Shown here piece by piece: positions 1-64,000 of a stretch of 64,000 bases of DNA. Source of the stretch: Micromonospora purpureochromogenes (lineage in GTDB: Bacteria; Actinomycetota; Actinomycetes; Mycobacteriales; Micromonosporaceae); the NCBI RefSeq assembly GCF_900091515.1, contig NZ_LT607410.1:6510001-6574000 (forward strand), given 5' to 3'. Numbering within the stretch: position 1 is the first letter of the stretch; each line of letters starts with the position of its first letter. Under the pieces are notes generated by a model. It saw only the letters and a program-made list of their open reading frames with translations. It was not told the DNA's origin and did not search any database. The translations under genes were made by a program, and so were the position numbers.

Positions 1-660
1 GGTGGTGGCGCGTACGGCTACCTGTTGTTGGTTGCGGGAGCCGCGCCAGCCGTGTGGGGAGTCGAGGAGGTGGTGGATGGTGCGGCCCAGGGTGTAAACG
101 GTGGTGCGCTGGTCGATGACGGCACCGCGGACGAATTCTTCGGGGGCCATGTAACGGCGGGATCCGGGGAGGCGGTCGGTGTCCAGGGTGAACGGGCCGG
201 GACGGTACTCGTCGAGGTCGATCAGGCGTAGTCGACGGGCGTGGAAGTCGTAGAGGAAGCAGCCGTCGTAGAGGTCGACCGCGACGTAGCCGGTCGCGGT
301 GACGGCCAGGTGCGCGTCGAGGATGGTGTCGATGGCCGCTTCGACGTCGCGCAGGGGTAGTTGCTGGAAACGGTGCAGGGCGCTGCGGTCCGAGCCGTGG
401 GTGGTGGCGTGGTTCAGCACGCTGCCGTCATGCCACGGGTAGACCAGCGTCGGCCCGTCGAGGACGTGCTCGGGGCGCACGATCGCCGGGTGCCGGACCG
501 CGGCGTGGAACCGGGCGGCCCGCAGCAAGGAACGGCGGCTCCACGCGGTGGTGGCTGTCTTGACGAACCAGCGACGTCCGGACGCCTCAACGCCGTAGGA
601 GACGCACCCCGAGTCCTGGGCGTCGAAGATCGCGAACGCGGAGTCCAGGGGTAGTTCCAT
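1..660 (-). CDS. Serine/threonine-protein kinase-like protein, 3' end outside the window
   Basis: The frame is open from an ATG at 660 to the window edge, about 220 codons, so the C-terminus is missing. Kinase-like landmarks appear in order: a VAIK-type lysine in WFVKTA (near residue 34), a catalytic-loop equivalent VDLYDGCFLYD, an LIDLDEY segment where DFG is expected, and RYMAPEE, a clear APE motif of the activation segment. The HRD motif is replaced by VDLYDG and DFG by DLD, so the protein may be a divergent kinase or a pseudokinase. It is divergent from the frameshifted gene starting at 774. The kinase fold is inferred from motif order; activity and substrate are unknown. Confidence 0.6.
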   Translation of the reverse strand, partial: MELPLDSAFAIFDAQDSGCVSYGVEASGRRWFVKTATTAWSRRSLLRAARFHAAVRHPAIVRPEHVLDGPTLVYPWHDGSVLNHATTHGSDRSALHRFQQLPLRDVEAAIDTILDAHLAVTATGYVAVDLYDGCFLYDFHARRLRLIDLDEYRPGPFTLDTDRLPGSRRYMAPEEFVRGAVIDQRTTVYTLGRTIHHLLDSPHGWRGSRNQQQVAVRATT

Positions 661-773
661 CACGTAGAGGAGAGTAGGGCCGTATCTCCTCCGCTGAGCG
701 CGAACGCCGTCTGGAGCGGACCTGGTGAGTCGCATGGTTGTGGCATCGTGTCACCGCAAGGGGGGTGAGGCAG

Positions 774-1638
774 GTGGATGTGTCGTCGGCGCCGACAAGG
801 TACGCCGAAGCGTTGCTGTTCGCCGCCGGGGTGGTCGATGCGGCCACCCGTCCCCCACACGGCGACCACGGCGAAGAGCTTCTGCGCGACCCCTACGCGC
901 GGGAAATGCTGAGACATCAGAGCGACTGGTCGTGGTGCGACAACCGGCAGGATGTCGACCTGGCCGCCAGCGGGGCGCTGCGCGCCACCGTCGAGTACGT
1001 CGCCCGTCGTCACGCCACAGCGCTGCCCGACTACACCGGCCGCACCCGTGAACACTGGCCCGACGTCGATGACCGCCTGGCCCGGCTGGCCTCGGCGCTG
1101 CGCTTCGCCCGCCGAGGCCGCCGAGCAGGCCTGGCCGCACCGGCTGCAGCAGGTCCTGGCCCCCTGGGTACGCCAGCGGCTCGCCGCGCTGCTGGCCGCC
1201 ACTGACCGGGCGGAAGGGCTGGGCAGTCTGGACGCCCGCGTGCGGCGCGCGGTCGTGCTGGCCTGGCAGTACCGGTCGGTGCGGCACGAGCTGTTCGCCG
1301 ACCACCACTGGCAGGGACGACCGCCGGCACCATGGTGGTGCCTCGACGGCACGATCGCCGCCCGCTCGCCGTTCGACGGCTACGCCACCACCCAGCTGCC
1401 GTCCTACGCCCTGCACCTGACCCACCTCGACCTCACCACGGGGCGAGGCGAAGGTGAGCTGACCGTCGCCCACTCCGGCACCGCCCCACTGACGTCATAC
1501 CCAGTCACCATCACCGACAGTGCGCCGACACTGCCCACCGGCGTGGAGGCCGAACACCGGACGGCGGTGGCCGACGCGCTGTCAGCCCTCGGCCTCACCC
1601 GTGCCGAAGACTGGGGACCAACCTCGTCAGACCGCTAG
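774..1638 (+). pseudogene. Conserved hypothetical protein with a frameshift near 1105-1120
   Basis: A GTG at 774 follows a strong purine-rich site (GGGGGGTGAG). The frame reads well to about 1105 (ending DDRLARLASALRFA) and continues in another frame from about 1112 (EAAEQAWPHRLQQVL) to the stop at 1638. Together they would give a protein of about 287 residues. One extra base, or two missing, in the GC-rich stretch near 1110 explains the break. It could be a real lesion or a sequencing error. No domain was recognised. The second half is rich in tryptophan and tyrosine (WQYRSVRHELFADHHW). It lies divergently next to the kinase-like gene, so the two may share a promoter region. Confidence 0.5.
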
Positions 1639-1651
1639 GCCGCTGCTGGTC

Positions 1652-2101
1652 TCAGAGGCGAAGGATCCTGTCGTAATCTTCGTCGTACCACCCGTCGGTG
1701 TTGTGCTTCTCGATGGTGCCCGCGACGCGCGTCAGCATCAGCACGTCGCCGTTGAGGGTCAGGGCCGCGTCCTCGGCCCTGCCGGTGAGGATTCTGGCCA
1801 CGGTCGCCAGCATGTGGGGCTTGCCCTTGTCGACCAGGTTGTCCTTGCGCATGTAGAAGCTGACGTCGACGTAGGCCTCCGGCTCCCACTGCCACAGAGC
1901 GCCACCGTCGTCCTCGGCGCTGTAGTAGCCGTGCCGGCCGCCGGTGATGTCCACGACGTACCCGTGCTCGTCGTTCAGTTCGGCGCTGAGCATCCTGCCG
2001 CCGGACGCCGTCGACGTCTCGACCGCTCCGGGAGCAGCCAGCTCCGCCACCTGCTCCAGCGGGATGTCGCCCGCCAGCGTCAGCCGGTACTCGACAGCCA
2101 T
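1652..2101 (-). CDS. SitI3-like immunity-type protein
   Basis: A 149-residue protein. The ATG at 2101 is preferred over upstream starts because it follows AAGGGGTGCAG and gives the usual N-terminus MAVEYRLTLAGD. The sequence, including ELNDEHGYVVDITGG and YVDVSFYMRKDN, resembles the SitI3 family, named for a Myxococcus immunity protein against a Sit toxin. It sits 14 bp downstream of a CdiA-C-like nuclease on the same strand. That toxin-then-immunity order is standard in polymorphic toxin loci. Protection against the neighbouring toxin is inferred from position; the family call is from memory of sequence style. Confidence 0.6.
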   Translation of the reverse strand: MAVEYRLTLAGDIPLEQVAELAAPGAVETSTASGGRMLSAELNDEHGYVVDITGGRHGYYSAEDDGGALWQWEPEAYVDVSFYMRKDNLVDKGKPHMLATVARILTGRAEDAALTLNGDVLMLTRVAGTIEKHNTDGWYDEDYDRILRL

Positions 2102-2114
2102 CTGCACCCCTTCA

Positions 2115-2714
2115 TCAGTCTCGCCCGATGATCTGAATGATCGCACCGTCGCGCGTTACCGCCGCCAGTTCCTTCAGCCCTGTGATGGGCCAGTCGTGGA
2201 ACTGCTTGTGCAGGGCGGCGCGGTCTCCCCGCCAATCGTGGAGGTTCAACATCACGCGTTGGGTCTGCCCCGTGTCAACCTTCCTGGACACCGCGCTCCA
2301 GACGGCGCGGGCCGGCACAGGAGCAGTGGGCGCGTAGCAGTCGAAGACATGCCCCTCGATGAGGAAATCGGGTGCCTTTTCCGGTCTCCCAGAATCCCCG
2401 GTTTCGAGTCGAGCGTCCGCGACCTCCTGCCTCGTGGGGTTCTGGTGAACCCAGTACCCCTTGCCGGCGACCCTGTCGGCACACTCGTTCTCCAACTCCA
2501 GGGCACGCCGCTCCCGTGGCTTCTCGTTCGCGGAGATCCGGGTTCGACGTCCGGTAGGCGACCCGCCGGCGACGCCGGTGGGACGCCTGGTCCACGGGAT
2601 TGCCGCGTCAGTGTCCGTGGAGACAGTTCCGCCCAGGGTGGGGGTCGTCGGGGATGGGCCGCCGGTGGTAGCAGGGGCGGGGCTGGCCGGTGGATGACCG
2701 CCAGCCCCCGTCAG
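2115..2714 (-). CDS. CdiA-C-like tRNase toxin domain protein (start uncertain)
   Basis: The C-terminal 90 residues (KAPDFLIEGHVFDCYAP, VWSAVSRKVDTGQTQRVML, HKQFHDWPITGLKE) match the CdiA C-terminal tRNA nuclease toxin domain. The frame stays open upstream through a Pro/Gly/Thr-rich linker to the DUF6244 stop codon. It contains no ATG or GTG: the available starts are a CTG at 2714 that overlaps the DUF6244 stop, another internal CTG, or a TTG at 2495 that leaves only the toxin domain. Translation is probably coupled to DUF6244. Lack of a good start may mean the toxin is poorly expressed or silenced. Neighbours are DUF6244 upstream and a SitI3-like protein downstream, a complete toxin-immunity arrangement. 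Confidence 0.6.
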   Translation of the reverse strand: MTGAGGHPPASPAPATTGGPSPTTPTLGGTVSTDTDAAIPWTRRPTGVAGGSPTGRRTRISANEKPRERRALELENECADRVAGKGYWVHQNPTRQEVADARLETGDSGRPEKAPDFLIEGHVFDCYAPTAPVPARAVWSAVSRKVDTGQTQRVMLNLHDWRGDRAALHKQFHDWPITGLKELAAVTRDGAIIQIIGRD

Positions 2715-3238
2715 TTTCCCGACGAGCCCAACTGCCGGGCCTGCGCGATCGCCCCTTCGACGGCCTGCCGGGCCCCGCCGGTGCGCTGAACGACCAGCAC
2801 CAAGACCTGCTTGATGGCCTCCAATGCCTGCAACAGCGGCCCGGGTTGCCCGCCCTGTAGGACAATGGCAACGAGTTGCTGCGCCTCGCCGACTCCGGTG
2901 ATGGCCCCGGCCGCCGCGTCACGAGCGGCGTCCACGGCGCTCTGCACCGGCGCCAGCCCGGCGATCGTCTCCTGCGCAGTGGCCCCGTTCGGCACCGCCG
3001 CAGTGGCCTTCGTCGCCTCCCCGATCGACCCGGCGAGACTTCCCAGGCCGCCCTGGATGCCCGCGATCGCGTTGCGCACCCGCGCCACACCCGCCGCCAC
3101 GGCGACGAAGCCCGCACCCGCCGCCCGCAACGCCACCTCCTGCGCCTGACTGTCAGCAGCGGCTGCCAACCCCTGCGCACGTTCGACCCCGGTCATCAAC
3201 GCGCGGAGCTCTCCGATGATCTTTTCGACCTGCGACAC
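2711..3238 (-). CDS. DUF6244 family protein (N-terminal partner of a toxin locus)
   Basis: A 175-residue, alanine-rich, almost entirely helical protein starting at GTG 3238 (VSQVEKIIGELRAL). The body reads ARVRNAIAGIQGGLGSLAGSI, then QLVAIVLQGGQPGPLLQAL and IKQVLVLVVQRTGGARQ, as I recall for DUF6244 proteins of Micromonosporaceae. These look like WXG100-style helical partners encoded ahead of toxins. Its stop overlaps the only plausible upstream start (CTG) of the tRNase gene, implying coupled translation. Longer in-frame starts upstream exist, but the region before 3238 is a conserved leader also found at 12,913-13,075. A role in toxin export or presentation is inferred from gene order only. 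Confidence 0.65.
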   Translation of the reverse strand: MSQVEKIIGELRALMTGVERAQGLAAAADSQAQEVALRAAGAGFVAVAAGVARVRNAIAGIQGGLGSLAGSIGEATKATAAVPNGATAQETIAGLAPVQSAVDAARDAAAGAITGVGEAQQLVAIVLQGGQPGPLLQALEAIKQVLVLVVQRTGGARQAVEGAIAQARQLGSSGN

Positions 3239-3239
3239 G

Positions 3240-3400
3240 TAGCCGGCATCCCCAATCGATGAAAGTGAAAGTGCTGGACAGCTGAACCTACCCGGCGTCC
3301 CTGGGAGGCCACCAGACAGCGGCGAGGCGGTCGGCACCGCAGACAGCCACCGCGATGCGAGTAGTCGCACGAGCGGCTTCCGGTCCAGATTCCAGCTCGT
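3240..3400 (-). repeat. Conserved DUF6244 leader, copy 1
   Basis: About 160 bp upstream of the DUF6244 start is clearly similar to 12,913-13,075, which precedes a second, truncated DUF6244 start. Shared blocks include GCCGGCATCCCCAATCGATG, CAGCTGAACCTACC and a GAGCAGTCGCACGAGC-like stretch. Conservation of the region before the start suggests it holds the promoter and translation signals, although the reading frame is also open through it. Confidence 0.55.
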
Positions 3401-3487
3401 GGGGTGGAGTCTGTGGCTGTCCTGTCCGGCTGTCGACGTGTCAGCATCGACGGGACGGCGGTGCGGGTGTTCCCGTCGGGAGGATCG

Positions 3488-3892
3488 GTGGGTAATCGCA
3501 AGCGCAGTGGCCGCCGGCAGCGGCGAAAGCCGATCCGCCAGATGATCCCGCCCACACGCGTGCCCGGCAGCCGGCGCCCTCACCACCCCGATGAGACGGC
3601 GCTGATGCCGGTCTACGAATACAGCCCCATGTTTGGGCGGCTTGTCGACGCGCCGGTGGAGATGGTGCCGCTGCTCGCGGTCCTAGCCGTCCTGCACCAG
3701 GCGCAGAGCGGCATGCCAGTGGGCACCTGTGTTCCGACGAGTCATCAGGTCAGTTGGGGCACCCGGGCTGACCAGGTGTCGAACGTCAACCGAGGCCGCG
3801 GTGTCAACCTTCAACCGGCGCAGGAAGAACCGGCTGCCGGCGATGTCGGGCTTCACTTGATGCGTGACACATCGGCTCCACTTGACGCGTGA
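3488..3892 (+). CDS. Hypothetical protein, probably truncated at its C-terminus
   Basis: The frame starts at GTG 3488 just after GGGAGGATCG and runs 134 codons. An earlier GTG at 3404 lacks a good binding site. The N-terminus is basic (NRKRSGRRQRRKPIRQ) and the middle, MPVYEYSPMFGRLVDAPVE with LLAVLAVLHQAQSG, looks coding. The last 20 or so codons run through an IS21-like terminal repeat (3,854-3,893), so the natural C-terminus was probably lost. Function unknown. It is divergent from the DUF6244 toxin locus. Confidence 0.4.
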   Translation: MGNRKRSGRRQRRKPIRQMIPPTRVPGSRRPHHPDETALMPVYEYSPMFGRLVDAPVEMVPLLAVLAVLHQAQSGMPVGTCVPTSHQVSWGTRADQVSNVNRGRGVNLQPAQEEPAAGDVGLHLMRDTSAPLDA

Positions 3893-3893
3893 C
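3854..3893. repeat. IS21-like terminal repeat remnant
   Basis: Two copies of CACTTGAYGCGTGAC lie 25 bp apart (3,854-3,868 and 3,879-3,893). Multiple short repeats with this spacing are typical of IS21-family ends, and the same 25-bp period occurs at 10,543-10,587. No istA or istB gene is present, so this is a scar. Confidence 0.4.
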
Positions 3894-3985
3894 GGCTTCC
3901 CGCATGATCGGTCGCCGCTGCTACACGGAGCTATTACTTGACCGGGGACTGCCCCGGGCTTGGTTGACTCGCGGGGTTGAGTGGT

Positions 3986-4849
3986 TCAGGCCGCGTATGC
4001 GGGCTGGTTGATTGTCTCAAACTCGATCGGGGTGAGCTTGCCGAGGCGTCGTTGCCGTCGGCGGCGGTGGCAGGTCCGTTCGATCCAGGTCACGATCGCC
4101 AGGCGCAGTTCGTGGCGGGTGTGCCAGCGTTGCCGGTCCAGGACGTTGCGTTGCAGCAGGGCGAAGAACGATTCCATCGCGGCGTTGTCACCGCAGGCGC
4201 CGACCCGGCCCATTGAACCGACCAATCCGTTACGCCCCAGGGCTTTCACGTACTTTCTGGACCGAAATTGACTGCCCCTGTCGGAGTGGACAATCGTGCC
4301 GGCCGGGTCCCGGAGCCGGGCCGCGTTCGACAGTGCCGCGACGGCGAGGGAAGCCTTCATCCGGGTGTCGATGGAGTAGCCGACGATCCGGCCGGAGTAC
4401 ACGTCCTTGATCGCGCACAGGTAGAGCTTGCCCTCGGCGGTGGGGTGTTCGGTGATGTCGGTCAGCCACAGCCGGTTCGGGGCGTCGGCGACGAAGCGGC
4501 GTTGCACCAGGTCGTCGTGCACCGGCGGTCCGGCCCGCCTGGTCAGCCCTCTGCGTTTGGCGAACACCGACCAGATGCGCTGCTGTGAGCACAGCCGCCC
4601 GACCCGGTTCGGGCCGGCAGTGATGCCGTGGGCGGGTAGTTCGTCGGCGATGAACCGGCAGCCGAACGCCGGATCGTCGGCGTGGATGTCCAGGGCGGTG
4701 TTGATCAGATGGGCGTCGTCGAGGTCCCGCTGACGGACCGGGTTGGCGCGCCACGCGTAGTAGGCCTGCTTGCTGAACCCCAACACCCGGCAGGTCACCG
4801 CGACGGGGATCCCGTCCGCGGCCAGGTCACCGACCAGCGGGTACGTCAT
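3986..4849 (-). CDS. IS3-family transposase OrfB (integrase core)
   Basis: A 287-residue protein beginning MTYPLVGDLAADGIPV at ATG 4849. It carries an HTH_21-like region (HADDPAFGCRFIADEL, residues about 55-70) and an rve integrase core: WLTDITEHPT holds the first Asp, VHSDRGSQF the second, and DNAAMESFFALLQ the Glu. It ends with the rve_3-like CHRRRRQRRLGKLTPIEFE. The start overlaps the orfA stop at AAAATGA, a site suited to -1 frameshifting that would make an OrfAB fusion. Length and motifs look intact. Confidence 0.85.
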   Translation of the reverse strand: MTYPLVGDLAADGIPVAVTCRVLGFSKQAYYAWRANPVRQRDLDDAHLINTALDIHADDPAFGCRFIADELPAHGITAGPNRVGRLCSQQRIWSVFAKRRGLTRRAGPPVHDDLVQRRFVADAPNRLWLTDITEHPTAEGKLYLCAIKDVYSGRIVGYSIDTRMKASLAVAALSNAARLRDPAGTIVHSDRGSQFRSRKYVKALGRNGLVGSMGRVGACGDNAAMESFFALLQRNVLDRQRWHTRHELRLAIVTWIERTCHRRRRQRRLGKLTPIEFETINQPAYAA

Positions 4850-5129
4850 TTTGGGGAGATTTCCTTGGCGAAGTACGCCGCGGCCCGACGCAGGATCTCG
4901 TTCTCCTGCTCCAACACCTTGTTGCGCCTGCGCAGCTCCCGCAGCTCCGCCGACTCGGAACCGGTGGCCCCAGGACGGACACCGTCTTCGACGTCGGTGA
5001 GCTTGAGCCAGCGGTGCAGACACGCCTCGGAGATCCCGAAGTCCTTCGCTATCTGCGCGATCGGGGCCTCACCCATAGGGCGACCGCGACCACATCGCGG
5101 CGGGACTCCAGGGGGAACGCTTTCGGCAT
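4846..5129 (-). pseudogene. IS3-family OrfA with an N-terminal frameshift
   Basis: The intact part, 4,846-5,076, encodes QIAKDFGISEACLHRWL (a helix-turn-helix) and a leucine-zipper-like tail, RELRRRNKVLEQENEILRRA. Upstream, an ATG at 5,129 opens MPKAFPLESRRDVVAVA in another frame, so one base appears to be missing near 5,080. Without the N-terminal helix the DNA-binding domain is incomplete, and the element may be inactive unless the internal ATG at 5,076 is enough. Confidence 0.7.
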
Positions 5130-5200
5130 GACAGACATCCTTCCAGCGAGGAACGCATCCTCACAGGTCAGGAGTCAACCGAACCGGGGGCAGTCCCAAC

Positions 5201-5563
5201 ATCGCCGCGTCAGGCGTCCTCTACGCCGTCCTTTTCAGTGCTTTCTCGCTTGTCCTGCAGCGAAGGAACTGGTCATCGGTCGACGTCACCGGTCCGGCGC
5301 TGAGGATCGTCGAGCGGGGGCGGATGGCCGTCCTCCCGTGGCGGGTGATCCAGTCGGCGACGGTCCGCCGTCCCGGCCCGTTCGCCGTCCTCCAGGTCAC
5401 CCTGCTCCCCGCAGCGGTCGTGCCGTCCGCCACGACGCTTCGTCCACGGCTCCGTGCCGGTCAGCCGGTCTACACGGTCAGCGTCGGCCTGCTTCGGCCC
5501 GCGACTGGCGTCCTGCGTACCGAACTTGCTCGCCACTCACCACAGGTAGTCTCCCGATCCTGA
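5201..5563 (+). pseudogene. C-terminal fragment of a PH-like membrane protein cut by the IS3 element
   Basis: The frame is open from the IS3 boundary with no start codon of its own and gives about 120 residues. It begins with the end of a membrane helix (SGVLYAVLFSAFSLVLQ) and continues with a bacterial PH-like segment (VDVTGPALRIVERGRMAVLPW, RVIQSATVRRPGPFAVLQVTL). This resembles the C-terminal half of the interrupted gene at 8,846-10,536. The N-terminal half is not found on the other side of the IS at 3,945, so the locus was rearranged as well as interrupted. Confidence 0.55.
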
Positions 5564-5595
5564 ATCCCGCTAAGCCGCAGGCTGGTGAACTGCGT

Positions 5596-5811
5596 CTACG
5601 GCAAGCCGACCAGCGACTGCCTACCGGCCGAATCGTGAAAGCGGTAGCGGGCGTGCAGGAACGGGATCACCGCCATCGGGTAGACCGCAGGCAGGCGCAC
5701 CTGGAGTGCCGGTTCGAGGTCGCCAGCAGGCAGACCGGACGGCTGCCAGCCTGCTCCGATGACCGGGCCGGGTATCAACTCACACGGGAGGCGCCGTCGT
5801 GGGCATGGCAC
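5596..5811 (-). other. Unrecognised short reading frame downstream of the CMD gene
   Basis: A 71-codon frame overlaps the end of the decarboxylase-like gene. Its C-terminal part, with LEPALQVRLPAVYPMAVIPF and LHARYRFHDSAGR, has protein-like composition. The start is unclear and no family was recognised. It may be a gene fragment left by rearrangement. Confidence 0.2.
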
Positions 5812-6262
5812 CCTCGGCGAGCTTGAGTCGCGTCCAGATGTTCATGTTGATCACAACGGCCACGATCTCCAGGATCTCGTCCTCCGTGAAGTGCGTAGCC
5901 ATCCTGTCGTGTGCCTCCTGGAAGCGGTTGGTGACGGTGGCGTCGGCGGCTCGGGTCAGCGCCTCGGCGTAGGCCAGCGCGGCTCGCTCCTCCTCGGTGA
6001 ACAGGTGCGTCTCCCACCACGCGGTGAGGGTCTCGACCTTGGACGGCGGGATGTCGGCGGTGCGGGCAGCGGCGTGGTGCACCAGGAGGCAGTAGCTGCA
6101 ATTGTTGATCTGCGCGACGCGTAACCGCAGAAGCTGGGCCAGGGCCTGGTCCACCTGGAGTGTGGCGGTATGGCCGAAAGCTGCGGCCCCGGCGTTTGCC
6201 AGAGCCATGAGTCGCTCGTTTGACGTGGCGTTCAGTCGGACGTTCTGGATCCTGGTATCCAA
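5780..6262 (-). CDS. Carboxymuconolactone decarboxylase / AhpD-like protein
   Basis: A 160-residue protein. The CMD/AhpD redox core appears as RVAQINNCSYCLLVHHAAAR (CxxC plus histidine, around residues 50-65), and LTRAADATVT and ILEIVAVVINMNIWTRL are the usual downstream helices. Such single-domain proteins act as peroxidase-like cytoplasmic enzymes, using the cysteine pair and His to reduce hydroperoxides. The start ATG at 6,262 gives MDTRIQNVRLNATS. It stands alone between insertion sequences, with no partner peroxiredoxin visible. The exact substrate is unknown. Confidence 0.85.
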   Translation of the reverse strand: MDTRIQNVRLNATSNERLMALANAGAAAFGHTATLQVDQALAQLLRLRVAQINNCSYCLLVHHAAARTADIPPSKVETLTAWWETHLFTEEERAALAYAEALTRAADATVTNRFQEAHDRMATHFTEDEILEIVAVVINMNIWTRLKLAEGAMPTTAPPV

Positions 6263-6503
6263 GAGATGACCTCCCGTAGGTCACAACGACAACACCAGTG
6301 GTGGGGACGTCCACGTCGGCGGACAGCCGTATCGGGATTCCCAGCAGCCCTGATAGGCGGCGTAGGTCGTTTACCGCGCCTTTCAGGTGCGCAAGCGTGG
6401 CGATTCGCCGGACCCGCCGTATCACCCGCGGCAAACCGGCACGCCGTCAAGCCCGCCGCACCTTCACCTGGACCTGATCAACCCCATCTCAAACACGCTC
6501 TAA

Positions 6504-7607
6504 GTGGGCGTTTTAATCTTGTCTGCATGTGATTGACGGCATTCGGCCCGCCGATGCCGAGGTTAGCAGCGCGGTCGACTCATGGCTATGGACACCATTT
6601 GCCCCGGCTGATGCCGCATCGATATGCCAGCTTCGTTCCGCAGAACGTGTCTGGTTCAGGAAAGCTCTCGTATCGTCGGACTCCAGGTGCGATCCACCGC
6701 GCCTCGTCCACAGTAGACCTACGGCATGGCCGAGCGACCCGCCTACCCCTCTGACCTGTCCGACGCCCGCTGGGCGCTGATCGCGCCACGGCTGACCGCC
6801 TGGCGCCAGGCCCGCACCGACGCCGGCGTCGGCGGACGTATCGCCACCCACGACCTGCGGGAAATCTTCAACGCCATCCTCTACGTCAACCGCACCGGCA
6901 TCGCCTGGCGCTACCTGCCGCATGACTTCCCGCCCTGGCAGACCGTCTACGGCTACTTCACCGCCTGGACCGGCGACGGCATCTTCACCCAGCTCAACTA
7001 CGACCTCACCGCACTGGCCCGCGCCAGGGCCGGACGCACCACGCAACCGTCGGCCTGCGTCATCGACACCCAGAGCGTGAAGACCTCCACCAACGCATCT
7101 GCCGCCACGCAGGGCATCGACGCCGGCAAGAAGATCGTCGGACGCAAACGCGGCATCGTCACCGACACCCTCGGCCTGCTCCTCGCCGTCATCGTCACCG
7201 CCGCCAGCGCCAGCGCCAGCGACAACACCATCGGTATCGACCTGCTGGAACAGGCCAAAGCCACCCACCCAGCCCTCACCAAAACCTGGGTCGACGCCGG
7301 CTTCAAGAACAAGGTCATCGAACACGGCGCCACCCTCGGCATCGACGTCGAGGTCGTCGCCAAAGACCCACACGTCAAAGGGTTCTCCGTGGTCAAACGC
7401 CGTTGGGTCGTCGAACGAACCCTGGGCTGGATCATGCTCCACCGGCGCTTGGCCCGCGACTACGAAGCCCTGCCCGGGAACTCCGCCAACATGATCCGCA
7501 TCGCCATGATCGACAACCTCGCCAGACGACTCACCAATGAAACCACCCCAACCTGGCGAGACACCTAAAAGCGCATCACTCACAAATTACGTGAATCAGA
7601 CGCCCTC
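6504..7607 (+). mobile_element. IS5-family insertion sequence, 1,104 bp, with TAA target duplication
   Basis: Ends GTGGGCGTTTTAATC and, inwards from the right, GAGGGCGTCTGATTC form an imperfect inverted repeat. TAA directly flanks both ends (6,501-6,503 and 7,608-7,610), the TNA-type duplication known for IS427-like members of IS5. The target was itself the end of another IS5-type element: 7,608 onwards resembles the left end of the 888-bp element at 23,517. Confidence 0.85.
6726..7568 (+). CDS. IS5-family transposase
   Basis: A 280-residue protein with the DUF4096-type N-terminus (YPSDLSDARWALIAPRL, then RTGIAWRYLPHDFPPWQTVY) and a DDE domain. Acidic residues lie in ACVIDTQSVKT and KTWVDAGFKN, and the Glu in RRWVVERTLGWIM. 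Length and motifs are complete, so the element is probably active. Spacing from the left end leaves a 222-bp leader. Confidence 0.9.
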   Translation: MAERPAYPSDLSDARWALIAPRLTAWRQARTDAGVGGRIATHDLREIFNAILYVNRTGIAWRYLPHDFPPWQTVYGYFTAWTGDGIFTQLNYDLTALARARAGRTTQPSACVIDTQSVKTSTNASAATQGIDAGKKIVGRKRGIVTDTLGLLLAVIVTAASASASDNTIGIDLLEQAKATHPALTKTWVDAGFKNKVIEHGATLGIDVEVVAKDPHVKGFSVVKRRWVVERTLGWIMLHRRLARDYEALPGNSANMIRIAMIDNLARRLTNETTPTWRDT

Positions 7608-7645
7608 TAAGGGATGTCTCGCATCTCGATGTCTGTCCCCTCACG
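7608..7645. repeat. Remnant end of an IS related to the 23.5-kb element
   Basis: TAAGGGATGTCTCGCATC followed by TCGATGTCTGTC closely resembles the left end at 23,515 (TAAGGGACGTCTCGTAAC, then GGTGTCTGTC). No transposase follows. The 1,104-bp IS landed on this end. Confidence 0.5.
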
Positions 7646-7690
7646 GGGTCTTTCGCGGTTTGCGCGGGTTCCTGGTGGGAAGGTGGCGGC

Positions 7691-8353
7691 ATGGACAAGG
7701 AGGGGCCGGCGAAGCGGATTGCTCAGAAATCGAGGCAGGTTGCCGAGAGCGACGACCTGCTAAAGGGATTCGATGAGACGGGGCCAACCCAGGGGCAGTA
7801 CAAAGGCTTCTTTGCTTCGTCAATGGCCGGTTCCCTCTGGGCCTGGAATGTCTTTTTCAACTATGGCCTCTTCGGCAACCTTAGCACTGCGGCAAATTTC
7901 AAGAATACCCAGCGGGTTGTGGTCATCTCGTTGGTGGCCTTGCTTGGAGCGCTGATACTGCACCGCGAGATACGTATACGCACGTGGACGCTTTTTGCGT
8001 TTGCCCCGGCTATTCTCTTGGTACTTCTGCGGCTGCTTGCTCCCGCCGGCACGCCGGGCGCTGCACGGCCACGTGTGATTACCGAAGGTGTGTTCGGTGT
8101 GATCGAGGGCGTCCTCATCGTCGCCACCGTAGTCGTAGCGCCGCTCGTCGTGTGGGTGGCCTTGCGATTGCTCGCCCCAAAATTCTTCGTTCTGCCCGGC
8201 CGCCGGACGAAGATTGGCGTCGTCGTCATCGTGGCGATAATTTCCCTGTTGGCCTACTCCGTCGGCCGGTGGAACTACCGGTTCCTCACGTGTGAGGACT
8301 TTACGGCCGCCAATCAGAAACCACCGCCAAGCTGCGTCAAGGCAGAGAAATGA
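7691..8353 (+). CDS. Hypothetical multi-pass membrane protein
   Basis: A 220-residue protein starting ATG 7,691 after GGGAAGGTGGCGGC. A charged cytoplasmic-type N-terminus (about 45 residues) is followed by four or five hydrophobic segments: near 48-65, 72-90, 97-116, 132-158 and 170-187 (VVVIVAIISLLAYSV). Third-position GC is lower than in neighbouring genes, with AAT, ATA and TTT codons frequent, consistent with horizontal acquisition. No family was recognised. Confidence 0.6.
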   Translation: MDKEGPAKRIAQKSRQVAESDDLLKGFDETGPTQGQYKGFFASSMAGSLWAWNVFFNYGLFGNLSTAANFKNTQRVVVISLVALLGALILHREIRIRTWTLFAFAPAILLVLLRLLAPAGTPGAARPRVITEGVFGVIEGVLIVATVVVAPLVVWVALRLLAPKFFVLPGRRTKIGVVVIVAIISLLAYSVGRWNYRFLTCEDFTAANQKPPPSCVKAEK

Positions 8354-8426
8354 CCCTTCGCGCTTGAGTTGCTATGGGTGGACCAACTGTACGAGCGGAT
8401 CTCCTCGTCGGGCAGTCGTAGACCGT

Positions 8427-8500
8427 CCAGCCTCCCCGGACGGGGACAAGGTGGAGCGCCCTACCGGACGAACGACCTTGGCCCCGTCCGGGGAGGCTGG
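8427..8500. repeat. Long inverted repeat (25-bp arms)
   Basis: Arms 8,427-8,451 and 8,476-8,500 pair at 24 of 25 positions (CCAGCCTCCCCGGACGGGG is the start of the left arm), with a 24-nt loop. The rest of the gene-free stretch 8,354-8,845 is GC-rich with further small palindromes and no convincing reading frame. Confidence 0.75.
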
Positions 8501-8663
8501 TAGCCCTTGTGGTGCCCGGCGAGGGGATCCGCGGCTGATCTCTGAGGAGGGCCGGGGTTCGGGGCGGAGCCCCGAGGCCTTCAAGGTCCATCGTCCCTCA
8601 GTGTGGCCGGCCGGCCCGGCCGATGCCGGCCGGCGGTCGCCAGCAGGCCGGGGCCGGGCCGGC

Positions 8664-8684
8664 GCGGCCCGCTTTGCGGGCCGC
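8664..8684. terminator. Terminator-like hairpin
   Basis: A perfect 9-bp stem, GCGGCCCGC / GCGGGCCGC, with a TTT loop lies in the gap between the membrane protein gene and the interrupted gene at 8,846. No U-run follows, so termination is tentative. Confidence 0.4.
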
Positions 8685-8845
8685 CTTGATCTGATAGAGC
8701 GCAATTCGGCAGTCTGTGACCGTCGCCGGATGTCGTGTCCCGGCTGATGCTTTACACCTGCCTCCCACCAGACGCTTGACATGATCGACGCTTCGTTGTT
8801 CAGCGTCGACCGATCGGCTAACCAGTCCTGCAACCGCCGGCTCGT

Positions 8846-9034
8846 ATGGTCACGGGCATGATCGGCAAGGTTTCGGATGCCATGGTGCAGCACCGGCACG
8901 TCGTCTTGATGATTGGTCTACTGGTGGCGGGCGTGAACGTCGCGGCCGTCGGGTTCGTGCCTACCTTGGGTCAGCGCCTGTTCTTCCCGCTGCTCTTCCT
9001 CACCTTGGCGGTCTTGGTCCTGGCGCTCATCACT
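8846..9034 (+). pseudogene. 5' part of an IS-interrupted membrane PH-like protein gene
   Basis: Starting at ATG 8,846 the frame encodes two membrane segments (VVLMIGLLVAGVNVAAVGF and PLLFLTLAVLVLALIT) and is then broken by the 917-bp IS at codon 63 (ACT, the target duplication). Removing the IS and one copy of ACT joins this frame exactly to 9,955-10,536, giving a protein of about 256 residues. The gene was therefore intact before insertion. Confidence 0.75.
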
Positions 9035-9095
9035 GAGCCTTTTCCAAGCTGATCTTGCAGCTCAGGGCAGGTGCGGCGAGCCCGGGGATCGATGA

Positions 9096-9172
9096 GGGCG
9101 AGGCTCCAGGTAAGACAGCAGTCGACCAAGATCCGATGCCCCGACCGGGAGCCTCGCCCGTGCTGTCTTACC
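9096..9172 (+). promoter_or_regulatory. Pseudoknot-like leader over the transposase ribosome-binding site and start
   Basis: Four 12-nt segments occur in the order A-B-A'-B': A 9,096-9,107 (GGGCGAGGCTCC) pairs with A' 9,148-9,159, and B 9,109-9,120 (GGTAAGACAGCA) pairs with B' 9,161-9,172. A' covers most of the GGGAG site and B' covers the GTG start (9,160) and first codons. The two helices interlock as an H-type pseudoknot or compete. All three copies keep the pairing. In copy 2 one C-to-T change still allows a G-U pair. Confidence 0.6.
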
Positions 9173-9942
9173 CTTCCACGATCTCGCTGTCCAGCCGCAC
9201 CCTGAACCACCTCGCTGACCTCATCCGCCAGCACCGCAACCAGCATCGATCCCGGTGGCGGCGCCTCGATCCGGGCCGGCAGGCGCTGCTCGCCCTGGCC
9301 CACCTGCGCAACGGCGACACCTACACGCGGCTCGCCGCCGGGTTCGCCGTCGGCGTCGCCACCGCCTGGCGCTACGTACAGGAAGCGATCGTGCTGCTCG
9401 CAGCGGTCGCCGAGGATCTGGCCACGGCGATGCGGCGTATCCGGCAACTGGCGTACGCGATCCTGGACGGCACGTTGATTCCGATCGACCGCGTGGCAGA
9501 CCAGAAGCCGTACTACTCCGGCAAGCACAAGCGCCATGGCGTGAACGTGCAGGTCATCGCCGATGCCGCCGGCCGGCTCGTCTGGGCCTCACCGGCACTG
9601 CCGGGCTCGGCGCACGACCTCACCGCCGCCCGCATCCACGGCATCATCGACGCGCTGACCAGCGCGGACGTGATGACCTTCGCCGACAAGGGCTACCAGG
9701 GCGCGCGGGGCAGCGTGCGCACGCCGTTCAAGCGGCGCCGCTTCCGGCCGAAGCTGTCGCGCCGGCAGAAGACGGTCAACCGGGCGCACGCGAGGATCCG
9801 AGCCCGCGGCGAACGGGCCATTGCCACGCTCAAGACCTGGAAGATCCTGGCCAAGCTGCGCTGCTGCCCGCGCCGCGCCACCGCAATCGTGCAGGCCATC
9901 CTCGTCTTGCACCACGTCGAAGCAAACCGCTACGCAGGATGA
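9160..9942 (+). CDS. IS5-family transposase (917-bp element, copy 1)
   Basis: A 260-residue DDE transposase starting GTG 9,160 (VLSYPSTISLSS), 8 nt after GGGAG. An upstream TTG at 9,055 would add 35 residues that lie within the structured leader and is not preferred. The N-terminal helix-turn-helix contains TYTRLAAGFAVGVATAWRYV. The DDE residues lie in LDGTLIPIDR, MTFADKGYQG and ARGERAIATLK. Complete and presumably active. It sits inside a membrane-protein gene. Confidence 0.9.
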   Translation: MLSYPSTISLSSRTLNHLADLIRQHRNQHRSRWRRLDPGRQALLALAHLRNGDTYTRLAAGFAVGVATAWRYVQEAIVLLAAVAEDLATAMRRIRQLAYAILDGTLIPIDRVADQKPYYSGKHKRHGVNVQVIADAAGRLVWASPALPGSAHDLTAARIHGIIDALTSADVMTFADKGYQGARGSVRTPFKRRRFRPKLSRRQKTVNRAHARIRARGERAIATLKTWKILAKLRCCPRRATAIVQAILVLHHVEANRYAG

Positions 9943-9954
9943 AAATGGCTCACT

Positions 9955-10536
9955 ATGGGGATCCGTCCGGCCTACTTGGTCGTGCAGCCGCAGATTCCGG
10001 CCTTCGCCACACCCGCGCCAGCGTGGAAGGTGTTCATTGCCCTGGGCTTCCTCGCGCCTGCATCGGCCAGCATCGGCGCAGTGGTGCGTTCGACCAGGGC
10101 AGGCATTGTGTCGACGTTCGACGTGGTTGCCAATATCCCCTGGTTTGTGCTGATCGGGCTGTTGCTGGTTGAGGCGTGGCGGGGTTACGGGGTACAGCTC
10201 CATCCTTACGGGATACGGCAGCGTTGGGCTCTCGGCTCACTCGCTGTGCCGTGGGAGGCCCTACCGGCCGCTCAGATCCCCTCAGGTGTCGACCGCCCCT
10301 CGCGGCTCCGGATGGCGATCGCGGAACCCCAGCTGGTGCGGCGACGCGGTATTCCGTGGAGCCGGAAGGCCCTGCGCACCGACAACATCGACGCTGGGTT
10401 TCTCGCCGCTGCAATCCGGCACTACGTCTGTCACCCGGAACACCGGGTCGCGATCGGCAGCCAGGCCGAGTACCAACGGCTTCTCGCCGAGTTGCCTGAC
10501 CGGGACGGTTGGAAGGACGCGGGCGACGATTCCTAG
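9955..10536 (+). pseudogene. 3' part of the IS-interrupted membrane PH-like protein gene
   Basis: This part continues the frame of 8,846-9,034 after IS removal (ACT-ATG-GGG). It encodes two more membrane segments (WKVFIALGFLAPASASIGAVV and NIPWFVLIGLLLVEAW), then a PH-like region, VQLHPYGIRQRWALGSLAVPW with EALPAAQIPS. A natural ATG at 9,955 could allow expression of a 193-residue fragment, but it has no clear binding site of its own. Function unknown; the likely product is a membrane-anchored PH-like protein. Confidence 0.65.
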
Positions 10537-10542
10537 GCCAAA

Positions 10543-10587
10543 CGTCAAGCATGTCCTGGGACGGATTCGTCAAGCATGTGGTGGGAC
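10543..10587. repeat. IS21-like terminal repeat remnant
   Basis: CGTCAAGCATGTCCTGGGAC (10,543-10,562) is repeated as CGTCAAGCATGTGGTGGGAC (10,568-10,587), a 25-bp period as at 3,854-3,893. GTCAAGCATGT-type direct repeats are familiar from IS21-family ends of actinomycetes. No transposase is attached. Confidence 0.45.
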
Positions 10588-10632
10588 TAGACACTCGCGC
10601 TGCCCTGGAAGGGCGACGAACACCGCCAGTAG

Positions 10633-10785
10633 CTACCCGAGCGGCATTCGGGCAACGACTTGCCACTCATACATGCGCCGGTCTCGGTGCATCTCGATCA
10701 GGTCGACGTGGGTGATCGTGACGCGGGCGGCCAGCTCATCGCCCGACGACCTCACCCGACAGCGGGCCGGCCAGTCTGCCGCCAC
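10633..10785 (-). CDS. Small hypothetical protein downstream of the BldC-like regulator
   Basis: A 50-residue frame from GTG 10,785 to TAG, 8 bp after the regulator stop on the same strand. The product, including DELAARVTITHVDLIEMHRD and YEWQVVARMPLG, has balanced, protein-like composition. No binding site stands out, so translation may depend on the upstream gene. No family recognised. Confidence 0.35.
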   Translation of the reverse strand: MAADWPARCRVRSSGDELAARVTITHVDLIEMHRDRRMYEWQVVARMPLG

Positions 10786-10793
10786 GGCCCACG

Positions 10794-11090
10794 CTACTGC
10801 TTCTCGTTCTGCCGCAGGGCCTCCTCGAGCTGGTCTTCCAAGATGATGATCCGGCAGGCGGCTTCCAGGGCGGTGCCCTGATCCACCATCTCCCGAGCCC
10901 GGGCGGCCAGACGCAACTGGTAGCGGGAGTAGCGGCGGTGCCCGCCGGCAGAGCGGTGCGGGTTGATCAGTTTGGCCTCGTCCAGGCGGCGCAGGAAGTC
11001 CTGCGTGGTGCCGAGCATCTCCGCGGCCTGACCGATGGTGTAGGCCGGAGTGTTCTCGTCGCCGAACATGTCATCGGGGTTTTGCCCCAT
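10794..11090 (-). CDS. MerR/BldC-like helix-turn-helix regulator
   Basis: A 98-residue protein. Residues about 16-60 form a MerR-type winged helix (YTIGQAAEMLGTTQDFLRRL, then NPHRSAGGHRRYSRYQL), followed by a short helix, ILEDQLEEALRQ, and no effector domain. This single-domain layout resembles BldC, a developmental regulator in streptomycetes, and many small regulators in integrative elements. A perfect hairpin lies just upstream (11,107-11,134). The probable small partner gene at 10,633 follows on the same strand. Target genes are unknown. Confidence 0.8.
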   Translation of the reverse strand: MGQNPDDMFGDENTPAYTIGQAAEMLGTTQDFLRRLDEAKLINPHRSAGGHRRYSRYQLRLAARAREMVDQGTALEAACRIIILEDQLEEALRQNEKQ

Positions 11091-11106
11091 GTCACCTCCA
11101 CGTCGA

Positions 11107-11134
11107 GGGCCCCGGCGCGTAAGCGCCGGGGCCC
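11107..11134. terminator. Perfect 12-bp hairpin
   Basis: GGGCCCCGGCGC and GCGCCGGGGCCC pair perfectly around a GTAA loop. It separates the regulator gene from the reading frame further upstream. There is no T-run, but such hairpins often act as bidirectional terminators in actinomycetes. Confidence 0.55.
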
Positions 11135-11138
11135 AGGG

Positions 11139-11311
11139 TTACGGGTCAGAACACCATCTACCGACAGGAACGTCGGCTTGTCGTATCCGCACCAGCCGCT
11201 GAAGGCTTCGGGTGCGAGGATCGCATATGCGTGACCGGAGACCACCTCTCGTTCGATGGAAACTGCGGTGTCCGCCGAGCCTGGAATGACGGCTGCTGGC
11301 GGGCGATCCAA
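11139..11311 (-). other. Unrecognised coding fragment
   Basis: The minus-strand frame encoding SIEREVVSGHAYAILAPEAF and SGWCGYDKPTFLSVDGVLTR looks like real protein, but it has no credible end before the hairpin at 11,107. It is probably a truncated gene. The rest of 11,312-11,954 shows only frames of poor quality and no recognisable domain. Confidence 0.25.
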
Positions 11312-11954
11312 CGGTGTACGGCCCTCCCTTACCTCTGCGTTTTCTTACCCTTGCGGTCGTACGGTCCGCCGGCGCCGGAGCCCACGCGACTTCATGGCCC
11401 CGACACGTGCGGCGAACATCAGCTGGAGCCCTGAGCAAGCCTTGGCCCCACCTGCGTGCCCCATCGCGCCTCACACGTTGGGGCTGACGTGCTCCTACTG
11501 CCGTTCTGGCGGAACGAATCCCGCTTCTTGCCGTCCGTCGTGACCTCACGGCCGGGCGGCCCGTCTGCGTCTTGACGGATCTTCTCTCTCGACTCGAAGA
11601 AGAGTATTCCACGCCGCCGAGGATGTCTAGTCGTTCCAGCCTAGATTCTCTGGTCGGCCGTCGTCAGGGTCACCGGCGTGCCCCAGCAGGCACGGCGAGG
11701 GCCGCGCCGACATCGACCCACACCGGTACCGCCTACCGACCGATGAACACCGCCGCACGGTCACGACGAACTCCGGCCGGCACGCCCGTTGTCCCGCGAC
11801 AGCGAGACCCAGCCCTGCGCCGCGGACTGCGTCCGCGAGGGCAGCGAGCTCGCGGCTTCGCCAGAACGAGTCAGGGGACACGCGGAATCTACGGTCGTTG
11901 CCATTCCGCTAACATCATGCGCAGACCGCTCGGCGCTGATCAGGTATCTGGAGT

Positions 11955-12871
11955 GAGCCATTTTCATCCCGGGTGGCGGTTGGCTTCGACGTGGTGCGGG
12001 ACGAGGATGGCCTGCACGATCGCGGTGGCGCGGCGCGGGCAGCAGCGCAGCTTGGCCAGGACTTTCCAGGTCTTGAGTGTGGCGATGGCGCGTTCGCCAC
12101 GAGCACGGATTCTCGGGTGCGCCCGGTTGACCGCCTTCTGCCGGCGCGACAGCCTCGGCCGGAAGCGGCGCCGCTTGAACGGCGTGCGCACGCTGCCCCG
12201 AGCGCCCTGGTAGCCCTTGTCGGCGAAGGTCATCACGTCCGCGCTGGTCAACGCGTCGATGATGCCGTGGATGCGGGCGGCGGTGAGGTCGTGCGCCGAG
12301 CCCGGCAGTGCCGGTGAGGCCCACACGAGCCGGCCGGCGGCGTCGGCGATGACCTGCACGTTCACGCCATGCCTCTTGTGTTTGCCGGAGTAGTACGGCC
12401 TCTGGTCTGCCACGCGGTCGATGGAAATTAGCGTGCCGTCCAGGATCGCGTACGCCAGGTGCCGGATGCGCCGCATCGCCGTGTCCAGGTCCTCGGCGCC
12501 CGCTGCGAGCAGCATGATCGCTTCCTGCACGTAGCGCCAGGCGGTGGCGACACCGACCTCGAACCCGGCGGCGAGCCGGGTGTAGGTGTCACCGTTGCGC
12601 AGGTGGGCCAGGGCGAGCAGTGCCTGTCGGCCCGGGCGAAGACGCCGCCACCGGGATCGATGCTGGTTACGGTGCGCTCGGATGAGGGCGGCGAGGTGGT
12701 TCAGAGTTGGGCTGGACAGTGAGATCGTGGAGGGGTAAGACAGCACAGGCGAGGCTCCCGGTCGGGGCATCGGATCTTGGTCGGCTGCTGTCTTACCTGG
12801 AGCCTCGCCCTCATCGATCTCCGGACTCGCCTCACCCGCCCTGATCTGCAAGATCAGCTTGGAAAAGGCTC
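11955..12871 (-). mobile_element. 917-bp IS5-family element, copy 2 (target duplication AGT)
   Basis: Same ends and exact length as copies 1 and 3, in the opposite orientation to copy 1. AGT flanks both ends (11,952-11,954 and 12,872-12,874). Its transposase differs from the other two at 18 residues after the common GTG start, so it is an older arrival or a separate lineage. It lies 13 codons into a truncated DUF6244 gene. Confidence 0.92.
11964..12746 (-). CDS. IS5-family transposase (917-bp element, copy 2)
   Basis: A 260-residue protein from GTG 12,746, colinear with copies 1 and 3. The DDE motifs are all kept (LDGTLISIDR, MTFADKGYQG, ARGERAIATLK). One leader base change (C to T in A') preserves RNA pairing as G-U. 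The gene appears intact. Confidence 0.88.
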   Translation of the reverse strand: MLSYPSTISLSSPTLNHLAALIRAHRNQHRSRWRRLRPGRQALLALAHLRNGDTYTRLAAGFEVGVATAWRYVQEAIMLLAAGAEDLDTAMRRIRHLAYAILDGTLISIDRVADQRPYYSGKHKRHGVNVQVIADAAGRLVWASPALPGSAHDLTAARIHGIIDALTSADVMTFADKGYQGARGSVRTPFKRRRFRPRLSRRQKAVNRAHPRIRARGERAIATLKTWKVLAKLRCCPRRATAIVQAILVPHHVEANRHPG

Positions 12872-12873
12872 AG

Positions 12874-12912
12874 TGCGCGGAGTTCACCGGTGATTCTCTC
12901 GATGTGCGACAC
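12874..12912 (-). pseudogene. 5' stub of a second DUF6244 gene
   Basis: GTG 12,912 opens VSHIERITGELRAL, matching VSQVEKIIGELRAL of the gene at 3,238, and is cut by IS copy 2. On the far side of the IS the frame continues QIPDQRRAVCA and stops, without DUF6244 similarity. The gene had therefore lost its body before the IS inserted. Confidence 0.6.
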
Positions 12913-13075
12913 GTAGCCGGCATCCCCAATCGATGACAGTAGAAGTACTCGACAGCTGAACCTACCGGGCTCTCTGCGGGGCCACCAGATACCGGTGGGG
13001 GCCGGCATAGCAGACCGCTGTCGCATTGCGAGCAGCCGCACGAGCAGATTCCGGTCCAGGCTCCCGTCCACTTGG
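12913..13075 (-). repeat. Conserved DUF6244 leader, copy 2
   Basis: Similar to 3,240-3,400 over about 160 bp, sharing GCCGGCATCCCCAATCGATG next to the start and CAGCTGAACCTACC further up. It precedes the truncated DUF6244 stub and shows that a second toxin locus once stood here. Confidence 0.55.
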
Positions 13076-13236
13076 GGCTGTGGTGATGCGACATTGTGGA
13101 TGAGCCGCTTGTACGACTTGTCGTAACGAAGCCAGATCGGTGACAGCAGCCGCGATGGCGGACTATGTACGGGCCTGCCGCGAGCGCGGCCCTACGCTCG
13201 CTGGCGGAACCGCAGCGCTCGATTCGTAGGAGCCCC

Positions 13237-13548
13237 ATGTTCGTCGAAGCGCGAACACGTCCGGTGCTCGCCGAGGTGTGTCGTCGCCTGGACATGTCCG
13301 ACGCCGGCGCCAGCCTGTTGCGGCATCACACCAACGCCGTGTACGCCGTCGGCGACATGGTCGTCAAGATCGCGCCGGTAGAGTTCGGCCTGGAGCGCAC
13401 CCACGCTGTGGTGACCGTCGTGCAGTGGCTGGCTGCTCGTGGGTTCCCGACCGTCGGCCTGATTCCGTGGCTACCCCAACCCCTGCTTGTTGGCGAGCAT
13501 GCCGTGACCGTTTGGCAGCGGTTAGACCCGGCCTACGACTCGTCCCGG
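13237..13548 (+). pseudogene. Phosphotransferase (APH-like) N-terminal fragment
   Basis: ATG 13,237 follows GTAGGAG. About 104 residues resemble the N-lobe of the aminoglycoside/choline kinase-like phosphotransferases: ASLLRHHTNAVYAVGDMVVK contains the nucleotide-binding strand and Lys, then LPQPLLVGEHAVTVWQRLDP. After YDSSR the sequence loses similarity. The catalytic HGD and DxD motifs are absent, so the fragment cannot be active. The following 13,549-13,767 holds no recognisable gene. Confidence 0.55.
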
Positions 13549-13767
13549 ATGAACCACCCGGGTCGCTGGCACCCGGCATCGTCACGCAGGCGCTCCAGCC
13601 CTTGGTGCCCACCAGGTGCGCCCAGAGCCGTTCCGTGAGCTCGGATGCGCCGGCCTGGTCGGGCGAGCCGGTAGATCTCGTGCCCGAAGTCCCGAGGTGA
13701 CAATTGCGTTCGGTCGCTGTGATCCGACAACTGATGCAGCTCTGCCAGGTGATGTGCGACGGGTGGT

Positions 13768-14220
13768 CTAGGGAACTGAGGTAGCGATTCGCGGCCGCTG
13801 ACCTTTGATGCTACGGACCGGCTGGGTGGTGGTGCGCCGGACGACCTTGGTGTCGCCGCCGGTGAGTTCGATGGCCAGGGTCGCCTCGGAGACGAGCACG
13901 GTGACTGTCTCGTGCCGGTGCGGTCGGCCGAGCGCGACCTTCTGGCCGGCGACCATGATGATCCCGGTGTTGGAGGCCCGTCGCTGCACCCGGACGGGTT
14001 CGATCGAGGGTCGGGGTGGTGGCCCGGCGGGGCGGGCTTCGCGTAGCCGTTTCGTCTGCTCGGGTCGTAGCGGGTCTTACGGGTGCGCAGCAGTTCCCGG
14101 GTGTCCAGGTCGTCGAACATCAGGGTGGCGGGCTCGATGCGGATGCCGACGCGGCGGCCGGCGAGGATTTCCGCGGCCAGAACGATGTGCTGGGCCAGTG
14201 AGACGGTGCCGGAACGGCGT
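13768..14220 (-). pseudogene. IS481-like transposase C-terminal remnant, frameshifted
   Basis: Two adjoining frames give the C-terminal part of an IS481-type transposase: RVGIRIEPATLMFDDLDTRE with LLRTRKTRYDP, then after a frameshift VQRRASNTGIIMVAGQKVAL, HETVTVLVSEATLAIEL and VRRTTTQPVRSIKGQRPR. The beta-rich C-terminal domain is recognisable. The catalytic DDE region is missing. It is fused at its upstream side to an SDR fragment. Confidence 0.5.
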
Positions 14221-14347
14221 CTCCTCGCGCCGCCAAGGCGAGGGCGTTGCCCTAGTCGGCGAAGGCACGGGCGGTCGCCCGACCGATGCCGCTGGACGCC
14301 CTGGAAGCAGAGGTTGACCTGGTGGGCATGGGGTATCCGCGGCCCAT
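14220..14347 (-). pseudogene. Short-chain dehydrogenase N-terminal fragment with a stop
   Basis: From ATG 14,347 the frame reads SASRASSGIGRATARAFAD, then TAG, then GNALALAARGDAVP. This is the cofactor-binding N-terminus of an SDR (the GxxxGIG motif, here RASSGIG, and the LAARG strand) interrupted by a nonsense codon. The rest is replaced by the IS481 remnant. Confidence 0.45.
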
Positions 14348-14444
14348 GCGGACAAGGGATCTCGTCGTTGTTGTCAATGGGGCGCCCCCCCGATGAGCCC
14401 GAAGGACGGCAGGCGCCGCTCACGGTTCAGCGGGCCGATGCCAA

Positions 14445-15227
14445 TCAGTCGAGCCTGGTCGCGATGCGGCGCGTCGGTTCCGTCCACGCCTTGGGGTCCA
14501 GCCATGGGAAGGTGTGGGCGCCGGCGACTTCGACGTACTCACCCGTAGGCGCTAACGCAGCCAGCTGCCGGCCCCACCGCGAAGTACTGATCACGTCGTC
14601 GCGCCCGCGGATGACCAACAGCGGCACCTCGAGACGGGTCACCGGTTCCTCGATCGTGTGGTCGAGATGTGCGCGTGCGAGGTGCAGCATGCGGGCAAGC
14701 CCTGCCCGCTTCCACTCGGGCCGATGTGACTCGGTCAACCCCGGTGGCTCCCGGCGCCCGTCCAGACGCCAGCGGATGAACAGACGCAGCGGCCCCCGAG
14801 CGACCGGATCAACCGTGGGACTGGCCAGGACGACACCATGCACATCGGGGTGGCCCACCGCGGCCTGCACGGCAACCTGAGTGCCGCTGGAATGGCCGGC
14901 GAGCAGCACCGGACCGAGTCGCTGGGCGGCGAGCCAGTCCGCGACCGTCTCGCCGAACTCCGCCACGGTGAGCTCGTGCGGCGGTTCACCGCTGCCGGCA
15001 AAGCCGGGTAGTTCGACGAGGTGTGCCCGGGTCCAACCGCCGAGAGCGCCAAGGCCCGGCATGAGGTAGTCGGCAACTCCCATGCCCTGGACGAGCACCA
15101 GCTCGGGCACGTCGGATCGCGGCTCCCCGACCGCCCGGCTGCGCATCCGACCGAGCGGACCGTCGTGGTACGAGGTCGTCACGTCCGCCGGGAATGGTGG
15201 CGCACACGGCTGGCCCTTCTTCCGCAT
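14445..15227 (-). CDS. Alpha/beta hydrolase
   Basis: A 260-residue alpha/beta-hydrolase fold protein. The oxyanion region is LVLVQGMGVADYLMPG, the nucleophile elbow is LLAGHSSGTQVA (Ser near residue 127), the acid lies around VIRGRDDVIS, and the histidine in EVAGAHTFPWLDP. Length is typical. No signal peptide is visible, so it should be cytoplasmic. It is divergent from the unknown 463-residue gene at 15,306, 78 bp apart, and may be co-regulated with it. The substrate cannot be predicted. Confidence 0.85.
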   Translation of the reverse strand: MRKKGQPCAPPFPADVTTSYHDGPLGRMRSRAVGEPRSDVPELVLVQGMGVADYLMPGLGALGGWTRAHLVELPGFAGSGEPPHELTVAEFGETVADWLAAQRLGPVLLAGHSSGTQVAVQAAVGHPDVHGVVLASPTVDPVARGPLRLFIRWRLDGRREPPGLTESHRPEWKRAGLARMLHLARAHLDHTIEEPVTRLEVPLLVIRGRDDVISTSRWGRQLAALAPTGEYVEVAGAHTFPWLDPKAWTEPTRRIATRLD

Positions 15228-15305
15228 GGTCGGGGTTACCCGCCAGCCGCGGACGGAACCGGGCGTAGCGGACGACTTTCGGGGTAGACGCTGGCGGGAG
15301 GTGTG

Positions 15306-16697
15306 ATGAAACTACCCCGCGAGGTGGCGGCATTCGACTCCGCTTCCGCGATGGTGGTGGCAACCGCCCGCTTCCTGCATAACCGCGACACCCCACCAAT
15401 GGGCAGGCCGGCCGGGCGTCTGCTGGGTCCGCTCGCAGTCGCCGCGAACCGGCTTCCGATCCGGCTCAGAGAGACGATCTACAGCCTGGCCAGCGGAGCC
15501 GAGGCGCGGCCGGCCGCGCACATGACGGCTCTGGACATCGAGGACGTCGCCGCCGCGATCGCCGGGCTTTACCCGCGGCGCCGGTATCCGGCGGTCGCCG
15601 TCGGCTCGTCCAGTGGGGCACTCGTGCATCTGTGTGCGGCCCTCGGCATGGCGTGGTTGCCCCAGACGCTCCTGCTCCCGCTACGTCAGCGGCACGTCCC
15701 CCCGGACGATCCCATGCGCGCCCTACACGCCTTCGACGCCACCGCCCAGGCGCTGTTGGCCCGCAACCCCGACTTCGTCCTGCACCATATGCATGATCCG
15801 AACCAGGATCGATTGACGTCGCAGCGGATGGCCTACTTCCGGGTCAAACGCACCCGACTCGGCCCCGCGTACGAGCGGTTCCTGACCCAGACGCTCGATG
15901 CCGGCGGCGTGCTCCTGCTCGCCGAGTGCACCCGGCGATGGCCCACCACCCGGGTCGGCGAGCGACACGTCTTCCAGTTCGGTGCCGTCGGCGGGCTGGA
16001 GCCGCAGCAGTACCACGAGGGCGATCCCCGAATAGCCGCATACCTACGCCGCTACGGAGTCGAGCAGACACGATGGGAGGCGCCAGCGCCCGACGGCGAA
16101 AGCCCTGAGGCGGAGTGGGGGTTCGAACCGGCGCTACGGGACGACGTGATCGCGTTCGCGCGCCGGCACGGCTATCAGGTACGGCGACTGGTCTTCGACG
16201 ACCCCGACGACCTCAGCCCACTCGTCGCAGATCTGTACCGCTGGTGGTACCGGCGACGCGGCCTGCCGGCCGACCATCTGCTGGCGGAGTCGTTCATGCT
16301 CCTCGACCCTTGGTGGGCTCTGCGAACCGGTTGTGTGCCCTACTGGAGCACCTTCCCCGTCGAGCATTCGGCAGATGCCCTTACGCGCTATCTCGAGCAG
16401 TCGGACGCCTACGACTATTTACACCTCATGCTGTTCTGCCATGGGGTGGAATCCGTGGGACTGGCAACCGTCGACCAGTGGAAGGCGGTCCTTGACCATG
16501 CACGGGTGGCGGGATCGTTCGCCGGAGTAGATCCCGGCCGTTACCCGCGCGACCTTGCAACTTTCTTCCGCTACCAGTCAGCCTTGCGCGCCCTACCCAA
16601 TCGGTACCCGATCCCCGAGCCACTTTCGCTGACTGAGTTCGGCAGATTCTTCGCAGAGCATCGCCATCGCTACCCGGCCGTCAGAATAGAGAACTGA
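15306..16697 (+). CDS. Conserved hypothetical protein, 463 aa
   Basis: ATG 15,306 is four bases after GGGAGG; a GTG at 15,303 is too close to the site. The product is soluble, with motifs such as YPAVAVGSSSGALVHLCAAL (a GxSxG-like turn), VLLLAECTRRWP and LFCHGVESVGL. GSSSG might suggest a hydrolase-like nucleophile, but no complete triad is evident. Neither family nor function was recognised. Codon use matches the neighbouring hydrolase, suggesting a shared origin. The gap after it, 16,698-17,235, has no convincing gene. Confidence 0.6.
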   Translation: MKLPREVAAFDSASAMVVATARFLHNRDTPPMGRPAGRLLGPLAVAANRLPIRLRETIYSLASGAEARPAAHMTALDIEDVAAAIAGLYPRRRYPAVAVGSSSGALVHLCAALGMAWLPQTLLLPLRQRHVPPDDPMRALHAFDATAQALLARNPDFVLHHMHDPNQDRLTSQRMAYFRVKRTRLGPAYERFLTQTLDAGGVLLLAECTRRWPTTRVGERHVFQFGAVGGLEPQQYHEGDPRIAAYLRRYGVEQTRWEAPAPDGESPEAEWGFEPALRDDVIAFARRHGYQVRRLVFDDPDDLSPLVADLYRWWYRRRGLPADHLLAESFMLLDPWWALRTGCVPYWSTFPVEHSADALTRYLEQSDAYDYLHLMLFCHGVESVGLATVDQWKAVLDHARVAGSFAGVDPGRYPRDLATFFRYQSALRALPNRYPIPEPLSLTEFGRFFAEHRHRYPAVRIEN

Positions 16698-17235
16698 GCT
16701 CTCACACTCACACGGGTGACGGCTCAGCTGCCGTCCGCGATCGCGGCGATCGCCGACCTGTTGACACCGCCCGGCAAGCGGGCGACGAAGAAGGCCTGCT
16801 GAGCGGCACTGTTGACGGCCGGCACCGTTCCCGGGTCACCACCCGTGCGTCGGCAGACCCACGCAGGACGCACCTATCCAGCGCACTTCGGGGTGGTGTC
16901 CAAGAATCCTGCGGTAGCGGGAGCCCGCCCAGCGTAGCTCCCCGATGCCGATGAACCGCGCTAGGCGTTGCCTCAGCGCCGATCTGCCGCGCCGGGGCTG
17001 TTGCGTCTCGGCTGCTCACCCGCCTCACGTGAGCGCACCTGATCACTGCCACCGCAAACCGCGCGGCTGAGCGTCCTGCAATGGAACCTGGACCAAGGTC
17101 GGGAGCCGGCGGACCCATGTATGCACAGCCACCCACGACCGACCGAGCAGAGTCGTCGCGACTGCGACCGCGTTCTGGGAGCAGGCGAAGCAGATCCGCA
17201 GGTCATGCCGCTACAATCGATCGACCAGCTTCGTT

Positions 17236-17281
17236 TTAGGAAACCGATGCTCTATCCCCTGAGCTACGAGGGCGCGAGGGC
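17236..17281 (-). repeat. tRNA-Arg(CCU) 5' half, attachment-site repeat copy A
   Basis: On the minus strand, 17,273 down to 17,236 reads as a tRNA 5' half: acceptor GCCCTCG, D-arm TAGCTCAGGGGATAGAGC, anticodon stem TCGGT and loop TTCCTAA with anticodon CCU. The 3' half is absent. The same 46 bp, including 8 bp upstream of the tRNA, recurs exactly at 29,361-29,406. Confidence 0.8.
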
Positions 17282-17630
17282 ATAGCTTACCTGCCAGCGG
17301 ATACCAGCGAGTACCTAGGAGTGCGCTCCCATGCCCACCGGTGTGGGCTGCCGTTGCGCCGACCGGCGGAGCACACATGGAGCACGCAATCGTCGACCGG
17401 CCGGGCTACGTGCCCGTCGCTGCCGAGCGCTGATCAAGGCTGCCCGGCAGGCCCTACGACTCACCGAGCAGATTCCGAGAAGAGCAACAGCGATCAACAG
17501 GCCCAAGGTTCGCCACCAGGGTGCGGACCGCCAGGCTCCCGATGGGCAGAGTGAACTCCCGCCCTCGTCCACTCGTCGGCCGCCTCGCTGGCGACTGGAC
17601 CTATCAGCGCCGAGCCCCCTCCGGCAGCCT

Positions 17631-18277
17631 GGACCATCTGGGTCTCGGACAACAATCGGGCAGATCATGGCCGGCTTGGGACTGGTCGCCCGGGTGAAGC
17701 GTCGCCGCCGGGGGCTGACTCGGCCGGACAAGCGCCCGGCAGCGCCGGACCTGGTCAAGCGGGTGTTCACCGCGCCGGCGCCGGATTGGTGTGGGGACAT
17801 GACGGCAAGCTCTACCTGGCCACCGTGATCGATCTGTACTCCCGGCGGATCCTCGGGTATGCGATGGGTGAGCGTCATGACGCCGGATTGGTCGTCGCGG
17901 CGTTGGACATGGCCGCGGTCACCCGCGGCGGCCACGTGGCCGCGGTGATTTTCCATTCGGACTGCGGCAGTGAGTACGCCTCGGCTGACTTCGCCCGCGC
18001 CTGCGCCCGGTGGAGGGTCCGGCAGTCGATGGGCCGGGTCGGTTCGTGCTTCGATAACGCCGTCGCCGAGGCCACCTTCTCCACCATCAAGGTCGAGTAC
18101 GTGCACCGCCGCCAGTTCCGCACCAGGGCTGAGGCACGCATCAACATCGCCACCTGGATCACAGACTTCTACGACCGGCGCCGACGCCACTCGGTCTGCG
18201 ACGGGCTCTCACCGATCAACTACGAACGATCAACGGCCCGGGCGCTGAAGGCTCAAACCGCATAACGGAGTCCTCCA
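17631..18277 (+). pseudogene. Degenerate IS3-family OrfB
   Basis: Segments of an IS3 OrfB appear in successive frames: IGQIMAGLGLVARVKRRRRG with LTRPDKRPAAPDLVKRVF, then after a deletion near 17,800 DGKLYLATVIDLYSRRIL through VIFHSDCGSEYAS, DNAVAEATFSTIKVEY and a normal C-terminus ending at 18,265. The first Asp region (GDMTEI) is damaged. The right end reads TGGAGG inward at 18,277. It is closely related to the IS3 at 22,207-23,305. The area 17,282-17,630 before it has no recognisable gene. Confidence 0.65.
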
Positions 18278-18288
18278 CGCTTCCCAGG

Positions 18289-18480
18289 GAATTGACACTG
18301 AGCTGCGGCAGGAGAAGGAGATCCTGCGGAAGGCAGCCGCCTATTTCGCAAAGGAGATGGATCGGCGACCAGCCGCTTCCGTTTCATCTCCACCCACCGT
18401 GCCGCCTACGGCGTCAAGCGGCCCTGTCGGGTCCTGGCCGTCTCCCGCTCCGGGTTCCGCCGGCCAAGATGGGTGGAGCT
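18289..18480 (+). pseudogene. IS3-family orfA/orfB junction fragment
   Basis: The frame reads TELRQEKEILRKAAAYFAKE, the typical OrfA C-terminus, and a neighbouring frame then gives SRFRFISTHRAAYGVKRPCR with VLAVSRSGFRR, the OrfB N-terminus. Only the junction region survives. It belongs to a different IS3 subgroup from the preceding remnant. Confidence 0.6.
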
Positions 18481-18528
18481 GATAGCGTCAGTTAGGACAA
18501 GTCTCGACATCCGCAAATCGGGGTAGCT

Positions 18529-18876
18529 ATGGTTCGTAATCCGAAGGACGTATTTGCCCACCATGCGCAGGCCCTCGCGGCCGAGGATCTGGACGAGATC
18601 GTCGCCGACTACACCGACGACGCCGTCTACATCACGCCGGCGGGTGTCCGGCGCGGCAAGGCGGGCGTGCGAAAGGGGTTCGAGGAACTTCTGACCGATT
18701 TGCCCGGGGCACGCTGGGAGCTGCCGACCCAGATATTTGAGAATGACACACTGTTCCTCGAGTGGGCCGCGGATTCACGGAGGAACCGGGCGGTCGACGG
18801 CACCGACACGTTCATCTTCCAGGATGGGCTGATCCGCCTGCAGACCGTGCGCTACACCCTCCTACCGAAAGACTGA
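18529..18876 (+). CDS. Nuclear transport factor 2-like (SnoaL-type) protein
   Basis: A 115-residue single-domain protein: HAQALAAEDLDEIVADYTDD, VYITPAGVRRGKAGVRKGF and FIFQDGLIRLQTVRYTLL follow the cone-shaped NTF2/SnoaL fold. Such proteins are cytoplasmic and may be small enzymes or binding proteins; no specific reaction can be assigned. It stands between IS3 remnants and is one of few intact genes in this stretch. It shows no obvious operon partner. Confidence 0.8.
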   Translation: MVRNPKDVFAHHAQALAAEDLDEIVADYTDDAVYITPAGVRRGKAGVRKGFEELLTDLPGARWELPTQIFENDTLFLEWAADSRRNRAVDGTDTFIFQDGLIRLQTVRYTLLPKD

Positions 18877-19021
18877 CCGGCACCGCGTCCGTCGGGCGCC
18901 CTTCAGAGGCCAGCAAGGCAGCGAGATGTCTTGACTGGGCTTCTCCGCCAGGGCACGCCTGCTGTGATGACCGCACGCCTCACCGGTGCTCAGGTCACGT
19001 CTACTTTGGATCCCTGTCCTG

Positions 19022-19085
19022 AGAACCCGGAGCACCTCGCCAGGCTGAGCAGGGCTTGGTAGACGTCAGGTCTGCGTTCGTAGCG
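19022..19085 (-). pseudogene. Transposase C-terminal scrap (IS5-like)
   Basis: The minus strand reads RYERRPDVYQALLSLARC, resembling the RYERRxDxxxxLLxLAC motif near the C-terminus of some IS5-type transposases. Only about 20 residues remain. The surrounding 18,877-19,142 has no other coding signal. Confidence 0.3.
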
Positions 19086-19142
19086 GGCCGATTGAAGCAG
19101 TCCGCCCAGCCAGGTCAGCGGCGGTTTGAGGATGAGTAGCTG

Positions 19143-21176
19143 CTACCGTTGGCGGCCGAGGGCATCTATCCGCCCCCACCGTCCAGGAATGTCGAGCAGT
19201 TCGAGCCGGCCAATCAGCTTCGGCAACGCGGGCCGGATAATCAGATGATCAGCGTGCGGTTCAAGGCCGAGAATGACGCGCAGCAGCAGCAGCGGGGCGC
19301 CTGATGACAACGCCCGAGGACTGCAGGCGGCCGGATACTGGACCGGGTACTCCGTCAGCGCTCGGTCATAACCGGCGAACGCCTCCGGTAGCCGCCCGTC
19401 GAAAAACTCGGCCGCCTCGATCATCGCCTCAGCGATCCGCCCCGCCTCTTCTGAAAGGCCGCAACGGCGCAGTCCCCAGGCGATGAACGAGTTGTCGAAG
19501 GGCCACACCGTACCCACGTGACGGCCGACCGGATTGTACCGCCCCGCATCCACGGCCAGGGTCCGCACGCCCCAACCAGAGAACAACTTCGGGCCGAGCA
19601 AATGCTCGGCGACCTTACCGACCCGGGACTCATCGACGATTCCGCTCCAGAGCAGATGGCCCATGTTCGACGCGAGTGCGTCGACCGGTCTGCCCTCGGC
19701 GTCGAGGGCGAGGGCATAGTACTGCCGATCCTCAATCCAGAAGTCCCGGTTGAACCGCTCCTTGAGGTCGGCGGCCTCTCGCTCCAGCCGGTCGGCATAC
19801 GCTGGGTCACCCCAGAACCGTCGGGCCAGCCGGGCACCTCGGAGCTTGGCGTCGTACGCGTAACCCTGCAACTCGCAGGTCGCTCGCGGGAATCCGGGCA
19901 GCTGGCCATCGTTGTAGGAGATCGAATCCCAGGAGTCCTTCCAGCCCTGATTCACCAGGCCGCTCTGCTCGTTGCGGCGCTGATACCAGACGTAACCATT
20001 GCCCATCATGTCGGCGTACGTGTCGAGCCAGGCGAGCGCGGCACGTGCCTCGTATTCGAGCTCGTGCACCACGGCGTCGTCACCGGTCCAGCGCTCGTAC
20101 TCGTCGAGCAATATCACGTAGAGCGGGGTCGAGTCGGCGCTGCCGAAGTATGCCGTGTGCGGCTGCTCCTCGAACACGGCCGACTCCCCGTAGCGGAACT
20201 CGTGCAGGATTTTCCCCGGCTCCTCCTCGCGGAAATCGTCCAGCCGGCTGCCCTGTGGAACTGCCAACGCGAACAGCGTCGCCTCGGCGAGCTCCGGCAG
20301 GAACGGCAGCGCCTGCAGGCTGGTGAGGATGCTGTCCCGACCGAGGACCGTCATGAACCACGGCAGGCCGGCCGCCATCAGTGTCCGGATCCGCCCGCCG
20401 GAGACCAGCGGTGTATAGCGCAGCGCGGCGAGATCGATGATGCTCCTTCGGTACGTCCTCATCAATGGCTCGAAGTCGCACACCAGAGTTGGTGCCTGGT
20501 CCCGCCAGTGCTGCAGATCCTCCCGCAGCTTCCGCTTTGCCCGGCTGATGGGTTGGCCACGCAAGCTCAGGCGAACCTCCTGCCCATCCGGGCCTAGCGT
20601 CGCCACACGCAGTTGGGTGACCCACTTCCCATGCGGTTCGAGTCGGATGGCAAAGGTCAGCCCATTCTCATCGATCTCTGCTGACGCACTGGACGAGATC
20701 ACCGTCTCTCGGCGGAACGCCTCCCGGTCGTAGCCCAGCCGCAGGCACCCGTCGTCGATACGCGCGAAATACCTGCCTTTCTTTTGTCGCATGTCCTTGA
20801 TCTCGAACAGATCGGCGAAATCGCTGCCCACCTCCAAGCGGACAGTGAGATCGACCAACTTGTTTTCGTGATTGAGAACCGTCAGCTCCTCGTCAAAACC
20901 TGCGCCAACCGAACGCTGACGGATCACTGTCACCTTCGCGTCGATGTAGTGGGTCGGGGCGCCCGGAACGAGATAGAACCGCGTCTCGTAATACTGAAGA
21001 TCATTGACAGCGAGTGCCGTCAGTCGCTCGCCATTGATACTTAGATGCCATCTCGACAAGAATCTGGTGTCAAACGAGAACAACCCGGTGGGCAGCGACG
21101 GCGACGCATCAATGTCGCCATTGCCGTCGCTGATCACGAAAGTATTGCCATCCAGGATACTGATCAAGTCACTCAT
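19143..21176 (-). CDS. Amylo-alpha-1,6-glucosidase (glycogen debranching-type) protein
   Basis: A 677-residue protein. The N-terminal beta-rich domain (ILDGNTFVISDGNGDI, GLFSFDTRFLSRWHL) is the glycogen-debranching N-terminal type. The C-terminal (alpha/alpha)6 domain contains WFMTVLGRDSILTSLQ, GWKDSWDS, VGTVWPFDNSFIAWGL and AFAGYDRALTEYPVQ. Such proteins are thought to cleave alpha-1,6 branches in glycogen or a related glucan in the cytoplasm. The stop is close to a possible deletion end at 19,142, so the last residues may be altered. It is translationally coupled to the SCP2-like gene upstream (overlap 21,173-21,176). Confidence 0.85.
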   Translation of the reverse strand: MSDLISILDGNTFVISDGNGDIDASPSLPTGLFSFDTRFLSRWHLSINGERLTALAVNDLQYYETRFYLVPGAPTHYIDAKVTVIRQRSVGAGFDEELTVLNHENKLVDLTVRLEVGSDFADLFEIKDMRQKKGRYFARIDDGCLRLGYDREAFRRETVISSSASAEIDENGLTFAIRLEPHGKWVTQLRVATLGPDGQEVRLSLRGQPISRAKRKLREDLQHWRDQAPTLVCDFEPLMRTYRRSIIDLAALRYTPLVSGGRIRTLMAAGLPWFMTVLGRDSILTSLQALPFLPELAEATLFALAVPQGSRLDDFREEEPGKILHEFRYGESAVFEEQPHTAYFGSADSTPLYVILLDEYERWTGDDAVVHELEYEARAALAWLDTYADMMGNGYVWYQRRNEQSGLVNQGWKDSWDSISYNDGQLPGFPRATCELQGYAYDAKLRGARLARRFWGDPAYADRLEREAADLKERFNRDFWIEDRQYYALALDAEGRPVDALASNMGHLLWSGIVDESRVGKVAEHLLGPKLFSGWGVRTLAVDAGRYNPVGRHVGTVWPFDNSFIAWGLRRCGLSEEAGRIAEAMIEAAEFFDGRLPEAFAGYDRALTEYPVQYPAACSPRALSSGAPLLLLRVILGLEPHADHLIIRPALPKLIGRLELLDIPGRWGRIDALGRQR

Positions 21177-21550
21177 CGTGCCAGGCTCCCGGGCCCGCCG
21201 GCCAGATTTCGTGGGTCACGTGCCCCAACAGGCCCTGGAAAGAGCCGTTCGAAGGCGCGGAACAGGTCCGTCCTTCCCGCGATGTAAATCCGATATCCCA
21301 ACCACGCCACCATCGCATTCCCCTCGCCCGTGACAAAGCGGCGGAACAATGTCTTGTCAGCCCGGATGAGACAGTCCGCGTCACGCTTCTCCCGCGATAC
21401 GTCCATGTCGCCATCTTTGATGTCGACGAACCAATATTCAATCCGCCCGTCCGCAACCAGATCGCAGCGGATAGTGCCCGTGATCTTCCTAACCGCCGTG
21501 TCATGCCGCAGGGTGAGCGCGGTGAAGAACTCCGCAATCGGGTCTGCCAT
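21173..21550 (-). CDS. SCP2 sterol-binding-domain protein
   Basis: A 125-residue protein with the SCP2 pattern: ITGTIRCDLVADGRIEYWFV, RDADCLIRADKTLFRRFVTG and MVAWLGYRIYIAGR. SCP2 domains bind lipids or other hydrophobic ligands. The C-terminal tail is Gly/Pro-rich. The stop overlaps the ATG of the debranching enzyme (ATGA), so both genes form an operon. The functional link between the two is unclear. Confidence 0.8.
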   Translation of the reverse strand: MADPIAEFFTALTLRHDTAVRKITGTIRCDLVADGRIEYWFVDIKDGDMDVSREKRDADCLIRADKTLFRRFVTGEGNAMVAWLGYRIYIAGRTDLFRAFERLFPGPVGARDPRNLAGGPGSLAR

Positions 21551-21620
21551 CCGCCATCCCCTCCGCCCGCCTCGATCCGATAACCGTTAGTCAAAATCAC
21601 CTCACCAACGGTAGCGTGGA

Positions 21621-21830
21621 TCACTCGCAGCGGGTGAGATTCGGGCAGGACCAGCGCCGATGATTGTCGGCACGCAGGATGCGGTAGAGGGTGGAGATCG
21701 AGGCCAGGCAGGCGGCTTCATCGAGCAGCGTCGCGAATACCTCGGTCACGGTGGTGTCGACGAACCGGTCGCTGTCGAGCACCGCCAGGACGTGGGCGCG
21801 TTCGGTGTCGTTCGCCGCCCTCGCCGACAC
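21621..21830 (-). pseudogene. IS3-type OrfB N-terminal fragment
   Basis: HVLAVLDSDRFVDTTVTEVF and LASISTLYRILRAD match the HTH-like start of IS3-type integrase proteins, and the frame ends soon after. No integrase core is linked to it. The gap 21,831-22,206 contains only poor-quality frames. Confidence 0.5.
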
Positions 21831-22218
21831 CGTCAGCCGCGCCTACTACGAGCCGTAGCGACCCTGCCCAGCGGCTGACAGTCTGCCCGCAGAGGCCGCT
21901 CCGGGCCGGCGACTGCCCGCCAGGTGACCTTGGGAGTCCACCAACTTTTTGGGAGCGGGCAGCGCGAAGGCATCGCTCGGCTTCGATAGATCTTCATGTG
22001 CTCGCACTCGCCGCCGGGGTTCTCAGCGGCTCCGACCAGGCCCACCGCCGCCAGCACCTCGCGGACACCCGACCGGCACAGCTGATGATCGACTTACATA
22101 AGAGTGTCTATGGTGTAGCCCATCCAGCTGGCCCTTGTTGCGCCACCGGCACGCTGGTGCGCCCACGTGATTGTGGAGTCGACCGACTGTCAATCCCCTG
22201 AGATCGTGGAGGACTCCG

Positions 22219-22976
22219 TTATGCGGCTTGAACCTCCGGTGCTCGAGACGTTGATCGTTCGTAGTCGATGGGTGAGCGGCTCGGCGACGGCGTTGTCGAA
22301 GCACGACCCGACTCGGCCCATTGACTGGCGTACCTGCCAGCGGGCGCAAGCCTTGGCGAACTCGGCGGAGGTGTACTCGGCGCCGCGGTCGCTGTGGAAG
22401 ATCACTCCGGCGACGTCGCCGCCTCGGGTGACCGCGGCCATGTTCAACGCCGCGACGACGAGGGCGGCGTCGTGGTGGGCGCCCATGGCGTAGCCGAGGA
22501 TGCGCCGGGAGTACAGGTCGATGACGGTGGCGAGGTAGAGCTTGCCCTCGCGGTGGCGATCTCGGTCATGTCGCCGCAACAGGCGACGTTCGGTGCCGGT
22601 GCGGTGAACTCGCGCCGGATCAGGTCCGCAGCGGCCGGGCGCTTACCCGGCCGGGTCAGCCCGCGCCGGCGCCGCTTGGCCCGTGCGACCAGCCCCAGCT
22701 CGGCCATGAGCCCGGCGATGGTGTTGTCGGAGACCTGCCAGCCGGACTCACGCAGCTCGTCGCCGATACGTGGGCTGCCGTAGGTGCCGCCGGAGTCGTC
22801 GAACACCTTCCGCACCGCGTCGGCCAGCCGGACCCGACGGTCCTGCCGGGGTGTGGGTGGTCGGTCACGCCACTTGTAGAAACCAGGACTCGGACACACC
22901 GAGCGCTCGGCAGGCCACCGCGTGAGGCACGTCGTGCTCGGTCCCTCTGGGAAGCGATGAAGGCCGCCACGCTCAC
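22219..22976 (-). pseudogene. IS3-family OrfB, broken
   Basis: Starting at GTG 22,976 overlapping the orfA stop, the first codons ([10 protein letters not shown]) are followed by a frame change. FYKWRDRPPTPRQDRRVRLA and TYGSPRIGDELRESGWQV are then readable. One base is missing at GDMTEIAT, after which EGKLYLATVIDLYSRRIL and VIFHSDRGAEYTS continue. After DNAVAE about 170 bp are deleted, leaving only the final IDYERS-like end. Not functional. Confidence 0.7.
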
Positions 22977-23275
22977 CGGCCCGTCGCTTCCTTGACCCAC
23001 AGGACCACGGATCGCTTGAGGACATCACGCTCCATCGCCAGCTCGGCGTTTCCCCGCCGCAACCGCGCCAACTCGGCCCGCTCGTCCTCAGCCAGCCCAC
23101 CAGCGGCCGCGGCTTCCCCTCGGGCCTGCCGGTCCTTCTTCACCCAGTTGGCGAGGGTGCCGTCGTTGATCCCCAGGTCACGAGCGACCTGCGCGATCGA
23201 CTTGCCGGTCTCCCGCACGATCCGCACCGCACCGGCTCGGAAATCCGCATCGAACTGGCGTCTCGTCTCAGCCAT
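22973..23275 (-). CDS. IS3-family OrfA
   Basis: A 100-residue protein. [20 protein letters not shown] with [20 protein letters not shown] is the helix-turn-helix, and [19 protein letters not shown] the leucine-zipper tail. It appears intact, but its orfB partner is broken. Excess OrfA can act as a transposition inhibitor in this family, so a residual regulatory effect on related copies is possible. Confidence 0.8.
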
Positions 23276-23305
23276 GAACCTTTATCCCTCAAGTCCTGGC
23301 CTCCA

Positions 23306-23516
23306 CGCTACGAGGGGAACCGCACAGGGGCTCTGACCACGAGTGGCTGTCCGTAGATCGCGGTGCCATCCACGTGCAATAGCTGGTACCCCGCACGGTC
23401 GCCAGGGGGCACGAACGGTCACACGTCTCTTGCGTTGACCTGGCCCACCGGGTCCTTGCCGGCGATGATCTTCGTCCTTCCAAACTGACGGTGCGGTGGG
23501 GGTGGCAGCGTTACTA
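23306..23516 (-). other. Gene-poor stretch with a possible coding scrap
   Basis: A minus-strand frame ending in a stop reads DRAGYQLLHVDGTAIYGQPL then VVRAPVRFPS, and another reads GRTKIIAGKDPVGQVNARDV. Both look like protein fragments without starts. No family was recognised. Confidence 0.2.
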
Positions 23517-24404
23517 AGGGACGTCTCGTAACCCCGGTGTCTGTCTGCTGAGGACGATCGGCCAAGATGCCGGGGTGCAGGTGATCAGCGCAGCCCGCTC
23601 TGAGTGGATTTTTCCGTTCACGGGGCTGCGGCCCGCCCAGTTCCGCAAGCTGGTCCGCTTGGTCGCCGGGCGTGGCGGTGACGCCATCGCAGACGGCCGG
23701 CCAGGCCGGCAGTGGGCCCTCGACCTGCCCGACCGGGTGCTGCTGGTGGCCACTTACTGGCGCACGAACCTGACCATGCGCCAGATCGGCCCGCTGTTCG
23801 GGGTGTCGCACTCCGCAGCGCACCGGGTCATCGACACCCTCGGCCCGCTGCTTGCCCTGGCCCCGGTGCGCCGGCGGCCGGTCGACCAGATCGCCATCGT
23901 CGACGGCACCCTGATCCCCACCCGCGATCACCGCCTGGCCGCCAGGAGCAAGAACTACCGGTACTCGACCAACCTGCAGATCGCCATCGACGCCAGCACC
24001 CGCCTGGTCATCGCCGTCGGCGACCCCCAGCCCGGCAACCGCAACGACACGATCGTCTACCGCACCAGCGGCATCGACCAAAAGCTGGACGGGCGCCCGG
24101 TGATGGCCGACGGCGGCTACCGCGGCAACCCCGAGGTGATCATCCCGTACCGCAAGCCCGCCGACGGCAGCGACCTGCCGGCGTGGAAGGAAGCCCTCAA
24201 TGTCGAGCACCGCACCGTCCGCGCCGGAGTCGAACATGTTCTAGCCAGGATGAAGTGCTTCAAAATCCTGCGCGACTACCGCCGCGCCGCCCACACATTG
24301 GCCGACGCCGCTTCCGGCATCGCCAACCTCCACAACATCATCCTCGCCGGCTGACCGCCGGCCTGGCCCCGGGCAACGCCTTCACCCAGTTACGAGACGT
24401 CCCT
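23517..24404 (+). mobile_element. IS5-family element, 888 bp, TA target duplication
   Basis: AGGGACGTCTCGTAAC is a perfect 16-bp inverted repeat at both ends, and TA flanks each end (23,515-23,516 and 24,405-24,406). The right insertion point falls within the stop codon of the downstream minus-strand gene, whose TAA stop is rebuilt from the duplicated TA. A related left end survives at 7,608. Confidence 0.88.
23575..24354 (+). CDS. IS5-family transposase (DDE_Tnp_4 type)
   Basis: A 259-residue protein. An HTH (TMRQIGPLFGVSHSAAHRVI) is followed by the DDE domain with IAIVDGTLIPTRDHR, VMADGGYRGN and VEHVLARMKCFKILRDYR. The complete frame with intact motifs and perfect ends suggests an active element. 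The GTG start at 23,575 gives MQVISAARSEW. Confidence 0.88.
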   Translation: MQVISAARSEWIFPFTGLRPAQFRKLVRLVAGRGGDAIADGRPGRQWALDLPDRVLLVATYWRTNLTMRQIGPLFGVSHSAAHRVIDTLGPLLALAPVRRRPVDQIAIVDGTLIPTRDHRLAARSKNYRYSTNLQIAIDASTRLVIAVGDPQPGNRNDTIVYRTSGIDQKLDGRPVMADGGYRGNPEVIIPYRKPADGSDLPAWKEALNVEHRTVRAGVEHVLARMKCFKILRDYRRAAHTLADAASGIANLHNIILAG

Positions 24405-24742
24405 TAGAGAGCGTGCAGGTCATCGATGGTCAGCTTGATTGCGCCGGCCTCTTCCCAGACCGTTACCTGCAAGGTCATGTCGCTTCTGCCTTCCTCCCGA
24501 GACCAGAGGTCGACGTCGACCTTCCAGGCGTCTTGGTCAGCAAGGAAGTAGGCGTCGGCGTGGTGCCAGGCCTCGGGCGGCAGCGGAATGAACGTCGCCG
24601 GGTATTCGCGGACCCAGACGCCCAAGTCGTGGTCCGATCGCGAGTAGTCCCGCGCTAGGCCGCCGAAATCGCCGGCGGCAATCCGTTCGACCACCTGCTC
24701 GATGGTGGGTCTGAACCGGGCTGGAAGATCCGCAGCAGTCAC
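24404..24742 (-). CDS. Small cytoplasmic protein, DUF7668-like
   Basis: A 112-residue protein, MTAADLPARFRPTIEQVVER through WKVDVDLWSREEGRSDMTLQ to IDDLHAL. The EEGRSDMTLQVTV stretch and the IDDLHxL end recall a family I know as DUF7668; this label is from memory and uncertain. Such small proteins occur among accessory or immunity-like genes. Its stop is formed at the TA duplication of the adjacent IS, so the insertion spared the coding sequence. The gap 24,743-25,038 holds no gene. Confidence 0.55.
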   Translation of the reverse strand: MTAADLPARFRPTIEQVVERIAAGDFGGLARDYSRSDHDLGVWVREYPATFIPLPPEAWHHADAYFLADQDAWKVDVDLWSREEGRSDMTLQVTVWEEAGAIKLTIDDLHAL

Positions 24743-25038
24743 CGGTCGAGTATGAGAAGCGGGGACGACAGCTGTACAGCCAAGCCGGCGGAAAGACGGG
24801 AGCGAGAAACGGCAGCACTGGTCAGACCGAGCAGGTCAGCCGCAGCAGCCGGCGCCCGCCGACAGACCGCATGATCTTTGCAATGCGGGAATGGGCGATG
24901 GCTTCCGGCTGGCGGTCGCGGCGAGCATCCGACGTGCCATTAGCGTGCCATTGGGCGAGGACAACAGGGGCCGGCCAGGGCCATGAGAGACTGCCGAGAC
25001 CAGGCCGCCAAGCCGCTGGCCTGCCGGAGATCGACAAT

Positions 25039-25080
25039 TTCCCAAGCTGACAATGCGGGTTCGATTCCCGTCACCCGCTC
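25039..25080 (+). repeat. tRNA-Gly(CCC) 3' half, attachment-site scar
   Basis: The sequence has the anticodon loop TTCCCAA, 3' anticodon stem GCTGA, T-arm CGGGTTCGATTCCCG and acceptor strand CACCCGCTC of a tRNA-Gly. The 5' half is missing: upstream sequence cannot pair with GCTGA. This is the classical att product of an element that integrates at a tRNA anticodon loop. IS copy 3 begins 3 bp further on. CGTGCC repeats near 24,936-24,957 could be integrase arm sites. Confidence 0.8.
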
Positions 25081-25083
25081 AAT

Positions 25084-26000
25084 GAGCCATTTTCATCCTG
25101 CGTAGCGGTTTGCTTCGACGTGGTGCAAGACGAGGATGGCCTGCACGATTGCGGTGGCGCGGCGCGGGCAGCAGCGCAGCTTGGCCAGGATCTTCCAGGT
25201 CTTGAGCGTGGCAATGGCCCGTTCGCCGCGGGCTCGGATCCTCGCGTGCGCCCGGTTGACCGTCTTCTGCCGGCGCGACAGCTTCGGCCGGAAGCGGCGC
25301 CGCTTGAACGGCGTGCGCACGCTGCCCCGCGCGCCCTGGTAGCCCTTGTCGGCGAAGGTCATCACGTCCGCGCTGGTCAGCGCGTCGATGATGCCGTGGA
25401 TGCGGGCGGCGGTGAGGTCGTGCGCCGAGCCCGGCAGTGCCGGTGAGGCCCAGACGAGCCGGCCGGCGGCATCGGCGATGACCTGCACGTTCACGCCATG
25501 GCGCTTGTGCTTGCCGGAGTAGTACGGCTTTTGGTCTGCCACGCGGTCGATCGGAATCAACGTGCCGTCCAGGATCGCGTACGCCAGTTGCCGGATACGC
25601 CGCATCGCCGTGGCCAGATCCTCGGCGACCGCTGCGAGCAGCACGATCGCTTCCTGTACGTAGCGCCAGGCGGTGGCGACGCCGACGGCGAACCCGGCGG
25701 CGAGCCGCGTGTAGGTGTCGCCGTTGCGCAGGTGGGCCAGGGCGAGCAGCGCCTGCCGGCCCGGATCGAGGCGCCGCCACCGGGATCGATGCTGGTTGCG
25801 GTGCTGGCGGATGAGGTCAGCGAGGTGGTTCAGGGTGCGGCTGGACAGCGAGATCGTGGAAGGGTAAGACAGCACGGGCGAGGCTCCCGGTCGGGGCATC
25901 GGATCTTGGTCGACTGCTGTCTTACCTGGAGCCTCGCCCTCATCGATCCCCGGGCTCGCCGCACCTGCCCTGAGCTGCAAGATCAGCTTGGAAAAGGCTC
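25084..26000 (-). mobile_element. 917-bp IS5-family element, copy 3 (target duplication AAT)
   Basis: Identical in length and ends to copies 1 and 2. AAT flanks both ends (25,081-25,083 and 26,001-26,003). It inserted directly behind the tRNA-Gly fragment, so it is younger than the integration event that produced the scar. Its protein is identical to copy 1. Confidence 0.92.
25093..25875 (-). CDS. IS5-family transposase (917-bp element, copy 3)
   Basis: The 260-residue product from GTG 25,875 is identical to copy 1 at 9,160. The same leader with four pairing segments precedes it. It is intact and presumably active in the cell, able to supply transposase to all three copies. Confidence 0.9.
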   Translation of the reverse strand: MLSYPSTISLSSRTLNHLADLIRQHRNQHRSRWRRLDPGRQALLALAHLRNGDTYTRLAAGFAVGVATAWRYVQEAIVLLAAVAEDLATAMRRIRQLAYAILDGTLIPIDRVADQKPYYSGKHKRHGVNVQVIADAAGRLVWASPALPGSAHDLTAARIHGIIDALTSADVMTFADKGYQGARGSVRTPFKRRRFRPKLSRRQKTVNRAHARIRARGERAIATLKTWKILAKLRCCPRRATAIVQAILVLHHVEANRYAG

Positions 26001-26042
26001 AATAATCAATATACGGCTTGCGAGCACACTGCCGGACGCAAG

Positions 26043-27191
26043 TCAGGGCAACTGGGCTTTGAGTTCGTCGAGCGCGTCGTGGACATACTCCTGCCCGAGG
26101 CCGTCCGGCAGTGTGACACGGACCGCGTAGGCGAGCTCCACGAATGCCTGCCGTATCGTGGCCAGCTCTGCCCTGGTCAGCTCGATGCGGTGCCACGACG
26201 CCGTGGGCGACTTGGCCGGATCGTCGACGAGCCTGTGGGCGACGGTCTGGGCCAGCGCGTACGGGGTGGCGGTCCGCGTGTCCCACTCGTCATCGCCCAA
26301 TTCCTCCGCCGCGCACGCGACGATCTGTCCCCAGCGGCGGAACTCCGCCGGATCGCCGCGCAGCTCGTACCCAGTGGGATGCAGCCGCACGGCCGTACGG
26401 GCGATCGGTACGTCGTCCAGGCCAACGCTCATCTCGCCGAGTTCGAACTGAACGTTCTGCCGCTGCCAGCCCCGCGCGATATCGAGCGCGCCCGCATGGT
26501 CGGCACCGGCCAGCAGCAGCGCGGTGCTCACGGCCCGCTCGTTCCGTTCGATGGCGTGCATCAGCGCGGTGTGCCCGTAGCCATCGACCGCGTTCGGATC
26601 AGCGCCTGCGGTGAGCAGCACGTCAACGGCGGCGTGGTCACCGCGCCGAGCGGCGAGGATGAGCGCTGGGGTGCCGTCGGAGCGCCGCGAGTTCGGATCA
26701 GCGCCATGGCTGAGCAGCATGCGGATCGTGGCAGGTGCGGCCGATCCCAGCACCGCCTGGACGATCGGGGTCTCCTCGCCAGCTGCGGCGTCGGCACCGA
26801 GTTCCAGCAGGTAGCGCAGAACCTCCAACGCCGCGGCCTGGGGCCGGTGCCGGGTGGCGGCGATCGCGGTGGCGGGAAGGCTGCCACGGTCGGTGCCCTC
26901 GACCTCGAGGGCGCCACGATCGACGAGTAGCCGGATGACGTCGAGGTGACCATTGCTCACCGCCGACCGCAGCGGCGACTGGTACTGCGGCCTCCTCGCC
27001 CGCAGCGACGCCCCCGCGTCCACCAGCAAGTGGGCGATCTCTAGCCGCCCCGCACTCGCCGCCTCGGACAGCACGGTCACCGTGAAGCGGCTGGCGGCGG
27101 AGTCGGGGTCGGCGTTGTCTGCGAGCGCTTTCGCCACGGCCGCCGGATTGGCCGCACGGACGGCCGCAACGAGCTCTGCATCACGATCCAT
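26043..27191 (-). CDS. Ankyrin-repeat protein
   Basis: A 382-residue protein. Residues about 1-235 contain six to seven ankyrin repeats, for example LEIAHLLVDAGASLRARRPQ, LDVIRLLVDRGALEV, IRMLLSHGADPNSRRSDGTP and AVDVLLTAGADPNAVDGYGH. The last 120 residues are non-repeat, with VRLHPTGYELRGDPAEFRRW and ELAYAVRVTLPDGLGQEYV. Ankyrin proteins mediate protein-protein contacts, and in toxin islands they can be immunity proteins. A second, broken ankyrin gene lies divergently at 27,720. No signal peptide, so probably cytoplasmic. Confidence 0.8.
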   Translation of the reverse strand: MDRDAELVAAVRAANPAAVAKALADNADPDSAASRFTVTVLSEAASAGRLEIAHLLVDAGASLRARRPQYQSPLRSAVSNGHLDVIRLLVDRGALEVEGTDRGSLPATAIAATRHRPQAAALEVLRYLLELGADAAAGEETPIVQAVLGSAAPATIRMLLSHGADPNSRRSDGTPALILAARRGDHAAVDVLLTAGADPNAVDGYGHTALMHAIERNERAVSTALLLAGADHAGALDIARGWQRQNVQFELGEMSVGLDDVPIARTAVRLHPTGYELRGDPAEFRRWGQIVACAAEELGDDEWDTRTATPYALAQTVAHRLVDDPAKSPTASWHRIELTRAELATIRQAFVELAYAVRVTLPDGLGQEYVHDALDELKAQLP

Positions 27192-27522
27192 GACAACGAC
27201 CCTATGTGGTTTGTGTCGGCGGGACGCGCTCCAGAAGCTGCACGCGGTCCCTGCAGCGGGCCATTCACGGGCCAGAAGCCGAGGTCAACTGGGGGTTCAC
27301 TCCAGGCCGCTAGGGACCGCTTCGAGCTGGGGCGGAGCCCACGCAGCAGCAGCTTTCGTACGATTGCCAAGCTGACAGTCGCGTGCCCCTTGCGTGCCCG
27401 TTCGGATGGGTGACGATGGTCAGCGGCGATCAGCTCCTATACGTGGCGGTCAGCGTGGCGAAGCAGGTCAAGGCAGGTCGCTGCCGTGCGACTTCCGGCC
27501 GTGTCCACACTTCCTAAACCGT

Positions 27523-27538
27523 GTGGCTGTACAGCCAC
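27523..27538. promoter_or_regulatory. Perfect 16-bp palindrome, possible operator
   Basis: GTGGCTGTACAGCCAC is a perfect palindrome in the gap between divergent ankyrin genes (27,192-27,719), with GTACAGCCAAG following at 27,541 and a related TGTACAGCCAAG at 24,773. It may be a repressor site from a lost integrative element. Two GCGTGCC units lie nearby at 27,380-27,400. No other gene was seen in the gap. Confidence 0.35.
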
Positions 27539-27719
27539 CGGTACAGCCAAGTCGGGCGACTCCAACCGATAGAGGCGGACGCGAGGCGACGAGACGAGCA
27601 GGCGAGCCGCAATGGCCGACGCCGACCGACAGCAGTCTTGATCTTTGCAAGACGGTGGCTGAGTCCGCTCGTCCGGGCACCCTGCGGCGAACTGGAGGCC
27701 GGGCAGGCAGGATAACCCG

Positions 27720-28199
27720 GTGGCCATACATGACGACCGCGATCGGATGGCTCGCACGACGCTGCATTACGCCGCCGCGTCCGGCGACCTCGCGAAGGTG
27801 CGCGCCCTGATCGGGCAGTGAGCCGAGGTGAACGCCTCGGACGCGAATGGGTGGACAGCTCTGCACTTCGCCGCCCAGGCCCAATCCACTCCTGTCGCCG
27901 CCGAGATGCTGGCCGCCGGTGCGATCGTCGACAGCCTCGACGAGCACGGCAGCACCCCGCTCTGGCGTGCCGTATTCAGTCACCGCACCGAGCCCGCGAC
28001 TCTGCGAACGCTCCTGGCCGCAGGTGCCGACCCTGACCGCGGCAACGTCCACGGGGTCAGTCCGCGCGCCCTCGCCGGACGCATTGCCAACACCGACGCC
28101 ACCAACCACATGCCGCCGCGGCCACGATGGGCGGCGTCGCAAGGACGAGTCTTCGGCGTACCATCGGGGCGCATGGGGCTCATGATCGCGACTTCGTAA
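27720..28199 (+). pseudogene. Ankyrin-repeat protein with a nonsense codon
   Basis: GTG 27,720 opens VAIHDDRDRMARTTLHYAAA with the first repeat ending in LIGQ-TGA, where ankyrin repeats expect G in LIGQGAEVN. The frame resumes as AEVNASDANGWTALHFAAQA and three repeats to 28,199. A single G-to-T change explains the stop. A shorter product could start at GTG 27,828. The stretch 28,200-28,424 after it shows no gene. Confidence 0.6.
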
Positions 28200-28424
28200 A
28201 CCGCCATGCCTCGGTCAGCGTCGTCCGAGTCCGATCCCTGGCGAGCAGTCCGCATCCAGTCGGCAGGAGGATGACGGACGGCGGGGGGAGCCGTGTGAGA
28301 TATCGAGAGGCGTCTCCGCTGCTAGACCCACATCCGCCCCGGCCGTCGTGGCGGCCGATTCAATCTCGCAATGCACCGCTCGCCGGCCGCAGCCGGCTCG
28401 GTCGGATCCTTCCGCGCGAAGGAG

Positions 28425-28979
28425 TCAACGGGTCCATGGCAATGGGTTGGCGGGGACATGGGCGAGGCCGGGGTCGGCCGCCAGGACGACTGTCGGGTCG
28501 ACCGGCCAGCCCTTCGCGCCGAGCTCTTTCTCGAACAGGAAGCGCAGGAAGCTCCAGAGGTTCGAGGCCGCCACGTAGGTGATCTCGTTCGGTTCGGAGA
28601 TGGCTTCGACGAAAGCGACGTGCCCGGCGAGCGATCCCTGAATCAGCAGCATGTAGAAGTTCCCGAAGCCGTCGCCGGCGACCGGGAGCCAGCCGAGCTG
28701 CCGCCATCCGGGATATTCGGCGGCGCGAGCGGCCATGTCGAGGAAGTCGGTATCCGGGCGGTGTCCAAAGAGCCCACCGGGTCCGATTGCGGCACCCTCG
28801 CACGTCCGCAGCCAGGCGGCCAGCTCCTCCGGAAGATCTGTGCCGAGCCGGATGGCGAGATCAGCCAGCTCTCGATCGCTGGCACCGCCGGGGAGCGGCC
28901 TTGCCGGGTCGCGAGGCAGACGTGGCAGCAAGTGACGCACCCGGGCTTGGTCGCCGTGTTCTTCTGCTGGCCCGGCCAC
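28425..28979 (-). CDS. SMI1/KNR4 (SUKH) family protein
   Basis: A 184-residue protein with a SUKH-like core: LGTDLPEELAAWLRTCEGA, GGLFGHRPDTDFLDMA, WLPVAGDGFGNFYMLLIQG and ITYVAASNLWSFLRFLFEK. SUKH proteins are common immunity proteins against nuclease toxins in polymorphic toxin systems. No toxin is adjacent, so it is an orphan immunity candidate. The start is uncertain: 28,979 is the longest, and a GTG giving VRHLLPRLP is possible. Confidence 0.7.
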   Translation of the reverse strand: MAGPAEEHGDQARVRHLLPRLPRDPARPLPGGASDRELADLAIRLGTDLPEELAAWLRTCEGAAIGPGGLFGHRPDTDFLDMAARAAEYPGWRQLGWLPVAGDGFGNFYMLLIQGSLAGHVAFVEAISEPNEITYVAASNLWSFLRFLFEKELGAKGWPVDPTVVLAADPGLAHVPANPLPWTR

Positions 28980-29050
28980 TGCCGCAGCTTACTGACGTGC
29001 TGGTATCGCAGTCGAGCTGCTTGCTGAACGGGCAGCAACCGCGGTCGCGG

Positions 29051-29074
29051 TGACAGCAACGAATGACAGCAACG
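29051..29074. repeat. Direct repeat TGACAGCAACG x2, possible integrase arm sites
   Basis: TGACAGCAACG occurs at 29,051-29,061 and 29,064-29,074, 13 bp apart, about 290 bp from the tRNA-Arg att repeat. Short direct repeats near an att core are typical of tyrosine-recombinase arm sites. The region 28,980-29,360 has no convincing gene. Confidence 0.35.
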
Positions 29075-29360
29075 GACCTGAACGGACCCACGCAGCAGCG
29101 GACGGACAGAGCGACGCGACCAGTAGCTGCCAACCCTCCCACACGGAGTTGGACAGAGCGACCCAGGCTACGGATCAGAAGGTTAAGAGCGGCCGCCATG
29201 TGAGCAGGGCAACCGCGAAAGGCGTTCAAGCAGGTCCTACAGCCAGCCTGCTGATCTACCGGCCCACGAGCACAGCGCCTACCCGTTGCGAGCGGCACAC
29301 GTGCGGCAGAATCAGAGGCGATGCAGGTTGTCAGCCTGCGCACGCGGATCGAGCACCGTC

Positions 29361-29406
29361 TTAGGAAACCGATGCTCTATCCCCTGAGCTACGAGGGCGC
29401 GAGGGC
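29361..29406 (-). repeat. tRNA-Arg(CCU) 5' half, attachment-site repeat copy B
   Basis: Identical over 46 bp to 17,236-17,281. The tRNA 5' end is at 29,398. The 3' half is again missing. To its right, no insertion sequences are found for the remaining 34.6 kb, so this repeat marks the island boundary. Confidence 0.8.
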
Positions 29407-29654
29407 CTAGTCTAGCGACCTGCGGGTTGGTACGGGGTGGCAGGGAGCGGCCTGCGCTGACCTGCGTTGTCCCGGCCGGCAGGGCCGGCGACGACCACAC
29501 GTGGACCACACACGGCGCGCCGGTCCACCGGCGCGAGCTGTCCCAACAGAGCAGCGTTGCTCGATACGATCAGGCTGCACCCGCGGCCCTGTGCCGCTGC
29601 CGGACACCGCCGGCTCGACCAGCCAGGGCGTCGAGAGACAGAAACGGAGCCGGT

Positions 29655-30728
29655 GTGACCGCACCCGAGCGCATCGCCCCACCCGGAGATCAGGCGACGC
29701 CCAGTCCGACGAGCGTCGACCAGGATCACGCGCCGTCGCCGCCACCCGGTCGCCGCGCCGCGACCCGGGCGCTGATCGCCGAGCGGGTCGGCTCGGTCGA
29801 GGTACTCGCCGCGATGCTCGTCCTGCTTCTCGTCCTCCGCGAGCCACTGGCCACGCTGCTCTCCGCGCCGTCCCTGGCGACCTGGACGACGGTCTTCGTC
29901 TCCGTCATGGTGCAGGCGGTTCCGTTCCTGGTATTCGGCGTGCTGCTCTCCGCCGTGATCGCTGTGTTCGTACCCCGCTCGTTCTGGGCCCGTGCCCTAC
30001 CCCGACACCCCGCCCTCGCCGTGCCGGTGGCCAGCGCCGCGGGCGTCATCCTGCCCGGCTGCGAGTGCGGTGCCGTGCCGATCGCCGGCTCCTTGATCCG
30101 CCGCGGCGTCACCCCCGCCGCCGCCCTCGCGTTCCTGCTCGCCGCGCCGGCCATCAACCCGATCGTGCTCACCGCCACCGCGGTCGCGTTCCCCAACAAC
30201 CCGGAGATGGTCCTCGGGCGCGCCGTCGCCAGCCTCGTCGTCGCCATGGTCATGGGCTGGCTCTGGCTGCGCCTGGGGCGCGCCGACTGGATCCGGCTAC
30301 CACGCCGACCCGACCTGGACGGACTCGGACGCGGCGAGGCGTTCTGGTCTGCGGTCCGCCACGACGTCGTCCACGCCGGCGGCTTCCTCGTCGTCGGCGC
30401 GATGGCCGCTGCCAGCATCAACGTCCTGGTCCCCGAACGGTGGTTGCAGACCCTCGCCGACCACCCGGTGCTCTCCGTGCTCGCGCTGGCCGGACTCGCC
30501 GTACTGCTGTCCATCTGCTCCGAGGCCGATGCATTCGTCGCCGCCTCACTGTCGCAGTTCTCCCTCACCTCCCGGCTCGCCTTCCTGGTGGTTGGTCCCA
30601 TGGTCGATCTCAAACTCATCTCCATGCAGGCCGGGATCTTCGGCCGACGCTTCGCCGCCCGATTCGCGCCCGCCACCTTTGCGGTCGCCGTCGCGGTCGC
30701 CGTGCTCACCGGGGCGGTGCTGCTGTGA
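29655..30728 (+). CDS. Permease (ArsP/DUF318-type, putative metal transporter)
   Basis: A 357-residue protein from GTG 29,655, preceded by GGAG with 5-nt spacing; longer in-frame extensions lack a site. About eight to ten membrane segments are present. The family signature GCECGAVPIAGSLIRRGVTP, with the cysteine pair and LLAAPAINPIVLTATA after it, and SICSEADAFVAASL in the C-terminal half identify the ArsP_1/DUF318 permease group. It overlaps the TIGR03943 gene (GTGA), a pairing seen in many Gram-positives (for example YcgR/YcgQ), linked to metal handling. The substrate is not certain. Confidence 0.85.
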   Translation: MTAPERIAPPGDQATPSPTSVDQDHAPSPPPGRRAATRALIAERVGSVEVLAAMLVLLLVLREPLATLLSAPSLATWTTVFVSVMVQAVPFLVFGVLLSAVIAVFVPRSFWARALPRHPALAVPVASAAGVILPGCECGAVPIAGSLIRRGVTPAAALAFLLAAPAINPIVLTATAVAFPNNPEMVLGRAVASLVVAMVMGWLWLRLGRADWIRLPRRPDLDGLGRGEAFWSAVRHDVVHAGGFLVVGAMAAASINVLVPERWLQTLADHPVLSVLALAGLAVLLSICSEADAFVAASLSQFSLTSRLAFLVVGPMVDLKLISMQAGIFGRRFAARFAPATFAVAVAVAVLTGAVLL

Positions 30729-31504
30729 ACCGACAGGCCCAGGCATGCCTCATGATCCTCTTCGGTGGTGCGGTCCTGCGCGCCAGCGTCACCGACCTCT
30801 ACCTGCGCTACGTCAAGGAGGGGCTACGGCCCTTTCTCATCGCCGCCAGCCTCCTGCTCATCGCCGCCGCGGTGATGACCCTCTGGTACGAACTACGGCC
30901 CGCCCCCGCCACGGCCGCCAACACCTCAGCCCAACGGGACCAGCCCGCCGCCGACGGGCGCGACGATGCCGACAGCATGGGGGACTCCGGCGACCACCAC
31001 GCTCACCACGAACCGCGCGTCGCCTGGCTGCTGATCCTCCCGGTCCTCGGACTCTTGCTGGTCGCCCCACCGGCACTCGGCTCCTACGCCGCCGGCCAGG
31101 CCGGCACCGCGCTGACGGCTCAACAGGACTACGACTACCCGCCCCTGCCCGCCGGCGACCCGGCGAAGACCACCGTCTTCGACTACGCGGCCCGGGCACT
31201 GTTCGACAAGGGCCAGTCGATCGGCGACCGCAGGGTCCAACTCACCGGCTTCATCACCCCCGGACCCGACGGACAACCGATCCTCGCCCGCATGATCCTC
31301 TCCTGCTGCGCCGCCGACGGCCGACCCGTCAAACTCGGCATGGCCGGCGACGTGCCCACCGGCTTGGCCAGCGACACCTGGATCCAGGTCACCGGGCGTT
31401 ACAGCGACCGCCTCGGACGGGACCCCGTCAACGACGAGGACATTCCATACATCGACGTTGAGTCATGGCAACAGGTCACAGCCCCGACCGACCCCTACGA
31501 ATAG
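30725..31504 (+). CDS. TIGR03943-type membrane protein partner of the permease
   Basis: GTG 30,725 overlaps the permease stop. 259 residues: a membrane segment near 27-45 (PFLIAASLLLIAAAVMTLWY), a His-rich loop (GDHHAHHEPR), a second membrane segment (WLLILPVLGLLLVAPPAL), then an extracellular domain with VQLTGFITPGPDG, LARMILSCCAADGRPV and ITGRY-like WIQVTGRY. This architecture matches TIGR03943 proteins, always next to DUF318 permeases. The His cluster and CC pair fit metal binding. Confidence 0.85.
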   Translation: MNRQAQACLMILFGGAVLRASVTDLYLRYVKEGLRPFLIAASLLLIAAAVMTLWYELRPAPATAANTSAQRDQPAADGRDDADSMGDSGDHHAHHEPRVAWLLILPVLGLLLVAPPALGSYAAGQAGTALTAQQDYDYPPLPAGDPAKTTVFDYAARALFDKGQSIGDRRVQLTGFITPGPDGQPILARMILSCCAADGRPVKLGMAGDVPTGLASDTWIQVTGRYSDRLGRDPVNDEDIPYIDVESWQQVTAPTDPYE

Positions 31505-31660
31505 CCTTGCCACCCGGTGTCCTCATTCTCGCCCCCGGGTCGGACAGGGTGGTCTTCGCCCCGACCAGCTGCACCCGCCCACCCTCAACCCGCTCGACAC
31601 CGGCACGGCCCACTCGTCAGCCACCCTGCGGCCGTTCCCGTCCGGGCCTACCGTAGCCAG

Positions 31661-32641
31661 ATGCGACCGGCTCTCCTGGCTGGCACCCTGGCCGCCGCGC
31701 TGCTGACCGGCCTCGGTGGCTGCGCGGGCGATGAGGAGTACGCGCCACTGCGGCATCCGTTCCGCGGCGCGGCCCTCCTGGTGGACACGGACACTCAGGT
31801 GGCGCACTGGCGGGAGGAGCACAACGCGCCCTGGCTGGACCCGATCGCCGACAGGCCGCAAGCGCGCTGGCTGACCGGCCCGGGCAGCCTGGCCGACCTC
31901 GGCCCGTTGCTCGCTGCGGCACGTCAGCGGAAGGCCCTGCCGGTGGTGGTGATCTACCACATCCCGAACCTCGACTGCGCCGGCCCAACGGGCGGCGGGG
32001 CCGCCGACGCGGACGCGTACGCCGGCTTCGTCGGGCGGACCGTGGCGGCGCTCGGCGAGCGCGCGGCGGCGGTGATCCTGGAACCGGACGCGGTGGCCGC
32101 CGAGTGCTTCGACGACGCTCGCGCCGACATGCTGGCCGACGCCACCCGGGTGCTGACCGACGCCGGACACCACGTCTACCTCGACGCCGGCCATCCCCGC
32201 TGGCGCGGCCCCGAGGAGACCGCCGAGCGACTGCGCCGAGCCGGGATCACACGGGCCGAGGGGTTCTCGGTCAACGTGTCCAACCGGCAGTCCACGGCCG
32301 ACAGCCAGCGGTGGGGGCTGGCGCTGTCGAAGCTGGTCGGCGACCGAGAGATGGTCATCGACACCTCACGCAACGGGCTGCCCGCCGCCCCGGACGACCA
32401 GTGGTGCAACTCGACACCGCAGGGCCTGGGCCGGCCGCCCACCACCGATCCCGGCCTGGAGCGGGTGGCCGCCCTGTTGTGGATCAAGAGCCCGGGCGAG
32501 TCGGACGGACCGTGTGACCGCGGCGAGCCGGCCGCCGGGGTGTTCTCCCCCGCCCAGGCCCGCGATCTGATCGTGGCGGCGCCGTGGCTGCCGCCCGCCG
32601 CCCGGCAGGCGGCAGTCGAGGCCAGGGCGCCGCTCAGCTGA
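31661..32641 (+). CDS. Glycoside hydrolase family 6 lipoprotein
   Basis: ATG 31,661 gives a 326-residue protein with a lipoprotein signal (TGLGGC, lipobox Cys about 21). GH6 motifs follow: VVVIYHIPNLDCAG, VILEPDAVAAECF with the catalytic Asp, VYLDAGHPRW, GFSVNVSNRQ, IDTSRNGLP and LLWIKSPGESDGPC. GH6 enzymes cut beta-1,4-glucans. There is no cellulose-binding domain, and lipid anchoring suggests action at the cell surface. It converges on the deacetylase-glycosyltransferase gene, overlapping its end by 8 bp, and may trim the polymer that enzyme makes. Confidence 0.88.
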   Translation: MRPALLAGTLAAALLTGLGGCAGDEEYAPLRHPFRGAALLVDTDTQVAHWREEHNAPWLDPIADRPQARWLTGPGSLADLGPLLAAARQRKALPVVVIYHIPNLDCAGPTGGGAADADAYAGFVGRTVAALGERAAAVILEPDAVAAECFDDARADMLADATRVLTDAGHHVYLDAGHPRWRGPEETAERLRRAGITRAEGFSVNVSNRQSTADSQRWGLALSKLVGDREMVIDTSRNGLPAAPDDQWCNSTPQGLGRPPTTDPGLERVAALLWIKSPGESDGPCDRGEPAAGVFSPAQARDLIVAAPWLPPAARQAAVEARAPLS

Positions 32642-34846
32642 CCGGCTGCCGTCCCGCGCCGGCGGCGACCTCACCGGTACGGCGGAGTTTCTGCCACTTC
32701 AGGCGTCCGCCGCTGAGCGCGGTGATCACCGAGTGCACCAGCACCAGGTACATGACCTGCCGGTAGAGGAACTGCTGCAACGGCAGCGCCCAGAGCGGAC
32801 GCAACGGTTCGCGGTCGAGACGGAACGCCAGGATCGCGGTGACGATCTGCACCACCATGACGGCCAGCCAGGCGATGACCGTTTCGATCCGGTCGAGGAA
32901 GAACAGCCCGTAGACAGCGAAGATGTCGACGGCTGGGGCGAGCAGCGGCAGCAGTACCGAGAACAGGGCGATGAACGGCAGTCCCCGCCGGCCGAACCGG
33001 CCCGACGGCCCCCGGTCGACCAGGGCGCGACGGTGTCGCCACAACGCCTGCATGGTGCCGTAGCTCCACCGGTAACGCTGCCGCCACAGCTCCGGCAGGG
33101 TGCTCGGTGCCTCAGTACGAGCAACCGCGGTCTCCTCGTAGACCACCCGCCAGCCGGCGCGGTGGATGCCCATGGTCAGGTCGGTGTCCTCGGCGAGGGT
33201 GGCGCGGCTGAGCCCGCCGGCGCCCCGGACCGCCTCACGACGGAACGCGCCGAGGGCACCCGGGACGGTGGGCATGCAGTGCAGGGTGTCGTAGAGCCTT
33301 CGGTCCAGGCTGAAGCCGATGACGTACTCGATGTGCTGCCAGCGGCCGAGCAGCCGCCGCCGGTTGCCCACCTTGACGTTGCCGGCCACGGCGCCGACCC
33401 GCGGGTCGGCGAAGGGCTGCACCAGGCGGTGCACGGCGTCAGGCTCGACGACGGTGTCGGCGTCGACCATGACCAGCAGGTCGTTGCGGGCGAGCGCCAC
33501 CCCGGCGTTGAGGGCGGCGGCCTTGCCGCCACCCGGAACCCGGGCCACCCGCACGTTGGGTGACCCGAGGCGCTCCACCTCCTCGGCGGTGCCGTCCTCG
33601 GACTCGTCGTCCACGACCAGCACCTCGATGCCCGGGTGCGTCCCGGTCGCCAGCGAGTGCACGGCGGCGGCGATGGTGGTGCGCTCGTTGTAGGCGGGGA
33701 CGACGATCGTGACCGGATCGCTCACCTGCCCACCCCAGGACCAGGTCGAGGCTCGGCGGCGGCGGGCGTGGCCGACCGCGTAACCGAAGAGGAGCAGGGT
33801 GCGAGCCAGGGTGAGCAGCCCGACGACGATGAGCAGCAGCCACAGCACGTACACCGTGGCGTCGGCGAGCCGGACGCCCCAGACGAGCAGCGCCCCGCGT
33901 ACCTTGTCGGCGGTGTCCAGGCCGGCGGTGCCCGCGCTCGACCAGCCGAGCCCCTGGGAGACGGTGGTGAACCGGTAGCCGCGGGCCTGCATCTCCGGGA
34001 TGAAACGGTCCAGCGCGGCGAGTGTCTGCGACCGGTCGCCACCGCTGTCGTGCATCAGGACGACCGCACCCCGGTCACCCTCCGGGGTCGCGTTACGGAT
34101 GATCGCGTCCGGGCCGGGCCGGGCCGGGCCCAGTCCCGGCTGTCGGTGTCGTTGAACACCGACACGTACCCCCACCGGCCGGACTCGCGCACCACCCGCC
34201 AGCTCCCGTCGTCCAGGGAGTCCACCCCGCTGGAGTACGGCAGGCGGGCCAGCGAGGTGGTGACGCCCGTCGCGTACCCGATGGCGGCCTGGGTCTGCGA
34301 GTACTCCAGCTTCCGCCGCCAGGACGGCAGATCCGCCATTTCTGGGTGGGTGAAGGTGTGGATGCCCAACTCGTGGCCCTCACGGGTCATCCGCTCCGCC
34401 AATTGCGGGTGCCGGCTGACCTGCGAGCCGACCACGAAGAAGGTGGCCGGCGCGTGGTGACGGCTCAGGACGTCGAGCACCTTCGGCGTCCACACCGGAT
34501 CCGGGCCGTCGTCGAAGGTCAGGGCAATGGTCCGCGCCGGCATCCGCCGGGCGTCCAGGTGCCCGCCGCGCGGGTCGACCACGGTCCCGCCGTCGCGCAC
34601 CACCGCCGGCACCGCGCCGGTGCCGGCCGTACCCGTGCTGCGATGGTCGGGGGTGAAGCGGGCATTCGCGTACGCGCCGATGACGAGCACGTTCAGCAGG
34701 ATGAACGTGGCCACCGCCGCCAGCGCCCAGCGCTGGCGGTTACGACTACGCTGCCGCCGCTGCCGCGGGGCAGGCGCGAGCGGCCGGGATGACCGCAGGA
34801 TCTCGTCCGTGCCGCCAACCCGCCGACGGCCACGCCAGACGCCCAT
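32634..34846 (-). pseudogene. Polysaccharide deacetylase-glycosyltransferase, frame broken at a 5-bp repeat
   Basis: The N-terminal frame (34,846 to about 34,120) has a membrane anchor near residues 36-58 and a NodB deacetylase domain (LTFDDGPDP, LGIHTFTHPE, ARLPYSSGVDS). The second frame carries the end of that domain (VVLMHDSGGDRSQT), membrane segments, and a GT2 domain (VVPAYNE, VVDDESEDGT, VDADTVVEP, LAEDTDL, RQRYRWSYG). The two are out of frame at (CCGGG)4. With three units they join exactly as DWARPGPDAIIRN, an expected sequence. The full protein of about 735 residues would be a bifunctional membrane enzyme for an exopolysaccharide. The break may be phase variation, mutation or a sequencing artefact. 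Confidence 0.8.
34109..34128. repeat. (CCGGG)4 tandem repeat within the deacetylase-glycosyltransferase gene
   Basis: Four perfect 5-bp units at the exact position of the frame break. A change of one unit shifts the frame; three units restore a single long frame. Such tracts can change length by slipped-strand pairing. Confidence 0.8.
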
Positions 34847-35226
34847 CAGGACGACGACGCGAACAGGTCGACGCCCTGCACCACCCAGAATGCGAGGATC
34901 AGCAGGAGGGCCAGCCCGATCAGGACATACATCCCGCGGCGCAGTCGACGGCCCCGCCGGCCCGAGCCGTCAACGAAGATCGCCGCTGTCACGTCCGAAG
35001 GCTGAAGCAGCGCGGTGGCGGCGTCGACCGGCTCGTCGACGTCGGCCGGCGCGGCAGGGGTGGCCACATCCGGGCCCACGGTCGGCGCCGCAGAGGACGC
35101 CACGCCACGCACCCCTGCGTGCCCGGCGGACCCCTGCGGCCGCCGACCCGCCCGGACCCTGGCCACCCCCCGGTCGGCGGCAGACGGTTTGGTCAGGCCC
35201 ACCCGCCCGACATAACGCTTCCTCAT
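34846..35226 (-). CDS. Small membrane protein upstream of the deacetylase-glycosyltransferase
   Basis: 126 residues from ATG 35,226, 6 bp after GGAG; a GTG at 35,235 is less well placed. A basic N-terminus (MRKRYVGRVGLTK) and Ala/Pro-rich middle are followed by one C-terminal membrane helix (GMYVLIGLALLLILAFWVVQ). The stop overlaps the next ATG (TGATG), so it is co-translated with the enzyme. A role as an assembly partner is inferred from that coupling only. Confidence 0.7.
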   Translation of the reverse strand: MRKRYVGRVGLTKPSAADRGVARVRAGRRPQGSAGHAGVRGVASSAAPTVGPDVATPAAPADVDEPVDAATALLQPSDVTAAIFVDGSGRRGRRLRRGMYVLIGLALLLILAFWVVQGVDLFASSS

Positions 35227-35519
35227 GTTCTCCACGGTGGAGACATACCCCCAACCGCGTGATCGACTACCGTTGACCTGCGAAGATCAGTTGATTCGGC
35301 CGGATCGGGCCAGTGTCGGGTGCCGGCCAGAACGACAATTCCGGGCGAACGCCAACGTTCAACGCAGCACCTTTTGTGCGGCGCTCGCCAACGGGCGGGC
35401 CGTCGTCGATCGCGGTGCAGACGAACGGTTTGGCGGTTGCCGAAGATCACTCGGCTCTCTACGCTGCCAAAGCCCGGGCGGATGCCCGGCGTCAAGTCTC
35501 TGACAATCATGGGGCATTC

Positions 35520-38000
35520 GTGCGCACCCTTCGCGGCGCCATCGCCGGCGCCATCGCACTTCTCATCACCTCCACAGCATCGGCCGGGGCGGCACAGGCG
35601 GCGGAAAGCGTCGTTCCTTCCGCCCCGCACACGGCCTTCACCATGAACTTCGACGGCTGGGGCTACATCGACGGAAGCTTCTCCTACGAGCCGTCCCGAA
35701 ACACACTCGAGATCTACCAGCAGAACGCCAACGGCTACGCGCTCGTCATGCGCGGCTTCGCGGCAGAGCACTGGCACTACCTGGATGTGACCCCACCCAA
35801 GGGCACCCGGTTCCTCGCCGGACAGACGTACCAGACGACGACGAACTTCTCGCCGCAGGACTCGATCACCGTCCTCAATATCAGTGGCGACGGGCAGAAC
35901 TGTGACTGGAGCAGCACGCCGGGGACCATCGCCGTCAAGGAGGCGGAATACGACGACGCGGGCAGGTTCACCGCCTTCGCCGCCACTTTCTCCGTCCCCT
36001 GCGGCTGGCGCGGCAGTGCCAAGGGCGAGATCCGCTTCCAGTCGAGCATCGGCTACAAGGCCACCGACACCTGGGGCTACCGGCTTCAGATGGGAGCGCA
36101 GCCGGCCGGCATGCGCGGTAGGACGCAGGCCATCACCGTCGAGGCGAACGGCACCGAGCCCACCACCTTCGGCGCGGCATCCCTCTCGGGGGCGGACCCT
36201 GGAGCCTTCGAGATATCGGCCAACACCTGCTCCGGCAACACCCTGACCTACGGGCAGACCTGCCAGTTGAGCATCACGCCGAAGGCGTCGGCCATCGGCG
36301 AGCAGAGTGCCGTTCTCACCTTGGTCGAGGACTCGGTCGCCGGCAAGGTCACCCGCCTGCTCTCGCTCACCGGCTACGACCCCCGCGACGCCACCGCAGC
36401 TCCGGCGTACTTCAGCTTCGGCGACGTGCCGGCGTACGAGACGTCTGTGCCGCAGACCGTGACACTCACCGGCGCCAGCGACCTCCCGATCACCTTCGGG
36501 CAGGCGACGCTCGAGGGCGACAACCGCGCCTCTTTCCGGATCACCGGCGACGGCTGCTCTCAGAAGACCCTGAACAAGGGGCAGAGCTGCTCGATGACGG
36601 CGGTCGCACGCCCGTCGTCACCGATGCAGGTGGGGGCGCTGCTGACCCTTCCGGACAACAGCTTCGCCGGCAAGACGCAGCTCTCGATGGGCGTCAACGG
36701 TTACCGCGACGACCGCGGCACCTACTACCCGGTGGCGCCCTTCCGCATCATGGACACCCGCTCCGGCAAGGGCGCTCCGAAACGCATGGTCGGGCCCGGC
36801 GAGGTGGTCAGCCTGCAGGTCACCGGATCCGGCGGCGTCACCACCGAGGCCTCAACGGTGGTGCTGAACGTGACCGTCACCGGTCCAACGATGAACGGCT
36901 TCGTCACCGTCTACCCCTCCGGCCTCTCGCGCCCGACCGCCTCCTCCCTGAACTTCACGAAGGGATGGACCGGCGCGAACTCGGTCACGGTCAAGGTGGG
37001 TGCCGACGGCAAGGTGAAGTTCTACAACCACACCGGCTCGACGCACATCATCGTCGATGTCGACGGCTACTACTCCAAGGGTCACGAGTGCTGCTCGGGA
37101 TACATGGGCGGCCAGTACCACCCGCTGTCCAAGCCGGTCCGCATCACCGACACCCGGACCTGGGGCACCGGTCGGGTGCCCCGCGAGCACTACATCAACT
37201 CCGCGGCCTCCTGGGGATCGACGATCAACCCGAGGGTCAGGGCGTTCGCGGTCAGCATCACGGCGACGCAGCCGAGTTCGTCGGGCTTTCTCACCGCCTG
37301 GGAGGGATCGCCCGACAACCTGCCGAACACATCCACGTTGAACTACACGACCGGGGCCACGGTTCCGAACTTCGCTGTCGTACCCACGACGCCGTGCGTC
37401 AACTGCGGCAGCGCGACGGGTTGGCCGTCAATCGGCGTCTACACCCACGCGCCGACGCACATCGTCGTCGACATCGTCGGCTTCTACGACGACGGGTCGC
37501 TGCCCGACGGGTTGCGCTTCCAGTCGATCGCGCCGACCCGGATCGTCGACACGCGTACCGGTCAGGGCTGGCCGTCGCGTCTCGGCCCGGGCGCCACAGC
37601 GACGGTCCCGACGCCGAAGACAATCGCGAACGTCGACACGTGGGGCCTGGCTACGAACGTCACCGCGGTGCAGCCCACCTCGACGACCGTCATGACGGTG
37701 TGGCCGTCGGGGGTGACCCGACCGAACACGTCCAGCCTCAACCCCAGGGCAGGCTCACTCGTATCCAACGCAGTGCAGACGATGATCAGCCAGGACGACA
37801 AATTCAACGTATACAACGCCTCGGGATACACCAACTTCGTGGTGGACGTCGTCGGCACCTTCAACCTGTATCCGCCGACCCCGCCCGCCGGGTGGAATAG
37901 CAATCTCACGTCCGCTGTGCCGCAACCCGGACTCCAGGCCGACAGCCGCGGAAGTGCGACACCGGAGGTGTCGACGGTCCACCTGGTGAAGCGAATCTAG
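35520..38000 (+). CDS. Large secreted protein with Ig-like and repeated DTR domains
   Basis: From GTG 35,520 a signal peptide (RGAIAGAIALLITSTASAGA, cut near AQA-AES) leads an 826-residue extracellular protein; the frame stays open 69 codons further upstream, so the start is provisional. After a beta-rich N-domain come two ASPM/SPD-2/Hydin-like segments (TTFGAASLSGADPGAFEIS; ITFGQATLEGDNRASFRI). Three repeats of a domain of about 120 residues follow, each starting like FRIMDTRSGKG, VRITDTRTWGT or TRIVDTRTGQGW and ending VDVDGYY, VDIVGFY or VDVVGTF. No catalytic motif and no LPXTG were seen. It may be a wall-binding structural protein. A strong terminator follows. Confidence 0.75.
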   Translation: MRTLRGAIAGAIALLITSTASAGAAQAAESVVPSAPHTAFTMNFDGWGYIDGSFSYEPSRNTLEIYQQNANGYALVMRGFAAEHWHYLDVTPPKGTRFLAGQTYQTTTNFSPQDSITVLNISGDGQNCDWSSTPGTIAVKEAEYDDAGRFTAFAATFSVPCGWRGSAKGEIRFQSSIGYKATDTWGYRLQMGAQPAGMRGRTQAITVEANGTEPTTFGAASLSGADPGAFEISANTCSGNTLTYGQTCQLSITPKASAIGEQSAVLTLVEDSVAGKVTRLLSLTGYDPRDATAAPAYFSFGDVPAYETSVPQTVTLTGASDLPITFGQATLEGDNRASFRITGDGCSQKTLNKGQSCSMTAVARPSSPMQVGALLTLPDNSFAGKTQLSMGVNGYRDDRGTYYPVAPFRIMDTRSGKGAPKRMVGPGEVVSLQVTGSGGVTTEASTVVLNVTVTGPTMNGFVTVYPSGLSRPTASSLNFTKGWTGANSVTVKVGADGKVKFYNHTGSTHIIVDVDGYYSKGHECCSGYMGGQYHPLSKPVRITDTRTWGTGRVPREHYINSAASWGSTINPRVRAFAVSITATQPSSSGFLTAWEGSPDNLPNTSTLNYTTGATVPNFAVVPTTPCVNCGSATGWPSIGVYTHAPTHIVVDIVGFYDDGSLPDGLRFQSIAPTRIVDTRTGQGWPSRLGPGATATVPTPKTIANVDTWGLATNVTAVQPTSTTVMTVWPSGVTRPNTSSLNPRAGSLVSNAVQTMISQDDKFNVYNASGYTNFVVDVVGTFNLYPPTPPAGWNSNLTSAVPQPGLQADSRGSATPEVSTVHLVKRI

Positions 38001-38018
38001 GAAACGCGACGGCGGTGG

Positions 38019-38054
38019 AGAATGGCCTGCGGCTGCATCGCCGCAGGCCATTCT
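38019..38054 (+). terminator. Rho-independent-type terminator
   Basis: AGAATGGCCTGCGG pairs perfectly with CCGCAGGCCATTCT over 14 bp, with an 8-nt loop, followed by CTTTAA. It ends the secreted-protein gene. Beyond it, 38,055-38,760 holds no convincing gene; a short minus-strand frame contains a CxxC pair (CPECGRPRR) of unknown meaning. Confidence 0.8.
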
Positions 38055-38760
38055 CTTTAATGCCGCCGGGGCGGCGGGAGTGGCATCGGTGGCCGGAGCC
38101 GGCGAGGCCGGCCACATTCGGGGCAGTGGATCACCTCGCCAACATCGGGCGGACTCGCACGTAGGCGAGCAGGCTTGGGCGATCGGCAGCGACCCGCGTC
38201 CGTGATGGTGTGCAGGAGCGCTGGCCCTACTGCCGTCAACCGGCCGTCCGGTTCACTTTTGGCGGCCGCACTGGTGGATCTTTAGGGAGGGTGCGCTGGT
38301 ACCGGCCCGTCGCTCGGTCAGGATCGACCTCGTACCTTGGTGTCGGAACAACTGCCGTAAATCACCCCCACAGGGTGGTTCCGGGCCGCAAATCTACGCA
38401 AGTCGCGCTTCGGGTGATGTCGCCTCGGCGCCAGCCGGAAGTCTGGCCGCTGGTGCCATGTGACAAGGTGCTTCACGTTGGCGCTGTATGTCATGTCGCG
38501 CCGGCAGGGCTGCGTCCAACGGTCGGGACAGGCGTACCGGTCCTACCGGCCTGGCCCGCCGTCGCTCTGGCGGCAGCGCTCTGTCTCGCCTGCTTGCGAG
38601 GCGGTCGGTCAGGTCATTGGTTTACGGGGGTCGGGCGTGTCCACGCAGGTGAGGTTGGCGGAATCGCGCCCTGTCGGTTTCGCGGACGGTCCGGAACTCG
38701 GATGTGGCGGGTGAGCCGGGTCGTCGTCCGGCGGCAGCGTGCACTCGTTGAGCCAGCCCG

Positions 38761-40188
38761 ATGACGGCGGTGCAAACGCCGCTGTGGCTGCTCGGGATCT
38801 GTATCGCCGCCCTGCTCATCTACCTGGTGGTGGAGCGGGCACGCCACCGCCGGCAATTGTCGCAACTTCCCACCCGGATCGTCGTGAACGGCATCCGGGG
38901 TAAGTCTTCCGTGACTCGGCTGATCGCCGGCGCGTTGCGCGCCAATACCCGGCGGACCGTGTTCGCCAAGACCACCGGCACCGCGGCCCGACTGATCTAT
39001 CCGAACGGTCGTGAGGTACCGATCCGCCGCGGCCTGGGCGGGGTCAACGTCATCGAGCAGATCGGGGTGGTCCGGCGGGCCGTGCACGCGGATGCCGACA
39101 CGCTGGTCATCGAGTGCATGGCCGTGCTGCCCGAGCTGCAGCAGGTCAACCAGGAACTGCTCATCGAGAGCGACATCGTGGTGATCACGAACGTGCGGGA
39201 GGACCATCTGGAGGAGATGGGGCCGACGCTCGACGACGTCGCCCGATCGCTGAGCCGGTCGATGCCGCACTTCGGCACGGTGGTCACCGCGGAGCGGGAG
39301 CGGCTGCACATCCTGCAGGAAGAGGCCGACAGCCGCCAGTCCAAGCTGGTCGCCGTCGATCCCGACACCGTGACGGATGCGGAGATGCGCCGGTTCCGGT
39401 GGATCACCTTCAAGGAGAACGTGGCACTGGCCCTGGCGGTCGCGCAGCTGTGCGGCGTGGACCGCGCCACCGCGCTGAAGGGGATGTGGAAGGCGGCGCC
39501 GGACCCGGGTGTGCTGCGGGTGGACGCGTGTTCGCACAACGGGCGGCGGTTCGCGGCGGTGAACCTGTTCGCCGCGAACGACCCGGCCTCGACGCTGATG
39601 AACATTCGGCTGCTGCGGGAGCGCCGCCTCATCGGCCAGCGGGTCGCGGTCGTGATCAACTGCCGGCCGGACCGGATCGAGCGCAACGGTCAGATGGGCT
39701 CCATCATTGCCGACATCGACCCGGAGCGGGTCTTCCTCATCGGCTCGCCCACCCGAAGCGCGTCGCACCTGATCGACGAGAAGTGGCGGGACCGGGTGGT
39801 CGACCTCGACGGCGAGCACCGTACCGGGGTCGAGTTGCGCGACGCGATCGTGGCGGCGATGGGCGCGGGATCGACCGGCCTCGCCCTGCTCATGATCGGC
39901 AACATCCACGGCCGTGGTGAGGAACTGCTCGAGGCGCTGCACCAGGTCACGGTTGCGGCGACGGCGGCGGCGCCGTTCGACGAGCTGTCCCACACGTTGG
40001 AGCGCATCTACAAGCTGGACACCGCCTCGAAGCGGGGCGCGGACAGCAAGGCCCCGGTCGACATGGACGCGACGGTGGTGCTGTCGCGGGCAGACCTGAT
40101 GGCCACCGCCGTGCTCAACAGTGCTCACATCGCCGTCCTGCACGCCGACCGCCGGCGCGCCGCCCGCACCGCAGCGAAGGAACTCTGA
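38761..40188 (+). CDS. pgsB: Poly-gamma-glutamate synthase PgsB/CapB
   Basis: A 475-residue protein. An N-terminal membrane helix (LWLLGICIAALLIYLVV) is followed by the Mur-ligase-like ATP site VVNGIRGKSSVTRLIAGAL, VIECMAVLPELQQVN and VVITNVREDHLEEMGPT, typical of PgsB/CapB. It is the amide ligase that elongates poly-gamma-glutamate on the inner membrane. First of four close or overlapping genes: pgsB, pgsC, an NlpC/P60 hydrolase and pgsA. The ATG at 38,761 has only a weak site, so another start is possible. Confidence 0.92.
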   Translation: MTAVQTPLWLLGICIAALLIYLVVERARHRRQLSQLPTRIVVNGIRGKSSVTRLIAGALRANTRRTVFAKTTGTAARLIYPNGREVPIRRGLGGVNVIEQIGVVRRAVHADADTLVIECMAVLPELQQVNQELLIESDIVVITNVREDHLEEMGPTLDDVARSLSRSMPHFGTVVTAERERLHILQEEADSRQSKLVAVDPDTVTDAEMRRFRWITFKENVALALAVAQLCGVDRATALKGMWKAAPDPGVLRVDACSHNGRRFAAVNLFAANDPASTLMNIRLLRERRLIGQRVAVVINCRPDRIERNGQMGSIIADIDPERVFLIGSPTRSASHLIDEKWRDRVVDLDGEHRTGVELRDAIVAAMGAGSTGLALLMIGNIHGRGEELLEALHQVTVAATAAAPFDELSHTLERIYKLDTASKRGADSKAPVDMDATVVLSRADLMATAVLNSAHIAVLHADRRRAARTAAKEL

Positions 40189-40652
40189 TGCCTACGTTCG
40201 ACCTGTCCTCTGAACTCAGCGCCGTGATCATCGCCTCGGGGCTGCTGTTCGGGCTTGTCGGCTACCTGGTCACCAACGTCGCGCCGGCCGGGCTGATGGT
40301 GCCGGGCTGCCTGGTGCTGACCGCGCTGCAGGACGCCCGCAGCCTGCTCACCGTCGTGGCGGTCACCGCCGTCACGGTCGCCCTCATGAAGCTGCTGCAG
40401 CGGATCACCATCCTGTACGGCAAGCGACTGTTCGCCGTGGCGGTGCTGGTCTCGTCCTTCATGTCGGTCACCTCGTTCGTGCTGCTGCACCTGCGCTACC
40501 CGTTCCTGTTCGGCGGGGACACGCTGTCGTTCATCATCCCGGGGCTGATGACCTACCAGTTGGTGCGGCCGCGGGCACTGCAGACCCTCGCCGCCACCGG
40601 CGTGGTCAGCGCCGGCACCGGCGGTGTCGCCCTACTGATGATTTCGCTCTGA
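40188..40652 (+). CDS. pgsC: Poly-gamma-glutamate synthase PgsC/CapC
   Basis: 154 residues with four or five membrane segments, LSAVIIASGLLFGLVGYLVT with NVAPAGLMVPGCLV, then LTVVAVTAVTVALMKLL and FAVAVLVSSFMSVTSFVL. NxAPxGLMVPG-like signature and length fit PgsC/CapC, the membrane partner of PgsB. The start overlaps the pgsB stop by one base (TGATG), and the end overlaps the following gene in the same way. Confidence 0.92.
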   Translation: MPTFDLSSELSAVIIASGLLFGLVGYLVTNVAPAGLMVPGCLVLTALQDARSLLTVVAVTAVTVALMKLLQRITILYGKRLFAVAVLVSSFMSVTSFVLLHLRYPFLFGGDTLSFIIPGLMTYQLVRPRALQTLAATGVVSAGTGGVALLMISL

Positions 40653-41704
40653 TGCGCCGCCCGCAGATCATCCTCGCCGGGGTCACCGCCGTGATCCTCG
40701 CCGTGGTCGGCCTTGTCGTCGTTCGGCTCACTCACGACGAGCCGACGACATCCGGCGCCAACCCCAGCGGAACGGCCCGGGCCACCACCGTGGCGCGCAA
40801 CGACGTCGAGCGGTTGACGCAGCGTTACGAGTTGGTCGACCTGACCCGTCCGGACCGTACCGAGGTACACCGCCGCGCCGACGGGGCGGTCGTCGCCACC
40901 CTGACCGTCGGTGCCCGCACGGTCGTCCTCGCCGGTCCGCAGCGCCGGTTCACCGAGCCGTCGAGCACGTCCGCGGTGATCGACTCGACGTCCTGGGTGC
41001 GGCTGGCGCCCCGACCCTGGCAGCCCCGGAGACACCTCGACGAGGAGGTTGCCGGCTGGCTGCTCGACCAGCTCGAGGACCGTGACCCGCCGATCGACAT
41101 CCTGGCCGCCTCGACCCAGTACCTGACCGACGCCCCGGACGGCTACAACGAGGACCGCGTGCGCTACATCGGCGATGCCGGGTTCGGCTACGTGCACAGC
41201 GCCGACGAGCGTGACGGCGCCGACTTCTACGACTACCTGGAAATCCCGTGGAAGTTCACCGACAGCGGCCGGGTCAAGCCATCCAAGCGGTGGGACCGTG
41301 ACCTGGACTGCTCCGGCTACATCAGGCTGATCTACGGCTACCGGTTCGGGATCCCGCTGCTCAACGAACCCGTGACCACCACCGTCGACGCGCTGCCCCG
41401 CACCGCGTCGAGCATGGCCGCCTACGCCCGATCGGTGCTCGTCGCCGCCGGCCGCAACGCCAGCGAGCCGCCGGCCAGGCTGTCCGCCGTGCAGCCCGGC
41501 GACCTCGTGTTCTTCGCGCTGCACGACGATCCCACCCTCATCACCCACTCCGGCATCTACCTGGGCAAGGACCAGAACGGCGGCATGCGGTTCGTGTCGT
41601 CCCGCGGCACCATCGACGGCCCCACCTTCGGCGACGTACGGGGAGACGGGGTCATCGACTCCGGCTACTTCGGCCAGCGGCTGCGCCGGGTCATCCGCCT
41701 CTAA
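40652..41704 (+). CDS. NlpC/P60-family hydrolase in the poly-gamma-glutamate operon
   Basis: 350 residues. An N-terminal signal-anchor (IILAGVTAVILAVVGLVVV) leads an extracellular protein with an N-terminal SH3-like region and a C-terminal NlpC/P60 domain: catalytic Cys in RDLDCSGYIRLIYGYRFG, His in THSGIYLG. In Bacillus the released poly-gamma-glutamate is cut by PgdS, also an NlpC/P60 enzyme, so this gene likely trims or releases the polymer, though cell-wall hydrolysis is possible. Its place between pgsC and pgsA, with overlapping starts, is unusual. Confidence 0.85.
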   Translation: MRRPQIILAGVTAVILAVVGLVVVRLTHDEPTTSGANPSGTARATTVARNDVERLTQRYELVDLTRPDRTEVHRRADGAVVATLTVGARTVVLAGPQRRFTEPSSTSAVIDSTSWVRLAPRPWQPRRHLDEEVAGWLLDQLEDRDPPIDILAASTQYLTDAPDGYNEDRVRYIGDAGFGYVHSADERDGADFYDYLEIPWKFTDSGRVKPSKRWDRDLDCSGYIRLIYGYRFGIPLLNEPVTTTVDALPRTASSMAAYARSVLVAAGRNASEPPARLSAVQPGDLVFFALHDDPTLITHSGIYLGKDQNGGMRFVSSRGTIDGPTFGDVRGDGVIDSGYFGQRLRRVIRL

Positions 41705-41713
41705 GGAACGCTC

Positions 41714-42877
41714 ATGCGTGCATTTCGCATCATCCTCATCGTCGCGCTCGTCCTCTCCCCCGTCGCCGTGTGGGCGCTACGCGGCGACATCATCCGTGAG
41801 CGCCTGTCGGCCCAGCCGCGCGCCGCCGGCCAGACCGCCGCACCCGCAGGCCCTCGGCAGATCACCATCGCCGGGTCCGGGGACATTCTCGTTCACCCAC
41901 CCACCTGGCAGCAGGCCCGCTCCGACGCCGCCAAGGCCGGCCAGGACGGGTACGAATTCGACCCGATCTTCGACGACATCCGCCCCGTCGTCTCGGCCGC
42001 CGACCTCGCCATCTGCCACATGGAAGCCCCCATGGGCCCCGGCAGCCCGCAGGACTTCCCCCGCTTCCGCGCCCCCACCGACCTCGCCCCTGCCGTCAAG
42101 ACCGCCGGCTACGACACCTGCTCCACCTCCAGCAACCACGCACTGGACCAGGGCGAAAAGGGCGTCTACGACAACCTCGACGCCCTTGACGCCGCCGGCC
42201 TGCGCCACACCGGCACCTTCCGCAGCGCCGCCGAACAAGTCCGGCCGACGATCTACCAGGTCAACGGCGTCAAGATCGGACACCTGTCCTACGCCATGCA
42301 CTTCAACGGGCTCAAGCCCCCTACCGGCAAGGCATGGCTGGCCAACCGCATCGACGTGCCCGCCATCAAGAAGGCCGCCGCCGCCACCCGCAAGGCCGGC
42401 GCGCAGATCATCGTGCTCTCCGCCCACTGGGGCACCGAGCTCGTCCACGAGCCCAGCGGAGACCAGCTGTTCTGGGCCCGCAAACTCATCGCCGATCCGA
42501 ACATCGACCTGATCATCGGCCACCACGCCCACGTCGTGCAGCCCTTCGAGAAGGTCGGCGACAAGTGGATCGCCTACGGCGTCGGCAACACCCTCGCCCG
42601 CCACGACTTCCCGGTCGACGCCAACCGGGAAGGCGTCATCGCCGCATTCACCTTCACCGAACAGCCCAACCACCGCTGGAAGATCACCCGAGCGCAAGCC
42701 ACCCCCATCTGGCTGTCCCTCAAACCCACCATCCGCGTCGTCAACCTCCCCGCAATCGTCGAGCACATGCCCTCTGTCGACCGCCGCCGGGCCCTCTACA
42801 CCGCAGCCATGGACCGCATCACCGGCTACCTCAACTCCCGCGGCGCCGAAGCAGCCGGGCTGCACATCGTCCGATGA
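41714..42877 (+). CDS. pgsA: CapA/PgsA-type poly-gamma-glutamate protein
   Basis: 387 residues. Signal-anchor (RIILIVALVLSPVAVWAL), then the CapA metallophosphatase-like domain: ITIAGSGDILVH, ADLAICHMEAPMG, CSTSSNHALDQGEKGVYD, VLSAHWGTELVHEPS and LIIGHHAHVVQPFEKVGDKW. CapA/PgsA acts outside the membrane in polymer export and chain handling. It begins 10 bp after the NlpC/P60 gene and closes the operon. No pgsE-like gene was recognised. The gap 42,878-43,159 has no gene. Confidence 0.9.
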   Translation: MRAFRIILIVALVLSPVAVWALRGDIIRERLSAQPRAAGQTAAPAGPRQITIAGSGDILVHPPTWQQARSDAAKAGQDGYEFDPIFDDIRPVVSAADLAICHMEAPMGPGSPQDFPRFRAPTDLAPAVKTAGYDTCSTSSNHALDQGEKGVYDNLDALDAAGLRHTGTFRSAAEQVRPTIYQVNGVKIGHLSYAMHFNGLKPPTGKAWLANRIDVPAIKKAAAATRKAGAQIIVLSAHWGTELVHEPSGDQLFWARKLIADPNIDLIIGHHAHVVQPFEKVGDKWIAYGVGNTLARHDFPVDANREGVIAAFTFTEQPNHRWKITRAQATPIWLSLKPTIRVVNLPAIVEHMPSVDRRRALYTAAMDRITGYLNSRGAEAAGLHIVR

Positions 42878-43159
42878 CGGAAGCCGGGTAGGCGACGACT
42901 GACTGCGGCCTCCGGCAGATGGCGGCTCCGACGGCAAGGACTCCGACAGCCGTCGCGGCCGGCGGGCGGCCCGCTGCGGCGGCGGTGCACGGCGGAGGGC
43001 AATGCCGGGTAAAGTGCGGTGTGTGTCGCCCGGGCGGTCGCCCGTGATCGAGACACCGCCACCGAGCGCCAGTGCGAGCGCCGGCCGGTTACCACGAATG
43101 TCGCGGCGAGAACTGCCCGCGAACCAGTGGCTCCTCAACTGCCGAAATGGGACTGTTGC

Positions 43160-43357
43160 ATGACATCGAACGACAATGATCGCTCCGCGTTGTTCCTCGC
43201 TACGCCGAACAACGACGAGCGCGACGACTCGGGCGTGACCTTCGACGGCAGCGAGGAGGCGATGCGGCAGCTGCGCCATCCCTTCACGGTGGCCCCGACC
43301 CGCCCCTCGAAGCGGCCGACGGCCTCCAGGGGTGACGACCCGGAGCAGCGCGACTGA
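43160..43357 (+). CDS. Small acidic hypothetical protein
   Basis: A 65-residue frame from ATG 43,160: SNDNDRSALFLATPNNDERD and DGSEEAMRQLRHPFTV. Composition is protein-like but no binding site is obvious and no family was recognised. It could be a small accessory protein or spurious. Confidence 0.35.
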   Translation: MTSNDNDRSALFLATPNNDERDDSGVTFDGSEEAMRQLRHPFTVAPTRPSKRPTASRGDDPEQRD

Positions 43358-43473
43358 CCCGAGGCCGTCAGGCACCGGCCGGCCGACCACGAGCAGGCCG
43401 AGGTCGAGGAGCGGCCGCCCAGGCCGCGCCACCACCGCCGACCAAGATTCACGAGGTACGCGGAAAGCAGGCC

Positions 43474-44517
43474 TCAGCGCAGTGCGCGGTCCGTCCGCGG
43501 CTCGCCGGATCCGATGCTGTCCAGGTGGCGCAGGGCCTCGGCCCAGGACCGGGCGAGGCTGGTCTCGTGGTAGTCGATGTCGTGCTCGGCGCAGAACCGA
43601 CGGATCAATGGTCCGGCGTGGCGCAGATTGGGGCACGGCATGCTCGGGAACAGATGGTGTTCGATCTGATAATTGAGCCCACCGAGCAGGACGTCCACGA
43701 ACCGCCCACCGCGCACGTTGCGCGAGGTGAGCACCTGTCTCCGCAGATAGTCGAGGTTGTCCTCGGCGTCGAGGATCGGCATGCCCTTGTGGTTGGGCGC
43801 GAACGAGCAGCCGAGGTAGAGGCCCAGCACCCCCTGGTTGACCGCGATGAACGCGACGGCCTGCGCGGGGCTCAACACCAGGAGAACGGCGGCGAGGTAG
43901 CCACCCAGGTGCAGGGCGAGCAGTCCGACTTCGGCGGGCCGACGCGCGATGCGGCGTGGGCCGAGGAGGGCCTTCACGCTGTTGGCGTGCAGGTGCAGGC
44001 CTTCCAGCAGGAGCAGCGGGAAGAACAGGTACGCCTGGAAGCGGACGACCAGCGCACCGAGGCCGCGCCGTCGCCGGGCCTGGCCGGTGGTGAAGGACAG
44101 GGGCGCCACGGTGACGTCGGGGTCCTTGCCCTCGGTGTTCGGGTGGGCGTGGTGCCGGTTGTGCTTGTCCACCCACCAGCCGTAGCTGAGCCCGGTCAGC
44201 AGGTTGCCGTGCACCATGCCGATCAGGTCGTTTCCGCGGCGCGTGCGGGCTATCTGCCGGTGCCCGGCGTCGTGGCCGATGAATCCGGCCTGCGCGAAGA
44301 CCACCGCGAGGGCCGCGGCGACGCCCAGCTGCCACCACGATTCACCCAACCGGGCGAACAGGCCCCACAGTCCGACGAAGGAAGCGACGACGAGGCCGAT
44401 CCGCACGGTGTAGTGCCCCCGCCGCCGCTCGAGTAGACCCGCGGCCCGGACCTGCCGGGACAGGTCGGCGTAGGCACTGCCCCGCTGGCGGTCGGCGTCA
44501 AGGCTGGTGTCACTCAC
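43474..44517 (-). CDS. Membrane fatty-acid (acyl-lipid/acyl-CoA) desaturase
   Basis: 347 residues with the three histidine boxes of membrane di-iron desaturases: HDAGHRQ (near 85), HNRHHAHPN (near 120) and QIEHHLFPS (near 290). Hydrophobic stretches before and after are consistent with four membrane helices. Such enzymes insert double bonds into acyl chains, helped by a ferredoxin-type donor, and adjust membrane fluidity. A small gene at 44,553 lies upstream on the same strand, 36 bp away. The exact regioselectivity cannot be seen. Confidence 0.9.
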   Translation of the reverse strand: MSDTSLDADRQRGSAYADLSRQVRAAGLLERRRGHYTVRIGLVVASFVGLWGLFARLGESWWQLGVAAALAVVFAQAGFIGHDAGHRQIARTRRGNDLIGMVHGNLLTGLSYGWWVDKHNRHHAHPNTEGKDPDVTVAPLSFTTGQARRRRGLGALVVRFQAYLFFPLLLLEGLHLHANSVKALLGPRRIARRPAEVGLLALHLGGYLAAVLLVLSPAQAVAFIAVNQGVLGLYLGCSFAPNHKGMPILDAEDNLDYLRRQVLTSRNVRGGRFVDVLLGGLNYQIEHHLFPSMPCPNLRHAGPLIRRFCAEHDIDYHETSLARSWAEALRHLDSIGSGEPRTDRALR

Positions 44518-44552
44518 GATCGCATGTCCACTCGGCGCAGTCCGCCAGTCGG

Positions 44553-44702
44553 TCAGCGGCGTCGGCCCGCTCCTCCGGTCACCCGCTCCATCAGCTGTCG
44601 AAGCTTCTGCTGGGTGCTGGGTTTGGCCGCCTGGGTGCGACCGAACCGCATCATGTCACGACCCTTCGGGCTGTTGAGCAGACCCTTGATCCGTTCAGTC
44701 AT
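44553..44702 (-). CDS. Small basic protein upstream of the desaturase
   Basis: 49 residues from ATG 44,702: TERIKGLLNSPKGRDMMRFG and STQQKLRQLMERVTGG. Basic and helical, reminiscent of short conserved actinomycete proteins of unknown role. Thirty-six bp upstream of the desaturase and on the same strand, so probably co-transcribed. Translation is plausible because a GGGATCG site precedes it. The gap to the sigma factor, 44,703-45,053, holds no other clear gene. Confidence 0.5.
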   Translation of the reverse strand: MTERIKGLLNSPKGRDMMRFGRTQAAKPSTQQKLRQLMERVTGGAGRRR

Positions 44703-45053
44703 CGATCCCGACGTCACGATGCGCTCCCTCCTGACGGCCGGCTACCGGCTGACCCGGCGCCCTTTCACCTTCAGTGTCAGCCATCGCCGAGCCGTGTCGG
44801 GGCGGATTGGGTGATCCGCCAGCCGTCGCCGCATCACCGGCCGCCACGCTGGGACGCCTCATACTTTCGGCTAGCAATTGATCCGCCTTTCGGGTAACGT
44901 TCGCGGCATCAAGTGAACGACATGACGCGGCGGCGAGGCCCGTGATCGTGGCCTTGCGACAGCGCACCAGCCCGTACGTGCGCCCCGGCGACAGCCGGTT
45001 CGGAGACCTTCCGGTCGTTTCGATCAGCGGGCCCGTGCGGGAAGGCCACACTC

Positions 45054-45866
45054 ATGGTCACCACCTTCGAACCGACGACGAGCACCCGCTTCGGCGAGCG
45101 CAGCAGCGCGCAGAGCGCCGACAGCGCGGATGCCCTCCTGGCGGCGATGGCCGCGACTCCGGCCGGCGACCCCCGTCGCCCGGCGCTGCGGGAACGCGCC
45201 ATCGAGGCGTGGTTGCCGCTCGCCCGCCATCTGGCGCGCCGCTACTCGGGACGCGGCGTACACGACGAGGACCTGGCCCAGACCGCGGTGGTCGGGCTGA
45301 TCAAGGCCGTCGACAACTTCGATCCCACCCGGGGCGTCGACTTCACCGGGTACGCCATCCCGACCGTCATCGGCGAGATCAAGCGGTACTTCCGCGACCG
45401 CACCTGGGCCGTGCGGGTGCCCCGCCGCCTGCAGGAGCTGCGTCTGTCGATCACCGATGCCAACAGCACGCTCACCCACACCCTGGGGCGTTCACCGACC
45501 GTGGCCGATATCGCGACGTACCTCGACCTGCCGGAGGAGACGGTCCTCGAAGGACTGGAAGGGGCCCGCGCCTACCGCGCCACCTCGCTGTCCACTCCGA
45601 CCGGCGCCGACGGCGGCATGGAACTCGGCGACACCCTCGGGGCGGACGACCACGGCCTCGACATCGTCGAGCTCCGCGTCGCCCTCGGCCCGGCCCTCGC
45701 CACCCTGCCGGAACGCGAACGCCGGATCCTGACCATGCGCTTCCACGGCAATCTCACCCAGGGCCAGATCGCCGAGCAGATCGGCATCTCGCAGATGCAC
45801 GTCTCCCGGCTCATCACCCGAGCGCTGGCTGCCCTGCGCGGCCATTTCGCCGACGAGCGCCCCTGA
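45054..45866 (+). CDS. SigB/SigF-family RNA polymerase sigma factor
   Basis: 270 residues with regions 2, 3 and 4: WLPLARHLARRYSGRGVHDE, DLAQTAVVGLIKAVDNFDPT, VPRRLQELRLSITDANSTL, and LPERERRILTMRFHGNLTQG with the HTH QIAEQIGISQMHVSRLI. This is the group 3 SigB/SigF type governing general stress or development in actinomycetes. Partner-switching regulators (STAS, HATPase, PP2C) lie 4-7 kb away, and SigB-type promoters are visible in front of several genes. No anti-sigma gene is adjacent. Confidence 0.88.
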   Translation: MVTTFEPTTSTRFGERSSAQSADSADALLAAMAATPAGDPRRPALRERAIEAWLPLARHLARRYSGRGVHDEDLAQTAVVGLIKAVDNFDPTRGVDFTGYAIPTVIGEIKRYFRDRTWAVRVPRRLQELRLSITDANSTLTHTLGRSPTVADIATYLDLPEETVLEGLEGARAYRATSLSTPTGADGGMELGDTLGADDHGLDIVELRVALGPALATLPERERRILTMRFHGNLTQGQIAEQIGISQMHVSRLITRALAALRGHFADERP

Positions 45867-46149
45867 GCCGCCGGTCCATCAGGCCCGCGCAGCGCCACGT
45901 AGCGGTGGTGAAGATCGACGCCGGGGTACGGGCCTGATCCTCCGCACGACCTTGCCGCCCGTTCGCCGCACCTGCGATCGGGCGGCGACGTACGTCCGCA
46001 GCGGGGACGTGGGGGTGGCGGCAGTCATGCTGTGGTGCGGCCTGGTGCGGGCGGACGCTCCGGCACCGCACTCCCGGCCCCGGCCCCGGCCCCGGCGACC
46101 GGCGACCGGTGACCGGCGTCGACCTGGTCGCCCTCGATGGGCGCCATCC

Positions 46150-46323
46150 TCACCGGGACGGCGCGTCCACGAGGTCGGCCGGATCGAGATGCAGGGTGGC
46201 GAGCAGCCCCACGTGCTGCGCCGGGTCCACCAGTTCCGGCAGTTCGCGTTCGATCCAGTCGGCCCTCATCTGCTGGCCGCGTTCGCGAAGGACGGTGGCG
46301 ATCCGGTCTCTGGCGATCCTCAT
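46150..46323 (-). CDS. Small hypothetical protein, 57 aa
   Basis: ATG 46,323 with GGGAG upstream. RIARDRIATVLRERGQQMRA then ELVDPAQHVGLLATLHLDPA is amphipathic and acidic at the end. No family was recognised. The gap before it, 45,867-46,149, is rich in CCCCGG and CGACCGG repeats. The gap after, 46,324-46,772, has no convincing gene. Confidence 0.45.
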   Translation of the reverse strand: MRIARDRIATVLRERGQQMRADWIERELPELVDPAQHVGLLATLHLDPADLVDAPSR

Positions 46324-46772
46324 TCGGGTGCTCCCTTGTGAAGCCGTCCGGAGCGGTCACGCGTACGGACGGCGGTGTGATTGCGCCGGTCGATCCCACC
46401 GCCGACTGTCGGGGCGGGGCGGCCCTGGACCGGGCGTGACCGGCGGATCGTGCGGTCGGGACGTGGTAGGCGATCAGCCAGCACGGCGAGGAGCTGTCCC
46501 GATGGGGGATGACGATTGGTCAAGGCCGCCATGAACTGGCGGCGACGGCACCTGACGGCCACCGGGGGCCCGGGCGACATGCCAACCGTACGCCTCACGG
46601 CCTGGATCGGCACAATCACCGGAGGCAGGGCCTCCTGTGAACCCCCTCGGTGGCCGAGGCGTGGGCCGGTGGTGTCGCCGAGCCTCCGCTGACTGACGGT
46701 CCGTCGGCCGTCGCGGCCTCCGGGGCGGGTCGGCCCGTGCGGTATCCGGGTGCGATCGGCCCGCCCTCCTGG

Positions 46773-47096
46773 TCAGGGCGCGATGCGCAGCCGGCGGATC
46801 TGCCGGTCGTCGTAGTCGGCAAACCGGAAGCGCAGGCCGGCGACGGGGCTGCCGGGAAAGTCCCCGCTGATGGTGGCCGTCACCACCGTCCCCTCCGAGG
46901 TGTCCTCGACGTCGGTGATCTCGTACGACACCAGGGGCTTGTCCCGGCGCCAGGCGCGGATCGCCTCGATCCCCCGGTGCTCCCTGCCCTCGTCCTCGAC
47001 GACCGCGTCGTCGGCGAAGAGCGCGAAGTAGGCGTCCCGGTCCGGCTTGCCGGCCAGCGCGAAGTAGCGACGGATGATCTCAGGCGGGTCGGTCAT
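46773..47096 (-). CDS. Nuclear transport factor 2-like (SnoaL-type) protein
   Basis: 107 residues, ATG 47,096. EIIRRYFALAGKPDRDAYFA with LFADDAVVEDEGREHRGIEA and VVTATISGDFPGSPVAGLRF show the NTF2/SnoaL-like fold. A soluble, probably dimeric small protein with a hydrophobic pocket. No partner genes suggest a substrate. It is not closely related to the 18.5-kb NTF2-like protein. Confidence 0.8.
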   Translation of the reverse strand: MTDPPEIIRRYFALAGKPDRDAYFALFADDAVVEDEGREHRGIEAIRAWRRDKPLVSYEITDVEDTSEGTVVTATISGDFPGSPVAGLRFRFADYDDRQIRRLRIAP

Positions 47097-47380
47097 CGGA
47101 GCCCTCCACTGGACGTGCGTCGGTCAGACGGCGACCCCATCTACGTCACGCAACGTCACGACCTACCCGAGGATCGTCGCACCGCTGAAGGTGCCCGCGG
47201 ACGTGATCGCCACCGCACCGGCCGGCCAGCGCACTGCGCGCACCGCAGCCCAGGTGGAAGCGAGTACGCCCTCGCCTGCCGGGTAGGAAGGGACGTGAGC
47301 GCCCCTGCGGACTGTCGCCCCGGCTGCGGCGGAGCGCCCCCGGCCGGCCCGCCGGCGGACGGACCGTCCCGGAACGCCCG

Positions 47381-48478
47381 ATGAACGCCGTCGTCGACAA
47401 CGCGCGGCGCGCCGTGCGGGAGGCGTACGAACGGCTGCGCACCTACTTCATCGTCGCCCTCCAGGCGGGGCTGGCGGCGGGACTGTCCTGGTCCATCGCC
47501 AGCAACCTGCTGCACAACCCGCAACCGCTGTTCGCGCCCGCGGCGGCGGTGGGCACGATCGCCGCCGCGATCGGCAACCGGGTACGCCGGACCGCCGAGC
47601 TGCTCGCCGGGGTGATCCTCGGGGTGCTGGCCGGGGACCTGATCATCGAGGTGATCGGCGCGGGGCCGGTGCAGACCGGCTTCGTGGTGGCGCTCGCGAT
47701 CTCGGTGGCGGTGCTGTTCCGCGGCAGCGGCGCGGTGATGGTGCAGGCCGGCAGCACCGCCGTGCTGTTGGGGACGGTGTCACCGGAGGGGCCGGACCTC
47801 GCCGTACCCCGGACCGCGAACGCCCTGGTCGGTGGATTGACCGCGGTCGCCGTGGCGCTGCTGATCCTGCCGATCAACCCGGTGCGGGTGGTGCACCGCG
47901 CGGCCGGCCCGACGCTGGACCTGTTCGCACACCAGTTGACGGTCACCGCCGACGCGCTACGGGAGGGGAACGCGGCGGGGGCACAGGAGGCACTGGACCG
48001 GCTCGTCGCGGCCGAGGCCGAGCGCCGACAGACCACCGAGATCGTCGCCGCCGCACAAGAGGTGGCCGTCCTGTCCCCCTGGTGGCGGCGACGGCGCGAG
48101 CTGCTGAGCCGGTACGAGCACGCCGCCGACCATTTGGAGCTGGCCTTCGTCAATGCCCGCGGCATGGTCCGGCGGAGCGTGTCCCTGCTCGACGCCGGTG
48201 AACCGGTCCCACCCGACCTGCCCCGCTCTGTCGAGCACTTCGGGCAGGCGCTGCGGCTGCTGCACCGGGACTTCCTCGCCGGCCGCGTCCCCGACATCGC
48301 CCGGGCCCGCGCCGTGCAGGCCGCGGGCGAGGCACGCCGGGCGTACGCGGAGGGCCTGGGCTTCTCGGGCACGATCGTCGTATCGCAGCTGGGCATCGTG
48401 GTGAGTGAGACACTTCAGGCGTCCGGCCTCGACATGGCGGAGGCGAACCGGCAGGCCGGCATCACGGCGGGCATCTGA
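47381..48478 (+). CDS. FUSC/aromatic-acid-exporter-like membrane protein
   Basis: 365 residues. The N-terminal half has about five membrane segments (YFIVALQAGLAAGLSWSIAS, LFAPAAAVGTIAAAIGN, LLAGVILGVLAGDLIIEVI, FVVALAISVAVLFR, ALVGGLTAVAVALLILPI) with GNRVRRTAELLAGVILG as family signature. The C-terminal half is a long cytoplasmic helical domain (EALDRLVAAEAERRQTTEIV). It resembles the ArAE/FUSC proteins, which export aromatic acids or act in envelope stress. Substrate unknown. Confidence 0.8.
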   Translation: MNAVVDNARRAVREAYERLRTYFIVALQAGLAAGLSWSIASNLLHNPQPLFAPAAAVGTIAAAIGNRVRRTAELLAGVILGVLAGDLIIEVIGAGPVQTGFVVALAISVAVLFRGSGAVMVQAGSTAVLLGTVSPEGPDLAVPRTANALVGGLTAVAVALLILPINPVRVVHRAAGPTLDLFAHQLTVTADALREGNAAGAQEALDRLVAAEAERRQTTEIVAAAQEVAVLSPWWRRRRELLSRYEHAADHLELAFVNARGMVRRSVSLLDAGEPVPPDLPRSVEHFGQALRLLHRDFLAGRVPDIARARAVQAAGEARRAYAEGLGFSGTIVVSQLGIVVSETLQASGLDMAEANRQAGITAGI

Positions 48479-48586
48479 ACGCACCCGGTCCCGGGCCGCT
48501 ACGGCCACCGGCAGGATCAAAGCCCGGCGGCGCGGATCACCGCGCCGGCGGGGGTCGGCGTCAGTTTCGCGCGAACGCGCCCGCGC

Positions 48587-48823
48587 TCAGCGGGGCAGCT
48601 CGCGCCACGCGGGATTACCCCCGCGCCAGGCCCCGGCGAGAATGCTCGCCGAGGTACGACTCGGACACTCCTGCACCTTCGACCGGCCGTAGGCGCCGCC
48701 GATCTGTGCCTGTACCTCCCAGCGCAGCCCGTCGCTGCGGATGTACACGTCGCGACGGCCGCGTGCCGTCGCGTCCCCGTTCCACCAATGCTCCTCGACG
48801 ATCACCTCGCGACGGTATCTCAA
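48587..48823 (-). CDS. Hypothetical protein, 78 aa
   Basis: MRYRREVIVEEHWWNGDATA through DVYIRSDGLRWEVQAQIGGA to CPSRTSASILAGAWRGG. Compact beta-rich composition typical of small conserved Micromonosporaceae proteins. One Cys. No family or neighbour suggests a role. Confidence 0.6.
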   Translation of the reverse strand: MRYRREVIVEEHWWNGDATARGRRDVYIRSDGLRWEVQAQIGGAYGRSKVQECPSRTSASILAGAWRGGNPAWRELPR

Positions 48824-48953
48824 CCGGGGTCAGATCGGCACCGCCCGGTGGCCCACTACCGCAGCTCGATCGGCTGGCCGGGCGGCCGGAACTCGGCGAA
48901 ACGGACCGCTTTCGGTCCCACCGTCGCAGTCGGGCGACCGGACCGGCCGGTCG

Positions 48954-49622
48954 TCAGTCGTCGGAGTCGGGCGACCAGTTCTCCAGCTTCCTGCGCTTCT
49001 TCTCCTGCTTGCGCATCCGCAGCTCCCGCTCGGAGGGCTTGCGCTTGATCGCCACCCCGCCCCAGAGGGCGAACCCGCCGACGGTGACCGTCGGGGCACC
49101 GGGCGCGCCCGGCCCGGTGGCCCGGTGGTCGAAGCCGCCCATCACCCCGATCCCGGTGACGTGCACGGTGGCCTGCTCGGGCACCCAGATCTCCAGGCCC
49201 CCCATCAGGGCGTAGGCATTGATCCGCACCGCCCCCACGGTGAAGATCGCGTCGCGCAGGTCGACCAGCCCGCCGCCCCAGAACGCCAGGCAGGTGAACT
49301 CGGGGCCGACGCTCCACGGGCCGGACCGTTCGAACTTGCCGGCCAGGGCGAAGCCGCTGCGCGACACCGGCGCCCCGGCGACGTACGCCGGTGGCGGGTG
49401 CGGGAACAGCGACGACCCCACGGCGGGGAGGTCGTGGGTCAGGGGTTCGAGTTCGGCGTAGGTGCGGGCGGCGTAGACGCGGCCCAGCCGGTCGTCCAAC
49501 TCGCCCAGGTCGAGCCGGCCCTCGGCGGCCGCCTCCCGCAGCACGGCCGCGACCCGCTCCCGGTCGGCGTCGGAGGTACGGATCTGTCCCGGGTGCACCG
49601 GTTCCGGAATGAGCTCACTCAC
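48954..49622 (-). CDS. DUF1707 (SHOCT-like) domain protein
   Basis: 222 residues from GTG 49,622. The N-terminal DUF1707 domain is clear: IRTSDADRERVAAVLREAAA, GRLDLGELDDRLGRVYAART and YAELEPLTHDLP. The C-terminal beta-rich region (TCLAFWGGGLVDLRDAIFTV, AYALMGGLEIWVPEQATVHV) resembles the cell-wall-active antibiotics response (LiaF-like) domain. Such proteins are small membrane-associated or regulatory proteins in actinomycetes. No membrane helix is evident here. Confidence 0.8.
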   Translation of the reverse strand: MSELIPEPVHPGQIRTSDADRERVAAVLREAAAEGRLDLGELDDRLGRVYAARTYAELEPLTHDLPAVGSSLFPHPPPAYVAGAPVSRSGFALAGKFERSGPWSVGPEFTCLAFWGGGLVDLRDAIFTVGAVRINAYALMGGLEIWVPEQATVHVTGIGVMGGFDHRATGPGAPGAPTVTVGGFALWGGVAIKRKPSERELRMRKQEKKRRKLENWSPDSDD

Positions 49623-49794
49623 ATAGAGGAGCGTAGAACAACCACGCACCCGGCCGGGCCCGCGCCACCCGCCCGACGGCGGTCCGCGGCCGGTCTCCGC
49701 AGGCACGGGACCGCAGCCTGCGGCGGGGCACTGTCCGGGTCACGACACCGGCGGAAATCGCTTAGGACGCGGCTACGGAGGGTAAACCGGGATC

Positions 49795-50223
49795 ATGGCA
49801 CAGCTGCGCACCTCACCCCCGTCGCCGCCGGCTACCGAGCTGCGGCGCTGGCAGCTGTCCAGTGCCGCCGACCTGCGCGGCCTGCGGGCGTCCCTGCACC
49901 AGGCGCTGACCGGCGAGGAACTGGCCGCCGGGGAGGATCTGGACGAGGTCCCCGAGCTGATGGTCCTGGTCGCCACGGAGCTGGCCACCAACGCCCTGCG
50001 GCACGGCATCCCGCCCACCACCGTGCGCCTGCTGGTCGCCGAGGGCCGGTTCATCCTGGAGGTCGCCGACCACGACCTGAGCACCATCCCGGAGCTGGTC
50101 GACACCCGTCCGATGGGGGCCGGTGGGCGGGGGCTCCAGATCGCCGAGGCCGTCTCGCTGGATGTCGGCTGGTACGCCACCGACCGCACCAAGAACATCT
50201 GGGCCGCCTTCCCCCGGAGCTGA
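49795..50223 (+). CDS. ATP-binding anti-sigma-type (HATPase_c) protein
   Basis: 142 residues: SAADLRGLRASLHQALTGEE, ELMVLVATELATNALRHGIP (N box), FILEVADHD, GAGGRGLQIAEAVSLDVGWY (G box). This is the small RsbW/SpoIIAB-like kinase class common in Streptomyces and Micromonospora. It may bind a sigma factor or phosphorylate a STAS protein. The site GGAGGGTAA precedes the start closely. It opens the partner-switching cluster and is 71 bp upstream of the PP2C gene. Confidence 0.8.
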   Translation: MAQLRTSPPSPPATELRRWQLSSAADLRGLRASLHQALTGEELAAGEDLDEVPELMVLVATELATNALRHGIPPTTVRLLVAEGRFILEVADHDLSTIPELVDTRPMGAGGRGLQIAEAVSLDVGWYATDRTKNIWAAFPRS

Positions 50224-50232
50224 CCGGCCGCC

Positions 50233-50258
50233 GTTCCGAGCGGCGGCCGGCGGGGTAC
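50233..50258 (+). promoter_or_regulatory. Candidate SigB-type promoter before the PP2C gene
   Basis: GTTCCG (50,233-50,238), a 14-nt spacer, GGGTAC (50,253-50,258). One mismatch in each box from the GTTT / GGGTAT consensus. The spacing equals that of the csbD promoter at 58,689. Confidence 0.4.
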
Positions 50259-50294
50259 CCGTACCGACATGCGGACGGCAGGACGGAGGCGACG

Positions 50295-51488
50295 GTGAGC
50301 GAGCGGGAAGCGCTGCACGGACTGCTGCGCCACTCCCACCACGCGGGCCCGGAGGACCTGCCGGCGCTGGCCGGACGGATGGCCACCGAACTCGGCGCCA
50401 CCTCGATGCGGATCCACCTGGTCGACCACGAGCAGCGGGAGCTGCTGCCGATGGACGGGGGCGCCGAGGGGGATTCGCTGGCCGTCGACGGCACCCTGGC
50501 CGGGCGGGCGTACGCGATGATGCGCCCGTACGCCGCCGACGGCGGGCCCGGGCCGGCGCGGCTGTGGGTGCCGCTGCTGGACGGGCTGGAACGGCTGGGC
50601 GTGGTCGAGGTGCTCTCCGCCGAGCCGATCCCCGCCGACCGGGTCTCCGAGTTCGAGGCGGCCTGCGCGCTCCTGGCGGAGCTGGTGGTCACCCGGTCCA
50701 GCTACAGCGACACCGTGGAGCTGGTGCGCCGGCGCGCGCCGATGCGGATGGCCGCCGAGATGCTCCGCGCCCAACTGCCGCCGCTGACCTTCTCCACGGG
50801 CAGCATGACCATCAGCGGCATCCTGGAGCCCAGCTACGACGTGGGCGGGGACGCCTTCGACTACGCGGTCAACGGCGACATCGCCCACCTGGCGCTCTTC
50901 GACGCGGTGGGGCACGGCTCGTACGGCGGGATGCGGGCGGTGATGCTGGCCAGCCTGGCGCTGGCCGCGTACCGCAACGCCCGGCGGTCCGGTCACGACC
51001 TGATCGCCACCTACCACCACATCGACGCGGTGGTCCGCGACCACGACCGGCGGGGCCTGATCACCGGCGTGCTGGCCGAACTCGACCAACGCAACGGCCG
51101 GCTGCGGGTGATCTCCGCCGGGCACCCGAGCGGCCTGGTGCTGCGCCGGGGACGGGTGGCGACCGTGCTGCCCACGCCGACCGCGCTGCCGGTCCCCCTC
51201 GGCGAGCACCGGCCCCCGGTGGTGGTCGAACAGGCCCTCGAGCCCGGCGACGACGTGCTCTTCCACACCGACGGGATCACCGAGGCACGCTCCGCCGACG
51301 GGGAGGCCTTCGGCGTCGACCGGCTGGTCGACTGCGCCGTCCGGGCGCTCGCCGACGACCTGCCGCTGCCGGAGACCGCCCGCCGCATGGTGCACGCGAT
51401 CCTCGCCTACCAGGACGACCAGCTCGGCGACGACGCGACCGTGCTGCTGGTGCGCTGGCACGGCCCCGCCGGGCAGCCGTCGACCTGA
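50295..51488 (+). CDS. SpoIIE/PP2C-family phosphatase
   Basis: 397 residues from GTG 50,295 after GGAGGCGAC. An N-terminal GAF-like region (LAGRMATELGATSMRIHLVD) is followed by a PP2C SpoIIE domain: AAEMLRAQLPPLTFSTGSMT, ILEPSYDVGGDAFDYAVNGD, LALFDAVGHGSYGGMRAVML, VISAGHPSGLVLRRG and DDVLFHTDGITEARSADGEA, then DDQLGDDATVLLVRW. Metal-binding Asp residues are present. It should dephosphorylate a STAS partner, such as the one at 52,343, to release a sigma factor. Confidence 0.88.
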   Translation: MSEREALHGLLRHSHHAGPEDLPALAGRMATELGATSMRIHLVDHEQRELLPMDGGAEGDSLAVDGTLAGRAYAMMRPYAADGGPGPARLWVPLLDGLERLGVVEVLSAEPIPADRVSEFEAACALLAELVVTRSSYSDTVELVRRRAPMRMAAEMLRAQLPPLTFSTGSMTISGILEPSYDVGGDAFDYAVNGDIAHLALFDAVGHGSYGGMRAVMLASLALAAYRNARRSGHDLIATYHHIDAVVRDHDRRGLITGVLAELDQRNGRLRVISAGHPSGLVLRRGRVATVLPTPTALPVPLGEHRPPVVVEQALEPGDDVLFHTDGITEARSADGEAFGVDRLVDCAVRALADDLPLPETARRMVHAILAYQDDQLGDDATVLLVRWHGPAGQPST

Positions 51489-51518
51489 TCACCGACCGGA
51501 TTGACGCGCGACGCGCCT

Positions 51519-51524
51519 GGGTAT
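51519..51524 (+). promoter_or_regulatory. Candidate SigB-type -10 before the GAF-ANTAR gene
   Basis: GGGTAT is a perfect SigB/SigF -10 box, 74 bp upstream of the GTG start. The -35 is weak (GATTGA at 51,499-51,504 with 14-nt spacing), so the call is tentative. Confidence 0.35.
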
Positions 51525-51597
51525 CGGCGGATTCGTCAAGGACCGCGTCGGGGTCGGTGGCGTGCCGGAACCCCGCATGCGGTGGGGAGGAGGCACC

Positions 51598-52389
51598 GTG
51601 CCGGCCAACGATCAACCACTTTTCCGACCTGCGGTGCCCCCTTCCGCCGGCCGGGACGGGGCGACCGGCGGTCACGCCCTCGCCGCCCGGCTCGCCATGC
51701 TGGCCCGGGAGTTCCAGGGCGAGCGGACGGTGGAGGACACCCTGCGGGCCATCGTGCACGCGGCCGTGGACACCGTGCCCGGCGCCTGGCACGCCGGGAT
51801 CACCGAGATCGAGGGGCGACGCCGGGTGAGCACTCCCGCCGGCACCGGTGAGGTGGTGCTGCGGGTCGACCGGGCGCAGTACGAGACCCGCGAGGGCCCC
51901 TGCCTCACCTCGGCGTACACCGAGCGGACCGTCCGGCTGCCCGACGTGCACACCGAGGAGCGCTGGCCCAGGTTCATCGCGCGGGCGCGGGAGCTGGGCG
52001 TCGGCAGCATGCTGTCGTTCCAGCTCTACGTCGCACGGGACAATCTGGGCGCGCTCAACCTCTACGCCCGGGAGCCGCACGCCTTCACCGGCGAGTCGGA
52101 ACGGGTCGGGCTGCTCTTCGCCTCGCACGCCGCCGTGGCGATCGCCGACGCGCGGCGGCTCGACCAGCTCAGCCGGGCGCTGGACGTACGGGACCTGATC
52201 GGCCAGGCCAAGGGCATCCTGATGGAACGGCACCGGCTCACCGGCGCCCAGGCCTTCGAGCTGCTGGTGATGGCGAGCCAACGGATCAACGTCAAGCTGG
52301 TCGACGTGGCCCGCGAGCTGGTGGAGACCGGCGAGCTGAGCGTCACCGGCCAGCCGGAGCGAGCCCGAGCAGGGCGAGCACCCCGGTGA
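51598..52389 (+). CDS. GAF-ANTAR domain protein
   Basis: 263 residues from GTG 51,598, preceded by GGAGGAGG. The GAF domain covers residues about 30-190 (REGPCLTSAYTERTVRLPDV, LGVGSMLSFQLYVARDNLGA, ALNLYAREPHAFTGESERVG). The C-terminal ANTAR domain is RDLIGQAKGILMERHRLTGA with AFELLVMASQRINVKLVDVA. ANTAR proteins bind RNA hairpins and act as antiterminators; the GAF domain would sense a ligand or redox state. It overlaps the 3' end of the convergent STAS gene by 47 bp. Confidence 0.9.
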   Translation: MPANDQPLFRPAVPPSAGRDGATGGHALAARLAMLAREFQGERTVEDTLRAIVHAAVDTVPGAWHAGITEIEGRRRVSTPAGTGEVVLRVDRAQYETREGPCLTSAYTERTVRLPDVHTEERWPRFIARARELGVGSMLSFQLYVARDNLGALNLYAREPHAFTGESERVGLLFASHAAVAIADARRLDQLSRALDVRDLIGQAKGILMERHRLTGAQAFELLVMASQRINVKLVDVARELVETGELSVTGQPERARAGRAPR

Positions 52390-52708
52390 TCTCCAGGACC
52401 CGACGCACGACGGGCTGCGCGTTGGCCACCACCAGCCGACAGTCCCGGTCGGCGGCCCCGGCGTACGCGTCGAGCAGGGCGTGGACGCCGGAGGAGTCCA
52501 GGAAGGGGACCTCGGCGAGGTCCACCTCGACGGGGGTGCCGGTGAGGTCGGCCAGCACGGCGTCCAGCGCCGCGCGCAGCTCGTCGGAGGTGGCGAAGTC
52601 CACCTCGCCGGCGACGCTCACCCGCAGGAGGTGGCCGCCGATGTTGGTGAGAGTGATCCGGAGGTCGGCCACCGATGTCGACAGGAGTTGCCCAGGCTTG
52701 GTGTGCAT
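52343..52708 (-). CDS. STAS-domain anti-sigma factor antagonist
   Basis: 121 residues from ATG 52,708, preceded by GGGAGCAGTGC. LRVSVAGEVDFATSDELRAA, VEVDLAEVPFLDSSGVHALL with the phosphorylatable Ser in DSSG, and VVRRVLEITGVLALLGL complete the STAS fold. It is the RsbV/SpoIIAA-type partner expected next to the HATPase and PP2C genes. It is convergent with the GAF-ANTAR gene and overlaps it. Confidence 0.88.
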   Translation of the reverse strand: MHTKPGQLLSTSVADLRITLTNIGGHLLRVSVAGEVDFATSDELRAALDAVLADLTGTPVEVDLAEVPFLDSSGVHALLDAYAGAADRDCRLVVANAQPVVRRVLEITGVLALLGLAPAGR

Positions 52709-52835
52709 TGCACTGCTCCCTACGCCCACCGGGCTCGTTCCCTCGTAGCAGAAGGCAGAGACCAGCGCTGCCAGCCTAGCCGCAGCCGGCGGGGAAGGCA
52801 CGGGTCCGTCCCGTGGGCGGGACACCGACGCCGGG

Positions 52836-53705
52836 TCAGTCCCCGGTTGGCACCGGGTCGTCGTACTCGCCGGGACGGCCGGTGTGCAGGGTGCCGTCGA
52901 CGTACGGCCAGGCGTTCGGCACGCAGTCGTGCAGCCCCAACGTCTGCTGCTGCATCACCGGGGCCGGCGCGCCACGGGCCGGGCACAGCTCGTGCCCCAT
53001 GCCGAGCCGGTGGCCGACCTCGTGGTTGAGCACGTACGCCCGGTAGGTCGCCAGGTCACCGCCGAACCCGGGCACCCCGCGCGCCCAGCGGGCCACGTTG
53101 ACCACCACCCGGTCGGAGTTGCGGCAAGAGGTGTAGCGGTCGGCGACGTCCCCGCACAGGTCGGCGCGGGTCGCCGGGGTGGTCAGCAGCACGGTGAAGT
53201 CGGCCGGGACGCCCGGGCCGACCCGTTGCAGCCGCCACCGCCCGCCACCCGTCCAACCCCGGCGGTCGGCGAGCACCACGGCCACCTCCCGGCCGAGGAG
53301 TTCCACGTCCACCTCGTCGATGCCGCCCTCGACCGCCACCCGGTACCGCAGCAGCTCGCCCCCGCGTCCGGCCACCGCACCCTGGGCGGTCGCCGTCCGC
53401 CAGGTGCCCGTACCCCGATCGGGGTAGTTCAGCACGGGGGCGGTGGGCGTCGCCGCCGGCCGGCCCGGGGGCGGGGCGTCGGCCGGCGCGGCGGCCACCG
53501 CCGCGCGGGCCGGCGCGGGCACCCGGCGGACGTCACCGATCAGCTCGCCGAGGTCCAGCTCGCCGCGCCGGGCCGCCCAGGCGCCCCCGCCCAGGCCGGC
53601 GACCACCACCAGCGCCAGCATCAGCGCAACCGCCCGGGCCCCGGCGCCGCGACGACCACGATGCCGGCCCCGGTCGACCGACCCGCTCACCGTGAGGCTG
53701 CCCAC
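52836..53705 (-). CDS. DUF3152 secreted/membrane-anchored metalloprotease-like protein
   Basis: 289 residues from GTG 53,705, preceded by GGAGGG. A basic start and membrane anchor (VALMLALVVVAGLGGGAW), Pro/Ala linker, then DUF3152: YRVAVEGGIDEVDVELLGRE, TLLTT-like VLLTTPATRADLCG, YTSCRNSDRVVVNVARWARG, and AYVLNHEVGHRLGMGHELCP, an HExxHxxGxxH zinc-protease-type motif. The fold therefore resembles zincin peptidases, but proteolysis is unproven for the family. It faces outside the cell. Divergent from the DUF2786 gene. Confidence 0.88.
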   Translation of the reverse strand: MGSLTVSGSVDRGRHRGRRGAGARAVALMLALVVVAGLGGGAWAARRGELDLGELIGDVRRVPAPARAAVAAAPADAPPPGRPAATPTAPVLNYPDRGTGTWRTATAQGAVAGRGGELLRYRVAVEGGIDEVDVELLGREVAVVLADRRGWTGGGRWRLQRVGPGVPADFTVLLTTPATRADLCGDVADRYTSCRNSDRVVVNVARWARGVPGFGGDLATYRAYVLNHEVGHRLGMGHELCPARGAPAPVMQQQTLGLHDCVPNAWPYVDGTLHTGRPGEYDDPVPTGD

Positions 53706-53858
53706 CCTCGACCCTCCGTCCGCTCGGGCAGTAGTACGCGGACGGGGCCCGTGCGGATGAGTGATCCGGCCGTCTAATCCGCACCCGGTACCGTTGCCGG
53801 GCAGACACTCCCGACGATCCGGACACCACCCGGGCGTCTTGCCCAGGAAGGACCACCC

Positions 53859-55100
53859 GTGCCGGACGTCCACGCCCTCATCGCCGACGCGGTCGCGGCG
53901 GTGCGCGGCACCGACGTACGCGACGCGGAGCGGAAGCTGGACCGGCTCGTGGTCGGCACCGGCGCCCCGGACGGCACGGCGGTGGTCGACGCCGCCCTGC
54001 TCGACCGCCTGGCTGGCGCCCTCGCCCGGCTCTGGCCGCGCGGCTGGCAGCCGGTCGACGTGACCCGGATGGTGACCCGCCGCCTCGGCGCACGACCCGG
54101 CCGGCTGGTGCGCGACGCGCTCGCCGCCCAGCGGCGGGGGCAGGCCGGCGACGTCCCGTCGTGGTGGGACGAGCAGCTCGACGGGCTGGCGGCCCGGGTG
54201 TGGTGGGACGACGACGCCGGCTGGCTGGCCCGGTGGGCCGCCCGCGAGGGCGAGGACCGGATCACCGCGCTGCGCGACGCGGTCGAGGTGCTGGCGATGC
54301 TGGACGGCCTGCCGCCGATCGCGATGCTGCGCCCGCCGCCGGGCGGGGGCGGGCCGACCGTGGCCCGGCGCGCCGCCCCGGGACGCAGCGGTTCCCCGAT
54401 GCTCGACCGGGTACGGGCGCTGCTGGCCAAGGCCGAGTCGACCACCTTCCCGGCCGAGGCGGAGGCGCTGACCGGCAAGGCGCAGGAGTTGATCGCCCGG
54501 CACAGCCTGGACCGGGCGCTGGTCGATGCCACCGCCGAACGCCCCGACCTGCCCGGCGGGATGCGCCTGAGCACCGACGCCCCGTACGCCGGGGCGAAGG
54601 CCCTGCTGGTGCAGGAGGTGGCGGCGGCGAACCGGTGCGAGTCGGTCTGGAACGACGACCTGGGCTTCGCCACCGTGCTCGGCTTCGCCGGCGACCTGGA
54701 GGCGGTCGAGCTGCTCTACACGTCGCTGCTGGTGCAGGCCACCGCCGCGATGCTGCGCGGGCGCACCGAGCGCAAGCGGGGCAGCAGCCGGCGGACCAAG
54801 GCGTACGACGAGTCGTTCCTGCACGCGTTCGCGCTCCGCATCGGGGAACGGCTGCGGGCCGCGACCGAGCAGGCCGACCGGCAGGCGGCCGAGGTGACCG
54901 GCCCGGAACGGCTGCTCCCCGTGCTGGCCGCCCGCTCGGACGCGGTCCGCGAGCGGATGGAGACCCTCTTCCCCGGCGTCACCCGGGCCCGGCTGACCAT
55001 CCGGGACGCCGACGGCTGGCACTCCGGCACCTCCGCCGCCGACCGGGCGTCACTGAGCGCCGGCACGCCACCGGCCCGGCCGCTGCCCGGCCGGAGCTGA
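53859..55100 (+). CDS. DUF2786 domain protein
   Basis: 413 residues. The DUF2786 domain is in the middle: MLDRVRALLAKAESTTFPAE with AEALTGKAQELIARHSLDRA. The C-terminal part (YTSLLVQATAAMLRGRTERK, TKAYDESFLHAFALRIGERL) is the conserved extension. The N-terminal part is helical with several Trp (WWDEQLDGLAARVWWDDDAG). The family occurs across actinomycetes and phages; its function is not established. Confidence 0.88.
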   Translation: MPDVHALIADAVAAVRGTDVRDAERKLDRLVVGTGAPDGTAVVDAALLDRLAGALARLWPRGWQPVDVTRMVTRRLGARPGRLVRDALAAQRRGQAGDVPSWWDEQLDGLAARVWWDDDAGWLARWAAREGEDRITALRDAVEVLAMLDGLPPIAMLRPPPGGGGPTVARRAAPGRSGSPMLDRVRALLAKAESTTFPAEAEALTGKAQELIARHSLDRALVDATAERPDLPGGMRLSTDAPYAGAKALLVQEVAAANRCESVWNDDLGFATVLGFAGDLEAVELLYTSLLVQATAAMLRGRTERKRGSSRRTKAYDESFLHAFALRIGERLRAATEQADRQAAEVTGPERLLPVLAARSDAVRERMETLFPGVTRARLTIRDADGWHSGTSAADRASLSAGTPPARPLPGRS

Positions 55101-55209
55101 TCGCTCGGCAGAATTCTTTTCCGGCGACGGTGTCGGATCCACCGGGCGGGCTCCGACCTGTCATCGAGGGCCACGAACGGCGTGGCCACCACGACGTCAG
55201 GAGCACCAC

Positions 55210-55574
55210 GTGAAGTACATGTTGCTGATCTGGAACCGGCCCGGCTTCGTCGAGGGCCTCTCGGAGCAGGAGCGCACCGCGCTCTTCGGCGAGGTCGACG
55301 AGATCATGAAGGAGCTGACCGAGTCCGGCGAGCTGGTCGGCGGCCAGGCGCTGGCCGACCCGTCGCAGACCCGGACGGTCCGGCTCCGTGGCGAGCACCC
55401 CGAGGTGACCGACGGGCCGTTCATGGAGAGCAAGGAGCAGTTCGCCGGCTACCTGATGGTCGACTGCGACAGCCCGGAGCGGGCCGCCGAGATCGCCGCG
55501 CGCTGGCCCGACGTCCGGATGGGCTTCGGCGTGCTGGAGGTGCGCCCGGTGATGGACGAGGCCGGGACCGAGAT

Positions 55575-55578
<4 letters not shown>
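55210..55578 (+). CDS. YCII-related protein, partner of an ECF sigma factor
   Basis: 122 residues: MKYMLLIWNRPGFVEGLSEQ, VRLRGEHPEVTDGPFMESKE and QFAGYLMVDCDSPERAAEIA, with VRMGFGVLEVRPVM at the end. This YCII/DGPF-type protein nearly always precedes an ECF42-type sigma gene. GTG of that gene overlaps its TGA (55,575-55,578), so they are co-translated. The YCII protein may act as the regulator or sensor for the sigma factor, but its mechanism is unknown. Confidence 0.9.
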
Positions 55579-56819
<1,241 letters not shown>

Positions 56820-56849
56820 GTTCCGGCGACGACGGGAGTCCACCCCGCA

Positions 56850-57484
56850 TGACTACGGTGAGCTGTCAGATCTCGATGTCGTTGGACGGGTACGTGGCGG
56901 GGCCGGACCAGAGCTTGCAGGACCCACTGGGTCGGGGCGGGCTGCGCCTGCACGAGTGGTTCTTCGGGCTGGACGCCTGGCGGGAGCGGCACGGGCTGGC
57001 CGGTGGGGAGCGCGGCGTCGACGCCGAGTTGGTCGACGAGATGACCCGGGACGTCGGGGCGTACGTGATGGGACGCCGGATGTTCGGCGGCGGCGACGGG
57101 CCGTGGGACCTCGACTGGACCGGCTGGTGGGGCGAGGACCCGCCGTTCCGTACGCCGGTCTTCGTGCTCACCCACCATCCGCGTGAGACGCTGGTGATGC
57201 GCGGCGGGACGGAGTTCCGGTTCGTCACCGACGGACTCGCCGCCGCGCTGCGGCAGGCCCGGGAGGCGGCCGGCGACCGGGTGGTCTCCGTGGCGGGCGG
57301 CGCGAGCACGGTCAACCAGTGCCTGGCGGCCGGGCTGCTGGACACCCTCCAGCTGCACGTGGTGCCGATCGTGCTCGGGGCCGGCGAACGACTCTTCGAC
57401 GAGGTCGGCCACCCGCGGCTGGAGCAGGTGTCGGTGGTCGCCGGCCCGACCGTCACCCACGTGACCTACCGGATACGGACCTGA
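56850..57484 (+). CDS. RibD C-terminal/dihydrofolate-reductase-like protein
   Basis: 211 residues from ATG 56,850 (an alternative ATG 33 bp upstream overlaps the sigma stop). TVSCQISMSLDGYVAGPDQS, GAYVMGRRMFGGGDGPWDLD, FVLTHHPRETLVMRGGTEFR, VVSVAGGASTVNQCLAAGLL and HVVPIVLGAGERLFD show the DHFR/RibD_C fold with nucleotide-binding residues. These proteins are NADPH-dependent reductases of unclear substrate, often in operons with ECF42 and YCII. It is the last gene of that operon. Confidence 0.88.
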
Positions 57485-57518
57485 GCATCTGGTCGGCCGG
57501 TCGGGGCAGGGGTCGCTC

Positions 57519-57615
57519 GCTGTGGAGCTGATGTCGTGAACGAATCACGGGTGGGATGGACTGCCGCCGGCCGCCGGCCCCGACGGTGATTCATCTACGA
57601 CATCAGCTCCACAGC
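57519..57615. repeat. Long inverted repeat with 19-bp arms, possible terminator
   Basis: GCTGTGGAGCTGATGTCGT (57,519-57,537) pairs perfectly with 57,597-57,615. An inner arm GAATCAC (57,542-57,548) pairs with GTGATTC (57,586-57,592). The arms lie just after the reductase stop and before the convergent lipoprotein gene, the position for a bidirectional terminator or a small mobile palindrome. Confidence 0.65.
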
Positions 57616-57689
57616 GTCTGTGGCACGCCTGTGGCTCCCGCTCGGCGGGCCGACTCCACGGAACCAATCGCTCGCCGGGCCGCCGCCGG

Positions 57690-58193
57690 TCAGACGTGGC
57701 AGTCGCGGGTGAGCCGCTCGGGGATGCGGACGAAGCCGGTCGCCATCCAGGTCGCCGGGCTGGCCGCCGCGGCTCCCGCGTCGATCTGCTTCGCGGCATC
57801 GGTCACCAGGTCCCTGATCCGCGCGTCCTCGGCGTTGCCGGCCTGCTTGCGCAGGTCGTCGGCGAGCCCGGCGAGGGTGCCCTTGAGCTGGCCGTTGAGC
57901 TGCTCCGGAGTGAGTTCGCGGCGGGTGGCCGCCGCCGAGTCGTCGGTGATCCTCCGGCTGGCCTCGATGATCAGCTCATCGGCGCGCCGGCAGACGGCGG
58001 CGGTGTTGGCGGCGCTCGGGCCGGTCGGCGACGCGCTCGGGCTGGGCGTCGTAGCGGCGCTCGCGGTGGCGGTGGCGCTCGCGGCGGCCGGCGCGTCCTG
58101 CGGGGCGGCGGCGTCGTCCCCGGGCTGCTGACAGCCGGTGGCGAGGGCGGCGCAGGCCACCAGGGCGAGCGCGGCGGCGGAGCTTTTGAACAT
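57690..58193 (-). CDS. Small lipoprotein, unknown function
   Basis: 167 residues from ATG 58,193. Lipoprotein signal (FKSSAAALALVACAALATGC, lipobox ATGC near Cys 21), an Ala/Thr/Ser/Pro-rich linker, then a helical domain with AVCRRADELIIEASRRITDD, LTPEQLNGQLKGTLAGLADD, LRKQAGNAEDARIRDLVTDA and a second Cys at the end (LTRDCHV). Two cysteines in the domain could form a disulfide. Role unknown. Confidence 0.7.
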   Translation of the reverse strand: MFKSSAAALALVACAALATGCQQPGDDAAAPQDAPAAASATATASAATTPSPSASPTGPSAANTAAVCRRADELIIEASRRITDDSAAATRRELTPEQLNGQLKGTLAGLADDLRKQAGNAEDARIRDLVTDAAKQIDAGAAAASPATWMATGFVRIPERLTRDCHV

Positions 58194-58476
58194 GGACTTC
58201 CCCGTTCGGGTGTCGGCCGTCCGGAGGGGACGGCGCGGGTCGACCCCCAGGCCGGATCTCATCGCCCGGCCGCCGGGTCGGAACGCGGCGGATGTCGTTC
58301 TGGCAACGACCAGGATCGCTGCGAGGTCACGTCGGCGTGCTGCGGCCGTCGCGCCGGCGGCACTCACGCTCCGCTGCCGCGAATCGGCTCCGCGGTGGTG
58401 ACGGCGATCGTCGTCGGGCACAGCGCGCCGCACGCCGGGCCGACAAATCGTCGGCCCGGCGTGCGGAATGCGTACG

Positions 58477-58650
58477 TCAGCTCTTGAAAGCGTCCTTGAT
58501 CTTCTCGCCGGCCTGCTTGAGGTTGGACTTCGCCTGGTCGTTGCGGCCCTCGGCCTCAAGGCGCTCGTCGTCGGTCGCCCGACCCAGGCCCTCCTTGATC
58601 TTGCCCGTGGTGTTCTCGCCGGCATTGTCGATCTTGTCGTCGATACCCAT
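58477..58650 (-). CDS. CsbD-family stress protein
   Basis: 57 residues, ATG 58,650 after TGGAGG. MGIDDKIDNAGENTTGKIKE, EGLGRATDDERLEAEG and KSNLKQAGEKIKDAFKS are the CsbD signature. In Bacillus csbD is a SigB-dependent general stress gene. Here a matching SigB-type promoter lies upstream, so it is very likely part of the sigma factor regulon in this window. Small, hydrophilic and cytoplasmic. Confidence 0.9.
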   Translation of the reverse strand: MGIDDKIDNAGENTTGKIKEGLGRATDDERLEAEGRNDQAKSNLKQAGEKIKDAFKS

Positions 58651-58688
58651 GCGAACCTCCAGTTTGCAGTTCCTCCGACGTCCCGGAT

Positions 58689-58714
58689 GTACCCCGGGCC
58701 TTTTCGCCGGAAAC
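58689..58714 (-). promoter_or_regulatory. SigB/SigF-type promoter for csbD
   Basis: On the minus strand GTTTCC (58,714-58,709), a 14-nt spacer, GGGTAC (58,694-58,689), ending about 40 bp before the start codon. This fits the GTTT-N14-GGGTA[TC] consensus for SigB/SigF-type sigma factors. Confidence 0.7.
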
Positions 58715-58838
58715 ACCCATCACCCATACGTGATCACCCACGGTGACCAGCAACGTGGTCGGGGCGACGGGGTGGGGACGGGGAGGAACGACGTCGCCGC
58801 CGGCCCCCACGGTGGGACCGGCGGCGGCGCGCCCGTGC

Positions 58839-61097
<2,259 letters not shown>

Positions 61098-61111
61098 CGC
61101 GGCACCTCCGA

Positions 61112-62110
61112 TCAGTTGTGCCCGTGACCGGGGGCGCCGTGGCCGGCGTCGGCGGTCGGGGTGGGAGCGGTCGGGCTGGTTCCGGTGCCCGGGGTGCTCA
61201 CCGGGGCCGCCGGGGCGTCGCCGGCCAGCACGGTGAACTCGGCGGTGTGCACCGCCCCGCCGTGCCGGAAGTCCAGGTAGAGCCGGTAGCTGCCGGCCGA
61301 GGGCACCTCGGCGGCGAAGCTCACCGCCGGCCCGGCCAGGGTACGCCCGTCACCGGGTACGCCCTCCGGATGCACGTGCAGGTACGCGAGGTCGCCCTGC
61401 CGCAACGCCACCAGGTGCCCGTACGCGCCGAGGTACGGCTCCAGGTCGGTGACCGGCTTCCCGTCCCGGCTGACGGTCAGCGTCAGCGGGCTGGTGCGGC
61501 CCGGCTGCGGGGTGCCGGTGAGGGTGACCGTGTAGCCGTCGACCGTGGTGCTGGCGGCCGGGGCCGGCAGCGGCCGGGGCTGGAGCTGGCCGGGGACGGT
61601 CACGTCGACCCCGAGGGTGAGCGGCTCCCCGCCCGACGGGGTGAAGTCGGCGAACGCGCGCCAGACGCCCGGCCCGCCCAGCGGGGAGTCCACCCGCCAG
61701 GTGCCGTCGGCGCCCAGCTCGGGGTGGACGTGCCGGAAGCCGGACAGGTCGCGCCGCGCCACGATCAGGTGCATCCGCTTGTCGTGGGCGACCTCGTAGC
61801 CGGTCACCGCGGCGCCGCCCGGGCCGGTGATCCGGAAGGCGAACTGCCCGGTCGGGGCGTCCACCGGCTGCATGGTGTAGCCGCGGTCGGAGACGAGCAG
61901 CCCGCCGGGCAGATGCGCGGCACCAGCGGGTTCCCCACCGTGCGAGTCGGAGCCGCCGTGCGGGTCGGAGCCGTGATCGGCGCCGGCGGGCTCGTGGCGG
62001 GTGTCGGCGGCCGGGGTGACGGGGCCGGCCAGGTGGCCGACCCCGTACGCCGTGCCGAACACCGCCGCGAGGCCGAGGGCGAAACCGCTCAGCTTCGTCG
62101 CCGTGTTCAT
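61112..62110 (-). CDS. Secreted or membrane-anchored protein of the copper locus
   Basis: 332 residues from ATG 62,110. An N-terminal hydrophobic segment ([20 protein letters not shown]) is followed by His-rich stretches ([18 protein letters not shown]) and two beta-sandwich-like halves: [20 protein letters not shown] and [20 protein letters not shown], with paired HVHPE motifs. The His-rich tail is [10 protein letters not shown]. Such layout is found near copper genes and suggests extracellular copper binding, by inference. Fifteen bp upstream of copA. Confidence 0.75.
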
Positions 62111-62144
62111 CGTGATACCTCGGTTCTCTCGGGTCGTGGTTCCG

Positions 62145-62354
62145 TCACGCCTCGACGAGGTCGTACCCGGCCTCGTCGACGGCGGCGCGTACGGCGTCGG
62201 TGTCCAGCGGGCTCTCACTGGTGACGGTGACCCGGCCGGCGGCCAGGTCCACCTGGACGTCGCTGACGCCCTGGATCGCGCTCACCTCGGTGCCGACCGA
62301 GTTGACGCAGTGCCCGCAGGTCATGCCCTGCACCTGGTACGTGGTGGTGACCAT
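62145..62354 (-). CDS. copZ: Copper chaperone CopZ-type HMA protein
   Basis: 69 residues with one heavy-metal-associated domain: MVTTTYQVQGMTCGHCVNSV with the GMTCGHC metal site, then GVSDVQVDLAAGRVTVTSES. Delivers Cu(I) to the CopA exporter. First gene of the copper operon; divergently transcribed from csoR, with the shared 94-bp region containing two CsoR-type palindromes. Confidence 0.92.
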   Translation of the reverse strand: MVTTTYQVQGMTCGHCVNSVGTEVSAIQGVSDVQVDLAAGRVTVTSESPLDTDAVRAAVDEAGYDLVEA

Positions 62355-62380
62355 GGCAACTCTCCCTCCACCTCCATCCT

Positions 62381-62397
62381 ATACCCCCGGGGGGTAG
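62381..62397. promoter_or_regulatory. CsoR-type operator, copZ side
   Basis: ATACCCCCGGGGGGTAG is a G/C-tract palindrome of the CsoR class, 27 bp upstream of the copZ start, likely overlapping its promoter. Confidence 0.75.
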
Positions 62398-62416
62398 TTC
62401 TCCCGAGGACAGTAGC

Positions 62417-62433
62417 ATACCCCTAGGGGGTAG
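62417..62433. promoter_or_regulatory. CsoR-type operator, csoR side
   Basis: ATACCCCTAGGGGGTAG is a CsoR-class palindrome, 15 bp before the csoR ATG. It likely mediates autoregulation. Centre-to-centre distance to the other site is 36 bp. Confidence 0.75.
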
Positions 62434-62448
62434 GCTATCCTGGTCGTC

Positions 62449-62748
62449 ATGACCACACCGAGCACCCCGACCCGGGGCTACACCGCCAGCAAGGACCAGC
62501 TGTTCGCGCGGCTGCGCCGCGTCGAGGGCCAGGTCCGCGGCGTGGAGAAGATGGTCGACGACGACCGGTACTGCATCGACGTGCTGACCCAGATCTCGGC
62601 GATCCAGGCCGCCCTGGACAAGGTCGCCCTCGGCCTGCTCGACGGCCACGCCCGGCACTGCATGCACGAGGGGGCCGCCGAGGGGCGCGCCGACGAGATG
62701 GCCGCCGAGATGATGGCCGCCGTCGGCCGCCTGATGAAGCGCGGCTGA
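62449..62748 (+). CDS. csoR: CsoR-family copper-sensing repressor
   Basis: 99 residues, four-helix CsoR/RcnR fold: LFARLRRVEGQVRGVEKMVD, DRYCIDVLTQISAIQAALD, and HARHCMHEGAAEGRADEM. The Cys-His-Cys copper ligands are visible (YCIDVLTQ Cys, then H and C in ARHCMHE). Copper binding should release the two palindromes and switch on copZ and copA. Divergent from copZ. Confidence 0.93.
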   Translation: MTTPSTPTRGYTASKDQLFARLRRVEGQVRGVEKMVDDDRYCIDVLTQISAIQAALDKVALGLLDGHARHCMHEGAAEGRADEMAAEMMAAVGRLMKRG

Positions 62749-62900
62749 GCCCGCCTTCCGCTTCGGGACGTTCGGCCCGGTCGACCCGGGCCCGCCGCCC
62801 CCGGACGTCCGCCGTCGGCGCGACTAGCGTCGGAGGTGACGACCGGGACCGGCGCCACCGGCACCGGACCGGCCGCCCGAGTCACGGAAGGAGGGCGGCC

Positions 62901-63122
62901 ATGATGGGGTACGGCCCGATGGCGGGCCTTATGTGGATCTGGCCGGTGCTGACGCTGGCCGGCCTGGCGGCCCTGGGCTACCTGACCTACCGGCTGGCAC
63001 AGCCGCCGTCGACGGCCGCCGCCACCGCGGCGCGGACGATCCTCGACGAGCGCTATGCGCGCGGCGAGATCGACGACGAGGAGTACCAGCGGCGGCGGTC
63101 GGCACTGCGGACCGCAGCCTGA
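62901..63122 (+). CDS. SHOCT-domain small membrane protein
   Basis: 73 residues: one membrane helix (MWIWPVLTLAGLAALGYLTY) followed by a SHOCT domain, ILDERYARGEIDDEEYQRRR. Preceded by GGAGGG. These small proteins are common near copper or DUF305 genes; a role in oligomerisation is likely but undefined. Convergent with the DUF305 gene. Confidence 0.85.
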   Translation: MMGYGPMAGLMWIWPVLTLAGLAALGYLTYRLAQPPSTAAATAARTILDERYARGEIDDEEYQRRRSALRTAA

Positions 63123-63153
63123 CCGGCGCGGCCACCCCGCCCGACCGGGACGC

Positions 63154-63173
63154 CGGAGCCACGAGGCTCCGGA
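63154..63173. terminator. Bidirectional terminator-like hairpin
   Basis: CCGGAGCC-ACGA-GGCTCCGG, a perfect 8-bp stem extended by partial GGGACG/CGCCCC pairing, lies between convergent genes at 63,122 and 63,192. No T-run. Confidence 0.5.
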
Positions 63174-63191
63174 CGCCCCGGCCGGCGGCGG

Positions 63192-63821
63192 TCAGAGCCG
63201 GGCGAGGATCTTCCGCATGGTGTCGATCTCGCTCTCCTGGGCGGTGACGATCTGCTGCGCCATGGCCTTGGCGTCCGCGTTGGCCCCGCTGGCGATCTCC
63301 TCCTTCGCCATGGTGATCGCGCCCTGGTGATGGGCGATCATCATGGTCAGGAACTGCCGGTCGAACTCCCGGCCGGAGGCGGCCGCCAGCTCCGCCATGT
63401 CGTCGTCGGACATCATGCCGGGCATGCCGTGGTCGTGGTGGCCGCCGCTCGGGCTGCCGGAGGGGACGGGCCGGCCCCACGCGGTGAGCCAGCCGGTCAT
63501 GGTGGCGATCTCCGGCGCCTGGGCGCCCTTGATCTGCGCGGCGAGGCGCTTGACCTCGGGGTCCTCGGCACGGCTGTCGGCCAGCTCCGACATCCGTACC
63601 GCCTGCTGGTGGTGCGGGATCATCATCTGGGCGAACATCACGTCGGCGTCGCCGAACGTGGCGGACGCGCTTGCCGAGGGGCCGGCGGTGACGCCAGTGC
63701 CCGACATGCCGTGGCCGGAGCCGGCCGAGTGGTCGTCGCCGCCGCAGGCGGCCAGGGCGAGAGCGGCGCTGAGAGCGACGCCGGCCAGGGCGGCACGGCG
63801 CGCGATGGTACGAGTGGACAC
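63192..63821 (-). CDS. DUF305-domain lipoprotein
   Basis: 209 residues. Lipoprotein signal with ALAACGG (Cys about 26). Two copies of the DUF305 ferritin-like motif: VMFAQMMIPHHQQAVRMSEL and FLTMMIAHHQGAITMAKEEI, with His-rich GGHHDHGMPGMM between them. DUF305 proteins often sit beside copper resistance genes and probably bind metal at the cell surface. The region 63,822-64,000 upstream shows no gene within the window. Confidence 0.9.
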   Translation of the reverse strand: MSTRTIARRAALAGVALSAALALAACGGDDHSAGSGHGMSGTGVTAGPSASASATFGDADVMFAQMMIPHHQQAVRMSELADSRAEDPEVKRLAAQIKGAQAPEIATMTGWLTAWGRPVPSGSPSGGHHDHGMPGMMSDDDMAELAAASGREFDRQFLTMMIAHHQGAITMAKEEIASGANADAKAMAQQIVTAQESEIDTMRKILARL

Positions 63822-64000
63822 GATCAGACCTTTCGGTGTGAGAACGTACGCAGCGGACTCCGGACGCGGCTTGGCCGCGTCGGGGCGTCCTATCTGCGCA
63901 GCACCGACACCGTGGCGAGGCGAAGCCCGACGGGGCGGGGTGGCGGGGCGCGCGGCCCACGCGACCGCCCCGACGCGTGGCGGGTCGCGACAGCGGGGCG

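Follow-up and report, generated by a model that had tools for sequence, protein, structure and literature searches.

Does a tandem repeat lying between two frames of a polysaccharide gene in Micromonospora purpureochromogenes act as a switch, or does it record a recent mutation or an error in the sequence? We addressed this question for a CCGGG repeat located between a deacetylase frame and a glycosyltransferase frame. The window designates the whole stretch of 64,000 nucleotides that was analyzed.

A CCGGG tract at the junction of two reading frames

The tract, CCGGGCCGGGCCGGGCCGGGCC, is a perfect CCGGG repeat at 34109-34130 (TRF: period 5, 4.4 copies, 100% match). It reads CCCGG on the coding strand and, by frame counting, marks the point at which the frame breaks. 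The window contains two occurrences of the 15-mer (CCGGG)3, neither of them outside the tract, against a mean of 0.01 in shuffled sequences (n=100), and four CCGGG units are found nowhere else in the 6.67-Mb chromosome. In 464 kb of sequence, made up of the window and 20 sampled stretches of 20 kb, 34109-34130 was the only period-5 tract of at least 4 copies, the next one having 3.8 copies.

On the minus strand, a deacetylase frame of 263 aa is located at 34846-34055 in the four-unit state (ORF list, Pfam and frame counting). It comprises an N-terminal hydrophobic segment, a NodB/CE4 domain (Polysacc_deac_1, 7e-33 in Pfam) that runs to DWARPGP, and 19 out-of-frame residues; the LMHD stretch is absent. 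Counted from the first start codon, the GT2 frame, at 34175-32634 on the same strand (ORF list, Pfam), encodes 513 aa. These contain the end of the NodB domain, a hydrophobic segment, a PgaC/IcaA-like synthase domain and more hydrophobic segments, hydrophobicity being judged by eye. GT2 families matched this frame in Pfam (9e-34 for the best), and the best family for the glycosyltransferase half was TIGR03937 PgaC_IcaA (9e-51), with a score of 173 bits that is far under the cut-off of 422.3.

A script count of the open frame for 2, 3, 4, 5 and 6 CCGGG units gave 247, 735, 263, 252 and 740 aa, respectively. Three or six units lead to the long protein, four to the split state as found, and two or five to an early TAA stop. 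As in contingency loci, the unit number of an in-frame tandem repeat sets the reading frame at the tract. With three units the joint would be DWARPGPDAIIRN, which is the joint of P0003, an intact public relative. The preliminary description had claimed that deacetylase and GT2 frames meet at a CCGGG tract, that removal of one unit restores a single protein with the expected joint sequence, and that the product is a surface-polysaccharide enzyme. These claims agree with the Pfam domains found around the tract, with the three-unit frame, which is that of the family, and with the P0003 joint.

In an alignment of P0003 with the deacetylase 7y51, DxxDW lies before the joint and LMH after it; we take these stretches to be CE4 motifs 4 and 5, with the catalytic histidine in motif 5. 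In the window the frame is shifted between DxxDW and LMHD of the deacetylase domain, and production of the long protein is thereby lost. The product of the 263-aa frame should be inactive, because its match to the NodB profile ends at position 134 of 197. 

Two other candidate features of the joint were rejected. Programmed -1 frameshifting was discarded on the grounds that the zero frame contains no X-XXY-YYZ heptamer and that the break is kept in none of eight orthologues. A hairpin at 34095-34145 (minus strand) folds at -15.4 kcal/mol (z -1.43), a value reached by 22 of 200 shuffled sequences, and was discarded as a special feature.

Upstream of the deacetylase frame lies a gene (34846-35235, minus strand; ORF list, Pfam) for a small protein of 129 aa, with one hydrophobic stretch and no Pfam family. 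In the window its stop codon overlaps the deacetylase-frame start in a TGATG, and the same overlap, with a conserved C-terminal segment, is present in all six orthologue loci printed (L087-L092). A similar arrangement has been described in Streptomyces, where a small membrane-protein gene is located just upstream of matB with stop and start overlapping, and where MatB carries a NodB/CE4 deacetylase followed by a PgaC-like GT2 in one protein, the same architecture as here (PMC4391728, PMC5972031). The likeness is one of architecture and gene order, as these sources describe them, the 129-aa protein being the positional counterpart of MatA; unlike in MatB, a repeat unit splits the gene in the window. 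MatAB is required for PNAG production (PMC5972031). By analogy, we would say that the window gene works like MatB, leaving its polymer product unclaimed.

A second TGATG, at 34053-34057 on the minus strand (frame counting and sequence reading), joins the stop of the 263-aa frame to the ATG of a 473-aa GT2 frame, and is a possible termination-reinitiation site. Since the frame opened by this ATG contains the whole GT2 domain, and the same overlap joins the small upstream gene to the deacetylase frame in the window and in the orthologues printed, the four-unit allele might still yield an active synthase, namely a 473-aa GT2 without deacetylase, by restart at TGATG. We consider such a functional split quite unlikely. 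The TGATG arises from the codons CTG ATG, for Leu-Met in the protein itself, and is therefore no sign of design, and it is doubtful how the short form would be arranged in the membrane.

The three-unit state and the age of the break

The frame was open in all eight close orthologues (85-91% identity), with 788-956 aa between stops. Among the matches listed, 136 rows scored at least 561 bits, a cut and a count of our own; the only one with an open frame below 670 aa was that of the window itself (581 aa). Three weaker rows among the matches listed had short frames, in G069 (434 aa), G087 (466 aa) and G099 (542 aa), and are mainly matches to the glycosyltransferase part. At E <= 0.001, the GT frame was matched in 160 of 160 genus genomes, many of these matches being weak. 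Deacetylase and GT2 are fused as one protein in most of the 120 relatives listed. The joint pattern was recognized in 111 of 120 listed public proteins, 110 times with seven residues between DW and I and once at an earlier DW; nine were without a joint by this pattern. For the GT half, identity went no higher than 92% in any of the 120 listed proteins.

We then compared the joints at the DNA level. The joint was matched in 100 of 109 loci, paralogues included, the nine others being uncounted, and this gave 95 distinct sequences. Not one of these 95 homologous joints contained at least three CCCGG units, and the longest period-5 stretch among them was 13 bp. A near relative, G146 (L090), reads CCCGT CCCGG CCCGG at the joint, with the codons GCC CGT CCC GGC CCG GAC GCG for ARPGPDA. 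Passing from a G146-like state to the state of the window would require one substitution and one slip. From these comparisons, the three-unit reading is the ancestral one, and the tract seems to have arisen incidentally from the GC-rich codons that encode ARPGP, rather than as a conserved switch. A contingency locus conserved among species, or a conserved switch, was ruled out on two grounds: the tract is absent from the 95 joints, and the frame is open in eight of eight orthologues.

Other split copies exist among public sequences. In P0125, P0126, P0127, P0149 and P0217 the frame is lost after the joint, and we take these copies for cases of scattered decay or of erroneous sequence; P0127 shares with P0051 an origin in a 2,946-base contig, probably one and the same. 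In P0127 and P0217, both of them deacetylases of the family, the frame is lost only about 15 to 20 residues beyond that joint. The truncated form is itself present in the protein database as P0123, with 219 aa.

The age of the break was estimated from selection on its two sides, using a Nei-Gojobori-type count. For the deacetylase half, dN/dS was 0.21-0.30 between the window gene and the four top-scoring orthologues and 0.22-0.32 among those four. The corresponding values for the GT half were 0.12-0.14 and 0.13-0.16. Both frames are open apart from the tract, and no further lesion was found in either of them. The unchanged purifying selection on both halves and the lack of further lesions indicate that the break is recent, or else an error; a long-standing pseudogene is ruled out by the same dN/dS values and open frames.

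An error of sequencing or assembly would mean that the consensus gained a unit absent from the strain, whose gene would be intact with three units. Our basis is a single assembly, the one sequence of the species, in which an error would look identical to a real fourth unit. CCGGG arrays lie at most 70 bases from a contig end in four draft genomes (G032:C471, G038:C187, G112:C207 and G145:C185), so that this repeat appears hard to assemble. Against an error, the usual sequencing error is a one-base change in a homopolymer, unlike the clean gain of a five-base unit, and the chromosome was assembled as one contig that is 99.99% complete. Relatives matched 12.6 kb of the window and revealed no other frame break, although this test is a weak one, as only two relatives flagged the break at the tract. 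A precedent exists in the Streptomyces lividans reference, whose mat locus contained a mistake in the sequence (PMC4391728). On the whole we hold an error to be unlikely, though by no means remote.

The reading that we favour, and consider on balance probable, is a recent one-unit slip in a gene of MatB architecture, reversible in principle. In this lineage, Ala-Arg-Pro-Gly-Pro codons would have formed three CCCGG units, to which a recent slipped-strand event would have added the fourth. We infer that this fourth unit is real, born by slippage, inactivating for the deacetylase and revertible. The CCGGG unit does expand, as arrays in the genus span 4 to about 17 units, and a comparable break in G085, described below, also speaks for this reading. 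In addition, no match to MutS (PF00488) was found in the chromosome, a search that was positive in 11 of 14 control genomes, while NucS gave one match. The single mismatch-repair gene detected in this host thus belongs to a type that reportedly leaves indels uncorrected: according to a review, NucS cannot correct short indels (PMC8228993), and in a Streptomyces study the indel rate was not considerably changed by nucS loss (PMC11109965). The same review indicates that polymerase proofreading may clear most short indels (PMC8228993), which argues against very fast slippage. Even as a plain mutation, the slip would show that GC-rich Arg-Pro-Gly codons are able to create slippage-prone tracts.

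The break could also be a stable loss, perhaps selected in culture, in which dispersed growth is favoured without an aggregation polysaccharide and the gene is heading to a pseudogene. Such events are documented in Streptomyces lividans, where a matA frameshift in a non-pelleting, chemostat-selected strain and increased growth upon matAB deletion were reported (PMC4391728). The chromosome also keeps two strong further homologues, at 62 and 57% identity, whose open frames are long (1157 and 759 aa). Against such a loss, no other lesion has accumulated and selection on both halves is unchanged. We rate a stable loss as unlikely; a very young loss is indistinguishable, from one isolate, from the recent reversible slip that we favour. 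Stable loss, the functional split considered above and the phase variation considered below are refinements that overlap with this slip, and the confidences attached to them do not sum to one.

CCGGG arrays in the genus and the question of phase variation

The tract of four CCGGG units is unique in its own chromosome, and we looked at the behaviour of such arrays elsewhere. (CCGGG)4 is present in 85 of 160 genus genomes and (CCGGG)5 in 45 of 160. For a census we took all the places listed, minus three near contig ends (G066:C25, G112:C207 and G145:C185), and classed the 108 distinct arrays of at least 4 units by the G+C content of codon position 3 versus position 2 in both flanks, a test that misses genes of even composition. 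No coding signal was detected on either side of 81 arrays, 21 showed such a signal either in a single flank or on opposing strands, and three were too near an end. The remaining three had coding flanks on both sides, in one frame for L235 and with a frame change for the window and L188. An earlier run on 40 arrays with longer flanks found the same two frame changes. Random positions (n=2000), drawn from stretches other than those of the arrays in the genome studied and six relatives, were coding in one frame 999 times and coding with a frame change 42 times. It therefore seems that genes tend to exclude CCGGG arrays of this length. Frame changes at arrays are at the background level, so that a frame change alone proves nothing.

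The second frame change lies in another species, G085, where five CCGGG units (L188:1501-1525, G085:C1:2161264-2161288) are found close to the C-terminal region of what looks like a multi-pass membrane protein. In G085 the tract separates two different frames, whereas its flanks share a single frame in all 19 homologues examined (tblastn). Among 26 homologue rows listed, a count that leaves out two short G060 fragments, none has a shorter open frame than the 380 aa of G085, the next one being 428 aa. Searched as text, the C-terminus of these homologues was matched in G085 alone. The protein matched no Pfam, NCBIfam or PHROG family. Glycosyltransferase, UDP-GlcNAc 2-epimerase, GDP-mannose dehydratase, phosphomannomutase-type and nucleotidyltransferase genes are present within 20 kb. 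With L188, slip-type breaks are thus seen in polysaccharide-linked genes of two species, a suggestive finding, and one made after the fact.

A repeat that switches a gene of the PNAG pathway is known from Staphylococcus aureus, where a tetranucleotide repeat in icaC turns PNAG off and on (PMC4117637). As here, a short tandem repeat lies inside a pathway gene, and a change of one unit shifts the frame and truncates the protein. The icaC unit is a tetranucleotide and IcaC is not the synthase, whereas the window tract has a five-base unit made of G and C only; for icaC, reversibility and population variants were shown, whereas the window tract is known from one genome (PMC4117637). Mycobacterium tuberculosis phase variants are, like the case studied here, actinobacterial repeat indels, which there switch genes, but the published accounts available concern homopolymers, a pathogen and different genes (PMC11898584, PMC6667613). 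With icaC, the matA frameshift and the S. lividans reference mistake, a switch, a laboratory loss and an error each have a precedent in the PNAG pathway.

Phase variation had been proposed in the preliminary description, which regarded the tract as well suited to slipped-strand phase variation and such cases as rarely described in actinomycetes. By analogy with icaC, whose variants carry 4 to 6 tetranucleotide repeats (PMC4117637), the size of the tract is one that may slip. The rarity agrees with the literature searched for filamentous actinomycetes and does not extend to M. tuberculosis, for which homopolymer slippage variants have been published. In the accessible text of the open-licence literature on Micromonospora, Streptomyces and actinomycetes (including PMC3711429), there was no report of repeat-length switching of a polysaccharide gene in a filamentous actinomycete. 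Phase variation itself received no support from the comparison with other species, in which the tract was found in 0 of 95 homologous joints and the frame was open in 8 of 8 orthologues.

If phase variation had evolved here, CCGGG slippage would toggle the gene between bifunctional (3 or 6 units), split (4 units) and dead (2 or 5 units) states. The tract is located exactly at the break, icaC provides a precedent with reversion at about 1 per 45,000 divisions (PMC4117637), another species has a frame-breaking CCGGG tract in a polysaccharide-cluster gene, and arrays are otherwise rare between coding flanks (3/108, for 1041/2000 random positions). However, the tract is absent from the homologous joints found, frame changes are no commoner at arrays (2/108) than at random positions (42/2000), one array (L235) lies within an unbroken coding frame, and the two polysaccharide cases were not predicted beforehand. 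An evolved switch is thus possible but unproven, and we think it decidedly improbable. We give still less credit, and very little in absolute terms, to a more elaborate contingency device of Micromonospora, in which CCGGG slippage in Arg-Pro-Gly codons would affect surface-polysaccharide genes and the window gene would be a three-outcome switch: fused with 3 or 6 units, an uncoupled synthase restarted at TGATG and making a fully acetylated polymer with 4 units, and no synthase with 2 or 5 units.

Should the tract slip, it would offer a simple handle, readable by PCR, on variation of an aggregation-type polysaccharide in a filamentous actinomycete; polysaccharides of this sort govern pellet growth in fermenters. 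The case found in a second species makes the slippage idea testable.

Several additional observations were made on the arrays and on the surroundings of the gene. Among the matches listed, the longest array has about 17 units (G054:C2:785510-785594), and some arrays are located at contig ends. At L235:1501-1520 (G072:C2:2529441), (CCGGG)4 lies in a seemingly open coding frame that gain or loss of a unit would break. The 129-aa protein upstream of the deacetylase frame contains a segment like IFVDGSGRRGRRLRR, and a similar gene precedes the orthologues. A long ORF occupies 35313-38000 on the plus strand; 895 aa of it were tested and gave no Pfam match. On the other side, a glycoside hydrolase family 6 gene (31661-32641, plus strand; PF01341, 7e-46) is convergent with the operon, and proteins from relatives matched the region from 31721 to 35005.
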